Below are positions 1-64,000 of a stretch of 64,000 nucleotides of DNA, piece after piece. Location: positions 2,045,001 to 2,109,000 of the forward strand of contig NZ_CP032570.1 of the NCBI RefSeq assembly GCF_003626915.1. The letters run 5' to 3'. Origin of the DNA: Tsuneonella amylolytica (GTDB lineage Bacteria > Pseudomonadota > Alphaproteobacteria > Sphingomonadales > Sphingomonadaceae). Numbering within the stretch: the first letter of the stretch is position 1; each line of letters opens with the position of its first letter. A program made the position numbers and the translations under genes. The notes below the pieces were generated by a model. It did no database searches. It was not told the DNA's origin and worked only from the letters and a program-made list of their open reading frames with translations.

Positions 1-136
1 CTTCGTCCTTTCCAAAGAACACTGCCGTCGTCCTCATGTCCTTTCATCACTGGAAAATCACCGCGGGGTTTCTTCGCGTGTGACGCCTGAGCCGGCTCAC
101 GCCCCTCGCGGCCTATTGGCCGATCGGGTGCTGTGT
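1..136 (+). other. 16S-to-tRNA-Ile internal transcribed spacer (3' part)
   Basis: This stretch precedes tRNA-Ile in an rRNA operon, so it is the distal part of the 16S-23S spacer. The 16S gene itself would lie to the left of the window. I see no coding potential in it. Confidence 0.8.
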
Positions 137-213
<77 letters not shown>

Positions 214-227
214 CTCTTGTCGCTCAT

Positions 228-303
228 GGGGCCTTAGCTCAGCTGGGAGAGCACCTGCTTTGCAAGCAGGGGGTCATCGGTTCGATCCCGATAGGCTCCA
301 CCA
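228..303 (+). tRNA. tRNA-Ala (anticodon TGC)
   Basis: A 76-nt cloverleaf. The acceptor stem GGGGCCT pairs with AGGCTCC (one G-T wobble), the anticodon loop is TTTGCAA with anticodon TGC, and CCA is encoded. It is the second spacer tRNA, 14 nt after tRNA-Ile. Confidence 0.98.
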
Positions 304-552
304 GCGGCTTGACCAAGATTTCCAGGATGAAACGAAAAGCTATCCGGCTTCGGCCGGTAGTGGGTGGATCTGCCGCCCGCGTCTTTGACATTGTGAATGG
401 GTTTTTAATCGATGCCGTGGCGCATGACGCCGCAGGTCTACGGACGTGCGGTTTATGCGACACTTTACAGATGTAATATCTGGCTGAGATTATCCTCCGC
501 GCCATCGTGAGGCGTCAGGCATTATGCAGGCCTGTCGTTGATGGTGTGGATT
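304..552 (+). other. tRNA-Ala to 23S spacer of the rRNA operon
   Basis: Transcribed spacer between tRNA-Ala and the 23S gene. Its last part (526-546) is the left arm of the 23S processing stem. No open reading frame in it is credible; short frames on either strand overlap the structural RNA. Confidence 0.8.
526..546 (+). repeat. Left arm of 23S rRNA processing stem
   Basis: These 21 bases are the exact reverse complement of 3353-3373, on the other side of the 23S gene. The pairing continues with mismatches into the mature 5' and 3' ends. This is the long helix that flanks bacterial 23S rRNA and is cut by RNase III during maturation. Confidence 0.9.
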
Positions 553-3348
<2,796 letters not shown>

Positions 3349-3352
3349 ATTC

Positions 3353-3373
3353 CACCATCAACGACAGGCCTGC
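3353..3373 (+). repeat. Right arm of 23S rRNA processing stem
   Basis: Exact 21-base reverse complement of 526-546. Together the two arms form the precursor helix enclosing 23S rRNA. Confidence 0.9.
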
Positions 3374-3450
3374 GGGCTTGTCTGGAGGATTTCACAGCCA
3401 GACGCTCATCATACAACATGCATCGATTAAACCCCTTTCGCTGGCTCCAT

Positions 3451-3569
3451 TGCTTGGTGGCTATAGCGTCCGTGACCCACCCGATCCCATCTCGAACTCG
3501 GCCGTGAAACCGGACTGCGCCGATGGTACTAACGCTCAAGCGTTGGAAGAGTAGGTCGTCGCCAGGCAT
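3451..3569 (+). rRNA. rrf: 5S ribosomal RNA
   Basis: About 119 nt. The 5' end TGCTTGGTGGC pairs with the 3' end GCCAGGCA. Internal conserved 5S segments are present (GACCCACCCGATCCCATC, CGAACTCGG, and the GTAGGTCGTCGCCAGG end). It lies 102 nt after the 23S gene in the same operon. Confidence 0.96.
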
Positions 3570-3608
3570 TGCAGCCAGCGATAGCGGGATAACCCATTCA
3601 CGATTTCA

Positions 3609-3645
3609 GAAAGCCGCTGCCGGTGCAAACCGCGCGGCGGCTTTT
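3609..3645 (+). terminator. Hairpin with T-run after 5S rRNA
   Basis: AAAGCCGC and GCGGCTTT form a stem around a GC-rich loop, followed by TTTTT. It lies between 5S and tRNA-fMet, so it may be partly read through or may act as a processing hairpin. Confidence 0.6.
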
Positions 3646-3688
3646 TCGTCTGTTCTCGGCACGCCGGGGCGGACAAATCGTACGGTGC

Positions 3689-3765
<77 letters not shown>

Positions 3766-3774
3766 GTAACCTAC

Positions 3775-3809
3775 AAAGGCCCGTCGCTCTTTTCGAGTGA
3801 CGGGCCTTT
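3775..3809 (+). terminator. Rho-independent terminator of the rRNA operon
   Basis: A strong inverted repeat: the AAAGGCCCGTC arm and its complement GACGGGCCTTT, with a short T-rich loop. It starts 10 nt after tRNA-fMet and can act in both directions because of the flanking A and T runs. Confidence 0.88.
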
Positions 3810-3993
3810 GTGCGTTCTGGAAAGGCTTCGTAGCCGTCCGAACTACGAACCATTGTGCGATCAAACCCCGTTCCATTCGCTCGGCAGGGCCGGCACGAAG
3901 GACTCACTCGGCCCGTATTCGTCCTCCCCCGCTGGAACGCTGCCGATGGGCGAGGATTGGTTCCTCAAACCCTCCTCAATCAGGACTGCCCCG

Positions 3994-4449
3994 ATGCACT
4001 ACCTCCACACCATGCTCCGCGTCACCGACCCGGACGCCAGCCTGCGCTTTTTCGAATTGCTCGGTCTCAAGGAAACGCGGCGCTTCGACGTGGAGGCAGG
4101 GCGGTTCACGCTTATATTCCTAGCCGCCGACGAAGATCTGGCGGGGGAGGGCGAGCGTGCGCAGGCCGAAGTCGAGCTGACCTACAACTGGCCACCGCAA
4201 GACGGCTCGCCGGCGGAGGACTACACCGGCGGCCGCAACTTCGGGCATCTCGCGTACCGGGTCGAAGACATTTATGCGACGTGCCAGCGCCTGGCGGACG
4301 GGGGCGTGACGATCAATCGGCCCCCGCGCGACGGGCACATGGCGTTCGTTCGCTCGCCCGACGGGATCTCGATCGAGCTTTTGCAACAGGGCGAGCGGTT
4401 GGCGCCAGCCGAACCATGGGTTTCGATGCCCAATGTGGGCGAATGGTGA
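3994..4449 (+). CDS. gloA: Lactoylglutathione lyase (glyoxalase I)
   Basis: A 151-residue single-domain VOC protein that converts the hemithioacetal of methylglyoxal and glutathione to S-lactoylglutathione in the cytosol. The start is very close to E. coli GloA (LHTMLRV, residues 4-10), and the ELTYNW and GHLAYRV motifs are present. The four expected metal ligands are H5, E61, H85 and E128. The frame stays open upstream to 3739, but that part overlaps the tRNA-fMet 3' end and the terminator, so I chose ATG 3994, where similarity begins. It is monocistronic in appearance; the next gene starts 99 nt later. Confidence 0.93.
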   Translation: MHYLHTMLRVTDPDASLRFFELLGLKETRRFDVEAGRFTLIFLAADEDLAGEGERAQAEVELTYNWPPQDGSPAEDYTGGRNFGHLAYRVEDIYATCQRLADGGVTINRPPRDGHMAFVRSPDGISIELLQQGERLAPAEPWVSMPNVGEW

Positions 4450-4547
4450 GCCGGCAACGGGGGCTGCAGCGATGAACCGCCCCGCTAGTGGGTTGTCATG
4501 CGATATGCTTAACCGCTTCTTCCCGATTGAGAACGTATGAAACCGGT

Positions 4548-4931
4548 ATGACCGCCGAACGCCTGATCCTGATCGCCGATGATGAGCCGTTGCTCGTCGA
4601 ACTGCTCGAGTTCCGCTTGTCGGCGCGTGGCTACCGTACCGTGTCGGCAAACGACGGGCGCGAGGCCCTGGAAGCGCTCGCGGCCGACGAAAAACCCGAC
4701 GCCGTGGTGCTCGATGCCATGATGCCGGTGCATGACGGGTTCGAAGTCCTTCGCCGGATGCGGGCCGACCCCGCGACAAAGGACATTCCCGTCATCATGC
4801 TCACCGCCCGGCGCGGCGAGAAGGATGTCGTCGGTGCGCTGGAACTGGGCGCGAACGATTACCTGGTGAAACCTTTCATGCCCGAAGAACTCATGATCCG
4901 CCTCGCCCGCATGCTCGCGGTGCGCGCGTGA
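4548..4931 (+). CDS. Single-domain CheY-like response regulator
   Basis: 127 residues consisting only of a receiver domain. The acidic pair is D11/D12, the phospho-acceptor is D56 (in VVLDAMMP), followed by T86 and K108 (in LVKPF). There is no output domain. An upstream in-frame GTG at 4488 would add about 20 residues without similarity, so ATG 4548 is preferred. Its stop overlaps the GTG start of the next gene (GTGA at 4928-4931), so it is the first gene of a tightly coupled four-gene operon with an outer-membrane barrel, a HEAT protein and a glycosyltransferase. It probably controls the polysaccharide machinery by protein contact; the partner kinase is not in the window. Confidence 0.9.
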   Translation: MTAERLILIADDEPLLVELLEFRLSARGYRTVSANDGREALEALAADEKPDAVVLDAMMPVHDGFEVLRRMRADPATKDIPVIMLTARRGEKDVVGALELGANDYLVKPFMPEELMIRLARMLAVRA

Positions 4932-5938
4932 AGGCGCTTCTGGGCGCCTTCGCCCTCGGCACGGCTGCGATCGCCTCGCCGGGTCTCGCGCAGCAACAGA
5001 ACGACTACGAAGCCGGGGTCGCCGCGCGTCAGGCCGGGGATCCGGTCCGTGCCGAGGCACTGCTGGACCGCTGGATCGCGGCGCATCCGGCCGATGCCGA
5101 CGCGCTTGTTCAGCGTGGCTACGCGCGGCTTGCCCGGGGCGACCGGCGCGGGGCACAGGCAGACTTCCGCGCAACGCTGGCCATAGCCCCGGATTACGCC
5201 GACGCGCGCGACGGGCTTGCGAGAGCGCAGGCGGCCGATACCGATCGCGCACCGGCCACGCTTGCTCTCGAAGGCGCCTGGAGCGACCTGACCGGCAGCG
5301 CCCGCGACTGGCGGGAAGTCACGCTCGACGGGGAAACGTCCGTTTCCACACACACGCGCATCGGCGGCCGGGCAAGCTGGTACGAACGGTTCGGGCGCGA
5401 GGACGTCGAGCTCGTCGGCCGGGTTGGCCTGCACCCATCGCGCAACGTGTGGCTGCGTGCATTCGCGGGCGGCACGCCGAACGCGGACTTCCGGCCCGAA
5501 CTGGAGGCGGGGGCGGGCATCGACTACCGGCTCAAGCCCAGCGCGAACCCGACCGTGCTGACGTTCGATGCGAGCTGGCAGCGCTTCCCCTTGCAGGAGG
5601 TCGTCACCATCAATCCGGGCATCGTCCAGTATTTCGCCGGCGGTAAGGCGTGGGCTACGCTGCGCGGCATCGGGACAGTGGCCGATGGCGGACCGTTGCA
5701 GCTCGGCGCGCTCGGCCGCGTCGACTACGCGCCGCGCGATCGCGCCCGCATCTACGCGGGCATCGCCAACGGCCCGGACACCGATCTCGGCATCGTGACG
5801 CGGGTCACTTCGCTCTTCGGCGGCGGAGAAATGCCGCTGGCCGACACGTTCGCACTCACCGGCGGGCTGTCGCACGAGTGGCGGCAGGGCGGGGCGGAAC
5901 GCACCGAAGTTCGCGTAGGCGTGAAGGCGGCGTTCTGA
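4928..5938 (+). CDS. YaiO-family outer-membrane beta-barrel protein with TPR
   Basis: 336 residues from a GTG start that overlaps the preceding stop. Residues 1-21 form a Sec signal peptide (cleavage after AxA-like GLAQ). Residues about 25-105 are two to three TPR repeats (ARQAGDPVRAEALLDRWIAA, ARLARGDRRGAQADFRATLA). From about 110 to the end come alternating amphipathic beta strands ending in phenylalanine, as in outer-membrane barrels of the YaiO type. E. coli yaiO lies beside a family-2 glycosyltransferase (yaiP), as here. Inferred role: periplasmic scaffold plus outer-membrane exit channel for a polysaccharide made by the glycosyltransferase downstream. The family is recognised by architecture; the polymer is unknown. 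Confidence 0.8.
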   Translation: MKALLGAFALGTAAIASPGLAQQQNDYEAGVAARQAGDPVRAEALLDRWIAAHPADADALVQRGYARLARGDRRGAQADFRATLAIAPDYADARDGLARAQAADTDRAPATLALEGAWSDLTGSARDWREVTLDGETSVSTHTRIGGRASWYERFGREDVELVGRVGLHPSRNVWLRAFAGGTPNADFRPELEAGAGIDYRLKPSANPTVLTFDASWQRFPLQEVVTINPGIVQYFAGGKAWATLRGIGTVADGGPLQLGALGRVDYAPRDRARIYAGIANGPDTDLGIVTRVTSLFGGGEMPLADTFALTGGLSHEWRQGGAERTEVRVGVKAAF

Positions 5939-6963
5939 CCACGCTCGTCGCCCTGTGGAACTTCAGCCTCGCGCTGTGCGGAGTGGCGTTGCTTGCGCTG
6001 CTGGCGCTGCTGATCGGCCGTGCAATCTCCGGTGCCCGGACGGACCGCCGGGCGGAGGAACGCCGGCGGCTGTCGCGTTTGCTTCTCGAAGGCGGCGACA
6101 TCGGCCGGCCCGACAGCGCCCTGGCCCGCACCGAAGCGGTTCGCCTGACGATCGAATTGACCGAACTCGTGCGCGGCTCCGATCGCGAGGCGCTCCTCGC
6201 CAACGCCGAGCGGTTGGGCGTGGTCGAGGTCCTGCGCAAACGTCTCAAGAGCCGAACGCCGCAGGATCGCCTGATGGCATCCGAAGCGCTCGCCATGTTT
6301 CCGGGCGAGGCAGACGCGGTGACCGCCATGCTCGACGACCGCAACCCCGACGTCCGGCTCGGCGCCGCACTGGCGCTGGCGCAGAACCAAGTGGCGCCTC
6401 CGGCCGCCGAACTCGTCCGCAAGCTGGGGTTGGGCACCACCGAACGCTCGCTGCTGGTCGTTTCGCTCATGCGCGATCTGGTCGAAAGCGATCCGGAAGG
6501 GGTGGAGGCCATGCTCTACGACCCCGCGCTGCCCGATTCCGCCAAGCTTGCCGCGACCGACGCGCTCGCGGCCAGCGGCCGGGTCGAGCACGCCCCCCTC
6601 GTCGCATGGATGGCCGACGCCGCGACCGAGGACAGCGCGTTGCAGCCGCGCATCTATCGCGCATTGGGGCGCATCGGGCATCCCGGCGGCCATGCGGCGA
6701 TCCGGCGCGGGCTCGACAGCCCCTGGTGGCAGGCCCGTGCTGCCGCAGCGGAAGCTGCCGGCAAGTCGGGCATGGTGGCTGCGTGCGACAAGCTGGGCGA
6801 GCTGCTTGGCGACCCGGAGTGGTGGGTCCGTTTCCGGGCGGGGGAGGCGCTGTCCCATCTCGGCCGGTCGGGCAGGAACGCGCTGCACTATGCCCTCGAG
6901 GACGGCAGCGACCTGGCGCGCGAAGCCGCGAAGCAGACGTTGGCCGAGCGGGGGCTGGCGTGA
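5935..6963 (+). CDS. Membrane-anchored HEAT-repeat protein
   Basis: About 342 residues. A hydrophobic helix at residues about 4-30 anchors it in the inner membrane. A basic linker and a series of HEAT/Armadillo-like helical pairs then run to the end (segments with DRLMASEALAMF, DVRLGAALALA, WWQARAAAAEAAG, WWVRFRAGEALSHLG). The only start that keeps the transmembrane helix and matches the operon style is CTG at 5935, overlapping the upstream TGA as CTGA; in-frame GTG/TTG codons further in would cut the helix. HEAT repeats bind other proteins, so it may tie the response regulator or the barrel to the synthase. It overlaps the glycosyltransferase start by GTGA. Confidence 0.75.
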   Translation: MTTLVALWNFSLALCGVALLALLALLIGRAISGARTDRRAEERRRLSRLLLEGGDIGRPDSALARTEAVRLTIELTELVRGSDREALLANAERLGVVEVLRKRLKSRTPQDRLMASEALAMFPGEADAVTAMLDDRNPDVRLGAALALAQNQVAPPAAELVRKLGLGTTERSLLVVSLMRDLVESDPEGVEAMLYDPALPDSAKLAATDALAASGRVEHAPLVAWMADAATEDSALQPRIYRALGRIGHPGGHAAIRRGLDSPWWQARAAAAEAAGKSGMVAACDKLGELLGDPEWWVRFRAGEALSHLGRSGRNALHYALEDGSDLAREAAKQTLAERGLA

Positions 6964-8405
6964 GTTTCGAATACGCCGAATGGGCGAAGCAGTGGATGCT
7001 CGACGGGGCGCAGTGGATCGCCGCGGTCGTGATCTTCACCGGCCTCGCTCAGATCGCCTTCTACATCGTCCAGCTCGTGTTTGCCGCATTCGCGCTGTCA
7101 AACCGCCCGCCGGTGCCGCGCGGGGCGACCTTGTGGCGCCGCTATTCGGACCAGGCGCCGCCGATCGCCGTGCTGGCGCCCGCTTACAACGAGGAGCTGA
7201 CGGTCGTCGAAAGCGTCCGTTCGCTTCTCGCGCTGCAATATCCCGATTTCGAGGTGCTGCTGATCAACGACGGATCGAAGGACGGCACGCTGGCCCGGGT
7301 CATCGCCGAGTTCGGCCTCGAGAAGGTCGACAGGTTCATCGACAGCGGCGTGACCCACCAGCCCATCCGCGGGTTCTACGCCAGCCCCCGCCAGCCGCGC
7401 CTGCTGGTCATCGACAAGGAAAACGGCGGCAAGTCGGACGCGCTCAACGCGGGCATCAACGCTTGCCGCGCCAGCCTCGTCTGTGCGATCGACGCCGACT
7501 CCATCCTCGAATCCGATGCCCTCCTGCGCGTGGTGCGCCCGTTCATCGACGAGCCCGAACTGACCGTGGCCGCCGGCGGCACGATCCGCATCGCCAACGG
7601 CTGCACGATCGACAGCGGGCGCGTGACCCATGTGCGCCTGCCGACCAACTTCTTCGCGCTCGTCCAGATCATGGAATACCTGCGCGCGTTCCTGATGGCC
7701 CGCCTGGCACTCGGCAGGATGCAGGTCTTGACGGTGATTTCGGGAGCGTTCGGGCTGTTCCGCCGGCAACGCGTGGTGGAGGTCGGCGGCTACAGCCACG
7801 GCACGGTGGGCGAGGACATGGATCTCGTCCTCAAGCTTCACCGCCACATGCGCGATCTCAAGCTCGACTACCGGATCGAGTTCATCGCCGAGCCGGTCTG
7901 CTGGACCGAATGCCCGGAAGACGCGAGGGTCCTCGGCCGCCAGCGCAGCCGGTGGCAGCGCGGCTCGCTCGAATGCTTCGTCCGGCACAAGACGATGTGC
8001 CTCAACCCGCGCTACGGCCGGATCGGCATTGTCGGGTTCTTCCAGATCCTGTTGGTCGACGTGGTCGGCCCGCTGGTCGAGGTGTTGGGCTACCTGCTCA
8101 TCCCCCTGCTTTGGGCGCTGAAGCTGTTAGCGTGGCCGTGGCTGCTCGCCTTTCTCGCCGCGACCTTCACGTTCGGCATCTTCGTATCGGCGGCAACGCT
8201 GATCCTCGAGGAGGTGCAACTCCGCCGCTTTCCGCGCGCCCGCGAACTCGCGATCCTCGCGCTGATCGCGGTGATCGAGAACTTCGGCTATCGCCAGCTG
8301 TCGAACTTCTGGCGGCTGCAGGGCTGGTGGCAGTTCGTCCGCAAGCAGCAGAGCTGGGGCACGATGACCCGCAAGGGCTTCGGCGGGGCGACCGGCGCCA
8401 CCTAG
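6960..8405 (+). CDS. Processive family-2 glycosyltransferase, membrane-bound
   Basis: 481 residues from a GTG start overlapping the previous stop. One membrane helix near residues 15-45 is followed by a cytosolic GT-A domain with the nucleotide-sugar motifs NDGS, DAD (DADS), the GED acidic motif (VGEDMD) and QRSRW (the Q/RxxRW processivity motif). Three to four hydrophobic segments fill the C-terminal third. This is the plan of PgaC/BcsA/HasA-like synthases that polymerise and move a polysaccharide across the inner membrane. No PilZ domain is visible, so c-di-GMP control is not suggested by the sequence. With the YaiO-like barrel and HEAT protein it should form a small secretion complex. Confidence 0.85.
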   Translation: MSFEYAEWAKQWMLDGAQWIAAVVIFTGLAQIAFYIVQLVFAAFALSNRPPVPRGATLWRRYSDQAPPIAVLAPAYNEELTVVESVRSLLALQYPDFEVLLINDGSKDGTLARVIAEFGLEKVDRFIDSGVTHQPIRGFYASPRQPRLLVIDKENGGKSDALNAGINACRASLVCAIDADSILESDALLRVVRPFIDEPELTVAAGGTIRIANGCTIDSGRVTHVRLPTNFFALVQIMEYLRAFLMARLALGRMQVLTVISGAFGLFRRQRVVEVGGYSHGTVGEDMDLVLKLHRHMRDLKLDYRIEFIAEPVCWTECPEDARVLGRQRSRWQRGSLECFVRHKTMCLNPRYGRIGIVGFFQILLVDVVGPLVEVLGYLLIPLLWALKLLAWPWLLAFLAATFTFGIFVSAATLILEEVQLRRFPRARELAILALIAVIENFGYRQLSNFWRLQGWWQFVRKQQSWGTMTRKGFGGATGAT

Positions 8406-8458
8406 ACAAGCCCGCCCGCTTGCGCGACGATGCGGGAAACGTGGCGAGGATACGGGCG

Positions 8459-9268
8459 ATGCAGATGCGCGAAAACGACCGGGTGCGGATCGAACTGGGC
8501 GAAGACGGCGTGGCGCAGGTTCGCCTGACCCGCGCGGAGAAGATGAACGCGCTCGACGGCGAGATGTTCGACCGCCTGATCGAAGCAGGCCAAGCGCTCC
8601 ATGACATGAAGGGACTGCGCGCCGTCGTTCTATCGGGTGAGGGCCGCGCGTTCTGCGCGGGGCTCGACCTTGCCAGCTTCGGCGGCGGCCGCGACCGCAG
8701 CCAGGAACCGCCGCTCACCGAGCGGACCTACGGGAACGCCAACCGCGCGCAGCAGGTCGCGATGCAGTGGCGCAAGTTGCCGGTTCCCGTCGTCGCGGCC
8801 GTCCACGGTGTCTGCTTCGGCGGCGGGCTGCAGATCGCCAGCGGTGCCGACATCCGGGTGGTCGCGCCCGATACCCGCATGGCGGTGATGGAAATGAAGT
8901 GGGGCCTCGTCCCCGACATGGGCGGCATCGCGCTGTGGCGCGGCCTGGTGCGCGACGATGTCCTGCGCGAGCTGACCTACACCAACCGCGAGTTCTCCGG
9001 CGAGGAAGCGCACGCGATTGGGCTCGCGACCTATGTGGAGGCGGACCCTCACGCCCGGGCGACCGAGATCGCCGCCACTATCGCCGACCGCAACCCCCAC
9101 GCGATGCGCGGGGCCAAGCGACTGATCAACGCGATGGCCGACAAGTCGACCGACGACCTGCTGATGGATGAGAGCCTCGAACAGCACCCTCTGCTCGGCT
9201 CGAAGAATCAGATGGAAGCGGTCATGGCCGGCATGCAGAAGCGCAAGGCGGCGTACGAGGACGTCTAG
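8459..9268 (+). CDS. Crotonase/enoyl-CoA hydratase family protein
   Basis: 269 residues. The oxyanion-hole segments are clear: FCAGLDLASF around residue 62 and GVCFGGGLQIA around residue 120. The MEMKWGLVPDMGG block carries the position of the second catalytic region. The family hydrates, isomerises or hydrolyses acyl-CoA; the exact reaction cannot be read here. An alternative ATG lies at 8465. It is convergent with the thioesterase, which ends immediately next to it (9268/9269), and both may act in fatty-acid or aromatic acyl-CoA breakdown. Confidence 0.85.
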   Translation: MQMRENDRVRIELGEDGVAQVRLTRAEKMNALDGEMFDRLIEAGQALHDMKGLRAVVLSGEGRAFCAGLDLASFGGGRDRSQEPPLTERTYGNANRAQQVAMQWRKLPVPVVAAVHGVCFGGGLQIASGADIRVVAPDTRMAVMEMKWGLVPDMGGIALWRGLVRDDVLRELTYTNREFSGEEAHAIGLATYVEADPHARATEIAATIADRNPHAMRGAKRLINAMADKSTDDLLMDESLEQHPLLGSKNQMEAVMAGMQKRKAAYEDV

Positions 9269-10045
9269 TTAGCCGAAGATCGCTGCCGCCTGCATGCCCG
9301 CCAGCACCTGTTCGCCGTCGGCGTTCCATAGGCGCAGGCGTTCGCTGGAATAACCGTGGTCCGCATGGTCGCTCGCCGCCTCGGCCATGAACCAGCCGTC
9401 GCGCGTGCGCGCTTCGGGATCGAGCAGGTTGAAGCTCCAGTTGATGCTGGAAAGCGGACCCTGCCGCTGCATTACGCGCATCGACCCCGGCGGCAAGGCA
9501 TCCCCCAGCACGATCGCCTGCGTCACGGGATCGAGCCCTTCACGATCTTTCAGCCGCACCCATCGGCGCACGATCGGTACGCCTTTCCCCGTCTCGTCCT
9601 GCGCGCGGCGGATTTCCATGTTGCTGGTGAAGAAGTTGGGATTGTTCATCCCCACGTCTTCGTTCTCTTCGGGCGCGCCGGGCCAGGGATCGGCCTTACC
9701 GGCGGGGTGGACGGCGTTGGGCTCGCGGCTCTCGCCGAACAGCATCAGCGCAGTCAGCGCGAGCTTGTCGTCGCTTGCGATGTCGCATCGTACCTGGGTG
9801 ACGTTGCGGCCCTGCCGGACCATCTCGACCGAGAACACGAGGTTCGCGCCCACGGGCGCGACGAAGCCGACCTGCGCGGCGCGGAACGGGGGCAGGTCCG
9901 GCATCGCCTTGCGGATACCCTCGAGCGCGAGCGCCGCCGACGCGCCGCCGAACAGCGTGCGCCCCTGCATCCAGCGGTCGGCGCCGGGAATGGTGACCGG
10001 GCGGCTGTCCGCGGGCACTGCCGCGACGAGTTCGGAGAATCGCAT
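9269..10045 (-). CDS. Acyl-CoA thioesterase (double hot-dog, TesB-like)
   Basis: 258 residues with two hot-dog halves. The N-terminal half has WMQGRTLFGGASAALAL and the C-terminal half ends with the WFMAEAASDHADHGYSSERLRLW block typical of thioesterase-family (4HBT_3) proteins. It would hydrolyse acyl-CoA esters in the cytosol. It runs toward the crotonase with no gap, so the two genes end tail to tail. The substrate chain length is not evident. Confidence 0.82.
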   Translation of the reverse strand: MRFSELVAAVPADSRPVTIPGADRWMQGRTLFGGASAALALEGIRKAMPDLPPFRAAQVGFVAPVGANLVFSVEMVRQGRNVTQVRCDIASDDKLALTALMLFGESREPNAVHPAGKADPWPGAPEENEDVGMNNPNFFTSNMEIRRAQDETGKGVPIVRRWVRLKDREGLDPVTQAIVLGDALPPGSMRVMQRQGPLSSINWSFNLLDPEARTRDGWFMAEAASDHADHGYSSERLRLWNADGEQVLAGMQAAAIFG

Positions 10046-10166
10046 GGCCCTGCCTTAGCGAGCGCCGGCCGCATGGCAAACGGCAAGCTTTTGCACGATT
10101 GCATGGCGTGCGCCGACCGGCTAGGGGGCCGCTTCCCCTTGCGGACACGCGCCGCCGGGGGAACGA

Positions 10167-10240
10167 GGCCCGATGGCGGAGTGGTTACGCAGAGGACTGC
10201 AAATCCTTGCACGCCGGTTCGATTCCGGCTCGGGCCTCCA
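10167..10240 (+). tRNA. tRNA-Cys (anticodon GCA)
   Basis: A 74-nt cloverleaf. The acceptor GGCCCGA pairs with TCGGGCC, the discriminator is U as in nearly all tRNA-Cys, and CCA is encoded. The anticodon loop is CTGCAAA. Confidence 0.96.
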
Positions 10241-10302
10241 TTCTTTTGCGGTTCGCGACGGATTGCAGCCCCGCTGCTCTGTCGATATGAGGCCGCCGGA
10301 AT

Positions 10303-10378
10303 GCCGCTTTAGCTCAGTTGGTAGAGCACATCATTCGTAATGATGGGGTCACAGGTTCGAGTCCTGTAAGCGGCACCA
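10303..10378 (+). tRNA. tRNA-Thr (anticodon CGT), island integration site
   Basis: A 76-nt cloverleaf. The acceptor GCCGCTT pairs with AAGCGGC, the anticodon loop is TTCGTAA and CCA is encoded. The gene is intact. Its last 45 bases, from the anticodon loop to CCA, are repeated exactly at 24714-24758, so this is the attachment site of the genomic island that follows. Confidence 0.97.
10334..10378 (+). repeat. attL: 45-bp direct repeat inside tRNA-Thr
   Basis: Identical to 24714-24758, with mismatches immediately on both sides. It runs from the anticodon loop to the CCA end, the usual crossover segment for tRNA-targeting tyrosine integrases. Confidence 0.95.
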
Positions 10379-10823
10379 GCCTTTCAACAAACAAATCCGG
10401 CGGGTTGGGCGCAACGGCCTTTCGGCTGAGAGCGCTGCTTGGGTCCTGTTTGGGGCGCTTTGAGTAGGAAATTAGGCCTGCCCACGTAGTGCCCACTTTG
10501 ACATACAGTCGATATCCCCAAAGATACGAACTCATTGAGCTTCAAGGCCTGTGGGGCAGTTTGCAGATCACTTCCGCACGACATCCCACGGTTAACCTAC
10601 ATTCACGCGAAGAAGTTGGACGGCTGGCAATGGGCCGGTTGCGGACTGACAGGTTACGGCACTTGAACGAGCGGATCGGACACCATCCTATTCTCAGTTG
10701 ACGGCGAGACTTGACCGTCAGCAGTCAGCGCATTTTCAGCGTGAGAGCCGGCAAACCCAAACTTCAGACGGTCTGGGCGTTGGTGTCGAAAAGGATTGGA
10801 AATGACGTTAACCTAGATCTTGA
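10379..10823 (+). other. Island left end, no convincing gene
   Basis: About 445 bp between the tRNA and the operator region of the large HTH protein. Short frames exist on both strands (for example 10489-10701), but none has a ribosome binding site, composition or features that support coding. Integrase arm-type sites could lie here, but I cannot identify them. Confidence 0.6.
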
Positions 10824-10897
10824 TGTAGCGTGTAGCGTGTAGCGCGTCGCACTACATTACCATTGATATGCGTGGTGTAGCGTGATACACTACACGT
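10824..10897 (+). promoter_or_regulatory. Autoregulated leaderless promoter with two operators
   Basis: Two palindromes of the form TGTAG-N9-CTACA lie at 10838-10856 and 10876-10894, agreeing also in most spacer bases. Three tandem copies of TGTAGCG (10824-10844) lead into the first. A sigma70-type promoter, TTGATA (10863-10868), 17 bp, TACACT (10886-10891), has its -10 inside the second palindrome. Transcription would start at about the A of the ATG at 10898, giving a leaderless mRNA. The obvious ligand is the HTH domain at the N-terminus of the encoded protein. The sequences are seen; binding is inferred. Confidence 0.75.
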
Positions 10898-13800
10898 ATG
10901 AAAAACGAACCTATCCATCCGGGCGAATATGTCCGAACAAACATCATTCCCGTTGGCACCAACGTCACCACAGCGGCCAAGCTGATCGATGTCAGCCGTC
11001 CAACGCTCTCAAACTTTCTCAACGGGAAAGCGGATCTCTCAACCGAGATGGCGGCTCGATTAGAACGAGCTTTCGGCGTGTCTGCCCGCACTTTACTTGA
11101 TGTCCAAAGCGCGTGGGACGCTGCCAAAACCACAGCCCGCTCGGCGGCGATTACCAAGTCTTATGTGCCGCCCTTTTTGCAGATTAAGGGTGCCGACATC
11201 ACCCGGTGGGCGACGACGGGCGTCACCCCTCGCCAACGGCTGGCTGTGTTCATCAGAACGTTGGTGAACTCGACTGGGGTCGGCCTGACCAAGGTCGAGT
11301 TCCCCGGCAATGACGATAGCGAGCGCTCTGGTTGGGATGGAGAGGTTACGGCAACGCAGGCGACACCTTGGGTTCCATCGGGCCATTCCGGTTGGGAGTT
11401 TGGCGTTACCGAAGACATCAAAGGCAAGGCCGATGGCGATTTCACCAAAAGCGTGAAAGCCATCCCGCCGAAACAGCGGAGCGAGATGACGTTCGTGTTC
11501 GTCACGCCACGGCCTTGGGCGGGGAAGGAAGCGTGGGTCAAAGCCCACAAGGCGAAAGGTCTCTGGAAAGATGTTCGCGTTTACGATTCGAGCAACCTTG
11601 AAGAGTGGCTGGAGCAGTCGATCGCGGGCCAAACGTGGTTCGCCCATGAGACGCGTCAAGACGCGAGCGGCGCGATCTCGCTGGACGCTGCCAATCTACT
11701 CTGGGGGGCAGACTGCGACCCACCACTTAATCCTCTTCTGTTTGCCGACGCGGTAAATAGCTTCCGGTCCACGCTGGTCCGCATGATGACCGCAGAGCCG
11801 TTTCAGCCCGTCGTCATTTCCGCGGATTCGAAAGATGAAGCTGTTGCCTTCCTGAGCGCCGCGTTTGCCACCAGCGATCCAGAACTAGGGGCATACCGCG
11901 ACCGCATCATCGTGTTCCGCGAGCCAGGCACACTTAGCAAACTGGCCAGCCCGCTCGCCAACTTCATCCCAGTTATCCAATCCCGCGACGTTGAGAAGGA
12001 GTTCGCACCGTTTCGCGCATCTATGCCGTCGATCATCATCTATCCGCGCAATGCAACCACGTCGGACCCCGACATCACGCTGGAAACGCTCAGCTATGAA
12101 TCGTTCAACAAGGCGCTGGAAGCGATGGGTCTGGAGAAAGATCGCATCGACAAGCTCAGTCGCGAGTCTGGGCGATCGCCTACTGTCCTTCGTCGTCGAC
12201 TTTCAAAATTGCCAGCCGTTCGAACGCCTGACTGGGCATCCGATGATCAAACGGCCTCTAATCTGATTCCGTTTGTGCTTGCGGGCGCTTGGAAGGCGAC
12301 GAACGAGACCGACCGCGCCATGCTGGAAATCATCTCTGGCGACGTGCCGTTCGACGAACTTGAGCGGCGTCTCAATGCCCTTTTGCCACTGGACAGCGCT
12401 CCCGTCTGGTCGGCGGGCCAATACCGGGGCGTCGTCTCCAAAATCGACGCCCTTTTCGCAATCCAAGGCCGTTTTACCGAAGCGGATTTGCGACGCTTTT
12501 TTGATGTGGCGGCACTCGTTCTTTCGGAAGATGACCCAGCCCTCGATCTACCGGAAGAGCAGCAATGGGCTGCGGGCATTTACGGTAAAACCCGCGAGAT
12601 TTCCGGGGCACTCCGTGAAGGCTTGGCGGAGACGCTCGTTCTGCTTGCCGTGTATGGCCCGGCGTTATTCAAAGCCCGATTGAGCTTCGATACGGCCGCG
12701 CACGCGAGCAAATTGGTCAGGGATCTTCTCACGCCGCTTACGCGGAAGGCGCTGGAGTCTCAGGTCGATAATTTGCCCCTTTATTCCGAGGCAGCACCGG
12801 AAACATTCCTCTCGTTGATTGAAGCCGATCTGGCGACGCCTGAGCCGGTGACGCTGGAACTGATGAGGCCAATCGGCGACATTCTCTTCGGCCGATCGCA
12901 CCGCACAGGTCTTCTTTGGGCATTGGAGAATCTGGCATGGACCGACGAATTCTTCATGCGGACGGTACTGGTGCTTGGCCGACTGGCGGAGCGCGTGATT
13001 GACGACAACCTGGTCAACAAGCCTAGCGGTAGTCTCTCCTCGATTTTTCGGTCGTGGATGCCCCAGACGGGGGCCAAGATGGAGCATCGCAAAGCTGCGC
13101 TCGCCAAGCTGGTGGTGAAGCATCCAGCGGTGGCGTGGCCCATCTGTATCGAGCAATTCTCGGCGCATTCTCGCATCGGTCACTACAGCCACAAGCCGCG
13201 TTGGCGGCCGGATGGTCACGGCCTCGGCAATCCGATTACACGAGGTGAAGATAACGAGTTCGCCTTGTTCGCATTCGAGCTTGCTCTCGCGTGGCCCGCG
13301 CATACGCGCGAGACTATAGGTGATCTGATTGGTTGCCTCGAAGCGATCGACGGCGAGCTCAGAAGCAAGGTCTGGGATGTGGCTGAACGCTGGGTTGCCA
13401 CGGCAAGCGAAGCCGACAAGGCCGATCTCCGCGAAAAAATCCGCACATCGGCTTTGACCAACCGGGTGATGAAGCGCCGGAAGTCCGCCGGCGCAACGGC
13501 CGACGATCGCGCGCGCAAGCTGTACGACGATTTGCAACCGACCGACCCGGTCCTCCGTCACGAATGGCTGTTTCGCCAAACGTGGGTCGATGAATCGTCT
13601 GAGGAGCTTTCAGACGAGGATTTCGATTACACCAAGCGCGAGGCTCGTATCGGGAAGCTGAGGACAGCCGCCGTAGAGGAAGTGTTCTCGTATGGGGGAA
13701 TTGAAGCCGTGCTCCAGCTCGCTGAACGGGGTCAGGCCAGCCACAATGTAGGCTGGTTTTTGGCGAAGGTGATCGATGATGAGGACAAGCTCGCATCAAC

Positions 13801-14956
13801 ATTGACGGAGCTGGCTGCTAGCCAAAAATTGTCCGGCCCACGAGCCTCTCTTTTGTCAGGCGCGCTGGCTTCGTCCGTTCAGAACAGCGCAGATCGAGTT
13901 CTGCGTCAGGTCGTCGATCTACTGCCTAGGGATCAAGTCGGAGAGTTTTTGACGTTATCTCCGTTTGATCGCGCGACGTGGAAGCTGGTGGATGAGTCCG
14001 GCGCGGCGATTGCCGATGCGTATTGGAACACCGTCATCCCGAATTGGAGCCGTGATGTCGAAGATCTCAAGATCGCTGTACCGCGTCTGATGGCGGTTGG
14101 TCGCCCGCGCGCGGCATTTCTCTTGGCCCATTTTGATCTCAAGGATTTGCCCGCTCGGCTTGTCTATGACCTGCTCCTCGCCATGACCAAATCACCTGAG
14201 CCATCCGGAACCTATATGCTGCAGCAGCATCACCTTCGTGACGCGTTCGAAGTGCTGAACAAAAGCGCCCAAATGTCCACCGAAGAGATGGCAGGACTTG
14301 AGTTCGCGTACATCGACATCTTCGATCATGGCGATGGTAAACCGAGCAACCTTTCGCGCGCGATCTCGCTGCACCCTGAGATGCTCGTGCAAGCGATTGC
14401 ATTCGCATTCAAACGGGATGATGATGGCGTGGACCCGTCCGAACTGCTGCTCGACAATGAGGAGCTGCGGTCCAATCGCGCTACAGCCAGCTACAAGCTG
14501 TTGCAGGCGATCGAGTTGGTTCCAACGAAGCCTGACGGAGTTTTGGAGGCATCGACACTGATCGCATGGGTAGAACAAGCGCGAGCCTCCATTGCAAGCC
14601 TCGCTCGCCAAGACATCGGCGATCAAATGATCGGCAAGGTCTTCTCGACCGCTCCAGCCGCCGAAGACGGCGTGTGGCCGACACTCGCTGTGCGCGACGC
14701 TCTAGAGCAAGTTGCCAACGAACATATCGAACGCGGACTCCATGTGGCGCTCCGCAACGCGCGTGGCGTCCACTGGCGTGGCGAGGGCGGCGCTCAGGAA
14801 CGTGAGCTGGCCGCAAAATACCGAGGGTGGGCTGACGCGATGGAATATACCCATCCGCGCGTCGCGGCGATCTTACGGGGCGTTGAGAAGTCCTACCTGA
14901 GCGAAGCGGAGTGGGAGGACAACGATGCGAAGATCGCTCGCCGGATGCGATACTGA
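10898..14956 (+). CDS. HigA-type HTH fused to nuclease-like domain and long helical region
   Basis: 1352 residues. Residues 1-70 form an XRE/HigA-family HTH (HPGEYVR, TTAAKLIDVSRPTLSNFLNG, LSTEMAARLERAFG). Residues about 100-255 look like a restriction-endonuclease-fold domain, with GWDGEV at 145-150, WEF at 166-168, DIKGKA at 173-178, FVFVTPRPW at 199-207 and a closing LEEWLEQ block. At about 303-325 there is a segment shaped like a P-loop strand-helix (PVVISADSKDEAVAFL) but without GxxxxGK[ST], so ATP binding looks lost. The remaining 1000 residues are helical without recognised motifs. The plan resembles STAND-type antiviral proteins (nuclease, NTPase, repeats), but with a repressor in front and a degenerate NTPase. 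No separate toxin gene adjoins. It is transcribed from its own operator-controlled promoter. Confidence 0.7.
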   Translation: MKNEPIHPGEYVRTNIIPVGTNVTTAAKLIDVSRPTLSNFLNGKADLSTEMAARLERAFGVSARTLLDVQSAWDAAKTTARSAAITKSYVPPFLQIKGADITRWATTGVTPRQRLAVFIRTLVNSTGVGLTKVEFPGNDDSERSGWDGEVTATQATPWVPSGHSGWEFGVTEDIKGKADGDFTKSVKAIPPKQRSEMTFVFVTPRPWAGKEAWVKAHKAKGLWKDVRVYDSSNLEEWLEQSIAGQTWFAHETRQDASGAISLDAANLLWGADCDPPLNPLLFADAVNSFRSTLVRMMTAEPFQPVVISADSKDEAVAFLSAAFATSDPELGAYRDRIIVFREPGTLSKLASPLANFIPVIQSRDVEKEFAPFRASMPSIIIYPRNATTSDPDITLETLSYESFNKALEAMGLEKDRIDKLSRESGRSPTVLRRRLSKLPAVRTPDWASDDQTASNLIPFVLAGAWKATNETDRAMLEIISGDVPFDELERRLNALLPLDSAPVWSAGQYRGVVSKIDALFAIQGRFTEADLRRFFDVAALVLSEDDPALDLPEEQQWAAGIYGKTREISGALREGLAETLVLLAVYGPALFKARLSFDTAAHASKLVRDLLTPLTRKALESQVDNLPLYSEAAPETFLSLIEADLATPEPVTLELMRPIGDILFGRSHRTGLLWALENLAWTDEFFMRTVLVLGRLAERVIDDNLVNKPSGSLSSIFRSWMPQTGAKMEHRKAALAKLVVKHPAVAWPICIEQFSAHSRIGHYSHKPRWRPDGHGLGNPITRGEDNEFALFAFELALAWPAHTRETIGDLIGCLEAIDGELRSKVWDVAERWVATASEADKADLREKIRTSALTNRVMKRRKSAGATADDRARKLYDDLQPTDPVLRHEWLFRQTWVDESSEELSDEDFDYTKREARIGKLRTAAVEEVFSYGGIEAVLQLAERGQASHNVGWFLAKVIDDEDKLASTLTELAASQKLSGPRASLLSGALASSVQNSADRVLRQVVDLLPRDQVGEFLTLSPFDRATWKLVDESGAAIADAYWNTVIPNWSRDVEDLKIAVPRLMAVGRPRAAFLLAHFDLKDLPARLVYDLLLAMTKSPEPSGTYMLQQHHLRDAFEVLNKSAQMSTEEMAGLEFAYIDIFDHGDGKPSNLSRAISLHPEMLVQAIAFAFKRDDDGVDPSELLLDNEELRSNRATASYKLLQAIELVPTKPDGVLEASTLIAWVEQARASIASLARQDIGDQMIGKVFSTAPAAEDGVWPTLAVRDALEQVANEHIERGLHVALRNARGVHWRGEGGAQERELAAKYRGWADAMEYTHPRVAAILRGVEKSYLSEAEWEDNDAKIARRMRY

Positions 14957-15059
14957 TCGTTTCCGAACTTGGCCTGAACGTACGGCGGCTTTCAGGCGGA
15001 TACCGCGCCGTCCCGAATGGCCGACATTAGGGCGCTTTGCGGACCTGCCAAACTTCGGC

Positions 15060-16997
15060 TCAGACTTCTGACAAGCCGCAGTGTCTCAGAAAGTCGAAAA
15101 TAAGGTCGTAGAACTCCCCGCGCCTAGTCCCGTCTGTCTTCGAACCCTCTGGCACGAACACTACCATACCCTGCCGTGCACGGGTGAGCAAAACGCGGTA
15201 AGAGTTTGCTATGTAAGTTTTACGATCGACGTCGTTGACCGCCTGCCACTGCGTTCCTCTAAACTGGAAGCTCTCCCAACCGTCGTCGTTTCGGCGGAAA
15301 TTTGCGTCCCAGCAAACACAAGTCCAGTCGAGCTCCAGGCCCTGCACGTCAAACTCGGTCGCGGCATCTTCCAGGGCATCGGATGACCGTACGTCATCCG
15401 AGGGTGCAAGAAACCATTTTGCTGGTTCGATCTTGGCCTTCGTGAAGATGCCATGCGGCTTCAACCGAGCGGCGTTAGAGGAAGCTAGCAGGCCAATGCG
15501 CTCGTTGCCGCGGGCTTTGCTTCGCAGCCAGGCGCGAGCCTTTTCGATGTCGCGCGTGAGCATCAAAGGAAAGTCGATGAGGGTCTCGCCCAACTCCCTC
15601 GCCGCCTCGGCATTCCCCTCGATCACTGCTCCCACGAAATCTGATAGTCGCTCGGCACGGAAGGACCGGAGAGAGGTGGCGAGGTGCAGAGCTGGCGCCT
15701 GAACTTCGTTCCTTAAGACGAGCTGGCGATCGAGGGTCGGGGGCACGTACGCGAGCCAGTGAGGAAAGGAACGGTCTAGAGCTCTGAGCCATTCACTGAT
15801 CCCCGCTTCGCCCGTGTTGATCTCCTGGCCACCGCCGACGAGACACACGATTGCGCACCAGCCGTCATGTCGATCCATCACGCTCAGCAGGAACTCCGGT
15901 TCGGACATCGAAAAGCCAAGTTGGCCCTTCTTCTGCTGCATGAATTTCGAAGTCTGAGCGACGTCCCAGGCCCGCTGAGCCTCATCGAAGATCGCCACCC
16001 TTTCTACGGGCGCCGCGTCTGAGGTTAGAGCGTCATCGCGAAAGTGATGAATGTTCTGGATGAAGGCCGCGGCTCGACGGTCTTCTTGCACCTTGGAAGT
16101 CTGACGACCAGCCGCTCGCGCTAGGGAGACGGCATCGATGGCCAGCGCTTCTCGTAGCACTTCGACCAGAGGCCCATTGCCCGACAAGAAAACCGCATGC
16201 TCGTCGCTGTGAGCCCGCTGCCGTGCTGTGGCGAGGTTTAGACCAGCGAGCGTCTTTCCAGAGCCTGGAACGCCGGTGATGAAGCAGATGATTTTCTGAC
16301 CCGAGCGTTTTGCCTCTTCAATGGCTTGCGCGACGTAATCGGCGGTTTGCGTGAGATTCTCTGCCCCGGCTTCCGAACGGGAAATCTCCTCGACATCGTG
16401 CCCTCGATAGAGGGTTTGAGCAGCCTCGACGATTGTAGGCGTGGGTCGATACCGACCCGCGGCCCACTCATGGGGATCGAGGTCATCCCCGCCCCAAACA
16501 CGGCAGATAAAATTGATCGCTGGCGCTAGGCCTCTGGCGTTCACTCTTAATGGCCGAGCGAGGCTGCCCTCATCCCATCTCAGTTCGTTTTGCTCGGTCG
16601 CATCGGCATGAGTAGCCACGAGGATTGGGACGATGGTCGCGCCGTGGCTTGTTTCGTGAAAGTGTTTGAGGTCCAGACCGTAGCCATAAACTTGGTCGAG
16701 GCTCGATCGGTCAAAGGTGCGTGCGCCGACCTTGTATTCGATGACGAAAACGAGACCTCCCAGGATGACAATAAGGTCTGCTCGCCTCCCCATCCTTGGG
16801 ATGAGAAACTCCAGAAAGAAATGTGCTGGCGGAAGGTCTTCGGCGAGGCGCCGGAGGTGCTCGATTTGAAACTCCCAAGCCGCCCGCTGTGTCGGTTCCA
16901 GGGAAAAAGGTAAGCCAGCCGCCAACTGTCCAAGCAGTTCCGCGTCAGAAAGATGCGACAGGGCGCGGGAGCCGATCGACACATAAGATCGCTTCAT
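15060..16997 (-). CDS. PD-(D/E)XK nuclease fused to DUF2075 SF1-like helicase
   Basis: 645 residues. The N-terminal domain has a full PD-(D/E)XK signature: E63, D74 (RRADLIVI) and E87-Y-K89 (FVIEYKVG). The ATPase part has Walker A GVPGSGKT at 242-249, Walker B VAIFDEAQ at 334-341, and a motif-VI-like YRVLLTRARQG near the C-terminus, as in DUF2075 helicase-like proteins. Such nuclease-helicase fusions act on DNA or RNA and are common in defence islands. It faces the large HTH-nuclease gene tail to tail (stops 104 bp apart) and has its own promoter region (16998-17278) shared with the divergent PDZ gene. Confidence 0.8.
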   Translation of the reverse strand: MKRSYVSIGSRALSHLSDAELLGQLAAGLPFSLEPTQRAAWEFQIEHLRRLAEDLPPAHFFLEFLIPRMGRRADLIVILGGLVFVIEYKVGARTFDRSSLDQVYGYGLDLKHFHETSHGATIVPILVATHADATEQNELRWDEGSLARPLRVNARGLAPAINFICRVWGGDDLDPHEWAAGRYRPTPTIVEAAQTLYRGHDVEEISRSEAGAENLTQTADYVAQAIEEAKRSGQKIICFITGVPGSGKTLAGLNLATARQRAHSDEHAVFLSGNGPLVEVLREALAIDAVSLARAAGRQTSKVQEDRRAAAFIQNIHHFRDDALTSDAAPVERVAIFDEAQRAWDVAQTSKFMQQKKGQLGFSMSEPEFLLSVMDRHDGWCAIVCLVGGGQEINTGEAGISEWLRALDRSFPHWLAYVPPTLDRQLVLRNEVQAPALHLATSLRSFRAERLSDFVGAVIEGNAEAARELGETLIDFPLMLTRDIEKARAWLRSKARGNERIGLLASSNAARLKPHGIFTKAKIEPAKWFLAPSDDVRSSDALEDAATEFDVQGLELDWTCVCWDANFRRNDDGWESFQFRGTQWQAVNDVDRKTYIANSYRVLLTRARQGMVVFVPEGSKTDGTRRGEFYDLIFDFLRHCGLSEV

Positions 16998-17278
16998 TCG
17001 GCGCTACTGCTCTAGAAAAGCTCGAGACGCCAGAAGTGCGTCTCGTGCGCATCTGTGTGAAGGAACTGCGACTGGCTCCGTAAGAATTTGACCCAGAGCG
17101 ATCTGAAGTGTGGTCCTGGGCATTTGGCTGCAGATGACCTCACCTCTCAATTAACTATCAAACGTCAGTCGTGCGAACCAAGTTGGGGCCTTAAAACCAG
17201 TTCCGAACACCGAAACAAGTCGTTGACGAAAGAGTCATCATCGCACGATAGAGGGCCTGAGAACTACAGGGGGTCCTC

Positions 17279-18193
17279 ATGAAAAAGCTTGTTATCACTC
17301 TAGCGGCGTTCGCTGCCACCGTTCCGCTCACGCCTGTTTATGCCGACGAACCTTATGCTGTCACGCCGTCAGGACGGACCGAGGCCATTTTCGATACAGG
17401 TGTGACGGAAACCTCCGACAAGATCGCCAATGGCTGCGCAAACGTCGGCTGGACACTTGTTAACACTACCTCGACGATGGTCGTGTGCGAGGCGCGGATG
17501 TCGACGATGCAATCCGTTCTTGCCGCCCTCGCGATGGGTAATCAATACTCGACGCCGCCAAAGCAGTTCCTCCGGTTCAACATTGCTGGATTGGGCCAGC
17601 GCAGCCGGGTGCAGGCCACTGGATGGATGGAAACGCAAATGGCATTTGGCCAGGTGCGAACAGAAGAGATGACTGCCGCGAACTACCATAACAACGTCAT
17701 GAACTTTTTTGGTAACCTGGGGGCCCATTTCCCACCCGGTACCACCTTTCCCAACCACGCCTTCATAGGGTCCGGCTTCGAACCCACGAGCCGCAATCAA
17801 GGGGTAACGCTGACGTCGATTCAACCCGGATCGCCTGCTGAGAAAGCCGGCCTTCAGAACGGCGATGTCCTCGTTCGTCTGGCCAAGGAGAAAATCAAAA
17901 GCGGGGGCGATCTGCTCGATGGGATGCGTAAAGCTGCCAAAAACCAGCAATATGAGGTCGAGATCGTTAGAGGCGGTAAGCCACTCAAAATGACTATCGC
18001 CCGCGAATTCCGGGCGCAGGTCACGGACGCCGACCTTCCCGACCTGCCGCCGTTGACCGATCCGGCCCCGGTCCAAGCGGTGATGTCCGTTTCGCCGGCC
18101 GACGAACTCGCCAAGTTCGCTAAACTCCGCGACGATGGAATTATTACAGCCGAAGAGTTTCAAAAGAAAAAGGCCGCAATCCTCGGGCAATAA
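17279..18193 (+). CDS. Secreted PDZ-domain protein with C-terminal SHOCT
   Basis: 304 residues. A signal peptide covers residues 1-22 (cleavage after VYA). An unassigned domain follows (about 25-165), then a PDZ domain at about 175-240 (GVTLTSIQPGSPAEKAGL, NGDVLVRLAKEKI). A SHOCT motif ends the protein (DELAKFAKLRDDGIITAEEF). It has no protease domain. A GGGGG run lies before the ATG. SHOCT modules usually mediate oligomerisation. It is probably periplasmic; the function is unknown. The nuclease gene follows 14 bp later and both could be co-transcribed. Confidence 0.75.
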   Translation: MKKLVITLAAFAATVPLTPVYADEPYAVTPSGRTEAIFDTGVTETSDKIANGCANVGWTLVNTTSTMVVCEARMSTMQSVLAALAMGNQYSTPPKQFLRFNIAGLGQRSRVQATGWMETQMAFGQVRTEEMTAANYHNNVMNFFGNLGAHFPPGTTFPNHAFIGSGFEPTSRNQGVTLTSIQPGSPAEKAGLQNGDVLVRLAKEKIKSGGDLLDGMRKAAKNQQYEVEIVRGGKPLKMTIAREFRAQVTDADLPDLPPLTDPAPVQAVMSVSPADELAKFAKLRDDGIITAEEFQKKKAAILGQ

Positions 18194-18207
18194 TGTAAGC
18201 CTATTGC

Positions 18208-18909
18208 ATGCGATCAATTTTTGCAGTTGCTTTAGCAGCCGTCTGCTTTGCTGGCCCGGTCAGCGCGCAGACGGTTGTGGGGCAGGCTGGTGTCGTCGAC
18301 GGCGACACCCTTCGCGTAGGCGAAACGACAATCCGACTTTTTGGGATCGACGCTCCTGAAGGCCGACAGACTTGCAGCCGGGAGGGCAGGGAGTGGCCCT
18401 GCGGTGAGGCTGCAACCGGCAAACTACGTTCCATGATAGAGGGCAAAACGGTCGTTTGCCGCGGTCGTGGCTTTGATCAATTTGGGCGAACGGTCGCTGT
18501 CTGTGAAGCTGGCGGGGTCGAGCTCAATCGCGCGCTCATTGCCTATGGATGGGCGACCGCCTTTCAAGCCTACAGCCAAGATTATCTCGCGGACGAGACG
18601 AGGGCAAAGACTGCTCGGCTGGGTATCTGGGATTCGACGTTTCTCCTGCCCGCAGATTACCGGCGGACTCGAGCTGAATTAGTGGAACAAATGCATGGCT
18701 ATCGTGCGCCTCCGGCGAGAGATTCGACGAACGCCGCTGCGCCGGCCGTGATGGGGCGATGTGCGATTAAGGGAAATCGCAACCGCCGCGGCCAGTGGAT
18801 CTACCATCTGCCAGGAATGCCGTATTACGAGGCTACGCGACCTGAGGAGATATTCTGTACAGAGGCCGAAGCGCAAGCAGCCGGATATCGACGAGCAATC
18901 GTTCGCTAG
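18208..18909 (+). CDS. Secreted thermonuclease (SNase) with C-terminal sunset-like domain
   Basis: 233 residues with a signal peptide (1-20, PVSA-QT). The staphylococcal-nuclease fold spans about 25-150, with D31 and D33 in VVDGDTL, R43, D48, E51 (GIDAPEG) and R94 (QFGRTVAVC), so the calcium-binding and catalytic set is complete. Residues about 183-230 form a small domain with the CAIKGNRN...YHLPGMPYYEAT pattern of 'sunset' domains found behind such nucleases. It would cut DNA or RNA in the periplasm or outside the cell. Confidence 0.88.
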   Translation: MRSIFAVALAAVCFAGPVSAQTVVGQAGVVDGDTLRVGETTIRLFGIDAPEGRQTCSREGREWPCGEAATGKLRSMIEGKTVVCRGRGFDQFGRTVAVCEAGGVELNRALIAYGWATAFQAYSQDYLADETRAKTARLGIWDSTFLLPADYRRTRAELVEQMHGYRAPPARDSTNAAAPAVMGRCAIKGNRNRRGQWIYHLPGMPYYEATRPEEIFCTEAEAQAAGYRRAIVR

Positions 18910-18910
18910 G

Positions 18911-19111
18911 AAGACTACCGATTGGGAACTTTGGGCGTGCGCGAACGCCTACGTTAACCGATACCAAGAGGATGCTCCGGTGATCGCGGCCATGCGATGC
19001 GACGAACTACTGGCGGAGGGTGACGTAGCGGGAGTGCGCACGTTCCAGGCGATCATCGAGCGCATCCACAAGCTGTTGCAACGGTCAGCTGGCGGAGAAA
19101 GTGTGCACTAA
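18911..19111 (+). CDS. DUF6961-like small protein, start uncertain
   Basis: Residues from TTDWELWACANAYVNRY to the stop match the pattern of the small sphingomonad family I know as DUF6961 (DWELWACAN...DAP...R..EL...GD..GV..W..I). No ATG, GTG or TTG lies where the family starts; the codon at that place is AAG (18911). The nearest in-frame start is GTG 18761, inside the nuclease gene and out of its frame. Either an unusual start is used, or the ATG was lost and the gene is dead. Coordinates mark only the conserved part. Confidence 0.5.
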   Translation, partial: KTTDWELWACANAYVNRYQEDAPVIAAMRCDELLAEGDVAGVRTFQAIIERIHKLLQRSAGGESVH

Positions 19112-19167
19112 GTCGGCGCGCAAATGGAGCCATCTTATAAGGAGCGGCAAAATCTGCCGCCCTACCA

Positions 19168-19219
19168 AGCCCTCGGATGACCTCCGGGGGCTTTTCTTTG
19201 TCCGAAGGGAATTCCGATG
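19168..19219 (+). promoter_or_regulatory. Hairpin/T-run directly joined to ribosome binding site
   Basis: The AGCCCTCGG arm and CCGGGGGCT (one mismatch) form a hairpin at 19168-19192 followed by a T-rich run. The module CCGAAGGGAATTCCGATG (19202-19219) then carries the Shine-Dalgarno and the ATG of the DUF4230 gene. The gap is too short for a promoter, so the hairpin may be a leader attenuator. Confidence 0.55.
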
Positions 19220-19840
19220 CGTTCACAGATGCCCCTTATCATCGCCACTCACTCCATCGCGCTCGGCGCGGGATACTACGCCGCGCCACGAGAGCTCCTC
19301 GACAACGAGGTCGAGCACACCGGCTTCTTCCAGGTCGACACAAAGACGATCCTCTCGGCGACGGTCGAAAGCCTCAGGGCCGAGAACAAGCTGGTGGTGT
19401 GGTCCTTCAAGGGTACCGCCACCGTGAAGGTCGATCGCGCTAAGTGGTGGATCTTCAAAGGCAGCCAGACGCTGATCGTCCCGGCCGTTGTCACGTATCA
19501 CCTCGGCCTGTCCAAAATGTCGCTGGGCGACGCTGACTACGACGAGGCACAGAAGATCGTCAGGGTGAAGCTGCCGCGGCTGGAGATGGGCGCAATCGCT
19601 TTTCAGCCTGAGAACGCGACGACCATCAACGGCGGCATCCTGACCTATAGCGACGACCAGGTCGAGTCTCTCCGCAAGCTCAACTACGCCCAAGCGCGAA
19701 GGGCGCTCATCAAGCAGGCTCAGGGCAAGGGCATGGTCGATGCAGCGAGGGCGCAGGCAAAGAAGAACGTACAGACGTACTTCGAGATACCGCTTCGCAT
19801 AGCGGGGCAACCTGACGTGAAGGTTATCGCGGCCTTCTAG
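19217..19840 (+). CDS. DUF4230 family protein
   Basis: 207 residues. One N-terminal hydrophobic segment (MPLIIATHSIALGAGYYA) may be a signal or anchor. The rest has the beta-rich pattern of DUF4230 (FFQVDTKTILSATVES..., then PRLEMGAIAFQPE) and a helical C-terminus (QARRALIKQAQGKGMVDAARAQA) ending in an FEIPLRI strand. The function of this family is unknown. It is preceded by the island-type hairpin-RBS module and followed by a strong terminator. Confidence 0.72.
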   Translation: MRSQMPLIIATHSIALGAGYYAAPRELLDNEVEHTGFFQVDTKTILSATVESLRAENKLVVWSFKGTATVKVDRAKWWIFKGSQTLIVPAVVTYHLGLSKMSLGDADYDEAQKIVRVKLPRLEMGAIAFQPENATTINGGILTYSDDQVESLRKLNYAQARRALIKQAQGKGMVDAARAQAKKNVQTYFEIPLRIAGQPDVKVIAAF

Positions 19841-19863
19841 CAACCAACACCATCAACCCATCG

Positions 19864-19896
19864 AGGGCCCGGAGCGATCCGGGGCCCTTTTTTTTT
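19864..19896 (+). terminator. Strong hairpin with ten T, next to following RBS
   Basis: AGGGCCC and GGGCCCT with GGA/TCC inner pairs form the stem, ending in a run of ten T (19887-19896). The GGAG Shine-Dalgarno of the next gene starts at once at 19897, so this is both the end of DUF4230 and the 5' leader of the gene at 19909. Confidence 0.75.
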
Positions 19897-19908
19897 GGAG
19901 CCCGCACG

Positions 19909-20187
19909 ATGATCACACTGCGAACAGCGCGGGAGGTCGATGCCTTCCTCGTCACACCCTTGGGCCGAGAGACCGAGCCCATCATCCGACCGCACCTGGA
20001 ACGGCTGGCCGACTACGAGTTTGAGGACATCGCAGCGATTGCGGTGGGCAAGAGCGGCGAAACGCCGGCCGCCCTCGGCCTCGATCCCGACCTCTACGAG
20101 TACCGCGAGGAGCACACCGGCTGGACCGAAGAGGTGTTCATCGTGTCCGACGACGGGTTCGGCTGGATCGTTCTGATCCGCTCCTAG
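19909..20187 (+). CDS. Small unknown acidic protein, paralogue of next gene
   Basis: 92 residues, no signal or membrane segment. I do not recognise the family. It ends with EVFIVSDDGFGWIVLI, which matches ELLFTVGDDGFAYIIFI in the next gene. Other shared points are a HLERL/HLVTA helix near the start, AVGKSGETPAALGLDP against AVAESGDTKQTMIAALGFSP, and a conserved HTGW/HPRW. Acidic, small, cytosolic, possibly an inhibitor or immunity-type protein; this is only a guess from size and charge. The GGAG ribosome binding site follows the T-run of the upstream terminator. Confidence 0.6.
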   Translation: MITLRTAREVDAFLVTPLGRETEPIIRPHLERLADYEFEDIAAIAVGKSGETPAALGLDPDLYEYREEHTGWTEEVFIVSDDGFGWIVLIRS

Positions 20188-20220
20188 TCCGCCCTCACAA
20201 CCAGACCAAACGCAGCGTCC

Positions 20221-20269
20221 AGGCATCCCGCCTCGGGCGCATTTTTTATGCCTGAAGGGAATTGTAATG
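20221..20269 (+). promoter_or_regulatory. Hairpin, T6 and RBS module
   Basis: AGGCAT (20221-20226) pairs with ATGCCT (20248-20253) around an inner CCCG-CGGG stem and TTTTTT. CTGAAGGGAATTGTAATG (20252-20269) then gives the start of the next gene. It matches the modules at 19202 and 22501. Confidence 0.5.
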
Positions 20270-20653
20270 CGTATCGTAGATCACACTGACATCGGGTCGC
20301 TGGCCGACGCGAAGTTACGGTCGCTTATTCAAGCGCATCTTGTCACCGCTCGTGAAAGCGGACTAATCGACCTCACAGTTTTCGCGGTCGCAGAGAGTGG
20401 CGACACCAAGCAAACGATGATTGCCGCACTCGGGTTCAGCCCGCTCGATAACTTGCTCGACGGCACCAGCTATGGTGACCCGAACTATCTGCCAGCTTGG
20501 GATTGGCTCGAAATCCATCCTCGTTGGTTCGAGCTGCTTTTCACCGTTGGCGACGATGGTTTCGCCTACATTATCTTCATCTCGCGTTCCGCGGTGGGGA
20601 CATCGGCGCTGGCCAACGCTTGCGCGGAGCACGTCGCAGGGCCGGGAACCTGA
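20267..20653 (+). CDS. Small unknown protein, paralogue of the preceding gene
   Basis: 128 residues, cytosolic, family not recognised. It shares the SGDT/ALGFSP, HPRWFELLF and GDDGFAYIIFI motifs with the 92-residue product just upstream, so the two are tandem relatives that diverged strongly. The last 20 residues (SAVGTSALANAC...) have no counterpart. It starts in the shared GAAGGGAATT module. Confidence 0.6.
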   Translation: MRIVDHTDIGSLADAKLRSLIQAHLVTARESGLIDLTVFAVAESGDTKQTMIAALGFSPLDNLLDGTSYGDPNYLPAWDWLEIHPRWFELLFTVGDDGFAYIIFISRSAVGTSALANACAEHVAGPGT

Positions 20654-20821
20654 AATCCTGGCAACCTGCAGCACTTGACGAGCGGCACCCAAACGCCAAT
20701 ATCATTACTGCGCCGATCCTCAGGGTAGGCGATCTACGACTTCTCTTTTGACTGACCTACGCGCCTGGAGCGCCTTTAAAACAGCCCATACGATGGGCGT
20801 CAGTTTGAAGGGGGTTTCCCC

Positions 20822-22285
20822 ATGAATAACGGAAATACATCGCCTCCGGGCGAGGCCGAGCGCTATTGGACAGCGTTCGGTTTTAAGAATGTGCGTCAAG
20901 ATAGCGATGGAAAGCTATGGGGGGATATTCCTGATGGCACCATCGCTTTCACAAGTGTCGGTGCTGACTCAGGTCTTTCGCTTAGACGTGCGCTGCAGGC
21001 AATTGGCACAGTCCCCGATATTCTTGCCAAATTCGACGGTGATCATCGTCTCTACCTCTACGCTCTCGATCCGGAATTACCGGCCAACGCCATCAGATCG
21101 CATTTCAAAGCGGCAGGCGAGGTTCGCTTTTCCGGCGATCGGATCGCGCTTCCGCAAGGCGACGATCTTCAGCTTGGCGAATGGCCTCAAAACGCTGGAG
21201 ATCTGGCGGAATTCGACACCCTCGATGGCGTAAGCGAAGTTGAAAGTTCCCCCGGTGACCTGCCCCAGCAGGTTGTCGGGGGGACCCTTCTCGACGAGTT
21301 CAGCATTCTCGATGCTGACTTGGGCGACGAGGCCGTCAAGAGCCGTCCCTTGCTCGGTTTGGTAGTGCTTTCCGGCCAGGCGACCGTCATCTACGCGCCG
21401 CCGAATTCCGGTAAGACGCTCCTGACCCTGCACCTGGTCGCGGAGGCCGTCGAGGCCGGGCGGGTGGTACCTCAGCGGTGTTACTATGTAAACGCGGACG
21501 ACAGCTTGGAGGGCGTGCATGTGAAACGCTCCATCCTTGCCGAGGTCGGTGTCCATACGCTTGTGCCGGGCATGCAAGGCTTCGACGTTCGGAAACTATC
21601 AGCGTCCATCACATCGCTCATAGCTGAAGATGATTGCGGCGACGTGGTCATCATCGTCGACACGCTAAAGAAATTTGTCGATCTGATGGACAAGAAGGGG
21701 TCGGCTGCCTTCGGTGACGTTGTGCGACGCTTCGTGCTTAAAGGCGGGACGTTTCTAGCCTTGGCGCACACGCGGAAGAACGAGGGGCCGGACGGTCAGC
21801 TGGTATACGGCGGAACCTCTGACGTGGTCGAAGATTTCGACGCGGCCTGCCTCCTTGTGCCCCTTGAAGATCGTACCGACGACGGGCTCAAACTCGTGCA
21901 ATTTCAATTCCGCAAGCGCCGTGGCCGGAACTTCGAGGAGGCCTACGGTTACGACGACGACCCTAGCCTCAACTACGAGGCCCGCTACGCGTCCGTGCGG
22001 CTGGTCACGACTGACGAGTATGAAGAGCAGCAAGCGCGGCAGCGCTACCGCTCCGACATCGACCTGATCGAAGGCATTTCCGCAGAGATCGCTGGCGGGT
22101 GCGCCAAAAAGATGGCCCTGGTCCGGAAAGTTGGTGCGGAGTTGGGCGCTAGCCGCAGCCAGGTACTTGCCGTGCTCGATCGGTACACTGGCGACGACCC
22201 TTACCACCATCGATGGTTCTACTCCGTGGAGGCGCGGGGGGCGAAGGTTTATCGCCTTCACGTTAAGCAGGAGGACGGCGGCTAG
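20822..22285 (+). CDS. RepA-like AAA ATPase/helicase of the island
   Basis: 487 residues. Residues 1-150 form an acidic N-terminal part without recognised motifs. The ATPase core has Walker A APPNSGKT at 192-199 and Walker B VVIIVDTLKKF at about 276-286. A C-terminal segment (about 415-487) is winged-helix-like (KKMALVRKVGAELGASRSQVLAVLDRY). RecA-fold ATPases of this size next to an integrase are usually replicative helicases (RepA type) of phages, plasmids or integrative elements. No primase is visible nearby. A small palindrome GCCCAT-acg-ATGGGC (20784-20798) precedes the gene and could be an operator. Confidence 0.75.
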   Translation: MNNGNTSPPGEAERYWTAFGFKNVRQDSDGKLWGDIPDGTIAFTSVGADSGLSLRRALQAIGTVPDILAKFDGDHRLYLYALDPELPANAIRSHFKAAGEVRFSGDRIALPQGDDLQLGEWPQNAGDLAEFDTLDGVSEVESSPGDLPQQVVGGTLLDEFSILDADLGDEAVKSRPLLGLVVLSGQATVIYAPPNSGKTLLTLHLVAEAVEAGRVVPQRCYYVNADDSLEGVHVKRSILAEVGVHTLVPGMQGFDVRKLSASITSLIAEDDCGDVVIIVDTLKKFVDLMDKKGSAAFGDVVRRFVLKGGTFLALAHTRKNEGPDGQLVYGGTSDVVEDFDAACLLVPLEDRTDDGLKLVQFQFRKRRGRNFEEAYGYDDDPSLNYEARYASVRLVTTDEYEEQQARQRYRSDIDLIEGISAEIAGGCAKKMALVRKVGAELGASRSQVLAVLDRYTGDDPYHHRWFYSVEARGAKVYRLHVKQEDGG

Positions 22286-22500
22286 GTCGCCAGGATGCCA
22301 GGTTCCCAGCTCGCCGGCGGGGTTGCGTCCCTCTGGCGGGCCGGGCTTCCGGCGGGCCGGTGTGCAGCATGTGCCCGACCCACTCCAACGCTTGTCAAAA
22401 CCGCTTTCTCTTAAGCTCACGGCCGCTCGGCCATCCCCGCCGTCCCTGGACCCCGCCCGCGGCGACGCGGCGCTCCGCGGTTCGGCATTTATCGCCCTTT

Positions 22501-22518
22501 CCGAAGGAAATTCATATG
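22501..22518 (+). promoter_or_regulatory. Ribosome binding module of the integrase
   Basis: CCGAAGGAAATTCATATG repeats the 18-base pattern at 19202 and 20252 and decides the integrase start at 22516. The longer frame, open from 22360, lacks such a site. Confidence 0.7.
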
Positions 22519-23667
22519 CCACGAGTTCATCTCGACCACTCATTTTGCCTTACCGCCCGGTGTCTCCCTGGCCGTAAGCGCACTGACTACTATGATCGCA
22601 CGGTCACGGGCTTTGTGCTCGAAGTCCACGCGAGCGGCACCTCCAGCTACGCGTTCCGCTACCAGGACGCGTATGGGAAACTGCGGCAGCGTCGCATTGC
22701 CGGATTCGGCGATGTGACGTTCGATCAAGCCAAGAAACGTGCCCAGCGCTGGCGGGCGGAGGTGACACTTGGCGGCGATCCAGCCGGCCAGAAAGCCGAA
22801 AAAAAGGCGATCCCGAACTACGCTACGCTCGCCGATCAACATCTGGAGTACGTGCGAACCTACTCACGCAATCCCGGCAATACCGAGTCTGTCCTTCGCG
22901 TCCACGTTCGGCCGAAGTGGGGTAAGAAGCGCCTCGACGAGATTCATACGCCGGACATCGCGAAGTGGCTCGGAGACCTTCGTGCACGTGGCCTTGCTCC
23001 GGCTACGGTCGAGAAAATCCGCGTGATCTTCAATCGTTCGTTCGAGCTTGCTCTTCGATGGCAAACGCCGGGAGTGAAGGCGAACCCCGTCCGGGGCATC
23101 CAGCGCCCGAAGGTGGCCAACGCGCGTGATCGCTTTCTCACTGCCGAGGAAGCCGCACGCCTGTTGAAGGCAACTCAGGCTTCGCTCAATCCGCAACTGT
23201 ACAACATCGTTCGGCTTCTGCTGCTGACCGGTGCGCGGAAACGCGAGTTGCTTGATGCTCGGTGGGTGGACGTAGATCTTGATCGGCGGGCCTGGTTCAT
23301 TCCGACGTCGAAGACAGGCAAGTCGCGTTATGTGCCGCTCAGCACGACTGCCGTCGAGGTGATCGAGCAATTGCCGCGCTTCGACAACTGCCCGTGGTTA
23401 CTTCCCAACCCGTCGAGCAAGCGACCCTACACGGACATTAAGCATCCGTGGGAAACCGCCCGAGCGGCAGCAGGGCTGCACGGACTCCACATTCATGACC
23501 TCCGCCACTCGGCAGCGAGCTTCATGATCAATGCGGGAATCGATTTGTTCGCTGTGGGCCGCATTCTGGGTCACGCCGATCATCAGTCGACCATGCGCTA
23601 CTCGCACCTAGCTAACGACACACTTCTTGCAGCCGTGGAAGCTGGCGCTGCTAAAATGGCAATCTAA
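22516..23667 (+). CDS. Tyrosine-type site-specific integrase
   Basis: 383 residues. The N-terminal arm-binding domain (DUF4102-like) covers about 1-95, the core-binding SAM-like domain about 100-195 and the catalytic domain 205-383. The active-site residues are R241 (TGARKREL), K in the TSKTGKSR hairpin (266-269), H327-x-x-R330 (HDLRHSA), H353 (GHADHQ) and the nucleophile Y362 (MRYSHL). It should insert and excise the island at the 45-bp tRNA-Thr repeat, whose right copy lies 1.05 kb downstream. It is preceded by the RepA-like ATPase gene. Confidence 0.95.
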   Translation: MPRVHLDHSFCLTARCLPGRKRTDYYDRTVTGFVLEVHASGTSSYAFRYQDAYGKLRQRRIAGFGDVTFDQAKKRAQRWRAEVTLGGDPAGQKAEKKAIPNYATLADQHLEYVRTYSRNPGNTESVLRVHVRPKWGKKRLDEIHTPDIAKWLGDLRARGLAPATVEKIRVIFNRSFELALRWQTPGVKANPVRGIQRPKVANARDRFLTAEEAARLLKATQASLNPQLYNIVRLLLLTGARKRELLDARWVDVDLDRRAWFIPTSKTGKSRYVPLSTTAVEVIEQLPRFDNCPWLLPNPSSKRPYTDIKHPWETARAAAGLHGLHIHDLRHSAASFMINAGIDLFAVGRILGHADHQSTMRYSHLANDTLLAAVEAGAAKMAI

Positions 23668-23676
23668 CCTCTCCCC

Positions 23677-23728
23677 CCCCTCTCGGCCTGCGGGTCGGGA
23701 GGGGCTTCTCCTTCATTGGATTTTTTTT
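23677..23728 (+). terminator. Terminator after integrase, abutting next RBS
   Basis: CCCCTC pairs with GAGGGG at 23677-23704 around a GC-rich loop. A C/T-rich tract ending in eight T follows, and CCGGAG, the Shine-Dalgarno of the next gene, comes directly after. Confidence 0.6.
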
Positions 23729-23741
23729 CCGGAGTTGAGCA

Positions 23742-24125
23742 ATGAACAACGCGAAGGATCAAATCTGCTGGCAGCCCGTCCCGAACTGGACGACTGCGAA
23801 GTTCGTCGGTTGGGGTCGTAGTAGAGGCCTCTATCGCGCTCAGATGCACGGGGAGACGATGTTCCTTGGGTCGGCTACCAAAACGTCGCTAGCAGCCCGA
23901 CTTAGAGCGTACTGTGCGCCGAACGGGACCTGGCAAAACCACGAAGCTGGGCGTCTGATCCACCGACATCGAGCTTCCATCGAAATGCAGATCGCTCTCC
24001 TCGACCTGCCGCCTGGTCAGATTCGCAGGATTGCGGAGGCACTGATCGAAGAAGAAGAGCCCCGGTGGAACAATCTCGAACGGCACCGCGAGCATCGAAG
24101 TGGCGCCAAGAATCAAAATCGGTAG
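23742..24125 (+). CDS. Small protein with GIY-YIG-like pattern
   Basis: 127 residues. The pattern GLYRAQ ... TMFLGSATKTSLAARLRAY ... EALIEEEEPRWN resembles a GIY-YIG nuclease: a GLY strand, an F/YxG strand, the helix with the catalytic Arg, and the late Glu followed by PxWN. The second tyrosine is replaced (FLGS), so activity is uncertain. It may be a nicking endonuclease of the island or a structural relative. It is convergent with, and overlaps by 13 bp, the Excalibur gene. Confidence 0.5.
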   Translation: MNNAKDQICWQPVPNWTTAKFVGWGRSRGLYRAQMHGETMFLGSATKTSLAARLRAYCAPNGTWQNHEAGRLIHRHRASIEMQIALLDLPPGQIRRIAEALIEEEEPRWNNLERHREHRSGAKNQNR

Positions 24126-24514
24126 GGTTCGCAGGCAATCCCGTCGCTGTCGCCGTCCAGGCCCTCGCGATACCCAGGCTCCCCGATGAATATTGGGGCA
24201 GTGCCAGCCGCACGTGCGACGTCACAACCGGACCAGTAATCGCCTTCCTGTGGAGCTCGGGCGCGTTCGAGGCCTAAGGATACAGCTGCTGGGCGCGCTA
24301 CGTTGCTGGTCGCCTGCAAGCCGCCCTGCATCACAATAAGGCTGCCTGTGCCGAGGATGGCACCGCATAACGCAGCACCCGCAAGGACCTTCGCAACCCG
24401 CTTTCGCTCGGCTGCTTTTGCCTCGCGTCGATACCGCTTGCCAAGCGTGATCGGGACCGCGCGGAAGGGCTTGCGAACGGGCATTCCAGCATCGTAGTCA
24501 AAAAGGGTAAACAT
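24113..24514 (-). CDS. Membrane protein with Excalibur calcium-binding domain
   Basis: 133 residues. A basic N-terminus is followed by one transmembrane helix (about 43-65, VLAGAALCGAILGTGSLIVM). The C-terminal Excalibur motif (about 92-132) has DYWSGCDVARAAG and the DGDSDGIACE calcium-loop signature. It would face the periplasm. Such domains often go with SNase-type nucleases, one of which is in this island at 18208. It transcribes away from attR. Confidence 0.82.
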   Translation of the reverse strand: MFTLFDYDAGMPVRKPFRAVPITLGKRYRREAKAAERKRVAKVLAGAALCGAILGTGSLIVMQGGLQATSNVARPAAVSLGLERARAPQEGDYWSGCDVARAAGTAPIFIGEPGYREGLDGDSDGIACEPYRF

Positions 24515-24713
24515 TCGCTTTTGGGAAGGCGGTGACCGGGCGAGAGCCGGGTCGTTCGCTGTTTCGCGTTCCTAACAAAGAGCGTTAGAAAGGAACCGAC
24601 GGTATGCCCAGCAGTCGACCGATTTGGGCAGAGGCTGGTTTCCGATGCAAATTGTTAAGTCTCTCGACTTAACCGCTTGAACTTTATTGTCTTTTACGCA
24701 TTCGAATAAGCCT

Positions 24714-24758
24714 TTCGTAATGATGGGGTCACAGGTTCGAGTCCTGTAAGCGGCACCA
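24714..24758 (+). repeat. attR: displaced tRNA-Thr 3' half
   Basis: An exact copy of 10334-10378, with no 5' half of a tRNA before it. It is therefore not a second tRNA gene but the right attachment site of the island. Confidence 0.95.
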
Positions 24759-24974
24759 CCTACGGTCAAAATTGGGGCCGCACCCTTCGCCGCGGCTCTC
24801 GCCGCGAAGGCTTGCACCATTGCGCCTTCCCGTAGCCAGTTGGCGCGTAGAGCACCCCGTAGGATGCAGCCTCAGCATTCGAGCGAGCCTGTCGATGCTT
24901 CATCGCCACCAAGCTGCGCTCGGAAGCGCCGTCCGTGGCCCTGCCGGAAATACCCGACAGGGGCGGTCGACCCG

Positions 24975-27932
24975 TCAGAACCTGACTTTCGTTCCCAGCT
25001 TGAAGGTGCGACCGAGGGCGGACCCGATATACGGATCGTACCCGTACTCGAGGCGAGCGCCCGGCGGGTCCTCGTCGAAGATGTTCTCGACCCCGCCGGT
25101 GATCGTCGCGTCTATCCCGCCGAGCCGGACATCGACCGAAGCCAGAAGATCATGTTGCGTGAAGCTGCCGATCTTTCTGCCGAAATTCGTCCCGCCGAAC
25201 TCGGTAACCGCGCATGGATCGATGACCGTCCCGTCGTCGCGGTAGCAGCGATTGTCCTTCACACCGTCGATGTAGCTGAAGTTGTAGGTGAGGGTCACCG
25301 GTTCGAAACCGAGGCTGGCGAACGCATTACCCCGCCATTTCGAAATCGTACCCGGAGCGCGGCCGAAGTTCGACAAGCCCGCCGCCTGATAGCCATCGCT
25401 GAATGTCAGCCCGTTGAACTCGAAGTCGCCGATGTCGTAGTCCATCACATAGGTCGCATTCGCCCCGAGATTGAAGTCCACCGGCCCGAACCGGTTGCGG
25501 TATGTCAGCGAGAAGTCGAGACCGCGGGTGGTCACATCGGGGCCATTCACGGTCTGCGTGCGGATTCGGGCGATGTCGCGCGCGATGGTCGTACCCTGCG
25601 TGCAGGCTCCCCCCTGGAGCGTGACGTACTGCAGGAATGGGCTGGCGCAATTGACGAGCTGCGTGCCCGAGGTTCCCGGCGCGATCGCATTGGCGATAGC
25701 CTGGAAGGGAAGGTCGGCAAATCGGCCGTCGAACTCGTACGTCCAGAAATCGACGCTTGCGGTAAAGCCGCCGGCCGTCACGATCGCACCGATGTTGTAA
25801 GTGAGGGCGGTTTCGGGATCGAGATCGGGATTGCCGCCTGAATCGGTCGCGCGATATTCGTTGTTGATCGCGTTGATGCCTGCAACCGCGCTCGCGCCCC
25901 CTGGTGACAGGTTTGCGGGCAATGGACCACGGAACGTCGTGCCGATCGACCCGCGCAGGGCGAGGAAGTCGGTCGCCTGGAGACGCGCCGACAGCTTGGG
26001 ATTGATGGTCGACCCGACCGGATCGCCATAATCCTCGAACCGGATTGCGCCGACCAGTTCCAGTGCATCGAACGGGTTGACCTGGACTTCCGCGAAAAGG
26101 GCGTTGATGCCCTGGCTGAGGTCCGCGGTGGGGTACTGGCCGAGGAACGTGAAGGCGCCCACCGGTACGAGGTTGTCGGTCGGGCTGATCAGGCAACTGC
26201 GATCGCCATCCACCGCGCATGGATAGGCATCGGGATCGCTGAAGCGGTTGATCGGGCGGTTGGTGAAGTGGCTGTCGCGGTGCTGGCCGCCGAATGCGTA
26301 GCCGACATCCATGCCGAAAAGCTGGGTGTTGCCGCTGAAGACGAGGTCGACCGTCCATAGCTCCTCGATGCCGATCGCGCCGTTCTGTTGCCGGACCCAG
26401 TTTATCAGCTCGGGTGAATTCTCGCTGCCGGGCACATACGCCGGATTCGTGAGCCCGAGCGCAAGGTTTCCTTGCGACTGGCTGATGAAAGGGTTGTAGA
26501 ACTGGCACCCGTTCGCCCCGGCGACGGTGCTTTGGCAGTTCGGCCCGCCGAAGCCGTTCAAGGCTCTTTGCAAGCGGTCGCTGACGAAATCGTACGAGAA
26601 GGCTTCCCGTCTGCTGCGCAGGAACATGCCGTTAAGGGAGGCGCGAAAATTAGGCGAGAAATCCTTCTCGAAGCCGGCGGAGACGCGCCAGGCGTCGTTG
26701 AAAGCGCCGCCTTCGCCGGCACCGCGCGGATCGAGCGGGTTGGAACTGCTGCCGAAGGGGCGCCACAGCACGACCACCGCGCGCGAAGAGAAGCGGTCCG
26801 GCGCGGACCCCGCTCCGAACGTCTGATTGATGAAAGTCTGGAAGTTGGGATTGCTGCGCGGCACGATGAACCGCGAACTGGTGCCGGGCCCGAGAACGCT
26901 CTGGGTCACGGGGTAACTGGGTGAATAGCCGAGCTCGGGCAGTTCCGTTCGGGAATACAGCGCGTCCGCGCGGAACCGGAGAGTATCCGACAGGTCCGTC
27001 GTAAGCTGCCCGAAGACCTGATAGCGATCCTCCTTCTCGATCAGGTTCACGAACGGAATGTAGGAAAACCGGCAGGAATTGAACGTGGAGATCGGCACGA
27101 CGATACCGCCCAGCGCGTCACACGCCCCGAGGTTTTGACCGTCGATGCCGATGCCGAGCGCGGTGCCGGTCGCGGTTTGGGGAAGGTACACGCCCGGGTT
27201 GTTCAACGGAGACCATCCCGACGGGTTCACTTCGTAAGGAAGCTGGGTGAACGCGCGTTCGGTGGCGGGCAGTTCGGACCGGTGTTGATAGCCGGCACCG
27301 AACATGAGGTTGGTCGAACCCCAGGTCTTTCCCACCAGAATGCTGGCCTGGTAATTGTCGTCCGACCCGTTGACGAACTGCCAGTTGCCGGCCAGCTCGA
27401 CCCCGTCGAGGTTGCGGCGAGTGATGAAATTGGCGACACCGGCGATGGCGTCGGAGCCATAGGTCGATGCCGCGCCGTCCTTCAGGACCTCGACCCGTTG
27501 CAGGGCGAACATGGGGATGAGGTTGGTGTCGACCGCGCCGTCGCCGGGCTCGGGAAAGAAACGCTGGCTATTGAACAGGACCAGCGTCCGCTCCCGCCCC
27601 AAACCCCGGAGGTTCAGCGAGCCGACGCCCTGGCTGCCGCCGGCCGCGTACTGGTTGCTGTCGCCCAGCGCGATCCCGACCGAGGGCAGGCTCTTGATGA
27701 ATTCGAGCGGGCTGTCGATGCCGCGTTCGCTGAGCTCGTCGGTCGAAAAGACATCGACCGGCAACACGCCTTCTTCCGAAGTGCCGCGTATCAGCGTCCC
27801 GGTGACGACGATTTCCTCCACCGGAGCGGCGACCGGCGTTTCGGACGGGAGCGTGGCATCCTGCGCAAAGGCGGGGACTGCAAGGCAAGCCGGCGCGGTG
27901 AGGGCCGTCGCCAGCAAAAGAGTCTTTTTCAT
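24975..27932 (-). CDS. TonB-dependent outer-membrane receptor
   Basis: 985 residues from ATG at 27932, which has a good GGGAGGGA ribosome binding site; the frame continues upstream but without one. A signal peptide covers 1-24 (VPAFAQ). A TonB-box-like segment and plug (EEIVVTGTLIRG... to LNLRGLGRERTLVLF) are followed by a 22-strand-type barrel ending in TFKLGTKVRF. It takes up a substrate through the outer membrane using proton-motive force. It lies 43 bp behind the carboxylesterase on the same strand, so the pair is probably one operon importing and cleaving the same ester compound. It starts just outside the island. Confidence 0.92.
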   Translation of the reverse strand: MKKTLLLATALTAPACLAVPAFAQDATLPSETPVAAPVEEIVVTGTLIRGTSEEGVLPVDVFSTDELSERGIDSPLEFIKSLPSVGIALGDSNQYAAGGSQGVGSLNLRGLGRERTLVLFNSQRFFPEPGDGAVDTNLIPMFALQRVEVLKDGAASTYGSDAIAGVANFITRRNLDGVELAGNWQFVNGSDDNYQASILVGKTWGSTNLMFGAGYQHRSELPATERAFTQLPYEVNPSGWSPLNNPGVYLPQTATGTALGIGIDGQNLGACDALGGIVVPISTFNSCRFSYIPFVNLIEKEDRYQVFGQLTTDLSDTLRFRADALYSRTELPELGYSPSYPVTQSVLGPGTSSRFIVPRSNPNFQTFINQTFGAGSAPDRFSSRAVVVLWRPFGSSSNPLDPRGAGEGGAFNDAWRVSAGFEKDFSPNFRASLNGMFLRSRREAFSYDFVSDRLQRALNGFGGPNCQSTVAGANGCQFYNPFISQSQGNLALGLTNPAYVPGSENSPELINWVRQQNGAIGIEELWTVDLVFSGNTQLFGMDVGYAFGGQHRDSHFTNRPINRFSDPDAYPCAVDGDRSCLISPTDNLVPVGAFTFLGQYPTADLSQGINALFAEVQVNPFDALELVGAIRFEDYGDPVGSTINPKLSARLQATDFLALRGSIGTTFRGPLPANLSPGGASAVAGINAINNEYRATDSGGNPDLDPETALTYNIGAIVTAGGFTASVDFWTYEFDGRFADLPFQAIANAIAPGTSGTQLVNCASPFLQYVTLQGGACTQGTTIARDIARIRTQTVNGPDVTTRGLDFSLTYRNRFGPVDFNLGANATYVMDYDIGDFEFNGLTFSDGYQAAGLSNFGRAPGTISKWRGNAFASLGFEPVTLTYNFSYIDGVKDNRCYRDDGTVIDPCAVTEFGGTNFGRKIGSFTQHDLLASVDVRLGGIDATITGGVENIFDEDPPGARLEYGYDPYIGSALGRTFKLGTKVRF

Positions 27933-27975
27933 CGTTCCCTCCCAGGAAGTTGTTCGGTTTTTTCTCTTTGTGGGG

Positions 27976-29367
27976 TCATCCGCCTTGCGCTGGCGGTCCA
28001 TCGGGTAATGCGCGGGCATCCATCCGTACGGGGCCAGGGCTTCGGAACTCGGCAGCAGTGCCGTCCGGACCGTACGGTTGCCATTCGAACCCGTCGGCAC
28101 AGGTGAACGACCGCGCATCCGGCGGCATTTTCATGAAGGCCGTCCAACATCCGTTCATCGTCCGGGCCAAGGCGCGATCGACGGCATCCGCGTTCTTGCC
28201 GCCCCAGCTCGAACTGTCGATCGTGTCGAATGAAAACATCAGTTCGGCGGAATGGATCGGCCCGTCCTCCCATTCGCCAGTGCGAAACGCCGGGGTGTGG
28301 GCGAAGCGATAGAGCCATGCGGGGGCGCCGCTGTCGCCCGTCATCTCGGCGAGTTTGCGCGCGGCCACGAAACCGCGCTCTCCGCTGTTCGATCCTACCA
28401 TCACCGGCACATCGGTTTCGTTGCCCGCAGTCAGCGCTTCGATGGTCGAGACAGGCTTGTACGCAGGATCCTTGACGAAGAACGTCCCGCGCATGAGCTC
28501 AGGGGTCGCGGCGAAGGTCTGGGCGGACACGGCACGCAGATCGTTGGCGCTGGCATCCGCACCAATTCCGATCTTCGCAAGGCCTTCCAGCGTCTTTGCT
28601 GTAGACGCTTCGGCACTCATGTCCGGCACGATCAATGCACCCGACTGAACGATCGCCTTGTCGAACAGGCCCTTCGCGGTAGGTAGTGAAAGAAGCCCGA
28701 CGACGATCCCGCCGCCGGCCGACTGGCCGGCGATCGTCACGTTGTCGGGGTCACCGCCGAATGCGGCGATGTTCTTCCGAACCCACTCGAGCGCGGCTAC
28801 CGCATCCTGCAGGGCATAATTGCCATGCGGCCCTTCGCCGAAGTCGATCGCCGGATGGTTGAAGTTGGCCATCGCCCCCAGGCGGTAGTTCACCGGAACC
28901 GTAATTACCCCGTTCGCCGCGTTGGCCATGCCTTCGTAACTGCCGAGGTGGCCGGCACCCAGAAAGAAGGCGCCGCCGTGAAACCAGACCATCACCGGCG
29001 CCTTCTTCACCGCCTTGGGCGTATAGACCTGCAGGTATAGACAGTCTTCGGATTGGGCGCCGTTGACGCCGCCGGGATTGGCCATCGTGAATCCCGGATC
29101 GACCGGCTGCGGGCAGGGGGGTTCGTAAGCCACTGCGGCGCGCACGCCCTTCCATGCGGGGACCGGCGCGGGGGCTCGCCAGCGCAAGTCACCGACCGGG
29201 GGCGCGGCGAACGGCACCCCGCGAAACACCAGCACGTCCCCGGTATCGTCTCCGCGAAGCGTGCCTGCGTCCGTTTTGATATCGACCGGGTTGATAGGCG
29301 GCGGCATCTGTGCCGCCACCGGTGCAGACAGTCCCGCCAAGGCAAGCGTCAGCCATCCCTTGCGCAT
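27976..29367 (-). CDS. Periplasmic type-B carboxylesterase
   Basis: 463 residues, alpha/beta hydrolase. The signal peptide is 1-19 (APVAA). The oxyanion HGG is at 130-132 and the nucleophile S216 in GQSAGG. SEDCLYLQVYTP is the classic type-B signature. Acid and histidine candidates are in SNSGERGF and the GPIHSAEL segment. It is shorter than the usual 500-550 residues. It probably hydrolyses an ester in the periplasm after uptake by the receptor downstream. Its promoter region shares a 10-bp element with the second esterase. Confidence 0.88.
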   Translation of the reverse strand: MRKGWLTLALAGLSAPVAAQMPPPINPVDIKTDAGTLRGDDTGDVLVFRGVPFAAPPVGDLRWRAPAPVPAWKGVRAAVAYEPPCPQPVDPGFTMANPGGVNGAQSEDCLYLQVYTPKAVKKAPVMVWFHGGAFFLGAGHLGSYEGMANAANGVITVPVNYRLGAMANFNHPAIDFGEGPHGNYALQDAVAALEWVRKNIAAFGGDPDNVTIAGQSAGGGIVVGLLSLPTAKGLFDKAIVQSGALIVPDMSAEASTAKTLEGLAKIGIGADASANDLRAVSAQTFAATPELMRGTFFVKDPAYKPVSTIEALTAGNETDVPVMVGSNSGERGFVAARKLAEMTGDSGAPAWLYRFAHTPAFRTGEWEDGPIHSAELMFSFDTIDSSSWGGKNADAVDRALARTMNGCWTAFMKMPPDARSFTCADGFEWQPYGPDGTAAEFRSPGPVRMDARALPDGPPAQGG

Positions 29368-29402
29368 CCGGCAATCCTCTTCCCGATTTCGTCGACGACT
29401 GC

Positions 29403-29412
29403 CTAACCTCTA
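29403..29412 (-). promoter_or_regulatory. TAGAGGTTAG element upstream of esterase gene
   Basis: On the minus strand TAGAGGTTAG lies 36 bp before the esterase start. The same ten bases lie 48 bp before the other minus-strand esterase (34384-34393), each preceded by a GTGA...TGT...TAAA-like stretch. It could be an operator for one of the TetR-type regulators. Confidence 0.35.
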
Positions 29413-29498
29413 TTTTACACTCTCACAAGAACAAATGGTCATTCTGCATAGCTACCGGGCGCGAGTGAGCCGGTCCGTCGTTCGCGGAAGGGTATTTC

Positions 29499-30419
29499 AT
29501 GAGTACCGTCCGTTGCGGGCGCACTGGTCAAGCCGGGCGCGTTCGCGCTAGCCTGTCCGCTATGGAGATGACCCGGGAAGAGTTGCACGAACTCGTGTGG
29601 AGCCAGCCGATCACGGCGGTTGCCGAGGAGATCGGGATGAGCGGCAACGGGCTCGCCAAGTTGTGCGACCGTCTCGACATTCCTCGCCCGCCCAGCAATC
29701 ACTGGACACGGGCCAGCACCAAACGGGGCGAACCGGTCGCCTTGCCAGCCGCCCCGCGCGGCATGCGAGAGATGATCCGGATCGGCGAGCGTGGTAAGGC
29801 GGTGCAATCCAAGCCGCGGTTGCGCCTTGATCTGGAGACCAGACGTGCGCAGCTGCTCGAAGCCGCCGCCCGGATCGCGCTGGAACACGGTCTGGCCCAT
29901 CTGACGATGAAGACCGTCGCCCGCGAGGTGGGGATCAGCGATGCGCAGGTTCATAACTGCTTCGGCGGGCGGACCGACCTGTTGGTGGCACTCGCCCGCC
30001 GCGAGATTGCCGCCATATCGGCCAGGCGCGGTGTGTCCTTGTTCCGTAGCAAGAACCGCCGCACGCGCATCGTGATCTCTACGATCAGCTACCTGCATGA
30101 AGCGGCGGAGCGAGGACCGCTGCTGCAACTGTTGCTGAGGAATTCCGACGTGAAGCGCGCGCTGCGTCCCGAGCGGGAGGCGAAGGCCGACAGTGCCCGC
30201 GAAGCGATCGTGCGGGGGCTGACGGAGCGTGGTGGACTGGGTCGGGACGTCGCCACGGCTTCTACGATCGCGCTTACGGCGATTTCCCTGCGCGCAGGGG
30301 GCATCGTCGCTGCCCGCCGGGCACCGTTCGAGATCGTGGAGCGGCTGTGCATCGCCCTGACGATGGCCGGGATCGACAGCGACGACCGGCTCGTCCGTTC
30401 GATGCGAGGTCCACGCTGA
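29499..30419 (+). CDS. TetR regulator with an extra N-terminal HTH domain
   Basis: 306 residues, longer than normal TetR proteins (about 200). Residues about 24-76 carry MTREELHELVWSQPITAVAEEIGMSGNGLAKLCDRLDIPRPP-type sequence, a separate HTH unit that usually stands in other large proteins. Residues about 113-165 form a TetR DNA-binding domain (ARIALEHGLAHLTMKTVAREVGISDAQVHNCFGGRTDLL), followed by a helical ligand domain. The start at 29499 has GGAAGGG before it; ATG 29562 or 29568 would also keep both domains. It is divergent from the esterase-TBDR operon and so probably controls it. Confidence 0.82.
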   Translation: MSTVRCGRTGQAGRVRASLSAMEMTREELHELVWSQPITAVAEEIGMSGNGLAKLCDRLDIPRPPSNHWTRASTKRGEPVALPAAPRGMREMIRIGERGKAVQSKPRLRLDLETRRAQLLEAAARIALEHGLAHLTMKTVAREVGISDAQVHNCFGGRTDLLVALARREIAAISARRGVSLFRSKNRRTRIVISTISYLHEAAERGPLLQLLLRNSDVKRALRPEREAKADSAREAIVRGLTERGGLGRDVATASTIALTAISLRAGGIVAARRAPFEIVERLCIALTMAGIDSDDRLVRSMRGPR

Positions 30420-30458
30420 TCCGGCGCGCGGCTCCGGCCTTGTGCGTGCAGTATCGTG

Positions 30459-31055
30459 CTAGTCGCGTACCCGCATGTCGTCGATGAGATCGCCTACCAA
30501 ACGATCGAGAATGTCGTATGCGACAGGCTCGCCCAGCGTTCCGGCGCGGACCTGATCGGCGAGCGACTCTGGTACCGCAGACAGCAGTTCGACGAAGACC
30601 AGTGCCTCTCGAGGAGTGAACTGCAGCGGGGCTGCCACTTCGCTGGCGATGGACCGGAGCATCGCCCTGAAGGGCGCGATCGATTGCACCAGGGGCGAGT
30701 CGGCATTGCGTTCGCGCATGATGAAGTGAAGCACGGGTCCTTCCGCCACGAGATGGTCGAAATAGGCACGCGCTTGGGCAACCGCCCGGGCCAGGAGATC
30801 CCCTCTTCCGCCCGCAGCATCGAGTCGCTCTTTCAGGAGATCGAGCTGCCGCAAGCAAAGCTCGTCGAGAATTTGGCCGACGCTCTCGAAATAGACGTAC
30901 ACCAGTGCCCGGCTGGAGCCGATCGTGGCGGCGATCTCGTTCATGCCGAAGGTCAGCGATCGCTCGGTCAAAACGAGGTCGCGGACGGCGTCGACGATCT
31001 CGTCGATCCGGTCGTCGGCAGACAGCTTGCGGTTGCGCACGCGCGCCTGATCCAC
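30459..31055 (-). CDS. TetR/AcrR family regulator
   Basis: 198 residues. The HTH is at about 18-62 (IVDAVRDLVLTERSLTFGMNEIAATIGSSRALVYVYFESV). The C-terminal helices form the effector domain. It is convergent with the HTH-TetR fusion gene and lies downstream of the amidohydrolase gene on the same strand, separated by a terminator. The ligand is unknown; a hydrolysis product of the region's substrate is a reasonable guess. Confidence 0.88.
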   Translation of the reverse strand: MDQARVRNRKLSADDRIDEIVDAVRDLVLTERSLTFGMNEIAATIGSSRALVYVYFESVGQILDELCLRQLDLLKERLDAAGGRGDLLARAVAQARAYFDHLVAEGPVLHFIMRERNADSPLVQSIAPFRAMLRSIASEVAAPLQFTPREALVFVELLSAVPESLADQVRAGTLGEPVAYDILDRLVGDLIDDMRVRD

Positions 31056-31109
31056 GCCGATCCCCTCCGTCCGGAATACCTTGCGCGTGCCTAGTGGTTA
31101 TCGCGTCAG

Positions 31110-31144
31110 AAAAAAAGGGCGCGCTCCGGATACGGGGCGCGCCC
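31110..31144 (-). terminator. Terminator of the amidohydrolase gene
   Basis: Read on the minus strand, GGGCGCGC pairs with GCGCGCCC and is followed by seven T. It lies 33 bp after the amidohydrolase stop. Confidence 0.88.
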
Positions 31145-31176
31145 AGTGTTGGCCTGGGAGAGGATCCTAGGCTGTT

Positions 31177-32355
31177 CTATTCGGCTGCGACCGCCATCCT
31201 GTCGGCATCGCGGAACATCATGAAATCGTAGTTTGCGCGGTAGAACATGTCCTTGGTATCCTCGTCGAAATCGGCGATGGATGCCTCGAACTTGCCCAGC
31301 GGATCGCGCGTTCCTTCGGGATGCGGGTAATCGCTCGAGAACATGTAGAGTTCGGGCGACGAGTCGCGGATCATGCGGCCCACATCCTCGTTCGGGAAGG
31401 GCGTGAAGCGCACCGCGCGGCGGATGTATTCCGACGGCATCAGGTCCATCGCCTGCAGGTAGGTGTCGGTCTTGTTGAACGAGTGCCAGCCGTGGTCGAG
31501 CATGCGGAGAAACTCGGGGACCCAGCCCGCCCCGCTTTCGATCACACCGCCGCGCAGATCGGGGAAGCGCTGGAACACTCCGTCATAGACCATCGCGGTG
31601 AGGAATTCCTGCGGTGCGTACCAGAGGCACACGAAGTCCGGAAAGCGGAGATTCTCGCCGCCGCCGTGGAGGTCCGCTGCGCGTTCGCGCCCGTTGTTCA
31701 TGTACCCTTTCGGCTGGCGCTTCGTGCCCGGTCCGATGTGCAACATGAAAGGGATGCGATTGTCTTCGAGATACGACCAGAACGGGTCGTGATCGGGATG
31801 GCCGGGCGACCGGTCGCCGGCGGGAGAGGCCGACACCATCACCGCGCCCGCGCCCCGCTCCACCGCGAAGCGTGCTTCCTCGAGCGCCCGCACGGGATTG
31901 TCCATCGGGCAGAAGGCGACCGCGACCATGCGCGGATCGGCGTTGCAGAAATCGATCTGCGCGCAGTTGAGCGCGCGCGCCGCGGCGTAGGCCTGGTCTT
32001 CCGACTTTGCGCGACCGATCGCGGCAAGGCCGAAGGTGGGGAACACGAGCTGGCTGGTGAAGCCGAGCCAGTCGAGCGCTTCCACCCGCTCGTCCTTGTC
32101 GAACCCGCCGAAGCCGAGCCAGCCCTTGGCACCCTGGATCGGGTTTTCCGCAGCCTTTGCGCGCGCTTCGGGATCGGTCCGGCGCGCTTCGGCCAGCTCG
32201 ATCATCTTGACGATGCGCTCGCCGCCTTCGCGCTTGGAGTACACGCCCGAATACACCTCCTTGAACTCGCCTTCGAGATAGGGAGCGAGCCAGTCTTGCG
32301 TTTCCATGGTGTGCGCATCGGCATCGTTCACGATGCGGCCGTTCACGTAGGTCAT
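31177..32355 (-). CDS. Amidohydrolase-2 (ACMSD-like) family hydrolase
   Basis: 392 residues without a signal peptide, so cytosolic. The metal site begins DADAHTME (D13, H15, E18), the HxxE variant common in this subfamily instead of HxH. A late SSDYPHPEG aspartate and a HIGPGT histidine complete the TIM-barrel pattern. Relatives decarboxylate or hydrolyse aromatic and cyclic acids. It stands alone between a TetR gene and a non-coding gap, in a block of hydrolases and TBDRs, and may act late in the same catabolic route. Confidence 0.82.
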   Translation of the reverse strand: MTYVNGRIVNDADAHTMETQDWLAPYLEGEFKEVYSGVYSKREGGERIVKMIELAEARRTDPEARAKAAENPIQGAKGWLGFGGFDKDERVEALDWLGFTSQLVFPTFGLAAIGRAKSEDQAYAAARALNCAQIDFCNADPRMVAVAFCPMDNPVRALEEARFAVERGAGAVMVSASPAGDRSPGHPDHDPFWSYLEDNRIPFMLHIGPGTKRQPKGYMNNGRERAADLHGGGENLRFPDFVCLWYAPQEFLTAMVYDGVFQRFPDLRGGVIESGAGWVPEFLRMLDHGWHSFNKTDTYLQAMDLMPSEYIRRAVRFTPFPNEDVGRMIRDSSPELYMFSSDYPHPEGTRDPLGKFEASIADFDEDTKDMFYRANYDFMMFRDADRMAVAAE

Positions 32356-32680
32356 GTGCTGTTCTCCAATCCCGGTTCACTCGTCGATTGCGAACTTTCG
32401 AACTTATTTGAGTGTCTGTCAACTGAGTCGGGTGGGCAAGACCTTTCTCACCATGAGTAGGGCAATTGCCAAAACTGGTGCGATTGTCGCGGAGCTAAGG
32501 GCGCAGAGGGACAACGATCAAGTGGATCGCGCGCAGTCCTTCGAGGTCTTGCGACAACACACACGTTTAATTGTTCGCGGTGGCCGAAGCGTGGCGGAAT
32601 GAGCTCGATCGACTCATCTCCACAGGGTGAAGTGCGAACCTGCCATCCCGCCGATTGTGACTAACGACGTAACGAAGGAA
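32356..32680 (+). other. 325-bp gap, possible gene remnant
   Basis: Contains the promoter region of the amidohydrolase at its left edge. A short plus-strand frame at 32453-32602 (49 residues, beginning MSRAIAKTGAIVAELRAQRD) has an amphipathic, protein-like composition but no ribosome binding site. It may be a remnant of a regulator. Nothing else is visible. Confidence 0.4.
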
Positions 32681-34336
32681 TCAATCCGTCGCGCGGCCTT
32701 CGGCCAAAGCCTGCTGCAGCAGTTCACGCTCCTTCCGATCGGGATCGACGACCACCTTGGGCTCGATATCGAAGATCATCGTCGCCCGACTGGCTTGGGT
32801 ATAGCGAGGCCATTGCGGCAATGCCGCCGTGTTCGGGTTGCCGGTTTTCGCAAAGGCTATCCAGGCGTCGGACATCAGGTCGGCCAAACGTTGCTGGTCC
32901 GGCCCGGACCCGGTGATCGACGTCGATCGCGCGACATTGTCGAATACGAACGCGATATCGAGCGCATGCGGCGTCTTGAGTCGGCCGCCTTCGACAGGCG
33001 TCTCCCAGTCGAGGCGGTACATATAGACCGGGGCGCGGTTCTGCGCGCTCTTGCGCTCCGCTTGCCGCAGGGCGGTACCACGATAATTCTGGAACGTAGC
33101 GGTTTGGAAAAAAATCTCGCTCGCGTCGGCTTGGGGGTGCGCGGCGCGCATCCCGCTGATGATCCGGTCGACATCGGCGTCGCCTACGACGGTCTTGAGT
33201 TTGGCGGGAAGCTGTTCCCAAGTCAGCGAGAAATTTCCGGGATCGGCGAGGCCTGCCTGAAGTCGCATCTCGGTCCGGTTGGTGCCGACGAGCAGCGGGA
33301 TATCGGCGGACAAGGGGGTCGCGTCGGGCGCGAACGGTTGGCGTTTGAGCGAACTGCCATCGACCACGGGCCGGAAATAGGCCGCCCGTGTGCGCGATTT
33401 CATCAGTACGGCAACGTATTGATCGGTGGGGAGTGCCGCGAGGCCAGCGACATCCCCGGGCTCGAGGCCAGCCGTCTTGAATATGTCTGCGGTCAGGGCG
33501 TTCGCCAGGCGCGGTTCGAAGCCCGCCAGCGACATCGAACCCGATTGCGCGATCGCCCTGTCGAACAGGCCTTGTGCGCTTTCCATGGCCATGAGGGTGG
33601 ACACTTTCGCCGCGCCGCCCGATTCGCCGAAAATGGTGACATTGTCCGGATCGCCGCCGATCGCGGCAGCATTGTCGCGCACCCATTCCAGCGCCTTGAC
33701 CGCGTCGAGGCTGCCGAGGTTGCCGGAATGCGCGTACTTCGGATCCTTCGTCACGCCGCCGAGGTAGAGATAGCCGAAACCGTTGAGTCGGTGGTTGATG
33801 GTGACGACGACGACGTCGCCGCGCTGCGCCAACCGCGTGCCGTCATATCCGTTGCTGGAGCCGGACCCGGTGACATAGCCGCCACCGTGCAGCCAGACCA
33901 TGATCGGACGCTTTTTCCCGTCGTTCATGCCGGGGGTCCACACGTTGAGGAACAGGCAATCCTCGCTGCGCGGCAGATCGTTCACCCATGACGCGAACAC
34001 GGGCACTTCGCCGCTGGGGCGTTGCGGGCAGTCGGCCCCGAACCGGCTTGCGTCGCGCGGGGCCGTCCATGGAACGGGATCGGCGGCTTCCTGAAAGCGC
34101 GTTCCTTCGGTCGAGGCTCCGTAGCGCACGCCGCGGAAGATCATGATGTCGCCGGTTGCACTCGTGGTCCCGCGCACGGGCCCCAGCGTCGTGCCCAGTA
34201 TCGGAGCGGTGTCCTCCAGGTTCGCAATCGTCTGCCGGGCCGGTTGGTCGACCGTGGCACAGCCGAAAAGAGCCAGGGCGGAAAGGCCAGCTCCCGCTTT
34301 GCCGAGTGCGCTGCGTAGTTCGGACGTTCTACCCAT
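32681..34336 (-). CDS. Type-B carboxylesterase, lipoprotein
   Basis: 551 residues from ATG 34336 (AGGA just upstream); a longer frame to 34384 has no such site. The signal ends in a lipobox (ALFGC, lipid-carrying C26). The SEDCLFLNVWTP signature, HGGG oxyanion hole at 150-153 and nucleophile S239 in GESGG identify the family. It should be anchored to a membrane facing the periplasm and cleave carboxylic esters. It is divergent from the third esterase (162 bp apart). Confidence 0.88.
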   Translation of the reverse strand: MGRTSELRSALGKAGAGLSALALFGCATVDQPARQTIANLEDTAPILGTTLGPVRGTTSATGDIMIFRGVRYGASTEGTRFQEAADPVPWTAPRDASRFGADCPQRPSGEVPVFASWVNDLPRSEDCLFLNVWTPGMNDGKKRPIMVWLHGGGYVTGSGSSNGYDGTRLAQRGDVVVVTINHRLNGFGYLYLGGVTKDPKYAHSGNLGSLDAVKALEWVRDNAAAIGGDPDNVTIFGESGGAAKVSTLMAMESAQGLFDRAIAQSGSMSLAGFEPRLANALTADIFKTAGLEPGDVAGLAALPTDQYVAVLMKSRTRAAYFRPVVDGSSLKRQPFAPDATPLSADIPLLVGTNRTEMRLQAGLADPGNFSLTWEQLPAKLKTVVGDADVDRIISGMRAAHPQADASEIFFQTATFQNYRGTALRQAERKSAQNRAPVYMYRLDWETPVEGGRLKTPHALDIAFVFDNVARSTSITGSGPDQQRLADLMSDAWIAFAKTGNPNTAALPQWPRYTQASRATMIFDIEPKVVVDPDRKERELLQQALAEGRATD

Positions 34337-34383
34337 TTCCTGATCCTTCCCCTTGCGACGGCAATCGAAAGCCGTTCTGTCCA

Positions 34384-34393
34384 CTAACCTCTA
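34384..34393 (-). promoter_or_regulatory. TAGAGGTTAG element upstream of second esterase
   Basis: Second copy of the ten-base element at 29403-29412, here 48 bp before the esterase start on the minus strand. It also lies in the shared promoter region of the divergent esterase at 34498. Confidence 0.35.
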
Positions 34394-34497
34394 AAGCCGA
34401 ATTTACCGACAGTCACGATTGTTTTAATCTGAAATCGAGCTTAGGCAGATGGCGGATCGGGCGATGAATCCCGGCCGCGCAACGGGAGAGACTGCCA

Positions 34498-36150
34498 ATG
34501 GCAATGCCAATCACATCCAGCCGCCGACGTTTCCTGGGCGCCACCCTGATGGGGGGGATGCTCACCGCGGCAGGGCCGTTGCGCGCAGCGGATTTCTTTC
34601 CGGTAGTGGAAACGGCGGACGGGCGTCTTCGCGGGATGATGGCTGGCGGGATCGCCAAGTTCCTGGGTGTCCGCTACGGTGCGCCCACTTCCGGCAGCAA
34701 TCGCTTCATGCCCCCGCAACCGGTCCAGAAATGGGCCGGCGTGCGCGACGCGCTCAAATATTCCGATTCCGCGCCCCAGGTGCCGGGCGATCGACGTCAC
34801 GATTATGCCGACCTGATCATGTTCGAAAACCAGCCGGCGGGTCCTGGCGAGGACAACCTGGCGCTGAACCTATGGTCGCCGGCGCTGTCGGCATCCGCGA
34901 AGAAGCCGGTCATCGTCGTTCTGCACGGTGGCGGCTTCTACGGCGGGTCGGGTAATGCGATCGGGATGGATGGAGAGGCGATGGCTCGCTTTTCCGACAG
35001 CGTGGTCATATCCGTCACGCATCGCCTGGGAGCGTTGGGCTTTCTGCATCTGGCCGAGTTTGCCGACGATCGCTTCGCGTCGTCCGGCACCGTCGGAATG
35101 CAGGACATCGTCGCCGCGCTTGCATGGGTAAGAACCAATGTACAGGCCTTCGGAGGCGATCCGTCGCGCGTGCTTGTCTACGGGCAGTCGGGCGGGGGCG
35201 CCAAGACCAGCACGCTGATGGCCATGCCGAGTGCGAAGGGCTTGTTTCACCGCGCCGGGGTCATGAGCGGATCGGCGCTCCGTATGATGCCCCGGGAAAT
35301 TGCGTCTGCGAATGCCTCTCGTCTGCTTTCGGCGCTCGGCATTGCCAAAGGCGACGTGAAAGCGTTGCAGGCGGTACCCTGGACCACGCTACTGGAAACG
35401 CAGGCTACGCTGGAAGCCGCCGCACGAGCGAAGGGCGAAGCGCCCAGTTCCTTCGCTCCTGTGGTCGACGGATCCGTCCTGCCGCGCCATCCCTTCTCGC
35501 CCGGCGCGCCCGAGGTAAGCCGCGACGTGCCGCTCATCGTGTCGACCGCGCTGGACGAACGATCCTATCGTATGGCCAATTTTGCGATGACCGAAGATCA
35601 GTTGCTGGCCTTCGCCCGAGAGCGGGCCGGCGATCGGGCGCAGGAGGTGGTCGACATGTACCGCGCCGAGAGCCCGCAGGAGAAGCCGTTCCTGCTGGCG
35701 GCGCGGATGGACAGCGACATCTGGTTCCGCAAGAGCGCGTTCGCGCAGGCGGAACTGAAAGCACGGCAGGGCGGCGGGAAGGTCTGGTCCTATCTCTGGA
35801 CCTGGCCCAGCCCGGCCTATGGCGGGCGCTTTGGGGCCGTTCACGGGATCGACGTTGCCCCCAGTCTGCACAGCGTGCGCGGGGCGTTGAACGGGCCTAG
35901 CGCGCAGAGCGTCGCCATGGCGGACCGCATCGCCGCAAGCTGGGCCGCGTTTGCGGCCTCTGGCGATCCGAACAACGAATACCTGCCCGACTGGCCGGCT
36001 TACGAGCCGACAAAACGAGCGACGATGATCCTGTCGCAAGAACCCGAGGTCGTGAACGATCCGCGCGCCCAGTTCCGCGAGGTCTGGGCGACAATAGGTG
36101 CGACGCGGCCCGTAACCGGCTCGAGCGCGAGCGCCGATCAGGACGGATGA
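34498..36150 (+). CDS. Type-B carboxylesterase with Tat signal
   Basis: 550 residues. The N-terminus has a twin-arginine signal (SRRRFLGATL, residues 8-17, cleavage near LRAA). HGGG is at 143-146 and the nucleophile S231 in GQSGGG. The EDNLALNLWSP block replaces the usual SEDCLYLNVW and lacks its cysteine. It would be folded in the cytosol and exported to the periplasm. It is followed by a TBDR gene 125 bp later on the same strand, repeating the esterase-receptor pairing seen at 24975-29367. Confidence 0.88.
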   Translation: MAMPITSSRRRFLGATLMGGMLTAAGPLRAADFFPVVETADGRLRGMMAGGIAKFLGVRYGAPTSGSNRFMPPQPVQKWAGVRDALKYSDSAPQVPGDRRHDYADLIMFENQPAGPGEDNLALNLWSPALSASAKKPVIVVLHGGGFYGGSGNAIGMDGEAMARFSDSVVISVTHRLGALGFLHLAEFADDRFASSGTVGMQDIVAALAWVRTNVQAFGGDPSRVLVYGQSGGGAKTSTLMAMPSAKGLFHRAGVMSGSALRMMPREIASANASRLLSALGIAKGDVKALQAVPWTTLLETQATLEAAARAKGEAPSSFAPVVDGSVLPRHPFSPGAPEVSRDVPLIVSTALDERSYRMANFAMTEDQLLAFARERAGDRAQEVVDMYRAESPQEKPFLLAARMDSDIWFRKSAFAQAELKARQGGGKVWSYLWTWPSPAYGGRFGAVHGIDVAPSLHSVRGALNGPSAQSVAMADRIAASWAAFAASGDPNNEYLPDWPAYEPTKRATMILSQEPEVVNDPRAQFREVWATIGATRPVTGSSASADQDG

Positions 36151-36275
36151 CCGCCGGGGCGGACATGCTCTCGACCGCATGATCCGACTTGTCGCGAAAA
36201 ACAGACAATCCCGACTTCCGAATACGGGGTGATGGGAACGAAAAACCGTAGAAAGCGGCTAATGGGAGAGTTAAA

Positions 36276-39248
36276 ATGCGCACCACACGCTGGGTAGCCT
36301 TGTCCGGTGTCAGTCTCGCCTTGCTGGCAATGCCCGTCCACGCGCAGCAGGTCTTGCCGCAGCCGGTCGATGACGGCGTGGAACTGGAAGACCCGACCGC
36401 CCCCATCGTGGGCGAACCGATCGTGGTAACCGGGTCTCGTATCGTGCGGCGCGATTACACCGCCGAAAGCCCCATCACGACGGTCGACGAGGAATTCATC
36501 CAGAATGCGGGGCCCGCGACGCTGGAACAATCCCTGAACGCGCTGCCGCAGTTTCAGGCGACTCAAGGGTCACAGACGAGCGCGATCGCTGGCGGTTCGG
36601 GCGGCCGTGCCAATGCCAACCTTCGTGGACTGGGTTCGGAAAGGACCCTGATCCTGTTCGACGGTCGCCGACTGCAGCCTTCGGACACGTCGGGCGCGAT
36701 CGACCTGAATACCGTGCCTTCCGCACTGATCTCGTCGGTCGAGGTCATCACCGGGGGTGCGTCTGCCGTTTATGGATCGGATGCGATTGCCGGGGTGGTG
36801 AACTTCAAGTTCGACAACCGGTTCCGCGGCCTCGAACTGGAAGGAGACGTCGGCATTTCCGGGATGGGCGATGCGGCGACCTACAGCGCGGCTGCCACCT
36901 ACGGAGGCAGCCTGGCCGACGATCGTGCGCGGGTTTTCGTTTCCGGATCCTATCTGGAACGGGACACCGCATCGCAGAATTCGCGCGCCTTCTTCGACAA
37001 CCAGGACGGTACGTCGTCCCCGACCAGCGGGCTCATCATCCAGTCCGGCAGCAATCCGTTCGGTTTCGGCCGCGCATCCAGCGTTGCCGCTTTCCGCAAT
37101 CTGTTCACGAATACCTACGGGACCGCGATCCCCGGCGTGTCCAGCAGCTACGCGGTGAACTCCGACGGCACGATCATCGGTCGCGACGGAGGGCTGAACC
37201 TGCGCGACACCGCGACGACCGGATACATCGTGGCGGACGGCGTCGTGCGGCAACGGTCGCTCAGCGATTCCACGGTCCAGTTGCCCATCAAGCGCTATAC
37301 GGCTTTCGCGCGCGGCGAATTCGACGTGACCAGCACGATCACCGCTTACGCACAAGTGAACTACGCGACGTACAAGGCACGTCAGCAGTCGGCTTCCGGC
37401 GTGCTCCAGTCCGTCGTCGCCCCGATCCAGATCCCTGTATCGAACCCGTTCATCACCCCCGATCTGCGCATCCTGCTCAACGCGCGGCCCATCCCGACGG
37501 CACCGATTTCCTATTACTTCACCGGCACGCGGATCGGCAGGCTCGAGGTCGAGGAGGATTACGACGTCTATCAGGGATTGGTGGGCTTCCGCGGTTCCCT
37601 GGGCGATAACTTGCAGTTCGACCTTTACGCGACACACGGCCGGACGCGGAGCGATTCCACCACCTTCAACCAGATCAGCCGGTCCCGTTTCAACCAGGTC
37701 GTGTCCGCGCCCGACGGCGGGGCGAGCCTGTGCGCCGGTGGCTACGATCCGTTCGGTTTCGCGCGCGCCTCGCAGGCTTGTTCGGATTACCTGACCTTCG
37801 ACACCGTCGACACGTCCATTTTCGAACAGACCGTGGTGCAGGGCAACCTGACGGGTTCGCTTTTCGCCCTGCCGGCCGGCACGGTGGGCTTCGCGGTCGG
37901 CGCCGAATACCGAAGGAACGCGTACGAGGCCAGGATCGACCCGCGTCGCAGCCCGACGCCGACGTCGGTCCCCGGGGTGACGACGTCTCCCGAGGCGCTC
38001 GGCACGTCGGGTGCCTTTTCGTCCGGCGGCGACGTCTCCGTGGCCGAAATCTACGGCGAATTGCTCGTGCCCATCTTCGACGGGTTCGAAGCCAACCTGG
38101 CTTACCGCTATTCCGATTACGACACGATCGGCGGCGTGCACACTTACAAGGCCGGTGCCAACTGGACGCCTCTCGACGGCTTCACGCTGCGCGGCGGGTA
38201 TTCCCGCGCCATCCGCGCGCCTAGCCTGGGCAACCTTTACTCTCCGCGTGCCGGAGCGATCGGCATCATCGGGCGTGCGAGTGCCGGCGGAGGCGATCCG
38301 TGCGACGTGACGGGCGCGGCGCGGAGCGGCCAGGTCAGCGGAGTCGATCCCGCCCGGGTCCGCGCGTTGTGCATCGCCCAGGGGGTCCCCCTGGCCCTGG
38401 TGGACGGATACACGTACTCCGGTAGCGCAAATGCGGCGTTCCGCATCGGCAACCCCGATCTGCAGGAGGAGACGGCCGACAGTTACACCATCGGTGCCGT
38501 TCTGCAGCCCGCCTTCATGTCCGGCGTCTTCGACCAGTTTTCGAGCTCGATCGACTACTACAACATCAAGGTTGACGACGCGATCGGCTACCTGACCAGC
38601 CCGATCGCGCTCAACCAGTGCTTCAACTTCAGCGGACAGAACCCCAACTATGATCCCGGCAACGCCAATTGCCGGCTGATCACCCGCGACGCATCGGGCC
38701 TGCTTGCGGAGATCGCAGAACCGCTGTTCAACCTTGCGAGCTATCAAACGTCCGGCATCGACTTCCAGCTCGACGCGTCGATCCGACTGGGGCGCGGGGC
38801 GCGCGTATTCCTCAACAGTGCCGTGACATACGTGATCGACTACAAGATCCAGTCCACCGCAAGCGATCCGGTGTTCGATTATGCGGGAACGGTCGGAAAC
38901 ACGCAGATCGACGGGTTCTCATCGACCCATCCGGCGTGGAAGCATGTCACGACGCTGGGACTGGCGAGCGACACGGGATCGTTGTCGCTGAGGTGGCGGT
39001 ACATCGGCGAACAGGAAAATTCGACGATCGTGACCGATCCCGCGACCACGGCCACAGGCGTCCCGGCGGTCAGTTATTTCGATCTGGTCGGTCGCCTGAT
39101 CGTGGACGACAGCTTCGAATTTCGGGCCGGGGTGAACAACCTGTTCGACAAGCAGCCCCCCGAATTCGGCGGTCGCTCGGTTACGCCCACTTCGGCGTAC
39201 GACGTTATCGGACGCCGTTTCTTCATCGGTGCCACCGCGCGGTTCTAA
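36276..39248 (+). CDS. TonB-dependent outer-membrane receptor
   Basis: 990 residues. Signal peptide 1-24 (MPVHAQ). The EPIVVTGSRIVRRDYTAESP segment is TonB-box/plug-like; the plug holds NANLRGLGSERTLILFDGRR and SGAIDLNTVPSALISSVEVITGG. The barrel closes with RRFFIGATARF. GGGAG lies before the ATG. This is the Caulobacter/sphingomonad type of large TBDR used for complex organic molecules rather than only iron. It probably brings in the substrate of the esterase encoded just upstream. Confidence 0.92.
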   Translation: MRTTRWVALSGVSLALLAMPVHAQQVLPQPVDDGVELEDPTAPIVGEPIVVTGSRIVRRDYTAESPITTVDEEFIQNAGPATLEQSLNALPQFQATQGSQTSAIAGGSGGRANANLRGLGSERTLILFDGRRLQPSDTSGAIDLNTVPSALISSVEVITGGASAVYGSDAIAGVVNFKFDNRFRGLELEGDVGISGMGDAATYSAAATYGGSLADDRARVFVSGSYLERDTASQNSRAFFDNQDGTSSPTSGLIIQSGSNPFGFGRASSVAAFRNLFTNTYGTAIPGVSSSYAVNSDGTIIGRDGGLNLRDTATTGYIVADGVVRQRSLSDSTVQLPIKRYTAFARGEFDVTSTITAYAQVNYATYKARQQSASGVLQSVVAPIQIPVSNPFITPDLRILLNARPIPTAPISYYFTGTRIGRLEVEEDYDVYQGLVGFRGSLGDNLQFDLYATHGRTRSDSTTFNQISRSRFNQVVSAPDGGASLCAGGYDPFGFARASQACSDYLTFDTVDTSIFEQTVVQGNLTGSLFALPAGTVGFAVGAEYRRNAYEARIDPRRSPTPTSVPGVTTSPEALGTSGAFSSGGDVSVAEIYGELLVPIFDGFEANLAYRYSDYDTIGGVHTYKAGANWTPLDGFTLRGGYSRAIRAPSLGNLYSPRAGAIGIIGRASAGGGDPCDVTGAARSGQVSGVDPARVRALCIAQGVPLALVDGYTYSGSANAAFRIGNPDLQEETADSYTIGAVLQPAFMSGVFDQFSSSIDYYNIKVDDAIGYLTSPIALNQCFNFSGQNPNYDPGNANCRLITRDASGLLAEIAEPLFNLASYQTSGIDFQLDASIRLGRGARVFLNSAVTYVIDYKIQSTASDPVFDYAGTVGNTQIDGFSSTHPAWKHVTTLGLASDTGSLSLRWRYIGEQENSTIVTDPATTATGVPAVSYFDLVGRLIVDDSFEFRAGVNNLFDKQPPEFGGRSVTPTSAYDVIGRRFFIGATARF

Positions 39249-39290
39249 ACGCTTCGCACGGTTCGAGATCGAAGCTAACAGGCAGGTGAA

Positions 39291-39320
39291 GCCGGCCCGC
39301 GCTTTCACGTGCGGGTCGGC
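39291..39320 (+). terminator. GC-rich hairpin after the TBDR
   Basis: GCCGGCCCGC and GCGGGTCGGC form a ten-pair stem with one wobble; GGCAGG and CCTGCC extend it. There is no T-run, so it is a weak candidate terminator. Confidence 0.4.
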
Positions 39321-39355
39321 CTGCCGCCCCCGCTTCCAGACACGACGGAACAGAC

Positions 39356-40030
39356 ATGCCGACCGCTTCCACCAACACGACCGGTCCGATGCAAGGCAGC
39401 GGAAAGAAAGTTCGCCAGACGCAAGCGGAACGAACGTCCACTTCGCGCCGACGCGCGATCGACGCGGCGATCGCCAATCTGGCAGAGGAAGGATATGCTG
39501 CCACCACGATGATGCGCGTCGCGCAGCGCGCGGGAATCAGTAGGGGCGGCATCCTGCATCATTTCGCCGGCAAGGCCGAACTGATGGAAGCGGTCGGATT
39601 TCGTGCTGTGGAACGGCTACAGGGAAAACGCGCCGAAGCTCTGCGTGGGACGAAGCCGGGCGTCGAACGGTTCCACGCGCTTACCAATGCATCGTGGGAG
39701 ACGATCCGCGAACCCGAATCGATCGCCTTGCTGGAAATGCTGATCGGCTCTCGCGGCGATCCTCTGCTGGCGGAGATCATGCCGGGTTTCCTCGACCAGC
39801 TCGACCAGATCCATCTCGCGAAGACCAAGCTTATCGCGAAGGAAGCGGGTATCGAGAACGATGCCATGCTCAACACGATGAACAAGCTTCACATGGCGGC
39901 CATGCGAGGCTTGCTGCTCGAGTCCATCTTCGCGGGCTCCGCGGAAACCATCGCACAATCCGTACGACTGCTCGAATGGTACAAGGAAAAGCTGACCGAG
40001 CGTCTGATCGCCGAAAAGCACGAAACCTGA
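39356..40030 (+). CDS. TetR/AcrR family regulator
   Basis: 224 residues. The HTH is at about 33-78 (AIANLAEEGYAATTMMRVAQRAGISRGGILHHFAGKAELM), with about 30 unstructured residues before it. It follows the TBDR gene by 107 bp on the same strand and is convergent with the MmgE/PrpD gene. It is likely a local repressor of the esterase-TBDR pair or of the MmgE/PrpD gene. Confidence 0.87.
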   Translation: MPTASTNTTGPMQGSGKKVRQTQAERTSTSRRRAIDAAIANLAEEGYAATTMMRVAQRAGISRGGILHHFAGKAELMEAVGFRAVERLQGKRAEALRGTKPGVERFHALTNASWETIREPESIALLEMLIGSRGDPLLAEIMPGFLDQLDQIHLAKTKLIAKEAGIENDAMLNTMNKLHMAAMRGLLLESIFAGSAETIAQSVRLLEWYKEKLTERLIAEKHET

Positions 40031-40060
40031 TCGATCGTCGAGCGGCGATCCCCGCCGCCC

Positions 40061-41614
40061 TCATCCGGCAGCCGCGGCCGGAGGTTCGAACCGCATCAGA
40101 TCGATGATGGGATCGACGGTGCTCATCCGGTCGAGATCGTCGCACAACCCGACCAATTGCTCCGCTTTCGCGACGCCCAGGATCGGGCGCATGAGTTCGA
40201 GCGCCTTGGTTTCGACTTCGTCCTTGCTCATGGGGTGCGTCGGAAAGCCGGGAACGTAGGCAACGTACCGCGACCGTTTCGACCCATCGTTCAATGTCAG
40301 CGTGACGCGCGCGCTCTCGGTGCGGTCCTCGCCCTCGCCGGTGTGCTGGGTCGGGTCTTCGACGACCCGTACCTTTTGTGCGAACGCCTGGGCGGCGCGG
40401 TCGCTCCTCATGCGTTCGAGCGACTGCGCGTCGACGAAATCGAGCCGCCCGTCGAGCATGATGATAGCTGCAAGATAGGGAATATTGAGCGCGGGCATGT
40501 TCGCCCGGCGAAAGGTTTCCGCCGCGCCGGGCATTTCTATGCGGATGGCTTGGACGCGGTCTGCGGCGATTGTTTTGCGCAGTTCCAGCAGGGCACGGAC
40601 CGCGGGCTGCGTGGGGCCGCCCACGGGATAGCGCTTCATCGCCGCGAGCGACAGTTCGAAGGTTTCGCCCAGTCCTGCGATCAGGCTTTCCGGATCGGAT
40701 CCTTCGCCCGTCAACGCCGGCCAGCGGAACCAGGCGTTTTGCGTATCGAGGCTGTCGGGAACCCCGGTAAAGCCCATTCCCGCCATGAGTGCTGCCTGCA
40801 TGCCGTTGCGCGCACCCATTCCGGCAAAAACGAAGGCTTTCTCGACATGGCGCACGTCGAGCATCCATTGCCATGATCCGGATGCCTGCTGCGCGCAGTA
40901 GGCCAGCATGTGATTGCACTGGTCCCCATCCAGCCCGATCAGCGCAGCGCCGGTCGCGGCCGTCCCGAAGACCGGGCCGACTCCGTGGTTCGCGAGTCCG
41001 GCGAGCCACAGGTTGCGCGTGCCGATCGCCTTGGGGATGCGGCCCGCCAGTTCGTAACCGGCCACCACCGCGTTCACCAGTTCGTGTCCGGTACGGGCGT
41101 TGGAGCGCGCCAGTTCCAGCGCGGCGCTGACAATGGAAGGGCCCGGCTGCACGTAAGCCGAAGGAATGAAGTCGTTTATCTCTGCCGCGTGGGCGGTCAT
41201 CGCGTTTGCGAATACCGCGTCGATCGGACTTGCCGTGTCCCGCGATCCGAAAATCGGGCTGCCCGCGCCGCCGCTCATCGTGCGTGCATACCGGCGTCCC
41301 AACCGTGCCGCTTCGAGCGGCTGGCAGGCCACGATCGACGCCAGCGTGTCGAGGATGTGCAGGCGCGCACGCTCGCGGATGGCGGCGGGCACCGATGCGG
41401 TACGCGCCCCGGCGAGATACCGGGTCAGGGCGGGCATGACAGCCACGAAGTCGGCATCGCCGGGGACGGGCGGCGCGGCGTCTGCGGTCGCTTCCCCATC
41501 CGTGCCATTCGCGCTGTCCGATCGCATCGCGCTTAACCGGCCACTGCCGAACAAGGCCGCTAAACCGGCACCCGCCAGTGCCGTACGCCGCGACGTGCGC
41601 AGCCCATCTTTCAT
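40061..41614 (-). CDS. MmgE/PrpD family protein with Tat-like signal
   Basis: 517 residues from ATG 41614 (GGGGAGAG upstream). The N-terminus has SRRTALAGAGLAALFG, a twin-arginine-like signal, unusual because most MmgE/PrpD proteins (2-methylcitrate and other dehydratases, itaconate decarboxylase) are cytosolic. The all-helical N-domain has LHILDTLASIVACQ, the AHAAEINDF block and HGVGPVFGTAATGAALIGL. The C-terminal alpha/beta lid includes ESARVTLTLNDGSKRS. The reaction cannot be read. It sits divergent (about 170 bp) from the DUF3089 hydrolase. Confidence 0.82.
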   Translation of the reverse strand: MKDGLRTSRRTALAGAGLAALFGSGRLSAMRSDSANGTDGEATADAAPPVPGDADFVAVMPALTRYLAGARTASVPAAIRERARLHILDTLASIVACQPLEAARLGRRYARTMSGGAGSPIFGSRDTASPIDAVFANAMTAHAAEINDFIPSAYVQPGPSIVSAALELARSNARTGHELVNAVVAGYELAGRIPKAIGTRNLWLAGLANHGVGPVFGTAATGAALIGLDGDQCNHMLAYCAQQASGSWQWMLDVRHVEKAFVFAGMGARNGMQAALMAGMGFTGVPDSLDTQNAWFRWPALTGEGSDPESLIAGLGETFELSLAAMKRYPVGGPTQPAVRALLELRKTIAADRVQAIRIEMPGAAETFRRANMPALNIPYLAAIIMLDGRLDFVDAQSLERMRSDRAAQAFAQKVRVVEDPTQHTGEGEDRTESARVTLTLNDGSKRSRYVAYVPGFPTHPMSKDEVETKALELMRPILGVAKAEQLVGLCDDLDRMSTVDPIIDLMRFEPPAAAAG

Positions 41615-41780
41615 GCTCGTCTCTCCCCGACTTTCGACGAAGCCTACCCGGGTGGTTGAAAAAAACAATCCTGATTGCTTGTAAGTTGCTTCGGTTCGGC
41701 GAACAGTGCATCCCGGCGTCACGGAGAGGATGGCGACCCCGCACGAAGGTCGCACCGATTCTCGTCAGGGAGAGGTAGAC

Positions 41781-43085
41781 ATGGCACCAACAGCCTTTTG
41801 CACGGCCCGCAGTTTTGCGCTGCCTTCTGCCGTGAAGCGAATAGACGGCGCAGGAAAGACCGGCAGGGGGCCCGGCATATTCCGCTCGCTCGCAGCATTG
41901 GTCGTGCCTGTATTGCTCGGCGCATGCAGTTCGGTCGCGCCTGTCGAGCAAAGCGTAGAATCCACGGCGTTATCGTCCGGACTCGCCACCAAAGATATGC
42001 CGAGTGAAGCGAACGCGCTGTACTCCGATCCCGACAAGTGGCTCTGTCTTCCCGGACGTAACGACACCTGCGATCAGGACCTGACGACCACCGTGGTCGC
42101 GGCGGACGGATCGATGGCGATCGAGACATCCACCCCGTCTGCCGAACCACCGGTCGATTGCTTCTACATCTACCCCACGCTTTCGCTCGACAATGCAGCC
42201 AACGCGGACTGGATCGCGGGACCGGAAGAAGGCCGCGTCGTTCACCAGCAGCTAGCGCGTTTTGCCGACGTCTGCCGCGTCTACGCGCCGAAGTACCGGC
42301 AAATCACCATGCTGGGCGCATCGGGCCGGTTGCCGCGCGAAACCATCGCAGCAGCGTATCGGACGGCGTATGGCGATGTCGCGGATGCCTGGGCGCATTA
42401 TCTTGCGAATTACAATCAGGGGCGCGGCGTCATCCTGATCGGCCATTCGCAGGGTTCGCGCATGTTGACCGGCCTCATCAAGAACGAAATCGATGGCAAG
42501 CCGGCGCAGCAACGCATCGTTGCCGCCTATCTGAACGGAACGAGTGTCGTCGTGCCCGAAGGAAAGACAGTGGGGGGCGATTTCCAGTCCATGCCCCTAT
42601 GCTCGCGCGCGAACCAATCCGGCTGCATCGTCGCCTATCGCAGTTTTCGCGACACCGTCGGCCCGGTCAACGACTACGCGGCAACCGCCACACCCGGAAT
42701 GGCGATCGCCTGCGTGAATCCGGCGGCACCGGGCGGCGGCGAAGCGCCATTGCATTCCTACCTGACGACCCAGTCTATCATGGGTGGCCCGGTTCCGGAG
42801 TGGACCACGGACGGTCGCAAGGTTTCGACACCGTTCGCTTCGGTTCCGGGTTTGTTGACCGGCGAGTGCGTGTCCAATGACAAAGGGCAATATCTCACCA
42901 TCCGGGTCAAGGCCGATCCGAACGATCCCAGAACCGACGACATCACGGGCGACATCTATACCGCTGGACAGATCAATCCCGCGATGGGCCTCCACCTGAT
43001 CGACATGAATTTGGTGATGGGCAACTTGCTGGACCTTGCCCGCTCGCAAAGCACGGCCTGGCTGAATGCCAGGAAAGAACAGTAG
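41781..43085 (+). CDS. DUF3089 alpha/beta hydrolase, lipoprotein
   Basis: 434 residues from ATG 41781 with GGGAGAGG before it. A lipobox-like LLGAC lies after an unusually long N-terminus (about 50 residues). DUF3089 marks follow: DPDKWLCLPG, PPVDCFYIYPTLSLD, VYAPKYRQITM, and the nucleophile elbow GHSQGSR. Cysteines in SRANQSGC and PGLLTGEC suggest disulphides, fitting a periplasmic location. It probably cleaves an ester or lipid. It closes the catabolic region on the right. Confidence 0.85.
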   Translation: MAPTAFCTARSFALPSAVKRIDGAGKTGRGPGIFRSLAALVVPVLLGACSSVAPVEQSVESTALSSGLATKDMPSEANALYSDPDKWLCLPGRNDTCDQDLTTTVVAADGSMAIETSTPSAEPPVDCFYIYPTLSLDNAANADWIAGPEEGRVVHQQLARFADVCRVYAPKYRQITMLGASGRLPRETIAAAYRTAYGDVADAWAHYLANYNQGRGVILIGHSQGSRMLTGLIKNEIDGKPAQQRIVAAYLNGTSVVVPEGKTVGGDFQSMPLCSRANQSGCIVAYRSFRDTVGPVNDYAATATPGMAIACVNPAAPGGGEAPLHSYLTTQSIMGGPVPEWTTDGRKVSTPFASVPGLLTGECVSNDKGQYLTIRVKADPNDPRTDDITGDIYTAGQINPAMGLHLIDMNLVMGNLLDLARSQSTAWLNARKEQ

Positions 43086-43363
43086 GTTTACGACGGTCGG
43101 ATCGAACTCTGCAGCGAAATACCCCGACACGACCGTGTTCGATCGAGGTCGATCTAGTAACCTGGTAATCGAGAGCAGGGGGAAGGGGTTTCCTGATTGG
43201 CAACGTCCGCCTTCGGGCGCTTGAAACCTAAATGCTGTACGGCTCGAATTGGGGTGCGCAGCGGTCATCGCGCCAGATCGAAGGAAATCTCCAATTGATC
43301 TGAGTGCCCCTCTTCCTCTCCTACGAGGCACCACCTCTTTCTTCGCTGACGCCCGCTCGCAAC

Positions 43364-44605
43364 CTATTCCTCAACCACGCCGAGTCGCGGCAGCGGATAG
43401 ACCAGCGTTCGGTCGGCGAACTTCGGCGACTGTTCGAAGAACGCGCGGAAGTGCCATGGCAGGACCAGCAGGTAGTCGGGCGATCGCGCCAGCAGATCGC
43501 GTTCCGAGACGATCGGGATATGCGAGCCGGGGGTGTAGGCGCCGAACTTGTCGGGGTTCACCTCGCCCACTGCGACGAGGTCGTCGGCGGTGAGGCCGCA
43601 GTATTGCAGCAGCACGTTGCCCTTGGTCGACGCGCCCAGCCCCGCGACAGTCTTGCCGGCCGCCTTCGCCCTGCAAACGAACCCGCGAATTTCCTCGCGC
43701 GCCTGTTTCACGCGCCGTTCGAAGGCGCGGAATGGCTCCAGAATATCGAGGCCCATGTCGGTCTCGCGCCGGAGAATCTCCTCGACCTGGGGCGTCCGCG
43801 CGCGCGTTCCGCCGGACTTGCGGACGGTCACCGAGAAGCTGCCGCCGTTGACGTCGTTGAATTCGACGTCCTCGATGGCGAGGCCGACGCGGTCCGCCAT
43901 CCACTGGATCTGTTTCAGCGCGTAGAATTCCAGATGCTCGTGGCAGACGGTGTCGAACGAGTTGGTTTCCAGCATCGCAGGCATGTAGCTCTGTTCGAAC
44001 ACCCAGATGCCGTCGTCGGCGAGGATGCCGGCGACCTGTTCCATGAAATCCATCGGCGCTTCGAGGTCGTAAAACATCGAGAACGACGTCACGACTTTCG
44101 CCTTGCGGTCGCCGAATCTGTCGCGGACGAGGTCGGCCGAGAAGAAGTCCGGAATCAGCGTGATATGGTCGGGGTAGTATTCGCGGAACTTGGTTCCGGT
44201 CGGGTCGACGCCGACGAGTTGCAACCCTTCCTGCGTATAGGCCTTCAAGGTGGTGGCATCGTTGCTGCCGATGTCGATCACGAGGTCGCCTGCGACGAGG
44301 TCGACGAGCCCCGAAATCCGTTCGACCTTGCGATGGAGGTGGGCCACCATGCTGGCGTTGAGGCCCGAACGGTAACCGTAATTCTCGCCATACATCTCGT
44401 CGATGTCGTAGCTGTGCTCCAGCTGGAGCAGGCCGCACGCCTGGTCGTAGTCTCCTACGCATTTCACGAGCCGCAGCGGACCTTCCCCGACCGGTTCGTC
44501 CGGGGACTTCGGAAATACGCCGGTCAGCGCCTGCACGCCCAGGTCGAGGACCGGTTCGAGGCTGGAATTGCCGCAGATCCGGCAGGACGAAATCGGGGTC
44601 GGCAT
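43364..44605 (-). CDS. NDP-sugar C-methyltransferase (TylC3/NovU-like)
   Basis: 413 residues from ATG 44605. An N-terminal zinc-binding part has C8-x2-C11 and C49-x7-C57. The SAM-binding site is VIDIGSND at 109-116, and a HEHLEFY block at 222-228 carries the catalytic Glu-His pair known from 3-C-methyltransferases (TcaB9 type). The C-terminal domain is the companion fold of this family (KTVAGLGASTKGNVLLQY). It adds a methyl group to the carbon next to a 4-keto group of a nucleotide sugar. It is the last gene of the Gmd operon (2 bp after the SDR), so the acceptor is probably GDP-4-keto-6-deoxymannose. Confidence 0.85.
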   Translation of the reverse strand: MPTPISSCRICGNSSLEPVLDLGVQALTGVFPKSPDEPVGEGPLRLVKCVGDYDQACGLLQLEHSYDIDEMYGENYGYRSGLNASMVAHLHRKVERISGLVDLVAGDLVIDIGSNDATTLKAYTQEGLQLVGVDPTGTKFREYYPDHITLIPDFFSADLVRDRFGDRKAKVVTSFSMFYDLEAPMDFMEQVAGILADDGIWVFEQSYMPAMLETNSFDTVCHEHLEFYALKQIQWMADRVGLAIEDVEFNDVNGGSFSVTVRKSGGTRARTPQVEEILRRETDMGLDILEPFRAFERRVKQAREEIRGFVCRAKAAGKTVAGLGASTKGNVLLQYCGLTADDLVAVGEVNPDKFGAYTPGSHIPIVSERDLLARSPDYLLVLPWHFRAFFEQSPKFADRTLVYPLPRLGVVEE

Positions 44606-44607
44606 GG

Positions 44608-45579
44608 TTACCTCGGATTGTTCGCGGGGTGTTGAAGGATGTCCAGTTCCGCATCGACCATCGAGCGGATCAGGGTGGGAAAGTCCATCTGCGGCGCCCA
44701 ACCGAGCACGCGCTGCGCCTTCGACGCATCGCCGACGAGAGGGACGGCCTCGGCCGGGCGGTAGTCGGCATCCGACGTGCGGACGTGGTCGCGGTAGTCG
44801 AGGCCGACCTGCGCGAAGGCGACCTCGCACACGTCGCGCACGCTGTGGGACTCGCCCGACGCGAACACGTAGTCGCCGGGCGCATCGGCCTGCAGCGCCA
44901 GCATCATGCCGCGCATGCTGTCGCCCGCGAAGCTCCAATCGCGCTGCGCGTCGAGGTTGCCGAGAGACAGTTCGCTCTCGAAGCCGCGACCGATGCGCGC
45001 CGCCGCGCGAGCGATCTTGCCGGTCACGAAGCCGGGCCCGCGCCGCGGGCTCTCGTGATTGAACAGGATCGCCGAACACGCGAACAGGCCGTGCACGCGG
45101 TCATAGATGCCGACCATCTCGTGGGCGTAGAGCTTGGCCGCGCCGTATGGACTGCGGGGATGGAATGCGGTGTCTTCGCCCTGCGGGCTGCGGTCGGGCT
45201 CCCCGAACATCTCGCTGCTCGATGCCTGGCAGAACCGGATGGCGGGATCGACCCGGCGCACCGCCTCCAGCATGCGCGCCACGGCAAGCCCGTTGACCTC
45301 TCCGATGCCGACCGGGTCGTCGTACATGCCCGCGCCCGATGCGAATGCCGCCAGGTTGTAGAATTCGGTCGGGCGATGATCGCGCAGGAGAGCCTCGAGC
45401 ACTTCGCCGTCGCGCAAGTCCCACCGGGCGGTCACGATGCCGTCCCGGACGGGGCCGCCGGCCGCCGGATCGCGGCTCGTGCCGATCACCCGGTAGCCCC
45501 GCTCGAGCAGTAGGCCCGACAGGTACCAACCGTCCTGCCCCGTGATGCCGGTGACGATCGCGGTCTTCTCGCTCATCAT
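44608..45579 (-). CDS. GDP-sugar SDR (GDP-mannose dehydratase/reductase family)
   Basis: 323 residues; a second ATG at 45576 could also start it. The Rossmann motif is GITGQDGWYLSGL. The catalytic S-S-S-E-M-F block precedes YGAAK (Y and K). NHESPRRG and LGNLDAQRDWSFAGD are typical of the Gmd/Rmd group. It is shorter and divergent from the true Gmd encoded in the same operon, so it more likely reduces or epimerises the 4-keto sugar than repeats the dehydration. The neighbouring genes are 4 and 2 bp away. Confidence 0.8.
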   Translation of the reverse strand: MMSEKTAIVTGITGQDGWYLSGLLLERGYRVIGTSRDPAAGGPVRDGIVTARWDLRDGEVLEALLRDHRPTEFYNLAAFASGAGMYDDPVGIGEVNGLAVARMLEAVRRVDPAIRFCQASSSEMFGEPDRSPQGEDTAFHPRSPYGAAKLYAHEMVGIYDRVHGLFACSAILFNHESPRRGPGFVTGKIARAAARIGRGFESELSLGNLDAQRDWSFAGDSMRGMMLALQADAPGDYVFASGESHSVRDVCEVAFAQVGLDYRDHVRTSDADYRPAEAVPLVGDASKAQRVLGWAPQMDFPTLIRSMVDAELDILQHPANNPR

Positions 45580-45583
45580 CCGG

Positions 45584-46630
45584 TCACCGCGCCTTCGGGT
45601 TGTGCCGGCCGAGCCACAACCTGGTCACCAATCGGCTGGCCGCGTTCGAATACCGGCTGCTGGCGACGAGATCGTAGGCGACCGCGCTGCCGCCCTTGCC
45701 GACGAGCGCAAGGCCGACGACGGCCGCGAAGTTGACGAGCTTGCCGGGGAGAGCGGCAACCGTCTTCGCCATCAGCCGGGCCGGTCCGTTCAGTCGCTTG
45801 GCAAGGAAGCGGTCGTATTCCGCTCGCGAATAGGCACCGAGCGCACGGTAGCCGACGAGCCACGCGATGCTGCGCCAGGGCTCGCGCGGCACGACCGCCT
45901 TCTTCGCACGGTTGGAATACCCGCCGAAGCCCCAGACGAGGTCCGGCCACTTGAACGCCCAGATCTCGAAACTGCGCGCTTGCCACATCGAATTGCCGGC
46001 GCGGATGCGGATGAGCGGTTCGGCCAGCACTTTGGCCCGGGCGATGCCCGGCGTCTGGAAGATCACTCCGGCGTGGATGAACAGCGATCCGTAGTAGGGT
46101 TCGCGCTGACGCGCCTCCCACAGCGCTTTGCGAACGACGACCCCGCCGATGAAGGTGAGGTTGTAGCCGGTATCGGCCAGCAGGCGATCGGCATCCTGCG
46201 GGCCATAGGCGCGCGTCCCCGCGAACGGCAGGCGGCTTTCGCGCAGCGTTCGCGTGACGGACAGGTCGCGCACTTCGGAATCGACGACAAGCAGGTCGGG
46301 GTCGTCGTCCGCCAGCACTTCCAGGACGCGGTCGATGGCGCCGGGTGCGGGCAGATCGTCGTCGGGGAAGAGCCAGACGTGGTCCCCGCGCGCGTAGCCG
46401 ACGGCCTTGTCGTAGTCGCCGTCGACGCCCGAATTCTCGGTCTCGCGGTAATAGCGGATCGGCTGCGCGGGGTCGAGGAAGGGGCGCACCGCGCCCTCGG
46501 TATCGTCGGGCGAGGCGCCGTCGACGACGACGATCTCGACCCCGGGGCGCAGCTGACGGGCGAGCGCCTCCAGCGTCTCGCCGATGAAACCGGCCCGGTT
46601 GAAGGTGGCGATGCAGATCGACAGCTTCAT
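45584..46630 (-). CDS. Family-2 glycosyltransferase
   Basis: 348 residues. The GT-A start LSICIATFNRAGFIGETL, the VVDGASPDDT motif and the DxD-like PDDDLPAPGAI site show a retaining-fold GT2 of the abequosyl/deoxysugar transferase type. A hydrophobic C-terminal patch may touch the membrane. It would add the operon's deoxysugar or another residue to an undecaprenyl-linked repeat unit. It is 3 bp after the FkbM gene. Confidence 0.85.
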   Translation of the reverse strand: MKLSICIATFNRAGFIGETLEALARQLRPGVEIVVVDGASPDDTEGAVRPFLDPAQPIRYYRETENSGVDGDYDKAVGYARGDHVWLFPDDDLPAPGAIDRVLEVLADDDPDLLVVDSEVRDLSVTRTLRESRLPFAGTRAYGPQDADRLLADTGYNLTFIGGVVVRKALWEARQREPYYGSLFIHAGVIFQTPGIARAKVLAEPLIRIRAGNSMWQARSFEIWAFKWPDLVWGFGGYSNRAKKAVVPREPWRSIAWLVGYRALGAYSRAEYDRFLAKRLNGPARLMAKTVAALPGKLVNFAAVVGLALVGKGGSAVAYDLVASSRYSNAASRLVTRLWLGRHNPKAR

Positions 46631-46633
46631 GGG

Positions 46634-47434
46634 TCAGCCGCGCCGTCCGCCCAGCAGCAGGTTACGCACCGCCATCGCGCCCGGGACGCGCTTGAGGATG
46701 GGGGCTACGGGTGTCGCGGCCCTCAGCAGCAACGCGACCGCGCGGCCGTAGACCATCGAGGGGTAGTAGGCGGCGCGGCGCAGCGGGCCGGCGAGTTCGG
46801 TATCCCCGCGATGCGCGTACCAGTCGTTCACGCCTGTGCGGCGGAAGCGAACATAGCCGCCGGCCTCGAGGTGATCCTTCACCGAACCTTCGCCCAGCGA
46901 GGCGTTGTCCTCGATGATGAGGATGCGCGGCCGCCAGCGATCGAGCGAGAAGCCCTTCAGCATCTCAAGTTCGTGCCCCTCGACGTCGATCGAGACGAAG
47001 TCGATGGGCCTCGCCACGGCCGCCTCTTCCAGGATCGCATCCATCGTCCGCGTCGCGACCTCGACCGGCTCGGTGCGAAAGCCATGATCCTGGAGGATCT
47101 CGGCCGCCTTGCCGCTGTCGCCGAGCGCGGACACCGCGTGCGATCCTTCCGCCCCGACCGCGATCTGGAGGACGGCCGTTCCCGGCGCGCTCGAAGCGGC
47201 GCATTCGAACAGCATCGCTGCACGCTTGGTGCGGATTTCCGCGCACAGAGACGGGTTGGGCTCAACGAGGATGCATTCCCAACCGAGTTTCTCGAAGTGC
47301 AGGGTGGTGCTGCCGTCGACACCGTTGTTCGCGCCGACCTCGATCGCGAAACCGTCGCGCTTGCCGCCGAAAATCTTCTCGAGGCCGCGATCCTCGCCGA
47401 ACTGCGAGTAATAGGGGATCGGAGCCGTCGTCAC
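46634..47434 (-). CDS. FkbM-family SAM methyltransferase
   Basis: 266 residues from a GTG start overlapping the flippase stop (GTGA). The pattern SQFGEDRGLEKIF, FAIEVGANNGVDGSTTLHFEKLGWECILVEPNP, and DFVSIDVEGHELEMLKGF is typical of FkbM O-methyltransferases. In polysaccharide clusters they methylate sugar hydroxyls. The C-terminal 70 residues after the fold are basic and hydrophobic and may hold it to the membrane. Confidence 0.85.
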   Translation of the reverse strand: MTTAPIPYYSQFGEDRGLEKIFGGKRDGFAIEVGANNGVDGSTTLHFEKLGWECILVEPNPSLCAEIRTKRAAMLFECAASSAPGTAVLQIAVGAEGSHAVSALGDSGKAAEILQDHGFRTEPVEVATRTMDAILEEAAVARPIDFVSIDVEGHELEMLKGFSLDRWRPRILIIEDNASLGEGSVKDHLEAGGYVRFRRTGVNDWYAHRGDTELAGPLRRAAYYPSMVYGRAVALLLRAATPVAPILKRVPGAMAVRNLLLGGRRG

Positions 47435-49029
47435 CGCGCTGCGCCCCCGCGTCCCCCGGTGCCCGCGCCCGGCACGAACAGAGTGCGTGCGAAGGCGCGC
47501 AGATCGGGCGTCGTCCAAAGCACGATCGCGAAGGCGGCCGCCGCGAGGATGGCACCGAGCGCCGCCGCTGCGAGTTCGGGCAGGCCGGCCGACCGCAGCG
47601 CGTATCCGCCGCCGCCCACCACGATAAGGCTGATCAAGAACGGTCCCCCGACGTCTCCCGCAAGCCAGCGCGAACCGGTTCCGGGCAGCAGTGAGCGGTG
47701 GGTAATCCACGTTCCGAAAAATAGATAGAGCGTGTTGAGGATCGCCCACGCCATCGCCCCACCGAGGATGCCGAACCGCGTGGCCAGCACGATCAGCACC
47801 GGCACGAACACGGCGAGCAGGATCACGTTGATCAGCATCGGCAACCGCGATTGCCCGAATGCCAGCTGCAGGGCGTAGGGAAAGTGCATCGCGCAGTTGA
47901 ACGCGGTGCCGACCATCAGCAGGACGACGACCCAGAAAACACTGGCCGCGAGCGCCGCATCGCCCGTCCAGATCGCGAAGATCGGGCCCGAGAAGACCGC
48001 CACGAAGAACGCGGCGGGAAAGACGATGCCCATGAGCAGCCGGGTGCCGTGGCGATAGAGCGCCTCGATCTCGGCAGTCGCGTCCGCCGCGTGGAGGGCG
48101 GAGATGCGCGGGTAGATTACGTTGAAGGCCGGCGCGGTGAGGACGTAGAGGCTGCGCGCCGCGATCCAGGCGAGCGTGTAGCGCCCGACATCGGCGAGCG
48201 GGGCGATCTTGCTCAGTACGATCTTGTCGCTCTGTACGAAGATCGCGCCGAGGATGGCGGTGACCGCAAGTCCGGCCGAAAAGCGCCAGATCCGTTTGAG
48301 GCCACCAAAATCGAAGCGCGTTCGGCCTGCGTCCGGCTTCGCGCCCGGCACCGCCAGTATCCGCCATACCGCGCTGCGGACCGCGAGCACGTTGAGCGCG
48401 GCGATGGCCGCCTGCCAGGCGAAGAACGCCTCGATCGTCGGCGACACGAACGCGAGGACGGCGAGCACCCCGACCTGGGCCAGCGTCACCATCGCGATCT
48501 CGATCCCGCTCGCCAGCCCCAGCCGGCGCGCTCCGATCAGCGCGCCCAGATACAGCCCCAACGGGAAGCGCAACGCGATGGTGAGACCCATCAGCGCGAC
48601 CACCGTCGCCAGCCGCGACGGGTCGATGGTGGAATCGAGCCACGACACCGCGAGCCAGGGCGACAGCAGCCACATGGCCCCGCCGATCAGGACCGCGACG
48701 ATCCAGTACCCCGCCGCGAGCGTGTGGAGCAGGTTCCGCACCGCGATCCGCTCGTCGTCCCGGGAAGCGCGCGCGACCTCCCGGTTGATCGATTGCGACA
48801 GCCCCAGGTCGAGGACGGCAAACATCGCCTGCAGCGCGATGTAGAAGCCGATCAGGCCGTAAGCTTCGACACCCAGGAAATGGAGATAGGCCGGGACCGT
48901 CGCGATCGTGACGATGGCGGTCCATGCGGTGCTGGCGACGCCGGCGGCGAGGCTCCACCCCAGCGCCGGCTCACGCGCGCTGGCATCGGCGATCGAACCC
49001 CTGTCCGAACCGTCATTCGAACTGTTCAT
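47431..49029 (-). CDS. Wzx-type polysaccharide flippase
   Basis: 532 residues with about 12-14 transmembrane helices, matching the MOP-superfamily polysaccharide exporters: a conserved [16 protein letters not shown] loop after helix 2 and the [25 protein letters not shown] segment in the second half. It flips lipid-linked repeat units across the inner membrane. Its start overlaps the end of gmd by 17 bp. No Wzy polymerase or Wzz is in this operon. Confidence 0.87.
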
Positions 49030-50107
49030 GGACCTGGTAGCCGTGCTTCTTGACCAGCTGGTCCCGCTCCGCGGATTTCAGGTCTTCGCGCACCATTTCC
49101 GACACCAGTTCGGCGAACGATGTCTTCGGCTCCCAGCCCAGCTTCGCGCGCGCCTTGCTGGCGTCGCCGAGCAGAGTCTCGACCTCGGACGGGCGGAAGT
49201 ATCGCGGATCGACGCGGACGATCGGGCGGCCGGACGCATCGCAGCCGGTCTCCTCCAGCCCTTCGCCCCGCCACGTGATGTCGATCCCCAGTTCCTTGCC
49301 GGCGATGGTCACGAACTCGCGCACGCTGTGCTGGACGCCGGTGGCGACGACGAAGTCCTCCGGCTCTTCCTGCTGCAGCATCTGCCACATCGCCTCGACG
49401 TAGTCGCGGGCATGGCCCCAGTCGCGCCGGGCGTCGAGGTTGCCGAGATAGAGCGTTTCCTGCAGCCCCAGCTTGATGCGGGCGAGGCCGCGAGTGATCT
49501 TGCGTGTGACGAAGTTCTCGCCGCGCACGGGGGACTCGTGATTGAACAGGATTCCGTTGCAGGCGTAGATCCCGTACGCCTCGCGGTAGTTGACCGTGAT
49601 CCAGTAGGAATAGAGCTTCGCCACGCCGTAGGGGGAGCGCGGGTAGAACGGCGTCGTTTCCGACTGCGGGGTCTCCTGCACCTTGCCGAACAGTTCGGAC
49701 GTCGATGCCTGGTAGAACCGCGTGTGCTTCTCCATGCCCAGGATGCGGATCGCCTCGAGCAGGCGCAATGTGCCGAGCGCGTCCGAATTGGCGGTGTACA
49801 CCGGTTCCTCGAACGACACGGCGACGTGGCTCTGCGCCGCAAGATTGTAGATTTCGTCCGGCTTCGTTTGCTGGATCACGCGGATGAGGTTGCTCGAATC
49901 CGTTACGTCGCCGTGATGGAGGAAGAAGCGGACGTCCTCCTCGTGGGGGTCGCGGTATAGGTGGTCGATGCGCACGGTGTTGAACAGCGACGCGCGCCGC
50001 TTGATACCGTGCACGACGTAGCCCTTGGAGATGAGGAGGGCGGTGAGGTAGGCGCCGTCCTGGCCTGTCACGCCGGTGACCAGTGCGACCTTGCCGTTCT
50101 TCTTCAT
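49013..50107 (-). CDS. gmd: GDP-mannose 4,6-dehydratase
   Basis: 364 residues, the normal size. It has [12 protein letters not shown] (NADP site), [16 protein letters not shown], the catalytic T-S-E-L-F with [10 protein letters not shown] (Tyr and Lys), [16 protein letters not shown] and [21 protein letters not shown]. It makes GDP-4-keto-6-deoxy-D-mannose, the branch point to fucose, rhamnose, perosamine and C-methylated sugars. It is the first gene of the six-gene operon. No fucose synthase or perosamine aminotransferase accompanies it. Confidence 0.96.
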
Positions 50108-50317
50108 GGGATCCCCGCTTGCATGCGCCAGGGCGCGTGTCCGCGATGCATAGGCAAATGCCGCGCGAAATCACAACGCCCGGCCCGGGTTTGTCCCGAC
50201 ATAATCGGCATTGCCCGCCGCCCGCCCCTGGTGGCAATAGGGGGCGCTCGATCCCATATCGCCGGGGATGACCGAGAACCGTTCCGATCGCGACCCCGCC
50301 CCCGCCGGGCTGGCGGC

Positions 50318-50812
50318 GTGAGACCCCGACCGCTCCCCGCCGCGCCGGGCCAGGAAAGCGTGTGGGCTTTCCCGCGCCCCGCCATCGCGGAACCGACCTC
50401 CGCGCACGTCCGGATCGAGCACGCGGGCCGGGTCGTCGCCGACAGCAACGGCACCGTCCGCACCCTCGAGACGAGCCATCCTCCCAGCTACTACATTCCG
50501 CCCGCCGACATCGCGCCCGGAGTGCTGCAGCGCGCAAGCGGCGGATCGTTCTGCGAATGGAAGGGGCATGCCGTCTACTGGGATGTCGTGCTGGGCGACA
50601 TCGTCCTGCCGCGGGTCGGGTGGAGCTATCCCGATCCCACACGCGCCTTTGCGTCGCTGCGCGATCATGTCGCCTTCTACGCCGGCCCGTTCGACCGGTG
50701 CAGCGTCGACGGCGAGATCGCGGTGCCGCAGCCCGGCCAGTTCTACGGCGGCTGGATCACCAGCCGCTATGCCGGTCCCTTCAAGGGCGTACCGGGAAGC
50801 ATGGGGTGGTGA
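50318..50812 (+). CDS. DUF427 family protein
   Basis: 164 residues from GTG 50318; the frame is open further upstream, but similarity begins at RPRPLPAAPGQESVW. The beta-rich DUF427 pattern is clear (VRIEHAGRVVADSNGTVRTLETSHPPSYYIPPADI, then CEWKGHAVYWDV, FYGGWITSRYAGPFKG). The function of the family is unknown. The ABC1 kinase starts 4 bp later, so they are co-transcribed. Confidence 0.85.
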   Translation: MRPRPLPAAPGQESVWAFPRPAIAEPTSAHVRIEHAGRVVADSNGTVRTLETSHPPSYYIPPADIAPGVLQRASGGSFCEWKGHAVYWDVVLGDIVLPRVGWSYPDPTRAFASLRDHVAFYAGPFDRCSVDGEIAVPQPGQFYGGWITSRYAGPFKGVPGSMGW

Positions 50813-50816
50813 AGCG

Positions 50817-52184
50817 ATGAGCGACGACGACAGCGGCGGAGACGACAGCGGAGACTGGACCGGGCGCGGCCGTTCGGTGCCGAGCGGGCGATTCTCGCGC
50901 CTCGGCCATTTCGGACGGCTGGCGGGCGGCATCGTGGGCGGCGTCCTGGCAGAAGGGGCGCGCCGCATGGCCGAAGGCGAGCGCCCCCAGCTCCGCGACA
51001 TGCTGCTCACCCCGCGCAACGTAGGGCGGGTGGCCGATCGCCTGTCGCATCTGCGCGGTGCGGCGATGAAGCTCGGCCAGATGATCTCGATGGACGCGGG
51101 CGACATGCTGCCGCCCGAACTGGCCGAGATCATGGCCCGCCTGCGCGAGAACGCCCACCATATGCGGCCCGACCAGCTGCAAAAGGTGTTGGCCCGCGAA
51201 TGGGGCAAGGACTGGCGCACGCGCTTCCGCCGGTTCGAGCCGCGCCCGATGGCGGCGGCCTCGATCGGGCAGGTTCACCGCGCCGTCACGCTCGACGGGC
51301 GGACGCTCGCGATCAAGGTGCAGTACCCGGGCGTGCGCGAAAGCATCGATGCCGATGTCGACAACGTGGCGACCCTGCTGCGCGTGTCCGGCCTGCTGCC
51401 GCGCGAGCTCGACATCGCGCCATTGCTCGAAGCGGCAAAGCGCCAGCTGGCCGAGGAAGCCGACTACCGCCGCGAGGGCGCGCAGATGCAGCTGTTCGGC
51501 AGGCTGCTGGCAGGCGAACCGGGGGTGGTCGTGCCCGAACTCGTGCCCGAGTTCACGACCGACCGGGTGCTCGCAATGACATTCGTGGAAGGCGCGCCGA
51601 TCGAAACGCTGGAAACCGCCCCGCAGGAGACCCGCGACGCCGCCATGCGGACGCTGATCGGGCTCGTGCTGCGCGAGCTGTTCGAGTTCGGCACGATGCA
51701 GACCGATCCCAACTTCGCCAACTACCGCTGGCAGGCGGACACCGGGCGTCTCGTCCTGCTCGACTTCGGCGCGGCGCGAACGGTCGAGCCGGCGACGGTA
51801 GAAGGTTATCGGCGTTTGCTGGAGGCTGGCCTCGCCGGGGATCGCACCGGCGTGCGCGAGGCGGCGCTGGCGGCGGGCTTCATCGGCCCGGGCGCGATCG
51901 AACGGCACGGCGACCGAGTGGACCGCATGATCGACATCATCCTCGGCGAAATGAACCGGGACGGACCCTTCGATTTCGGCGATCGCCGGTTCGTGGGCGT
52001 ACTGCGCGACGAAGGTATGGCCATCGCGCAGGACCGCGCGACGTGGCACCTGCCGCCCAGCGACGTTCTGTTCGTGCAGCGCAAGGTCAGCGGCACCGCG
52101 CTCCTCGCCGCCCGGCTGAAGGCGCGGGTCGATGTGCGTTCGATGCTGCGACCCTTCGTCGAGGAAAGCGACGCGAACGCCTGA
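50817..52184 (+). CDS. ABC1/UbiB/ADCK-family atypical kinase
   Basis: 455 residues. The family's KxGQ motif is at 85-88 (MKLGQMIS). The ASIGQVHRA nucleotide loop, AIKVQYPGV with the lysine, EADYRREG and LVLLDFGAARTV with the DFG aspartate follow. Members have ATPase/kinase-like activity and support quinone or lipid metabolism. The EF-TDP(N)FANY metal site is present. The first 25 residues are acidic and disordered. It is convergent with the RibB-like gene (13 bp apart). Confidence 0.88.
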   Translation: MSDDDSGGDDSGDWTGRGRSVPSGRFSRLGHFGRLAGGIVGGVLAEGARRMAEGERPQLRDMLLTPRNVGRVADRLSHLRGAAMKLGQMISMDAGDMLPPELAEIMARLRENAHHMRPDQLQKVLAREWGKDWRTRFRRFEPRPMAAASIGQVHRAVTLDGRTLAIKVQYPGVRESIDADVDNVATLLRVSGLLPRELDIAPLLEAAKRQLAEEADYRREGAQMQLFGRLLAGEPGVVVPELVPEFTTDRVLAMTFVEGAPIETLETAPQETRDAAMRTLIGLVLRELFEFGTMQTDPNFANYRWQADTGRLVLLDFGAARTVEPATVEGYRRLLEAGLAGDRTGVREAALAAGFIGPGAIERHGDRVDRMIDIILGEMNRDGPFDFGDRRFVGVLRDEGMAIAQDRATWHLPPSDVLFVQRKVSGTALLAARLKARVDVRSMLRPFVEESDANA

Positions 52185-52197
52185 AAGAGAGACCCGT

Positions 52198-52797
52198 CTA
52201 AACTTCGCGTTCGAGCAGGCGGTCGAGCGAGGCGACAGTGAGGCCGTGCTCGGCAACGAGGTTGCCGATGTCGTCGAGGCGGGCCATTTCGCCGTCGTCG
52301 CGCATGATCGAGCAGATGACCGCCGCGTCGCCCACCCCGGCCAGGCGGCACAGTTCGACCGCCGCTTCGGCCGCAGCGGGGCGTTCGCGCACGCCGCCCT
52401 CCGCCGTGATCAGCGGGAAGACGTGGCCGGGCGAGACGATGTCGCTGGCGGTCGCGCCATCGGCCGCCGCGACGGCGATCGTGTGCGCGCGGTCGGCCGC
52501 CGAGATGCCGGTCGATACCCCGCTCGCCGCCTCGATCGAGCGGCCGTGGGGCCGCCCCGACTGGTGCTCGCGCCCGGGGTTGATGAGCTCGATGCCGAGC
52601 CGCACCGCGCGGGCGGGCGTGAGTGCAAGGCACACGAGACCGCGGCCGTGGGTGGCCATGAAATTGACCGCTTCGGGCGTGATGCGGCTCGCCGCGACGC
52701 AGAAGTCGATGTCCCCGCCGCGCAGCCGGTCGCCGGTGAGGACGATCGTCTCGCCCGCCGCCAGCGCGTCCAGCGCGGCCTGCAGCTCGCCGCTCAT
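52198..52797 (-). CDS. RibB-like protein lacking key catalytic acids
   Basis: 199 residues with the fold of 3,4-dihydroxy-2-butanone-4-phosphate synthase: HGRGLVCLALTPARA, EAASGVSTGISAADRAHT, ASDIVSPGHVFPLI. The acidic loop DRENEGD of E. coli RibB reads DRLRGGD here (23-29), so E38 and E40 are replaced by L and G, and the late Glu of CELTNDDG is Ser (CSIMRDDG). The metal site is therefore incomplete, though the GHVFPL histidine stays. It may have a new reaction or bind ribulose phosphate or flavin precursors. Its start overlaps the FMN reductase stop (ATGA), and it ends the sulfoquinovose operon. Confidence 0.78.
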   Translation of the reverse strand: MSGELQAALDALAAGETIVLTGDRLRGGDIDFCVAASRITPEAVNFMATHGRGLVCLALTPARAVRLGIELINPGREHQSGRPHGRSIEAASGVSTGISAADRAHTIAVAAADGATASDIVSPGHVFPLITAEGGVRERPAAAEAAVELCRLAGVGDAAVICSIMRDDGEMARLDDIGNLVAEHGLTVASLDRLLEREV

Positions 52798-53369
52798 TCC
52801 CGGTTCCCCGCCAGCGACAGCGCGCAGGCGCCGCGGAAGGTCTGCCGCCCGACGAGTTCGATCTGCATCCGCGCACGGTCTTCCAGGCATTCGCCGTCGG
52901 GCGAGAACAGGCCGTGGTACACCCGCACCGTCGCGCCCATCGGGGTCGGCCAGCCGCGCAGGGCATGGACCACCGATCGCATGGTCAGGAGAGTGCTCAT
53001 CGTCGCCTGGTCGCCGTAAGCGGTCGCGATCAGGCCCACCGCGCGCCCGTCGAGATAGGGGCGCTCGTCCTTCGCCAGGTCTTCGAGATAATCGAGCGCG
53101 TTCTTGAGCAGGCCCGAAATGCTGCCGTGGTAGCCGGGGGCCGAGATAATAAGCCCGTCGGCCTGGCGCACCGCCTCGACCAGTTCGGCGCCGTCCTCGA
53201 TGCCGTAGCCTTCGCCGCGGTAGTGCGGCAGCGCGCGCAGGTACTCCCCGCCGAACATGGTGGTTTCGGCGCCCGCGTCCGCCGCGACTGCGAGGGCGAG
53301 GGCGAGGGCCTGCTCGGTCGAGCTGCCCGGATGGACGGTGCCGCCGATGCCGACGATACGGGTGGTCAT
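52794..53369 (-). CDS. NAD(P)H-dependent FMN reductase (SsuE-like)
   Basis: 191 residues, flavodoxin-like. GIGGTVHPGSSTEQAL is the FMN-phosphate loop, SAPGYHGSISGLLKNALDYLED is the family signature, and VGLIATAYGDQATMSTL binds the flavin ring. It would supply reduced FMN to the two-component monooxygenase in the same operon, the task done by SmoA in the Agrobacterium sulfo-SMO cluster (a different flavin-reductase fold, as far as I recall). It overlaps both neighbours by ATGA. Confidence 0.87.
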   Translation of the reverse strand: MTTRIVGIGGTVHPGSSTEQALALALAVAADAGAETTMFGGEYLRALPHYRGEGYGIEDGAELVEAVRQADGLIISAPGYHGSISGLLKNALDYLEDLAKDERPYLDGRAVGLIATAYGDQATMSTLLTMRSVVHALRGWPTPMGATVRVYHGLFSPDGECLEDRARMQIELVGRQTFRGACALSLAGNRE

Positions 53370-54835
53370 ATTGCGGCCTCCTGCCGGATGAATTGGTCGA
53401 GCGCCAGCGCTTCCTCGGACGAGAACCGCAGGCCCAGCTTGGTACGCCGCCACAGCACGTCTTCGGCGGAGCGCGCCCATTCACGGGTAATCAGGTGGCG
53501 CACTTCGGCCTCGCACAGGCCGTGGCCGAAATCGCGGCCGGTATCGCCGGCGAAGATCTCGAACGCCGCGGTGCCGTAGGCGCGCACGATGCGGTACGCG
53601 TGCTCGGCGAACGTAGGAAATTCGCGGGCGAAGCGCGCTTCGAGCGCGGGCGCCCCCTCGACCGGGAAATCGCCCCCGGGAAGCGCGGCGGTGCCCGTCC
53701 ACCCGTCGCTGGTCAGCACCGGCAGCCGGCCAGCGAGCTTGTCGACAGCTTCTTCGGCGAGATGGCGATAGGTCGTGATTTTCCCGCCATAGACGGTGAG
53801 GATCGGCGCGCCCGCGTCTTCGTCCGAAAGATCGAGCTCGTACCCGCGCGTCGCCGCCTCGGGCTTGCCCGATCCGTCGTCGACCAGCGGGCGAACACCG
53901 GCATAGGTCCACACGACGTCCGCCGGCTCCACCGGCTCGCGGAAGAAGCGGCTCGCCCCCTCGCACAGGTAGGCGATCTCCTCCGCGCTCGCCTCCACCG
54001 GCCCGCCGTGGTGGTCGGCGTCGGTCGTGCCGATCAGGGTGAAGGCGCACTCGTAGGGGATGGCGAAGAAGATGCGTCCGTCGGGCAGCTGGAAGAAATA
54101 GGCGAACGGATGATCGAACTTACGGCGCACGACGATGTGCGATCCGCGCACCTGCCGCATCTTGCGGTCGGGGCGGAGGTCGCTGCCCTCCAGCACGTCG
54201 AGCACGTGCGGCCCCGCGGCGTTGACGATGGCCTTGGCGAGAAACGTCGTGCCGCCGGCTTCGATCGCCCAGTGAGCACCGGCGCGCCGCAATGCGGTGA
54301 CCGGGCAGCGCGTGCGGACCTCGGCGCCGCGGTCGGCAGCGTCGCGGGCGTTGAGGACCACCAGCCGCGCGTCATCCACCCAGCAATCGGAATAGGCGAA
54401 GGCGCTCGTGAATTCCGGCTTCAGCGGCGCGCCTGCGACGTGCCGCGTCAGGTCGATCGTCTTCGTGGCCGGCAGGCGCTTGCGGCCGCCGATGTGGTCG
54501 TAGAGGAACAGCCCCGCGCGCAGCAGCCAGCGCGGGCGCAGGCCGTCGACGTAGGGCAGCACAAAGCGCATCGGCCAGGCGATATGCGGCGCGATCCCGA
54601 GCAGGACCTCGCGCTCCTTCAGGCTCTCGCGCACGAGGCCGAACTCGTAGTGTTCGAGGTAGCGCAGGCCCCCGTGGATCAGCTTGGTCGACTTCGACGA
54701 CGTGCCGCTGGCGAGGTCGCCGGCCTCCAGCAGCAGCACGCGCGCGCCCCTGCCGGCCGCATCGCGGGCGATGCCGCAGCCGTTTACCCCGCCGCCGATC
54801 ACGGCAAGGTCGTAGAGGGGGGCGGGATCGGTCAA
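53366..54835 (-). CDS. glpD: Aerobic glycerol-3-phosphate dehydrogenase
   Basis: 489 residues, FAD-dependent. The dinucleotide motif is IGGGVNGCGIARDAAGRG (13-30). SSKSTKLIHGGLRYLE and TIVNAAGPHV-like and RGSHIVV blocks follow, then YAGVRPLVDDG and the C-terminal domain (VRHLITREWARSAEDVLWRRTKLGL). It oxidises glycerol 3-phosphate to dihydroxyacetone phosphate at the inner membrane and passes electrons to ubiquinone. Its place in this operon makes sense if the glycosidase frees glycerol from sulfoquinovosyl glycerol; a glycerol kinase would be needed from elsewhere. Confidence 0.95.
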   Translation of the reverse strand: MTDPAPLYDLAVIGGGVNGCGIARDAAGRGARVLLLEAGDLASGTSSKSTKLIHGGLRYLEHYEFGLVRESLKEREVLLGIAPHIAWPMRFVLPYVDGLRPRWLLRAGLFLYDHIGGRKRLPATKTIDLTRHVAGAPLKPEFTSAFAYSDCWVDDARLVVLNARDAADRGAEVRTRCPVTALRRAGAHWAIEAGGTTFLAKAIVNAAGPHVLDVLEGSDLRPDRKMRQVRGSHIVVRRKFDHPFAYFFQLPDGRIFFAIPYECAFTLIGTTDADHHGGPVEASAEEIAYLCEGASRFFREPVEPADVVWTYAGVRPLVDDGSGKPEAATRGYELDLSDEDAGAPILTVYGGKITTYRHLAEEAVDKLAGRLPVLTSDGWTGTAALPGGDFPVEGAPALEARFAREFPTFAEHAYRIVRAYGTAAFEIFAGDTGRDFGHGLCEAEVRHLITREWARSAEDVLWRRTKLGLRFSSEEALALDQFIRQEAAI

Positions 54836-54839
54836 GACG

Positions 54840-55940
54840 TCAGTCGAAGCTCAGCGGTCCGTGTTCGATGTGGGGCAGAACGTGGCGGGCGAACAAGTCG
54901 CATTCCTGCATGTGGGGGTAACCCGACAGGATGAAAGCCTCGATCCCTTCGGCCTGGTAGGCGCGCAGCTTCGCCAACACTTGGTCGGGATTTCCGACGA
55001 TCGCCGCTCCGCAGCCGGAACGCGCGCGCCCGATGCCGGTCCACAGGTTCTCTTCCACGAAGCCGTCGCCGTCCGCCGCGCCGCGCAGTTCGGCCTGCCG
55101 CTGGACGCCGTAGTTCTTCGCGTCGAGCGACGCCTCGCGGATTGCGCGGCCCTTCTCGTCATCGAGCTTCGACAGCAGGCGGTCGGCATAGGCGCGCGCC
55201 TCGTCCTCGGTCTCGCGCACGATCACGTGGACGCGGTAACCAAATTTGAGCGTGCGGCCGTAACTGGCGGCACGCGCGGTCAGGTCGGCGATGTTCTCGC
55301 GCACCTTGTCCATCGTGTCGGGCCACATGAGATAGACGTCGCACGCCTCCGCGGCGCACTCGCGCGCTTCGTGGCTAAGGCCGCCGAAGTAGAATGGCGG
55401 GCACTTGCCACTGATCGTGGTGATCCGCGGCGGGTCGAGCGTGAGCTGGTAGTGCTCGCCCTGGTGGTCGATGCTTTCCCCGTTGAGGAGCTGTCGGACG
55501 ATCTTCATCACCTCGGTCGCGCGGCCATAGCGCGGGCCACCGGGCATCGACTGGCCGGGCATGTCGGAGGAGATGATGTTGACGTTCAGCCGCCCGGCCG
55601 TCCCCGCGGCGTTCGGCCCGAGAATACGGTCGAGCGTGGCGATCCGGCGCGCGAGCTGGGGCGGCCAGTCCTCGCCGATGCGGGTCGCCCACAGCAGCTT
55701 CATGCGGGTCAGCATCGGCGCGATCGCGGCGGCGAAGACCGTGGTGTCGAGCCCGAGCTGATAGCCCGACGGCAGCAGCACGTTGTCGAACCCGCCTTCC
55801 TCCGCGCGCAGCACGATGTTGCGACAATGCTCCCAGCTCGACTGGAGCTGCGGATCGGGAACGCCGAGGAATTCGTAGTCGTCGTCGCACAGCGCGGAAA
55901 ACCACGCGATCTCGCATGGTTGGCCGGGGTTCGTCGTCAT
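54840..55940 (-). CDS. smoC: Flavin-dependent sulfoquinovose monooxygenase, SmoC-like
   Basis: 366 residues, LLM-class flavin-dependent monooxygenase related to SsuD. It has EIAWFSALCDDDYEFLGVPDP at the N-terminus, a long pattern I associate with SmoC proteins. GRLNVNIISSD, PPFYFGGLSHEARECAAEACDVYLMWPDT and ARSGCGAAIVGNPDQVLAKLRAYQAEG are the expected flavin-site blocks. SmoC uses FMNH2 and O2 to cleave the C-S bond of sulfoquinovose, giving sulfite and 6-dehydroglucose. The call rests on this similarity and on the adjacent reductase and GH31 genes; a general alkanesulfonate monooxygenase is the alternative. It overlaps the aldo/keto reductase stop and precedes glpD by 4 bp. Confidence 0.85.
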   Translation of the reverse strand: MTTNPGQPCEIAWFSALCDDDYEFLGVPDPQLQSSWEHCRNIVLRAEEGGFDNVLLPSGYQLGLDTTVFAAAIAPMLTRMKLLWATRIGEDWPPQLARRIATLDRILGPNAAGTAGRLNVNIISSDMPGQSMPGGPRYGRATEVMKIVRQLLNGESIDHQGEHYQLTLDPPRITTISGKCPPFYFGGLSHEARECAAEACDVYLMWPDTMDKVRENIADLTARAASYGRTLKFGYRVHVIVRETEDEARAYADRLLSKLDDEKGRAIREASLDAKNYGVQRQAELRGAADGDGFVEENLWTGIGRARSGCGAAIVGNPDQVLAKLRAYQAEGIEAFILSGYPHMQECDLFARHVLPHIEHGPLSFD

Positions 55941-56851
55941 GGCATGGGTGCTCCTCTGGCGGCGACGAGCACCGCGTACCAATCCTGCCGGGTCCAGCGC
56001 ATTTCAAGCGCCTGTGTGGCCTCCGCGATGCGTTCGGCGTTCTGCGAACCGACGATGGGGACGATGCCCGCCGGGTGCGCCATCAGCCAGCCGTAGGCCG
56101 CTACGCTGCGACTGACGCCCTGTTCGCCGGCGATGCGGTCGAGCTCGGTCGCCACCGCGATATCGCGCGCGCCCTTTGGCGAGATCAGCGCCCCGCCGCC
56201 CAGCGGCGACCACGCCAGCGGGGTCAGCCCCATCCGCATCGCCTGGTCGAGCTCGCCGTTCTCGAAACAATCTATCCGCAACGGGCTGATTTCGGGCTGG
56301 GTGCTGACGAGCGGAACCGTCAAGAAATGCGCCAGCGCATCGATCTGCGCGGGCGTGAAGTTCGACACGCCGAGCGTGCGGACCTTCCCGGCCGAGACCG
56401 CATCCTCGAGCGTGCGGGCGACTTCCTGCGGATGCGCCAGCAGGTCGGGGCGGTGGATCTGGTAGAGGTCCACCGTATCGACCTTCACCCGCGCCAGCGA
56501 CTTGTCGAGCGCTTCCGTCAGGTAGCTGCGCGACTGGTCGTACGGCAGCGGCGGCATGATCCCGCCCTTGGTCGCCAGCACCATCTTGTCCCGCAAACCC
56601 GGATCGGCGGCCAGAACCTCGCCCAGCAGCGCTTCGGCGTCGCCGAAACCACCTGTCCCGTCGAAGCCGTAGATGTCGGCGGTGTCGAGCAGGGTGATCC
56701 CGGCGTCGAGCGCGGCATGGACCAGCGCTGCCGCATCGGCCCTGCTGCGGCTACCTTCGGCGAGGCGCCACATGCCCCACGCGATCGGCGAGATCGCGAT
56801 GTCGCTGGTGCCCAGCGTGCGGCTGGCAGGCGGGGCGGGAAGCTGGCTCAT
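55937..56851 (-). CDS. smoB: Aldo/keto reductase, SmoB-like 6-dehydroglucose reductase
   Basis: 304 residues, TIM-barrel AKR. The catalytic tetrad is D56, Y61, K95, H133 (LLDTADIYG, VLATKGG, YQIHRPD). Late VGSQNAERI is the NADPH-binding segment. In the sulfo-SMO pathway SmoB reduces the 6-dehydroglucose made by SmoC to glucose. The order AKR-LLM oxygenase is the same as smoB-smoC. It overlaps the LacI stop and the SmoC start, both by ATGA. Confidence 0.85.
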   Translation of the reverse strand: MSQLPAPPASRTLGTSDIAISPIAWGMWRLAEGSRSRADAAALVHAALDAGITLLDTADIYGFDGTGGFGDAEALLGEVLAADPGLRDKMVLATKGGIMPPLPYDQSRSYLTEALDKSLARVKVDTVDLYQIHRPDLLAHPQEVARTLEDAVSAGKVRTLGVSNFTPAQIDALAHFLTVPLVSTQPEISPLRIDCFENGELDQAMRMGLTPLAWSPLGGGALISPKGARDIAVATELDRIAGEQGVSRSVAAYGWLMAHPAGIVPIVGSQNAERIAEATQALEMRWTRQDWYAVLVAARGAPMP

Positions 56852-57861
56852 GCAATTCTCCGGGAAGGCGGCGCGACCGATACGCGCTCGACAAGCTGGT
56901 GGGGCAGGCGGCGGTGCTGGGTCTCGCCGCCCGCGATGAGGATTTCGGCCGCGGTCCGAGCGAGCTCGGCCATCGGCTGGTGGATCGTCGTCAGCGGCGG
57001 CCAGACGGTGCGCGCGAGCGTGGTATCGTCGAAGCCGCCGACCGACAGCGCGCCGGGCAGGTCGATCCCGCGCGCGTGCGCTTCGGCCAGCACGCCGGCG
57101 GCCATGTCGTCGTTGGCCGCGAAGATGGCGGTGGGCGGATGGGCGAGGTCGAGCAGAGCGGCTGCCGCCGCCACGCCGCTGTCGAAATCGAATGTCCCGT
57201 CGAGCACCAGCGCGGGCTCGTAGGCGATACCGGCGCGTTCCAGCGCCTTGCGATAGCCGTAAAGCCGCTCCTCGCTCGCCATGTGGTTGGGGTGGCCCTT
57301 CACGAACCCGATGCGCCGGTGGCCGTGGTTGATGAGATGGGTCGTCATGTCGTCGGCGGCCTGCGCGTCGTCCATGAACACGCTGCTGGTGAGCGCATGG
57401 TTGGTGCCGGGCGAGATGCGCACGAACGGGATGTCGAGCGTGTCGAGCACGCGCAGCACCGGCTCGCAGTCGGTCACCGGGCTGGACAAAACGATGCCGT
57501 CGACATGGGTCTCGGAAATCAGCCCGCGCACCTGCTCGCCGACGTCGGGATCGTCGATATCGACCGGCTGGGCGAGCAGGCGGATGCCCTTCTCGTGGCA
57601 CACGTCCCAGCAGCCCTTCTGGATCTGGAACATGTAGTAGGGGCTGTGATTGTCGTAGATCAGCGCGATCTGGTTCGACTTCGCGCCCGACAAGATGCGC
57701 GCCGCCACGCTGGGGCGATAATCGAGATCGCGCATCGCCGTCTCGACCCGTTCGCGCATGTCGGCGCTGACATAGGGGTGGCCGTTGAGCACGCGGCTGA
57801 CCGTCTTCACCGCCACCCCGGCGCGCGCGGCGACGTCGCGGATGTTGGCCCGCTCGCTCAT
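56848..57861 (-). CDS. LacI-family repressor of the sulfoquinovose operon
   Basis: 337 residues. The HTH is IRDVAARAGVAVKTVSRVLNGHPYVS (7-32), with the hinge RPSVAARILSG. The periplasmic-binding-like domain has IALIYDNHSPYYMFQIQKG and VDGIVLSSPVTD. It is encoded inside the operon it should regulate, between glycosidase and reductase, overlapping both by ATGA. Candidate operators lie in the divergent promoter at 59859-60043. In Agrobacterium and E. coli the regulators of sulfoquinovose clusters are of other types, so this pairing is a local solution. Confidence 0.9.
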   Translation of the reverse strand: MSERANIRDVAARAGVAVKTVSRVLNGHPYVSADMRERVETAMRDLDYRPSVAARILSGAKSNQIALIYDNHSPYYMFQIQKGCWDVCHEKGIRLLAQPVDIDDPDVGEQVRGLISETHVDGIVLSSPVTDCEPVLRVLDTLDIPFVRISPGTNHALTSSVFMDDAQAADDMTTHLINHGHRRIGFVKGHPNHMASEERLYGYRKALERAGIAYEPALVLDGTFDFDSGVAAAAALLDLAHPPTAIFAANDDMAAGVLAEAHARGIDLPGALSVGGFDDTTLARTVWPPLTTIHQPMAELARTAAEILIAGGETQHRRLPHQLVERVSVAPPSRRIA

Positions 57862-59858
57862 CCCGCCAGCGCCTGCGGCAAGTCGGCGAACACCGCAGCG
57901 TGCGGACTGTCCGGGCGATAGAACACCGGCGGCCTTCCGATCGGGGCGGACACGGTGTGGGTGCCGGGCGCGAAATCCTCGCCCGTCCACACGTGCCGCC
58001 ACGGCGCGTCGCCCGGCAGGATCACCGTCCGCGACGTCGCGCCTTCCTCGATCACCGGGGCCACAAGCATGTCGGAGCCGTAGAGATACTGGTCCTGCAC
58101 CGCAAACAGCGCCGGATCGCCCGGGTATTCCAGGAACAGCGGGCGCTGTAGGGGCAGGCCGCTTTCCGCCGCATCGTCGCTCAGCGCGCGGACATAGGGG
58201 GCGAGGGCGGCATGGACTCGGCTCCACCGGGCGAAGGTGGCGAGGAGTTCGGGCGTGCTGTCGTATTGCAGGTTGTCGTCCGGCCGGTTGCCCTCGTGGC
58301 TGCGCATGACCGGCGCGAATGCGGCGAGTTCGCACCAGCGCTGCATCAGTTCCCCGCTCCGCACGTTGCCGTGGAGCGAGGTGTAGCCGCCGCAGTCGGA
58401 ATGGCTGTAGGCGTTGCCGACCAGACCCGCGCTGAGTGCCGCCGTGATGACCGTGCCGATGCCGTCGTGGCGGGTAAAATCTACCGACTGGTCACCCGCC
58501 CACAGCAGCGGGCAGTGCGCCTGCACGCCGGAGAAACCCGCGCGCATGAAGAACACGGCCTCGCCGGTCTTACCGCGGCTTTCCAATGCAGCGGCGTTCA
58601 CTTCGGCCCACAGGACCGGCCAGCGGTTGTGTGCCTCCATCGGGTCGCTCCCGTCGGCGAGGCGCACGTCGGTCGGCAGGTATTCGCCGAAATCCGCCAT
58701 CCAGCCCATGATCCCGCGGTCGAGCATTTCGCGGCCCAGGATGCGCTCGGCGAACCAGTCGCGGGTCTCGGGCCGGGTAAAGTCAACGACGCCGCAGTCG
58801 AACTCCCCGAAATCCACGAGGTAGACCTCGTCGCTGTCGCGGCGGAGGCAAAAATGGCCGCCCGCCGCCGCTTCCGCGAACAGGTCGGCGTCGTTCGACA
58901 GGTAGGGGTTGGCATAGGCCATGAACGCGATCCCGCGCGCCGCGAGGTCCGCTATGCGGGCGTCGAGACCGGGGTATCGCTCGGCGCTCCGCGCGCCGAC
59001 CTGCCAGTCCCAGAACAGGCGCCGGCCGAAGCTGGTTTCGCGGATCCCGGCCCAATCCTCGCACCACAAACCCGAGACCGCCGCGCCGGCATCGACGAAC
59101 GCATCGAGCCGGTCGAAGCTGCTCGCCCCGGACTTGAGCCCGACGATCGCTCCAACGATCGCCCAGTCGGGAAGCGGCGGCTGCTTGCCGAACCGGTCGG
59201 CGAGCGCGGAAACGAGCGGTTTCGGCCCATCGGCGGCGAAGACCTGGAAGTGCGCGGTGTTCGACCAGACCTCCACCTCGTGCCGGGCGGGGTCGGTGAA
59301 ATCCATCGCGCTGTAGCAGGCGGCATCGAGGTGTACCGCCAGCCAGCGCGAGGTGAGGAAAGTCGGCTGCGGATAGTTGGTCGTCCAGTAATCGCCGCCC
59401 GCCATTCCGTCGGCATCCATCCGGCGGGTCAGCTCGGTCGACTTGTCGCGGCCGACGCCGGGCTCGCTTGTCCACATCGGGAAGCGGCGGCCGGTGAGGG
59501 CGAGATAGCTCATCTGCTCCCCGCCGCCCCACACGGTTTCGCCCGGTTCGGCATGGAAGCGAACCCACAAGCGGTCGATCGCCGAATTTTCGGCAGTGAC
59601 CGTGATGAATTCGGCATCCCAGGAGAGCCGAATTTCATCGAACTCGATCCCGCCATCCACCAAACGCCATTCTGTCAGGTCGCGCCGCTCCTGCGGGGCA
59701 TCCTCGATCCGGAAATTGCCGCGCACCATCTCCACGGTGGGTGCGCCGCGGGCGATGGCCACCGCAGGACAGGAGGGTGAATGGCGCAGGACGATCCTGC
59801 CGCCGAAATGCAGCGCGAACCCGTCAGAATCGGCGTCAATTTCCAGTTTCAGCGCCAT
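57858..59858 (-). CDS. smoI: GH31 sulfoquinovosidase (YihQ/SmoI-like)
   Basis: 666 residues from ATG 59858, close to E. coli YihQ (678). The nucleophile is D389 in GWMADFGEYLPTD and the acid/base D456 in LLWAGDQSVDF. Residues that YihQ uses to bind the sulfonate are kept: R280 and W283 (SFGRRLFWDW), Y492 (SDCGGYTSL) and H521 (RSHEGNRP). These match YihQ R301, W304, Y508 and H537. The enzyme releases sulfoquinovose from sulfoquinovosyl glycerol or lipid. There is no Sec signal, so it is cytosolic and acts on imported glycoside. It is the first gene of the operon. Confidence 0.93.
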   Translation of the reverse strand: MALKLEIDADSDGFALHFGGRIVLRHSPSCPAVAIARGAPTVEMVRGNFRIEDAPQERRDLTEWRLVDGGIEFDEIRLSWDAEFITVTAENSAIDRLWVRFHAEPGETVWGGGEQMSYLALTGRRFPMWTSEPGVGRDKSTELTRRMDADGMAGGDYWTTNYPQPTFLTSRWLAVHLDAACYSAMDFTDPARHEVEVWSNTAHFQVFAADGPKPLVSALADRFGKQPPLPDWAIVGAIVGLKSGASSFDRLDAFVDAGAAVSGLWCEDWAGIRETSFGRRLFWDWQVGARSAERYPGLDARIADLAARGIAFMAYANPYLSNDADLFAEAAAGGHFCLRRDSDEVYLVDFGEFDCGVVDFTRPETRDWFAERILGREMLDRGIMGWMADFGEYLPTDVRLADGSDPMEAHNRWPVLWAEVNAAALESRGKTGEAVFFMRAGFSGVQAHCPLLWAGDQSVDFTRHDGIGTVITAALSAGLVGNAYSHSDCGGYTSLHGNVRSGELMQRWCELAAFAPVMRSHEGNRPDDNLQYDSTPELLATFARWSRVHAALAPYVRALSDDAAESGLPLQRPLFLEYPGDPALFAVQDQYLYGSDMLVAPVIEEGATSRTVILPGDAPWRHVWTGEDFAPGTHTVSAPIGRPPVFYRPDSPHAAVFADLPQALAG

Positions 59859-60043
59859 CCCGTCCCGTTTTCCGTGGAGCTGTCGCCCGAAAGCCGCACT
59901 CCCGATGTCTCGATGTGACACCGCTTGACATATCGGCGGCGTTTTCGCAAATCAAGCACCAAGCGGCGGGCCTTATTAGGCCCGGAGCCGCGCGGTCATT
60001 TTCGCCATGCGATTGGTTTCGCTGGCGAAAACGTGGGAGAGAG
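59859..60043 (+). promoter_or_regulatory. Divergent promoter region of the sulfoquinovose locus
   Basis: 185 bp between the glycosidase operon and the TBDR. A TTGACA box lies at 59925-59930 for the plus strand, with only a poor -10 match at 17 bp. TGACACCGCTTGACA (59916-59930) is an imperfect palindrome (TGnCA on both arms) of the size bound by LacI-family repressors and covers the TTGACA box. Confidence 0.5.
59968..59983 (+). repeat. Perfect inverted repeat in TBDR leader
   Basis: GGGCCT-TATT-AGGCCC, a six-pair hairpin about 60 bp before the TBDR start. It could be a mRNA leader hairpin or a second protein site. Confidence 0.45.
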
Positions 60044-62416
60044 ATGATGAAATCCATGCTTCGCGCATCGAGCGCCCTGGGCCTGTTCGGGGCCGGATTC
60101 GCGGCCTTCGCGCCGTCGGCCGTCGCGGCGCAGGAAGCGACCCCGCCCGCCCCGCTGACCCAGACCGAAGATTCCGCTCCGGGCGAAATCCTCGTCACCG
60201 CGCAGAAGCGCACCGAAAGCCTGCAGGACATCCCCCTGTCGGTCAGCGTGCTCAGCGGCGAAGCGCTCGACACGGCCTCGCGTCCCTCGATCGAAAGCGC
60301 GGCACAGCTCGTTCCCTCGCTGAATTTCGCGAAATCCGGCACGACGCTCAACCAGACGATCTTCCTGCGCGGCGTTGGCACCGCGACCTTCTCGATCGCG
60401 GGCGAACCGTCGGTGTCCACCGTGGTCGACGGCGTCGTCTACGCCCGTTCCGGCGAGGCGTTCAGCGACCTCGTCGACATCGCCCAGATGGAAGTGCTGC
60501 GCGGGCCGCAGGGCACCCTGTTCGGCAAGAACGCCAGCGCTGGCGTGATCAACGTCACCACCAAGATGCCGACGTTCGAACCCGGCGGCACGGTCGAGGC
60601 GAGTTATTTCGATCGCAACGAATACCGCGTGAAGGCGGCGGTCAACATTCCGCTTACGCAGGATCTCGCCGCGCGCTTTACCGGGTTTTCCAGCTTCTAC
60701 GACGGCAACATCCGCAACGTCGCGTACGATACGCTGGTCAACGGCTACAACCACAAGGGCGTGCGCGGCCAGCTGCTCTACGATCCGGGCGCGGGCGTGC
60801 GGCTGTACTTCGCCGCCGACTATCACAAGAACGACGACGATTGCTGCGCCGACATCATCGGCACGCCGCCGATCAACGCGGCGACGGGCGCCGTCCTGCC
60901 GACGACCTCGAACCTAGCCTTCACGGTCCTGCCGACCCCGCTTTACGAAGATACGCGGGCGGTGAACCAGAACCTCATCACCCGGACGAAGGAAACCGGC
61001 TGGGGCGTGTCGGGCCAGGCCGACATCGACGTGGGCACGCTGACGCTGACCAGCATCACCGCCTATCGCAAGTACGACAACACCGAAGTGCGCGACGGCG
61101 ACTGGCTGCCGCAGGCCTACGTCGGCTTCAACCAGCTCCACGACATCGGCCCTCAGAAGAGCAACACGCTGACGCAGGAATTCCGCCTGACCTCGCCGGG
61201 CAATCAGTTCCTCGACTACGTGCTCGGCCTATACTACTCGCGCGCCCGGTCGGAGCGCATCTTCCAGCGCGACGACGTGGTCTGCACCGCACGCGCCGGG
61301 GCGCCCACCGGGGTGCTGATCCCGTGCGGCAGCGCCTTCGCCAACCCCGCCACGTTCCCGAGCGGGGTCGCCGACTTCGGATCGACCTTCAAGAATTACG
61401 CGGCGTTCGGCCAGGTCAAGCTCAACATCGCGGACACCCTGCGCCTCATCGGCGGCCTGCGCTACAGCCATGACGAACTGAGCGTGTTCCACAGCCGCAA
61501 CACGACGCTCGCCGGGCCGGGCATCCAGCCGAGCTTCCCGACGACGCCGACCGGCACCGGCCAGCCCACGACGATCTTCACCGACAAGACCGAGAACGAC
61601 AACCTGTCGGGCAAGGCCGCGGTGCAGTTCGACGTCAGCGATGCGGTGATGGCCTATGCGAGCTACACCCGCGGCTACAAGGGCCCGGCGTACAACGTCT
61701 TCTACAACCTGACCGCGACCGGCACGAACGTGATCGATCCGGAAACCTCGAACGCCTACGAGGTCGGCCTCAAGAACACGCTGTTCGGCGGACGCATGAC
61801 GCTGAACCTCGCCGCCTTCTACGCGAAGTACTTCAACTTCCAGGCGAACAACCCCGATCTCGTGGCGGGCGTGGTCGTCACCCGTTTCACCAATGCGGGC
61901 GACGTTTCGACTCGCGGCGTGGAGGTGGACCTCAACTGGCGGCCGTTCGACGATTTCACGATCTCCGGCGGCGTCGCCTATACCGATGCCCACGTGGACG
62001 AGTTCAACGTCGCCCCGGGCGCCGCGGCCACGGCCGTCGTTCCGCCGGGCACGCCGCTCGGCTTCGCGCCGAAGTGGAAGGGGGCGCTGGCAGCCGACTA
62101 CCGCGTGCGGACGGGCGGGGCAGTCGACGTCTTCCTGGGCGCCAACGGTAACTACCAGTCGAAGCAGCTGTCGCTCTTCAGCCCCAACGCGGTCCAGCGC
62201 CAGCTGGGAACGATCCCGGCCTACGGCCTCGTCAATGCATCGGCCGGTTTCGGCGACGTGGACGACGTCTGGCGGATCACGTTCCAGGTCCGCAACATCT
62301 TCGACAAGGCCTACGCCGCGGCGATCGTCAACGGCGGACCGGGCGGCAGCTACCGCTATCAGATCCCGCGCGATGCGGACCGGTACTGGGGCGTGACCGG
62401 ACGGGTCAACTTCTAG
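60044..62416 (+). CDS. TonB-dependent receptor of the sulfoquinovose locus
   Basis: 790 residues (ATG 60044 or 60047; GGGAGAG before both). Signal peptide to about 32 (AVAAQ). The plug contains GEILVTAQKRTESLQDIPLSV, IFLRGVGTATFSIAGEPSV and VLRGPQGTLFGKNASAGVINV. The barrel ends in RYWGVTGRVNF. This is the classical, shorter TBDR class. It is divergent from the glycosidase operon and shares its control region, so the likely cargo is sulfoquinovosyl glycerol or sulfoquinovose. That role is inferred from position. Confidence 0.9.
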   Translation: MMKSMLRASSALGLFGAGFAAFAPSAVAAQEATPPAPLTQTEDSAPGEILVTAQKRTESLQDIPLSVSVLSGEALDTASRPSIESAAQLVPSLNFAKSGTTLNQTIFLRGVGTATFSIAGEPSVSTVVDGVVYARSGEAFSDLVDIAQMEVLRGPQGTLFGKNASAGVINVTTKMPTFEPGGTVEASYFDRNEYRVKAAVNIPLTQDLAARFTGFSSFYDGNIRNVAYDTLVNGYNHKGVRGQLLYDPGAGVRLYFAADYHKNDDDCCADIIGTPPINAATGAVLPTTSNLAFTVLPTPLYEDTRAVNQNLITRTKETGWGVSGQADIDVGTLTLTSITAYRKYDNTEVRDGDWLPQAYVGFNQLHDIGPQKSNTLTQEFRLTSPGNQFLDYVLGLYYSRARSERIFQRDDVVCTARAGAPTGVLIPCGSAFANPATFPSGVADFGSTFKNYAAFGQVKLNIADTLRLIGGLRYSHDELSVFHSRNTTLAGPGIQPSFPTTPTGTGQPTTIFTDKTENDNLSGKAAVQFDVSDAVMAYASYTRGYKGPAYNVFYNLTATGTNVIDPETSNAYEVGLKNTLFGGRMTLNLAAFYAKYFNFQANNPDLVAGVVVTRFTNAGDVSTRGVEVDLNWRPFDDFTISGGVAYTDAHVDEFNVAPGAAATAVVPPGTPLGFAPKWKGALAADYRVRTGGAVDVFLGANGNYQSKQLSLFSPNAVQRQLGTIPAYGLVNASAGFGDVDDVWRITFQVRNIFDKAYAAAIVNGGPGGSYRYQIPRDADRYWGVTGRVNF

Positions 62417-62472
62417 CGGCCACCATCGGGGCTTCGGCCCCGGCCCCTCGGGTGCGCAAGAGAGATACGAGT

Positions 62473-62505
62473 ACGGCCGCGGCAGGAGACACCCGCCGCG
62501 GCCGT
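62473..62505. terminator. Bidirectional terminator between TBDR and MFS genes
   Basis: ACGGCCGCGGC and GCCGCGGCCGT form a perfect eleven-pair stem. AGAGA and TCTCT lie outside it. The two genes converge here. Confidence 0.75.
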
Positions 62506-62541
62506 CTCTTCATTCCGGGCGGCCTTGCCGGGCCATTGGCG

Positions 62542-63816
62542 TCAGGTGGGCGCGGTCTCATCTTCCGCCACGATCCGCGGAACCAGCAGGTGGATCCACG
62601 CCAGGGCGGCGAGATAGGCGAAGGCGGCGAACCAGAACAGCGGGGCATAGCCGACCCCGCTGGTGAGGAGCTGGCCGGTCACTTCCTGGATGCCGAAGCC
62701 GGCTATGTTGCCCGCGATCGCGCCGATCGCCATTACCGTCGCCACCCGCCGGGCAGGGATCGCGTCGGCCGCGAAGCCGAAGATGTTGGTCGAGAACCCC
62801 TGGTGCGCGAACAGGCCGAGCCCGATGATCGCCGCGGCGGTCCAGGCGCTCGACACAGTGAGTGCGAGCGGAATGGGCAGGATGACGAGCGCGTAGAGCA
62901 GCATGCCGGTCTTGCGCGCGGCGTTCACCGAACGCCCCTTCCCGAGCAGAAAGCCGAACAGGCGGCCCGCCGTCAACGCGCCGAGAGCGGCAAGCGAGAA
63001 GGCGAGCGCGGTCGGCCCCACGAGTTCCCCCTGGTCGAGGTCGAAGACTTTGTTGAACAGGTCGGGCAGCCAGAAAGTGAAGAACCACCAGAACATGTCG
63101 GTGATGGCCTTGGCACCGGCGATGGCCCATGTCTTGCGGTCCGACAAAGCCTCGCCGTAGGTGGAACCGCGCGCCGGGGCTTCGGCCGATACGCGGGGCA
63201 GGGGACGCAGGCGGTGGGTGCCCGCGATCCAGAAGGCCAGCCATACGAAGCCGAGCAGGCCGGTGACGACGAAGGCGGTCTTCCAGCCGAACGCCAGCGC
63301 GAAAGGCACGACCGTGAGCGGGGCGATGATGTTGCCGAGGTTGGGCGCGGTATTGACGATGCCCACGCCCATCGTGCGCCGCTTCAGCGGCAGGTATTCG
63401 GCCGCCGCCTTGACCGCCGCGGGCGTGTTGACCGATTCGAATGCGACCAGCGCCACGCGCGCGGACACGAACTGGGTCACCGTCTGCGCCACCGCGTGCG
63501 CCATCCCGGCGACCGACCACAGCGCCACCGCCGCGCCGTAAGCGAGCTTCACCCCGAAGCGGTCGATGACCCAGCCCACGAACAGCAGCGCGGCCGCGGC
63601 CGCAAGCTGGCTGGCGGAGGCGAAGTGCGCGAACTCGGCATCTCCCCAGCCGTACTCGGCCGAGATCGTCGGCTTGAGGAGCGAGAGGACCTGCCGGTCG
63701 ACGTAGTTGATGATCGTGCCGAAAAACAGGAGGGCGATCAGCCAGTTGCGCAGGCGTTCCTGCCCCGCACCATCCGCGCCGTCATTTGCGCCGTTGTCAG
63801 CGACCGTGTCGGCCAT
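62542..63816 (-). CDS. MFS transporter (sugar acid/ACS-type)
   Basis: 424 residues from ATG 63816 (GGGGAGAG upstream). Twelve hydrophobic helices. NYVDRQVLSLLKP in the first loop region and GWVIDRFGVKLAYG (motif A) mark the anion:cation symporter branch (ExuT/sialate-like), which carries acidic sugars; sulfoquinovose, an anionic sugar, would fit. It converges on the TBDR of the locus and probably moves the substrate over the inner membrane. Confidence 0.88.
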   Translation of the reverse strand: MADTVADNGANDGADGAGQERLRNWLIALLFFGTIINYVDRQVLSLLKPTISAEYGWGDAEFAHFASASQLAAAAALLFVGWVIDRFGVKLAYGAAVALWSVAGMAHAVAQTVTQFVSARVALVAFESVNTPAAVKAAAEYLPLKRRTMGVGIVNTAPNLGNIIAPLTVVPFALAFGWKTAFVVTGLLGFVWLAFWIAGTHRLRPLPRVSAEAPARGSTYGEALSDRKTWAIAGAKAITDMFWWFFTFWLPDLFNKVFDLDQGELVGPTALAFSLAALGALTAGRLFGFLLGKGRSVNAARKTGMLLYALVILPIPLALTVSSAWTAAAIIGLGLFAHQGFSTNIFGFAADAIPARRVATVMAIGAIAGNIAGFGIQEVTGQLLTSGVGYAPLFWFAAFAYLAALAWIHLLVPRIVAEDETAPT

Positions 63817-63890
63817 GTCGTTCTCTCCCCGATCCCGAACCGTTGTCAGGCTTGCACGATACCGGCTACGTTGCCTAAAGAAAGCACAAT

Positions 63891-64000
63891 ATGACACCGT
63901 CGGACAGAACGCCCCTGAATGCCGCCGATCGCGGGGACGCGGTCGAGCAGGCGTTCCGCGGCGATCTGTACGGAGAACAGTATCTCGCGTCAGAGCTGGC
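63891..64000 (+). CDS. Unidentified gene, 5' end only
   Basis: An ATG at 63891 opens a frame of 36 codons that runs off the window (MTPSDRTPLNAADRGDAVEQ...). It is divergent from the MFS gene with 74 bp between the starts. I do not recognise it; a regulator would be a usual neighbour, but nothing here proves it. Confidence 0.5.
   Translation, partial: MTPSDRTPLNAADRGDAVEQAFRGDLYGEQYLASEL

Follow-up and report, generated by a model that had tools for sequence, protein, structure and literature searches.

We identified a single gene on a tRNA island of Tsuneonella amylolytica that is likely to encode a stand-alone, self-repressed nuclease defence protein of a family related to PD-lambda-4, which would be activated through a sensor and released from control at an operator. 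The gene lies in the window, a stretch of 64,000 nucleotides (NCBI RefSeq assembly GCF_003626915.1, contig NZ_CP032570.1, positions 2,045,001 to 2,109,000 of the forward strand), and coordinates refer to positions within it (Table 1). The 26-bp palindrome TGTAnnGTGTAnCGnTACACnnTACA, which is present upstream of family members fused to a HigA-type HTH domain, is a new finding of this analysis.

Table 1. Features of the gene, its upstream region, and its island (window positions)
Feature	Coordinates	Strand	Remarks
Left attachment-like repeat, final 45 bp of tRNA-Thr(CGT) (gene at 10303-10378)	10334..10378	+	45/45 identical to 24714-24758; tRNA by ARAGORN
Predicted operator TGTAGCGTGTAGCGCGTCGCACTACA	10831..10856		3 of 20 specified positions off the family pattern
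Promoter-like TTGATA-17-TACACT	10863..10891	+	1 found vs 0.4 expected in shuffles; weak alone
Second inverted repeat GTGTAGCGT-GAT-ACACTACAC	10875..10895		Arms 89% complementary
Gene: HigA-HTH, nuclease-like block, degenerate P-loop segment, long C-terminal region	10898..14956	+	1352 aa
HigA-type HTH, residues 3-79	10904..11134	+	TIGR02607, E 3.1e-17
PD-(D/E)XK-like nuclease block, residues 88-262	11159..11683	+	D147, E167, K177, D181 kept
Segment at the PD-Lambda-4_A P-loop NTPase position, residues 263-480	11684..12337	+	Walker lysine absent; colinear alignment
C-terminal region, residues 481-1352, presumed sensor	12338..14953	+	Partial PD-Lambda-4_A alignment
SLFN-g3 helicase, PADLOC candidate PDC-S41, same island	15060..16997	-	E 4.9e-268; regarded as a separate system
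Island tyrosine integrase	22360..23667	+	Phage_integrase E 1.6e-31, Arm-DNA-bind_3 E 4.9e-11
Right attachment-like repeat, closing the 14.4-kb island	24714..24758	+	45-bp repeat

Domain layout and relation to PD-Lambda-4_A

A preliminary description of this DNA, made from its letters, had correctly recognized a single gene of 1352 residues in one open frame but had begun it at 10824. The true start is 74 nt downstream, and the earlier boundary adds the region of the promoter and operator to the gene. Beyond the HTH, the protein had no Pfam or NCBIfam match. The HigA-type repressor domain described at residues 1-70 is present with adjusted boundaries: the HigA model TIGR02607 scored 62.2 bits against residues 3-79, above its curated cut-off of 47.7, and HTH_3 also matched the N-terminus. 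In 75 aligned rows, HTH residue R34 was invariant and P35, S38, N39, N42, and G43 were kept at 90% or more. The HTH front varies among relatives, which have other HTHs or none, while the core persists.

The restriction-endonuclease-like domain that had been proposed corresponds to a strongly conserved block that resembles a nuclease in its motif. G145, D147, G148, W166, E167, K177, and D181 were invariant in 75 aligned sequences, and D147, E167, K177, and D181 were all kept in 79 of 80 aligned rows, with a gap in the remaining row. Thus, an acidic pair and a lysine, as in the PD-(D/E)XK superfamily, are found at conserved positions. The putative catalytic motif departs from the textbook E-x-K and the spacing of its lysine is unusual: 76 of 80 rows have glycine two positions past E167, and K177 follows ten residues after E167. 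K175 had been suggested as the catalytic lysine to mutate, but it is a lysine in just 45 of 80 rows. Because K177 rather than K175 is invariant, a K175 substitution would hit the wrong lysine. When a profile of residues 1-500 was searched against solved structures (hmmsearch, E ≤10), matches fell within the HTH only.

The protein had been thought to have an architecture found in no named system. However, it does have named relatives: the core is colinearly homologous with PD-Lambda-4_A over 961 columns (hhalign E 4.6e-23; profiles of 24 family members versus 5 PD-Lambda-4_A proteins), and one PD-Lambda-4_A homologue of 1573 aa (L125) is likewise fronted by an HTH, of the Cro/C1 type. A local rerun gave E 1.7e-23, in comparison with 0.34 and 0.35 for reversed profiles, 0.18 for the best of 30 column shuffles, and 0.086 at best for 46 unrelated large open frames. 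The nuclease block aligned with the PD-Lambda-4_A N-terminus (E 5.7e-8; reversed control, 0.12), and residues 480-800 and 800-1100 also aligned with PD-Lambda-4_A (E 8.9e-9 and 1.7e-8); residues 1100-1352 did not align (E 0.047). Profile comparison shows that the window family and PD-Lambda-4_A share a common origin. The PADLOC PD-Lambda-4_A model (PDLC03991) matched 14 of 24 members at E ≤0.01 (best, 3.8e-10), the other 10 having no match at that threshold; it matched the window protein weakly, at E 7.5e-4, and over part of its length (residues 632-740). Therefore, the family is filed as a sister of PD-Lambda-4_A and not as a member of it. Other PADLOC matches in the 24 members were to the HTH-type models HTH_VI, Control_protein, RmrA, and capH. 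One member each also matched mad1 (5.6e-10), PDC-M69A (3.3e-4), and MTase_II (0.0097).

The two families have in common the order of an N-terminal nuclease-like domain, a P-loop position, and a long C-terminal region. All five PD-Lambda-4_A sequences carry an intact P-loop, for example GLSGVGKTR, together with a QxK motif, and the three complete HTH-free examples are 1273-1281 aa long. The window family differs in the loss of the Walker lysine, in its D147/E167/K177 residues, in an extra unaligned C-terminus, and in its HigA domain with a conserved operator. In the profile alignment ISADSKDEAVAF stands where PD-Lambda-4_A has VGLSGVGKTRLV, and ISADSKDEA of the window protein faces the G-x-S-G-x-G-K that is invariant in the 5 PD-Lambda-4_A sequences, which the protein does not have intact. 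This alignment bears out the earlier reading of a P-loop-like segment without its Walker lysine, although the segment aligned alone gave a weak match (E 0.0077). S311 and E314 were invariant in 75 rows. A profile of the C-terminal region gave only weak matches to solved structures with hmmsearch (best E 0.24, prefoldin, followed by kinesin light chain and others), which were taken as chance.

STAND defence proteins, such as Avs and others, have a general layout of nuclease, NTPase, and long sensor. The layout of the window protein is alike in general terms, but its assignment to STAND was not supported, as none of 24 members matched a Pfam STAND model at E 0.01 and the Walker lysine is absent.

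A table of PMC10952713 attributes the PD-lambda-4 system to Vassallo et al. 2022 (PMC9519451). A search of the main text of PMC9519451 for the name "PD-lambda-4" gave no match; the paper states that each candidate was confirmed to cut plating of the selecting phage. The credit and the plating statement together would place PD-lambda-4 among the 21 validated systems. In the literature searched, no title on HigA-nuclease fusions or on HTH autoregulation with a fused effector described the window family, and no expression, binding, or phage data on it were found.

A predicted operator linked to the HigA-type domain

The 26-bp pattern, with at most 4 mismatches in 20 positions, was found upstream of 69 of 77 HigA-fused members and in none of 780 control upstreams, the consensus having been drawn from the same loci as were counted, viral contigs excepted. 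All six members on viral contigs, which were left out of the consensus, carry the site with 0-3 mismatches. The eight members above 4 mismatches are L039, L043, L048, L058, L063, L112, L114, and L115. Four further HigA-fused members lie outside the 77: the site is present in L032 (0 mismatches) and L033 (4) but missing from L134 and L175 (10 mismatches each). The site was absent from all 10 homologues without a HigA domain, each of which had at least 9 mismatches, including L109 and L135, which have no HTH yet fall inside the HigA clade. Among relatives that carry other HTHs, single members showed inverted repeats upstream, with no common site established.

The median position of the operator core, -58 relative to the start, is a promoter-like distance. 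In the 2.79-Mb host genome the family pattern at ≤3 mismatches fits only the operator listed in Table 1, and the backwards control pattern fits no place; this test is not fully independent because the window sequence is one of the 69 behind the operator column counts. Matches to the 14-bp core in the whole window were not above chance (5 versus 3.35 expected), and three of the five sit at the promoter of the 1352-aa gene. The second inverted repeat overlaps the -10 box and has the same half-site letters as the operator. The -10 box lies only 6 nt before the start codon, and thus the transcript may be leaderless. An operator that is conserved at the gene's own promoter and occurs together with the HTH supports the earlier suggestion of self-repression, and the 1352-aa protein probably represses its own gene through the operator just upstream.

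Some restriction enzymes join DNA-binding and nuclease domains in one chain. The window protein also has domains of both types on one chain, and its HTH might guide the nuclease to palindromes in phages or plasmids, making the protein a sequence-directed restriction factor and not a self-repressor. However, the conserved site lies upstream of the family's own gene, where cutting would be suicidal, and the nuclease block also occurs with other HTHs or none. We regard sequence-directed restriction as most improbable.

Another possibility is that the protein is an outgrown HigA antitoxin that neutralizes a HigB/RelE toxin encoded elsewhere, with the remaining protein merely modifying that role. 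Its N-terminus does score as HigA above the curated cut-off. Furthermore, at L009, 1 of 23 stand-alone HigA-like loci in related genomes, the same operator core (1 mismatch) is found 360 bp before the HigA frame, and L010, L026, and L031 have the core with 3 mismatches somewhere in about 3.2 kb. Thus, the HigA domain and the operator may stem from an addiction module. However, a HigB in trans was rejected, as PF05015 had no match in the host genome, whereas the same search was positive in 4 of 14 control genomes. Unlike HigBA, the family has no recurrent small gene alongside (ORFs of at least 70 aa, 80 loci), and its HTH fronts a 1352-aa protein. Relatives keep the core with other HTHs or none, which excludes toxin binding by HigA as the function they share. 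An antitoxin role is very unlikely.

Island, neighbours, and distribution

The gene had been placed in a tRNA island, which is confirmed by two identical 45-bp copies of the tRNA-Thr 3' end that enclose a phage-type integrase gene. An empty integration site of the island was not seen. The neighbouring helicase gene mentioned in the preliminary description is that of the SLFN-g3 helicase. It adjoins the gene here, yet no neighbour recurs in 80 loci, and it was rejected as part of the system.

A total of 188 relatives were confirmed by tblastn in genome contigs, and the sample used for alignment and loci leans to close relatives because the best 80 were kept. When 1091 ORFs of at least 70 aa from the 80 loci, some on short contigs, were clustered, no neighbour cluster was found in more than 7 loci and positions were scattered; a multi-gene system with a conserved partner was therefore rejected. 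Eight defence family names, one ORF each, were matched among the 140 nearest ORFs at 28 loci and none among 140 control ORFs of the same contigs, counting known or candidate defence models in PADLOC tables that list members per family, so that two names could share one ORF. Matches to mad2 and mad3 were excluded from the two counts alike (mad2 and mad3 each had one member among the nearest ORFs, and mad3 had four among the controls). The contexts are not only housekeeping ones, because defence neighbours exceed those of same-contig controls, and this excess is consistent with the defence-type protein that had been proposed. On two Rhizobium plasmids a relative stands in tandem with PD-Lambda-4_A.

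The protein might instead serve housekeeping or plasmid maintenance as a DNA-binding regulator on a nuclease-derived scaffold, setting copy number or expression with no part in phage defence. In fourteen plasmid records at least 80% of the query is covered by a single place, some plasmid-borne relatives are near ParA/ParB genes, and the HTH has a single predicted host target, its own gene. However, the core is missing from all 10 further genomes of the genus, and its distribution across the order is patchy, with matches in 7 of 296 genomes including the host's own. The defence neighbours, the homology with PD-Lambda-4_A, and the complete conservation of nuclease-type residues also argue against such a role, which we consider unlikely.

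Proposed mechanism and significance

As a self-repressed defence protein, the window protein would work as follows. In the resting cell the HigA-type N-terminus would sit on the palindromic operator at its own promoter, and probably on the second inverted repeat too, and little protein would be made. The long C-terminal region would sense infection, which would free or activate the PD-(D/E)XK-like block so that nucleic acid is cut, and release of the operator would raise expression at the same time. With the Walker lysine lost, activation would probably not involve ATP hydrolysis by the domain at the P-loop position.

A more specific proposal, which is tentative and on balance doubtful, is a one-protein immune circuit in which the effector is its own repressor. 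The idle C-terminal sensor would let HigA sit on the operator, and binding of a phage product would cause one conformational change that both frees the operator, giving a burst of effector, and turns on the nuclease, without ATP hydrolysis, the NTPase having decayed to a scaffold. The DNA-binding front would be swappable (HigA, Cro/C1-type, HTH_17-type, or none), each lineage having its own operator.

A precedent for such a fusion is provided by M.SsoII-type methyltransferases, in which an autorepressor HTH lies at the N-terminus. In CapW/BrxR, CapH+CapP, and CapK+CapS, as described in PMC13373217, repressors likewise keep expression of an immune gene down until a signal, for example DNA damage, arrives; those are separate proteins, whereas the predicted repressor of the window family is within the effector chain.

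Immune proteins made at the wrong time are costly, and how bacteria keep them at low levels is an open question. In the window family a predicted repressor is fused to the putative effector and the same 26-bp operator is kept across several phyla. Thus, a single gene and a short DNA site suffice for a direct test of the switch. A thinly studied PD-lambda-4 protein is now tied to a large set of species, and invariant residues and an operator are now available for experiments.

The giant protein family and its relation to PD-Lambda-4_A

The 1352-residue window protein is encoded by one open frame, whose start had been placed 74 nt too early, at 10824, in the preliminary description. The intervening 74 nt contain the promoter region of the gene. 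A HigA-type HTH domain (TIGR02607, E 3.1e-17) makes up the first 80 residues, and no Pfam or NCBIfam model matched the remaining 1270. PADLOC returned two weak matches, one to PD-Lambda-4_A, a protein family of the PD-lambda-4 defence system (E 7.5e-4, residues 632-740), and the other to PD-Lambda-2_B, over the HTH.

Scanning GTDB genomes yielded 188 stretches that tblastn confirmed, and the best 80 were retained. These best 80 relatives came from Pseudomonadota, Nitrospira, Planctomycetota, Acidobacteria, Bacillota, Myxococcales, and others, the closest being a Sphingomonas MAG (63%). For 75 of them the alignment started at window protein residue 1-16 and reached at least residue 1339. When the window protein was aligned with 79 loci (L101 excluded), D147, E167, K177, and D181 were present in 79 of the 80 rows, with a gap in the remaining row. 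The conserved lysine is thus K177 rather than the previously proposed K175, a position that is K in 45/80 rows. Among 24 more diverse relatives, including the window protein, D147 was invariant and E167, K177, and D181 were each conserved in at least 90%.

A profile of these 24 family members matched five PD-Lambda-4_A proteins with E 4.6e-23 over 961 columns (1.7e-23 when the whole comparison was repeated locally), and the alignment was colinear, query residues 113-1172 corresponding to template 16-1118. Reversed profiles scored 0.34 and 0.35, the best of 30 column shuffles scored 0.18, and 46 unrelated large open frames, some of which are perhaps not genes, reached at best 0.086 against the family profile. 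The five PD-Lambda-4_A proteins taken singly matched the family profile with E values of 4e-13 to 0.0022. Profiles of close relatives gave weaker matches to PD-Lambda-4_A (residues 260-1352, n=76, 3e-11; residues 1-500, n=75, 1.4e-5). In PADLOC searches at E 0.01, 14 of the 24 family members matched PDLC03991, the PD-Lambda-4_A model, and 5 matched PDLC03990.

When the 24-member profile was divided, the nuclease block (5.7e-8), residues 480-800 (8.9e-9), and residues 800-1100 (1.7e-8) each matched PD-Lambda-4_A, with weak scores for the middle, NTPase-like segment (0.0077) and the last 250 residues (0.047). The NTPase-like segment is therefore anchored on both sides, and colinearity alone supports its own assignment. 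The P-loop is intact in PD-Lambda-4_A; the corresponding position in the window family reads ISADSKDEAVAF, with S311 and E314 invariant.

On two Rhizobium plasmids (L034 7668-15695; L178/L189) a relative of the window gene directly precedes a PD-Lambda-4_A gene in tandem, an arrangement that could be a two-effector unit. A 1573-residue PD-Lambda-4_A homologue (L131 5932-10653, equal to L125 538-5256; genome G044) has an N-terminal Cro/C1-type HTH, indicating that HTH fusion is present in the PD-lambda-4 family as well.

N-terminal domains and the predicted operator

A midpoint-rooted tree of the core region was built from 96 sequences over 1254 columns. All 80 proteins that bear HigA fell in one clade (support 0.958), which also included L109 and L135, both lacking an HTH. 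The second clade had other HTHs or none. Parsimony placed four changes of N-terminal label on this tree. The 'xre' label that L136 and L119 bear on it scores only 10-15 bits and should not be relied on. Pfam detected HTH_3 in 16 of the 24 diverse members and HTH_17 in an Arthrobacter protein.

The palindrome TGTAnnGTGTAGCGCTACACnnTACA was found upstream of HigA-fused genes. Its 14-bp core occurred within 150 bp, with up to three mismatches, at 69/78 loci (window included) versus 4/780 upstream regions of neighbouring genes, and with up to two mismatches at 53/78 versus 0/780. The 26-bp form, allowing four mismatches in its 20 specified positions, was present at 69 of the 77 loci other than the window and at none of the 780 control upstreams. 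Ten homologues without the HigA domain by a profile test had no core at up to three mismatches and at least nine mismatches to the 26-bp form. Outside the consensus set, all six viral-contig members had 0-3 mismatches to that form, and four other members had none (L032), four (L033), or ten (L134 and L175). Evidence against the operator comes from the eight of the 77 loci with more than four mismatches: L039, L043, L048, L058, L063, L112, L114, and L115, the last three of which group with L134 in one clade of the core tree.

The host genome contains one fit to the 26-bp pattern at up to three mismatches, 42 bp before the window gene start, a fit that is not fully independent because the window is among the 69 sequences from which the column counts were derived. 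It also counts against the operator that this site is imperfect, being made up of TGTAGCG repeats, with a further inverted repeat at 10875-10895 across the -10 box. Loose matches to the 14-bp core (three mismatches) were not above chance in the window as a whole (5 versus 3.35 expected); three lie at the window gene's promoter, one at 21521 in the island, and one at 48176. Among 23 HigA loci from related genomes, a single one, L009, has a core with one mismatch (1144-1157), some 360 bp upstream of its HigA-like frame, which suggests an origin for the switch.

The island and the surroundings of relatives

The perfect repeat of the tRNA-Thr 3' end, together with an integrase gene, makes the window gene the first large gene within a 14.4-kb integrated island. 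The ATPase gene may belong to the mobile element.

Features of the island, in window coordinates
Feature	Coordinates	Strand	Remarks
tRNA-Thr 3' end	10334-10378		45 bp
Predicted operator	10831-10856		26-bp form
Window gene	10898-14956	+	1352 aa
SLFN-g3 helicase gene	15060-16997		Convergent with window gene; PADLOC candidate PDC-S41, E 4.9e-268
Staphylococcal-nuclease-like protein	18208-18909		C-terminal sunset domain
AAA_25/RecA-like ATPase	20822-22285		487 aa; adjoins integrase
Island integrase	22360-23667
Repeat of tRNA-Thr 3' end	24714-24758		45 bp, 0 mismatches

Within the genus, the core (residues 95-1352) was present in 1 of 11 genomes, its own, and absent from the 10 others. Across the order Sphingomonadales, the window protein matched 67 of 296 genomes, mostly through HigA alone; the core was found in 7 of the 296, own genome included, with short pieces only in G017 and G210. 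The core in G237 is a truncated frame (L137 6626-8317), a 563-residue C-terminal remnant that has apparently decayed.

All 11 genomes of the genus, own included, match part of the island's tRNA side. The right flank was not found beside the tRNA side at the seven loci compared, and pieces of it alone matched 4 of the 10 other genomes, so that no empty site was seen. Six perfect 45-47-bp repeats of the tRNA-Thr end lie within 77 kb of the congener G291 (contig 1, 1210242-1286524), on a different contig from that genome's tRNA match, and are perhaps a tandem array of islands.

No neighbour gene recurred around the relatives at 80 loci. For 28 loci on long contigs, the five nearest ORFs of each (140 ORFs) were searched for defence models at E 1e-20, alongside 140 control ORFs taken from the same contigs at a distance of 79 kb or more. 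Counts in this comparison are small: eight defence names were matched by one nearest ORF each (PDC-S39, PDC-S71, OloA, REase_II, PDC-M05A, PDC-M05B, AbiD, and HEC-07), nearest ORFs also matched mad2 and mad3, and control ORFs matched mad3 alone, four times. A SIR2-like gene adjoins the relative in G236, AbiE pairs adjoin three rhizobial relatives, and type I restriction genes lie near an Acetobacter relative.

Interpretation of the window protein

The best interpretation of the window protein is that it acts alone, represses its own gene, and belongs to a family that is sister to PD-Lambda-4_A. The analysis establishes the order of the domains, the homology, the residues of catalytic type, the conserved operator, and the genomic context; that the protein binds DNA, cuts, senses, and protects is inferred. 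Literature searches on PD-lambda-4, HigA-nuclease fusion, and HTH autoregulation with a fused effector turned up no description of the window family. What is new in this family is the fusion of a repressor to an effector, accompanied by a conserved predicted operator, and the loss of the Walker lysine.
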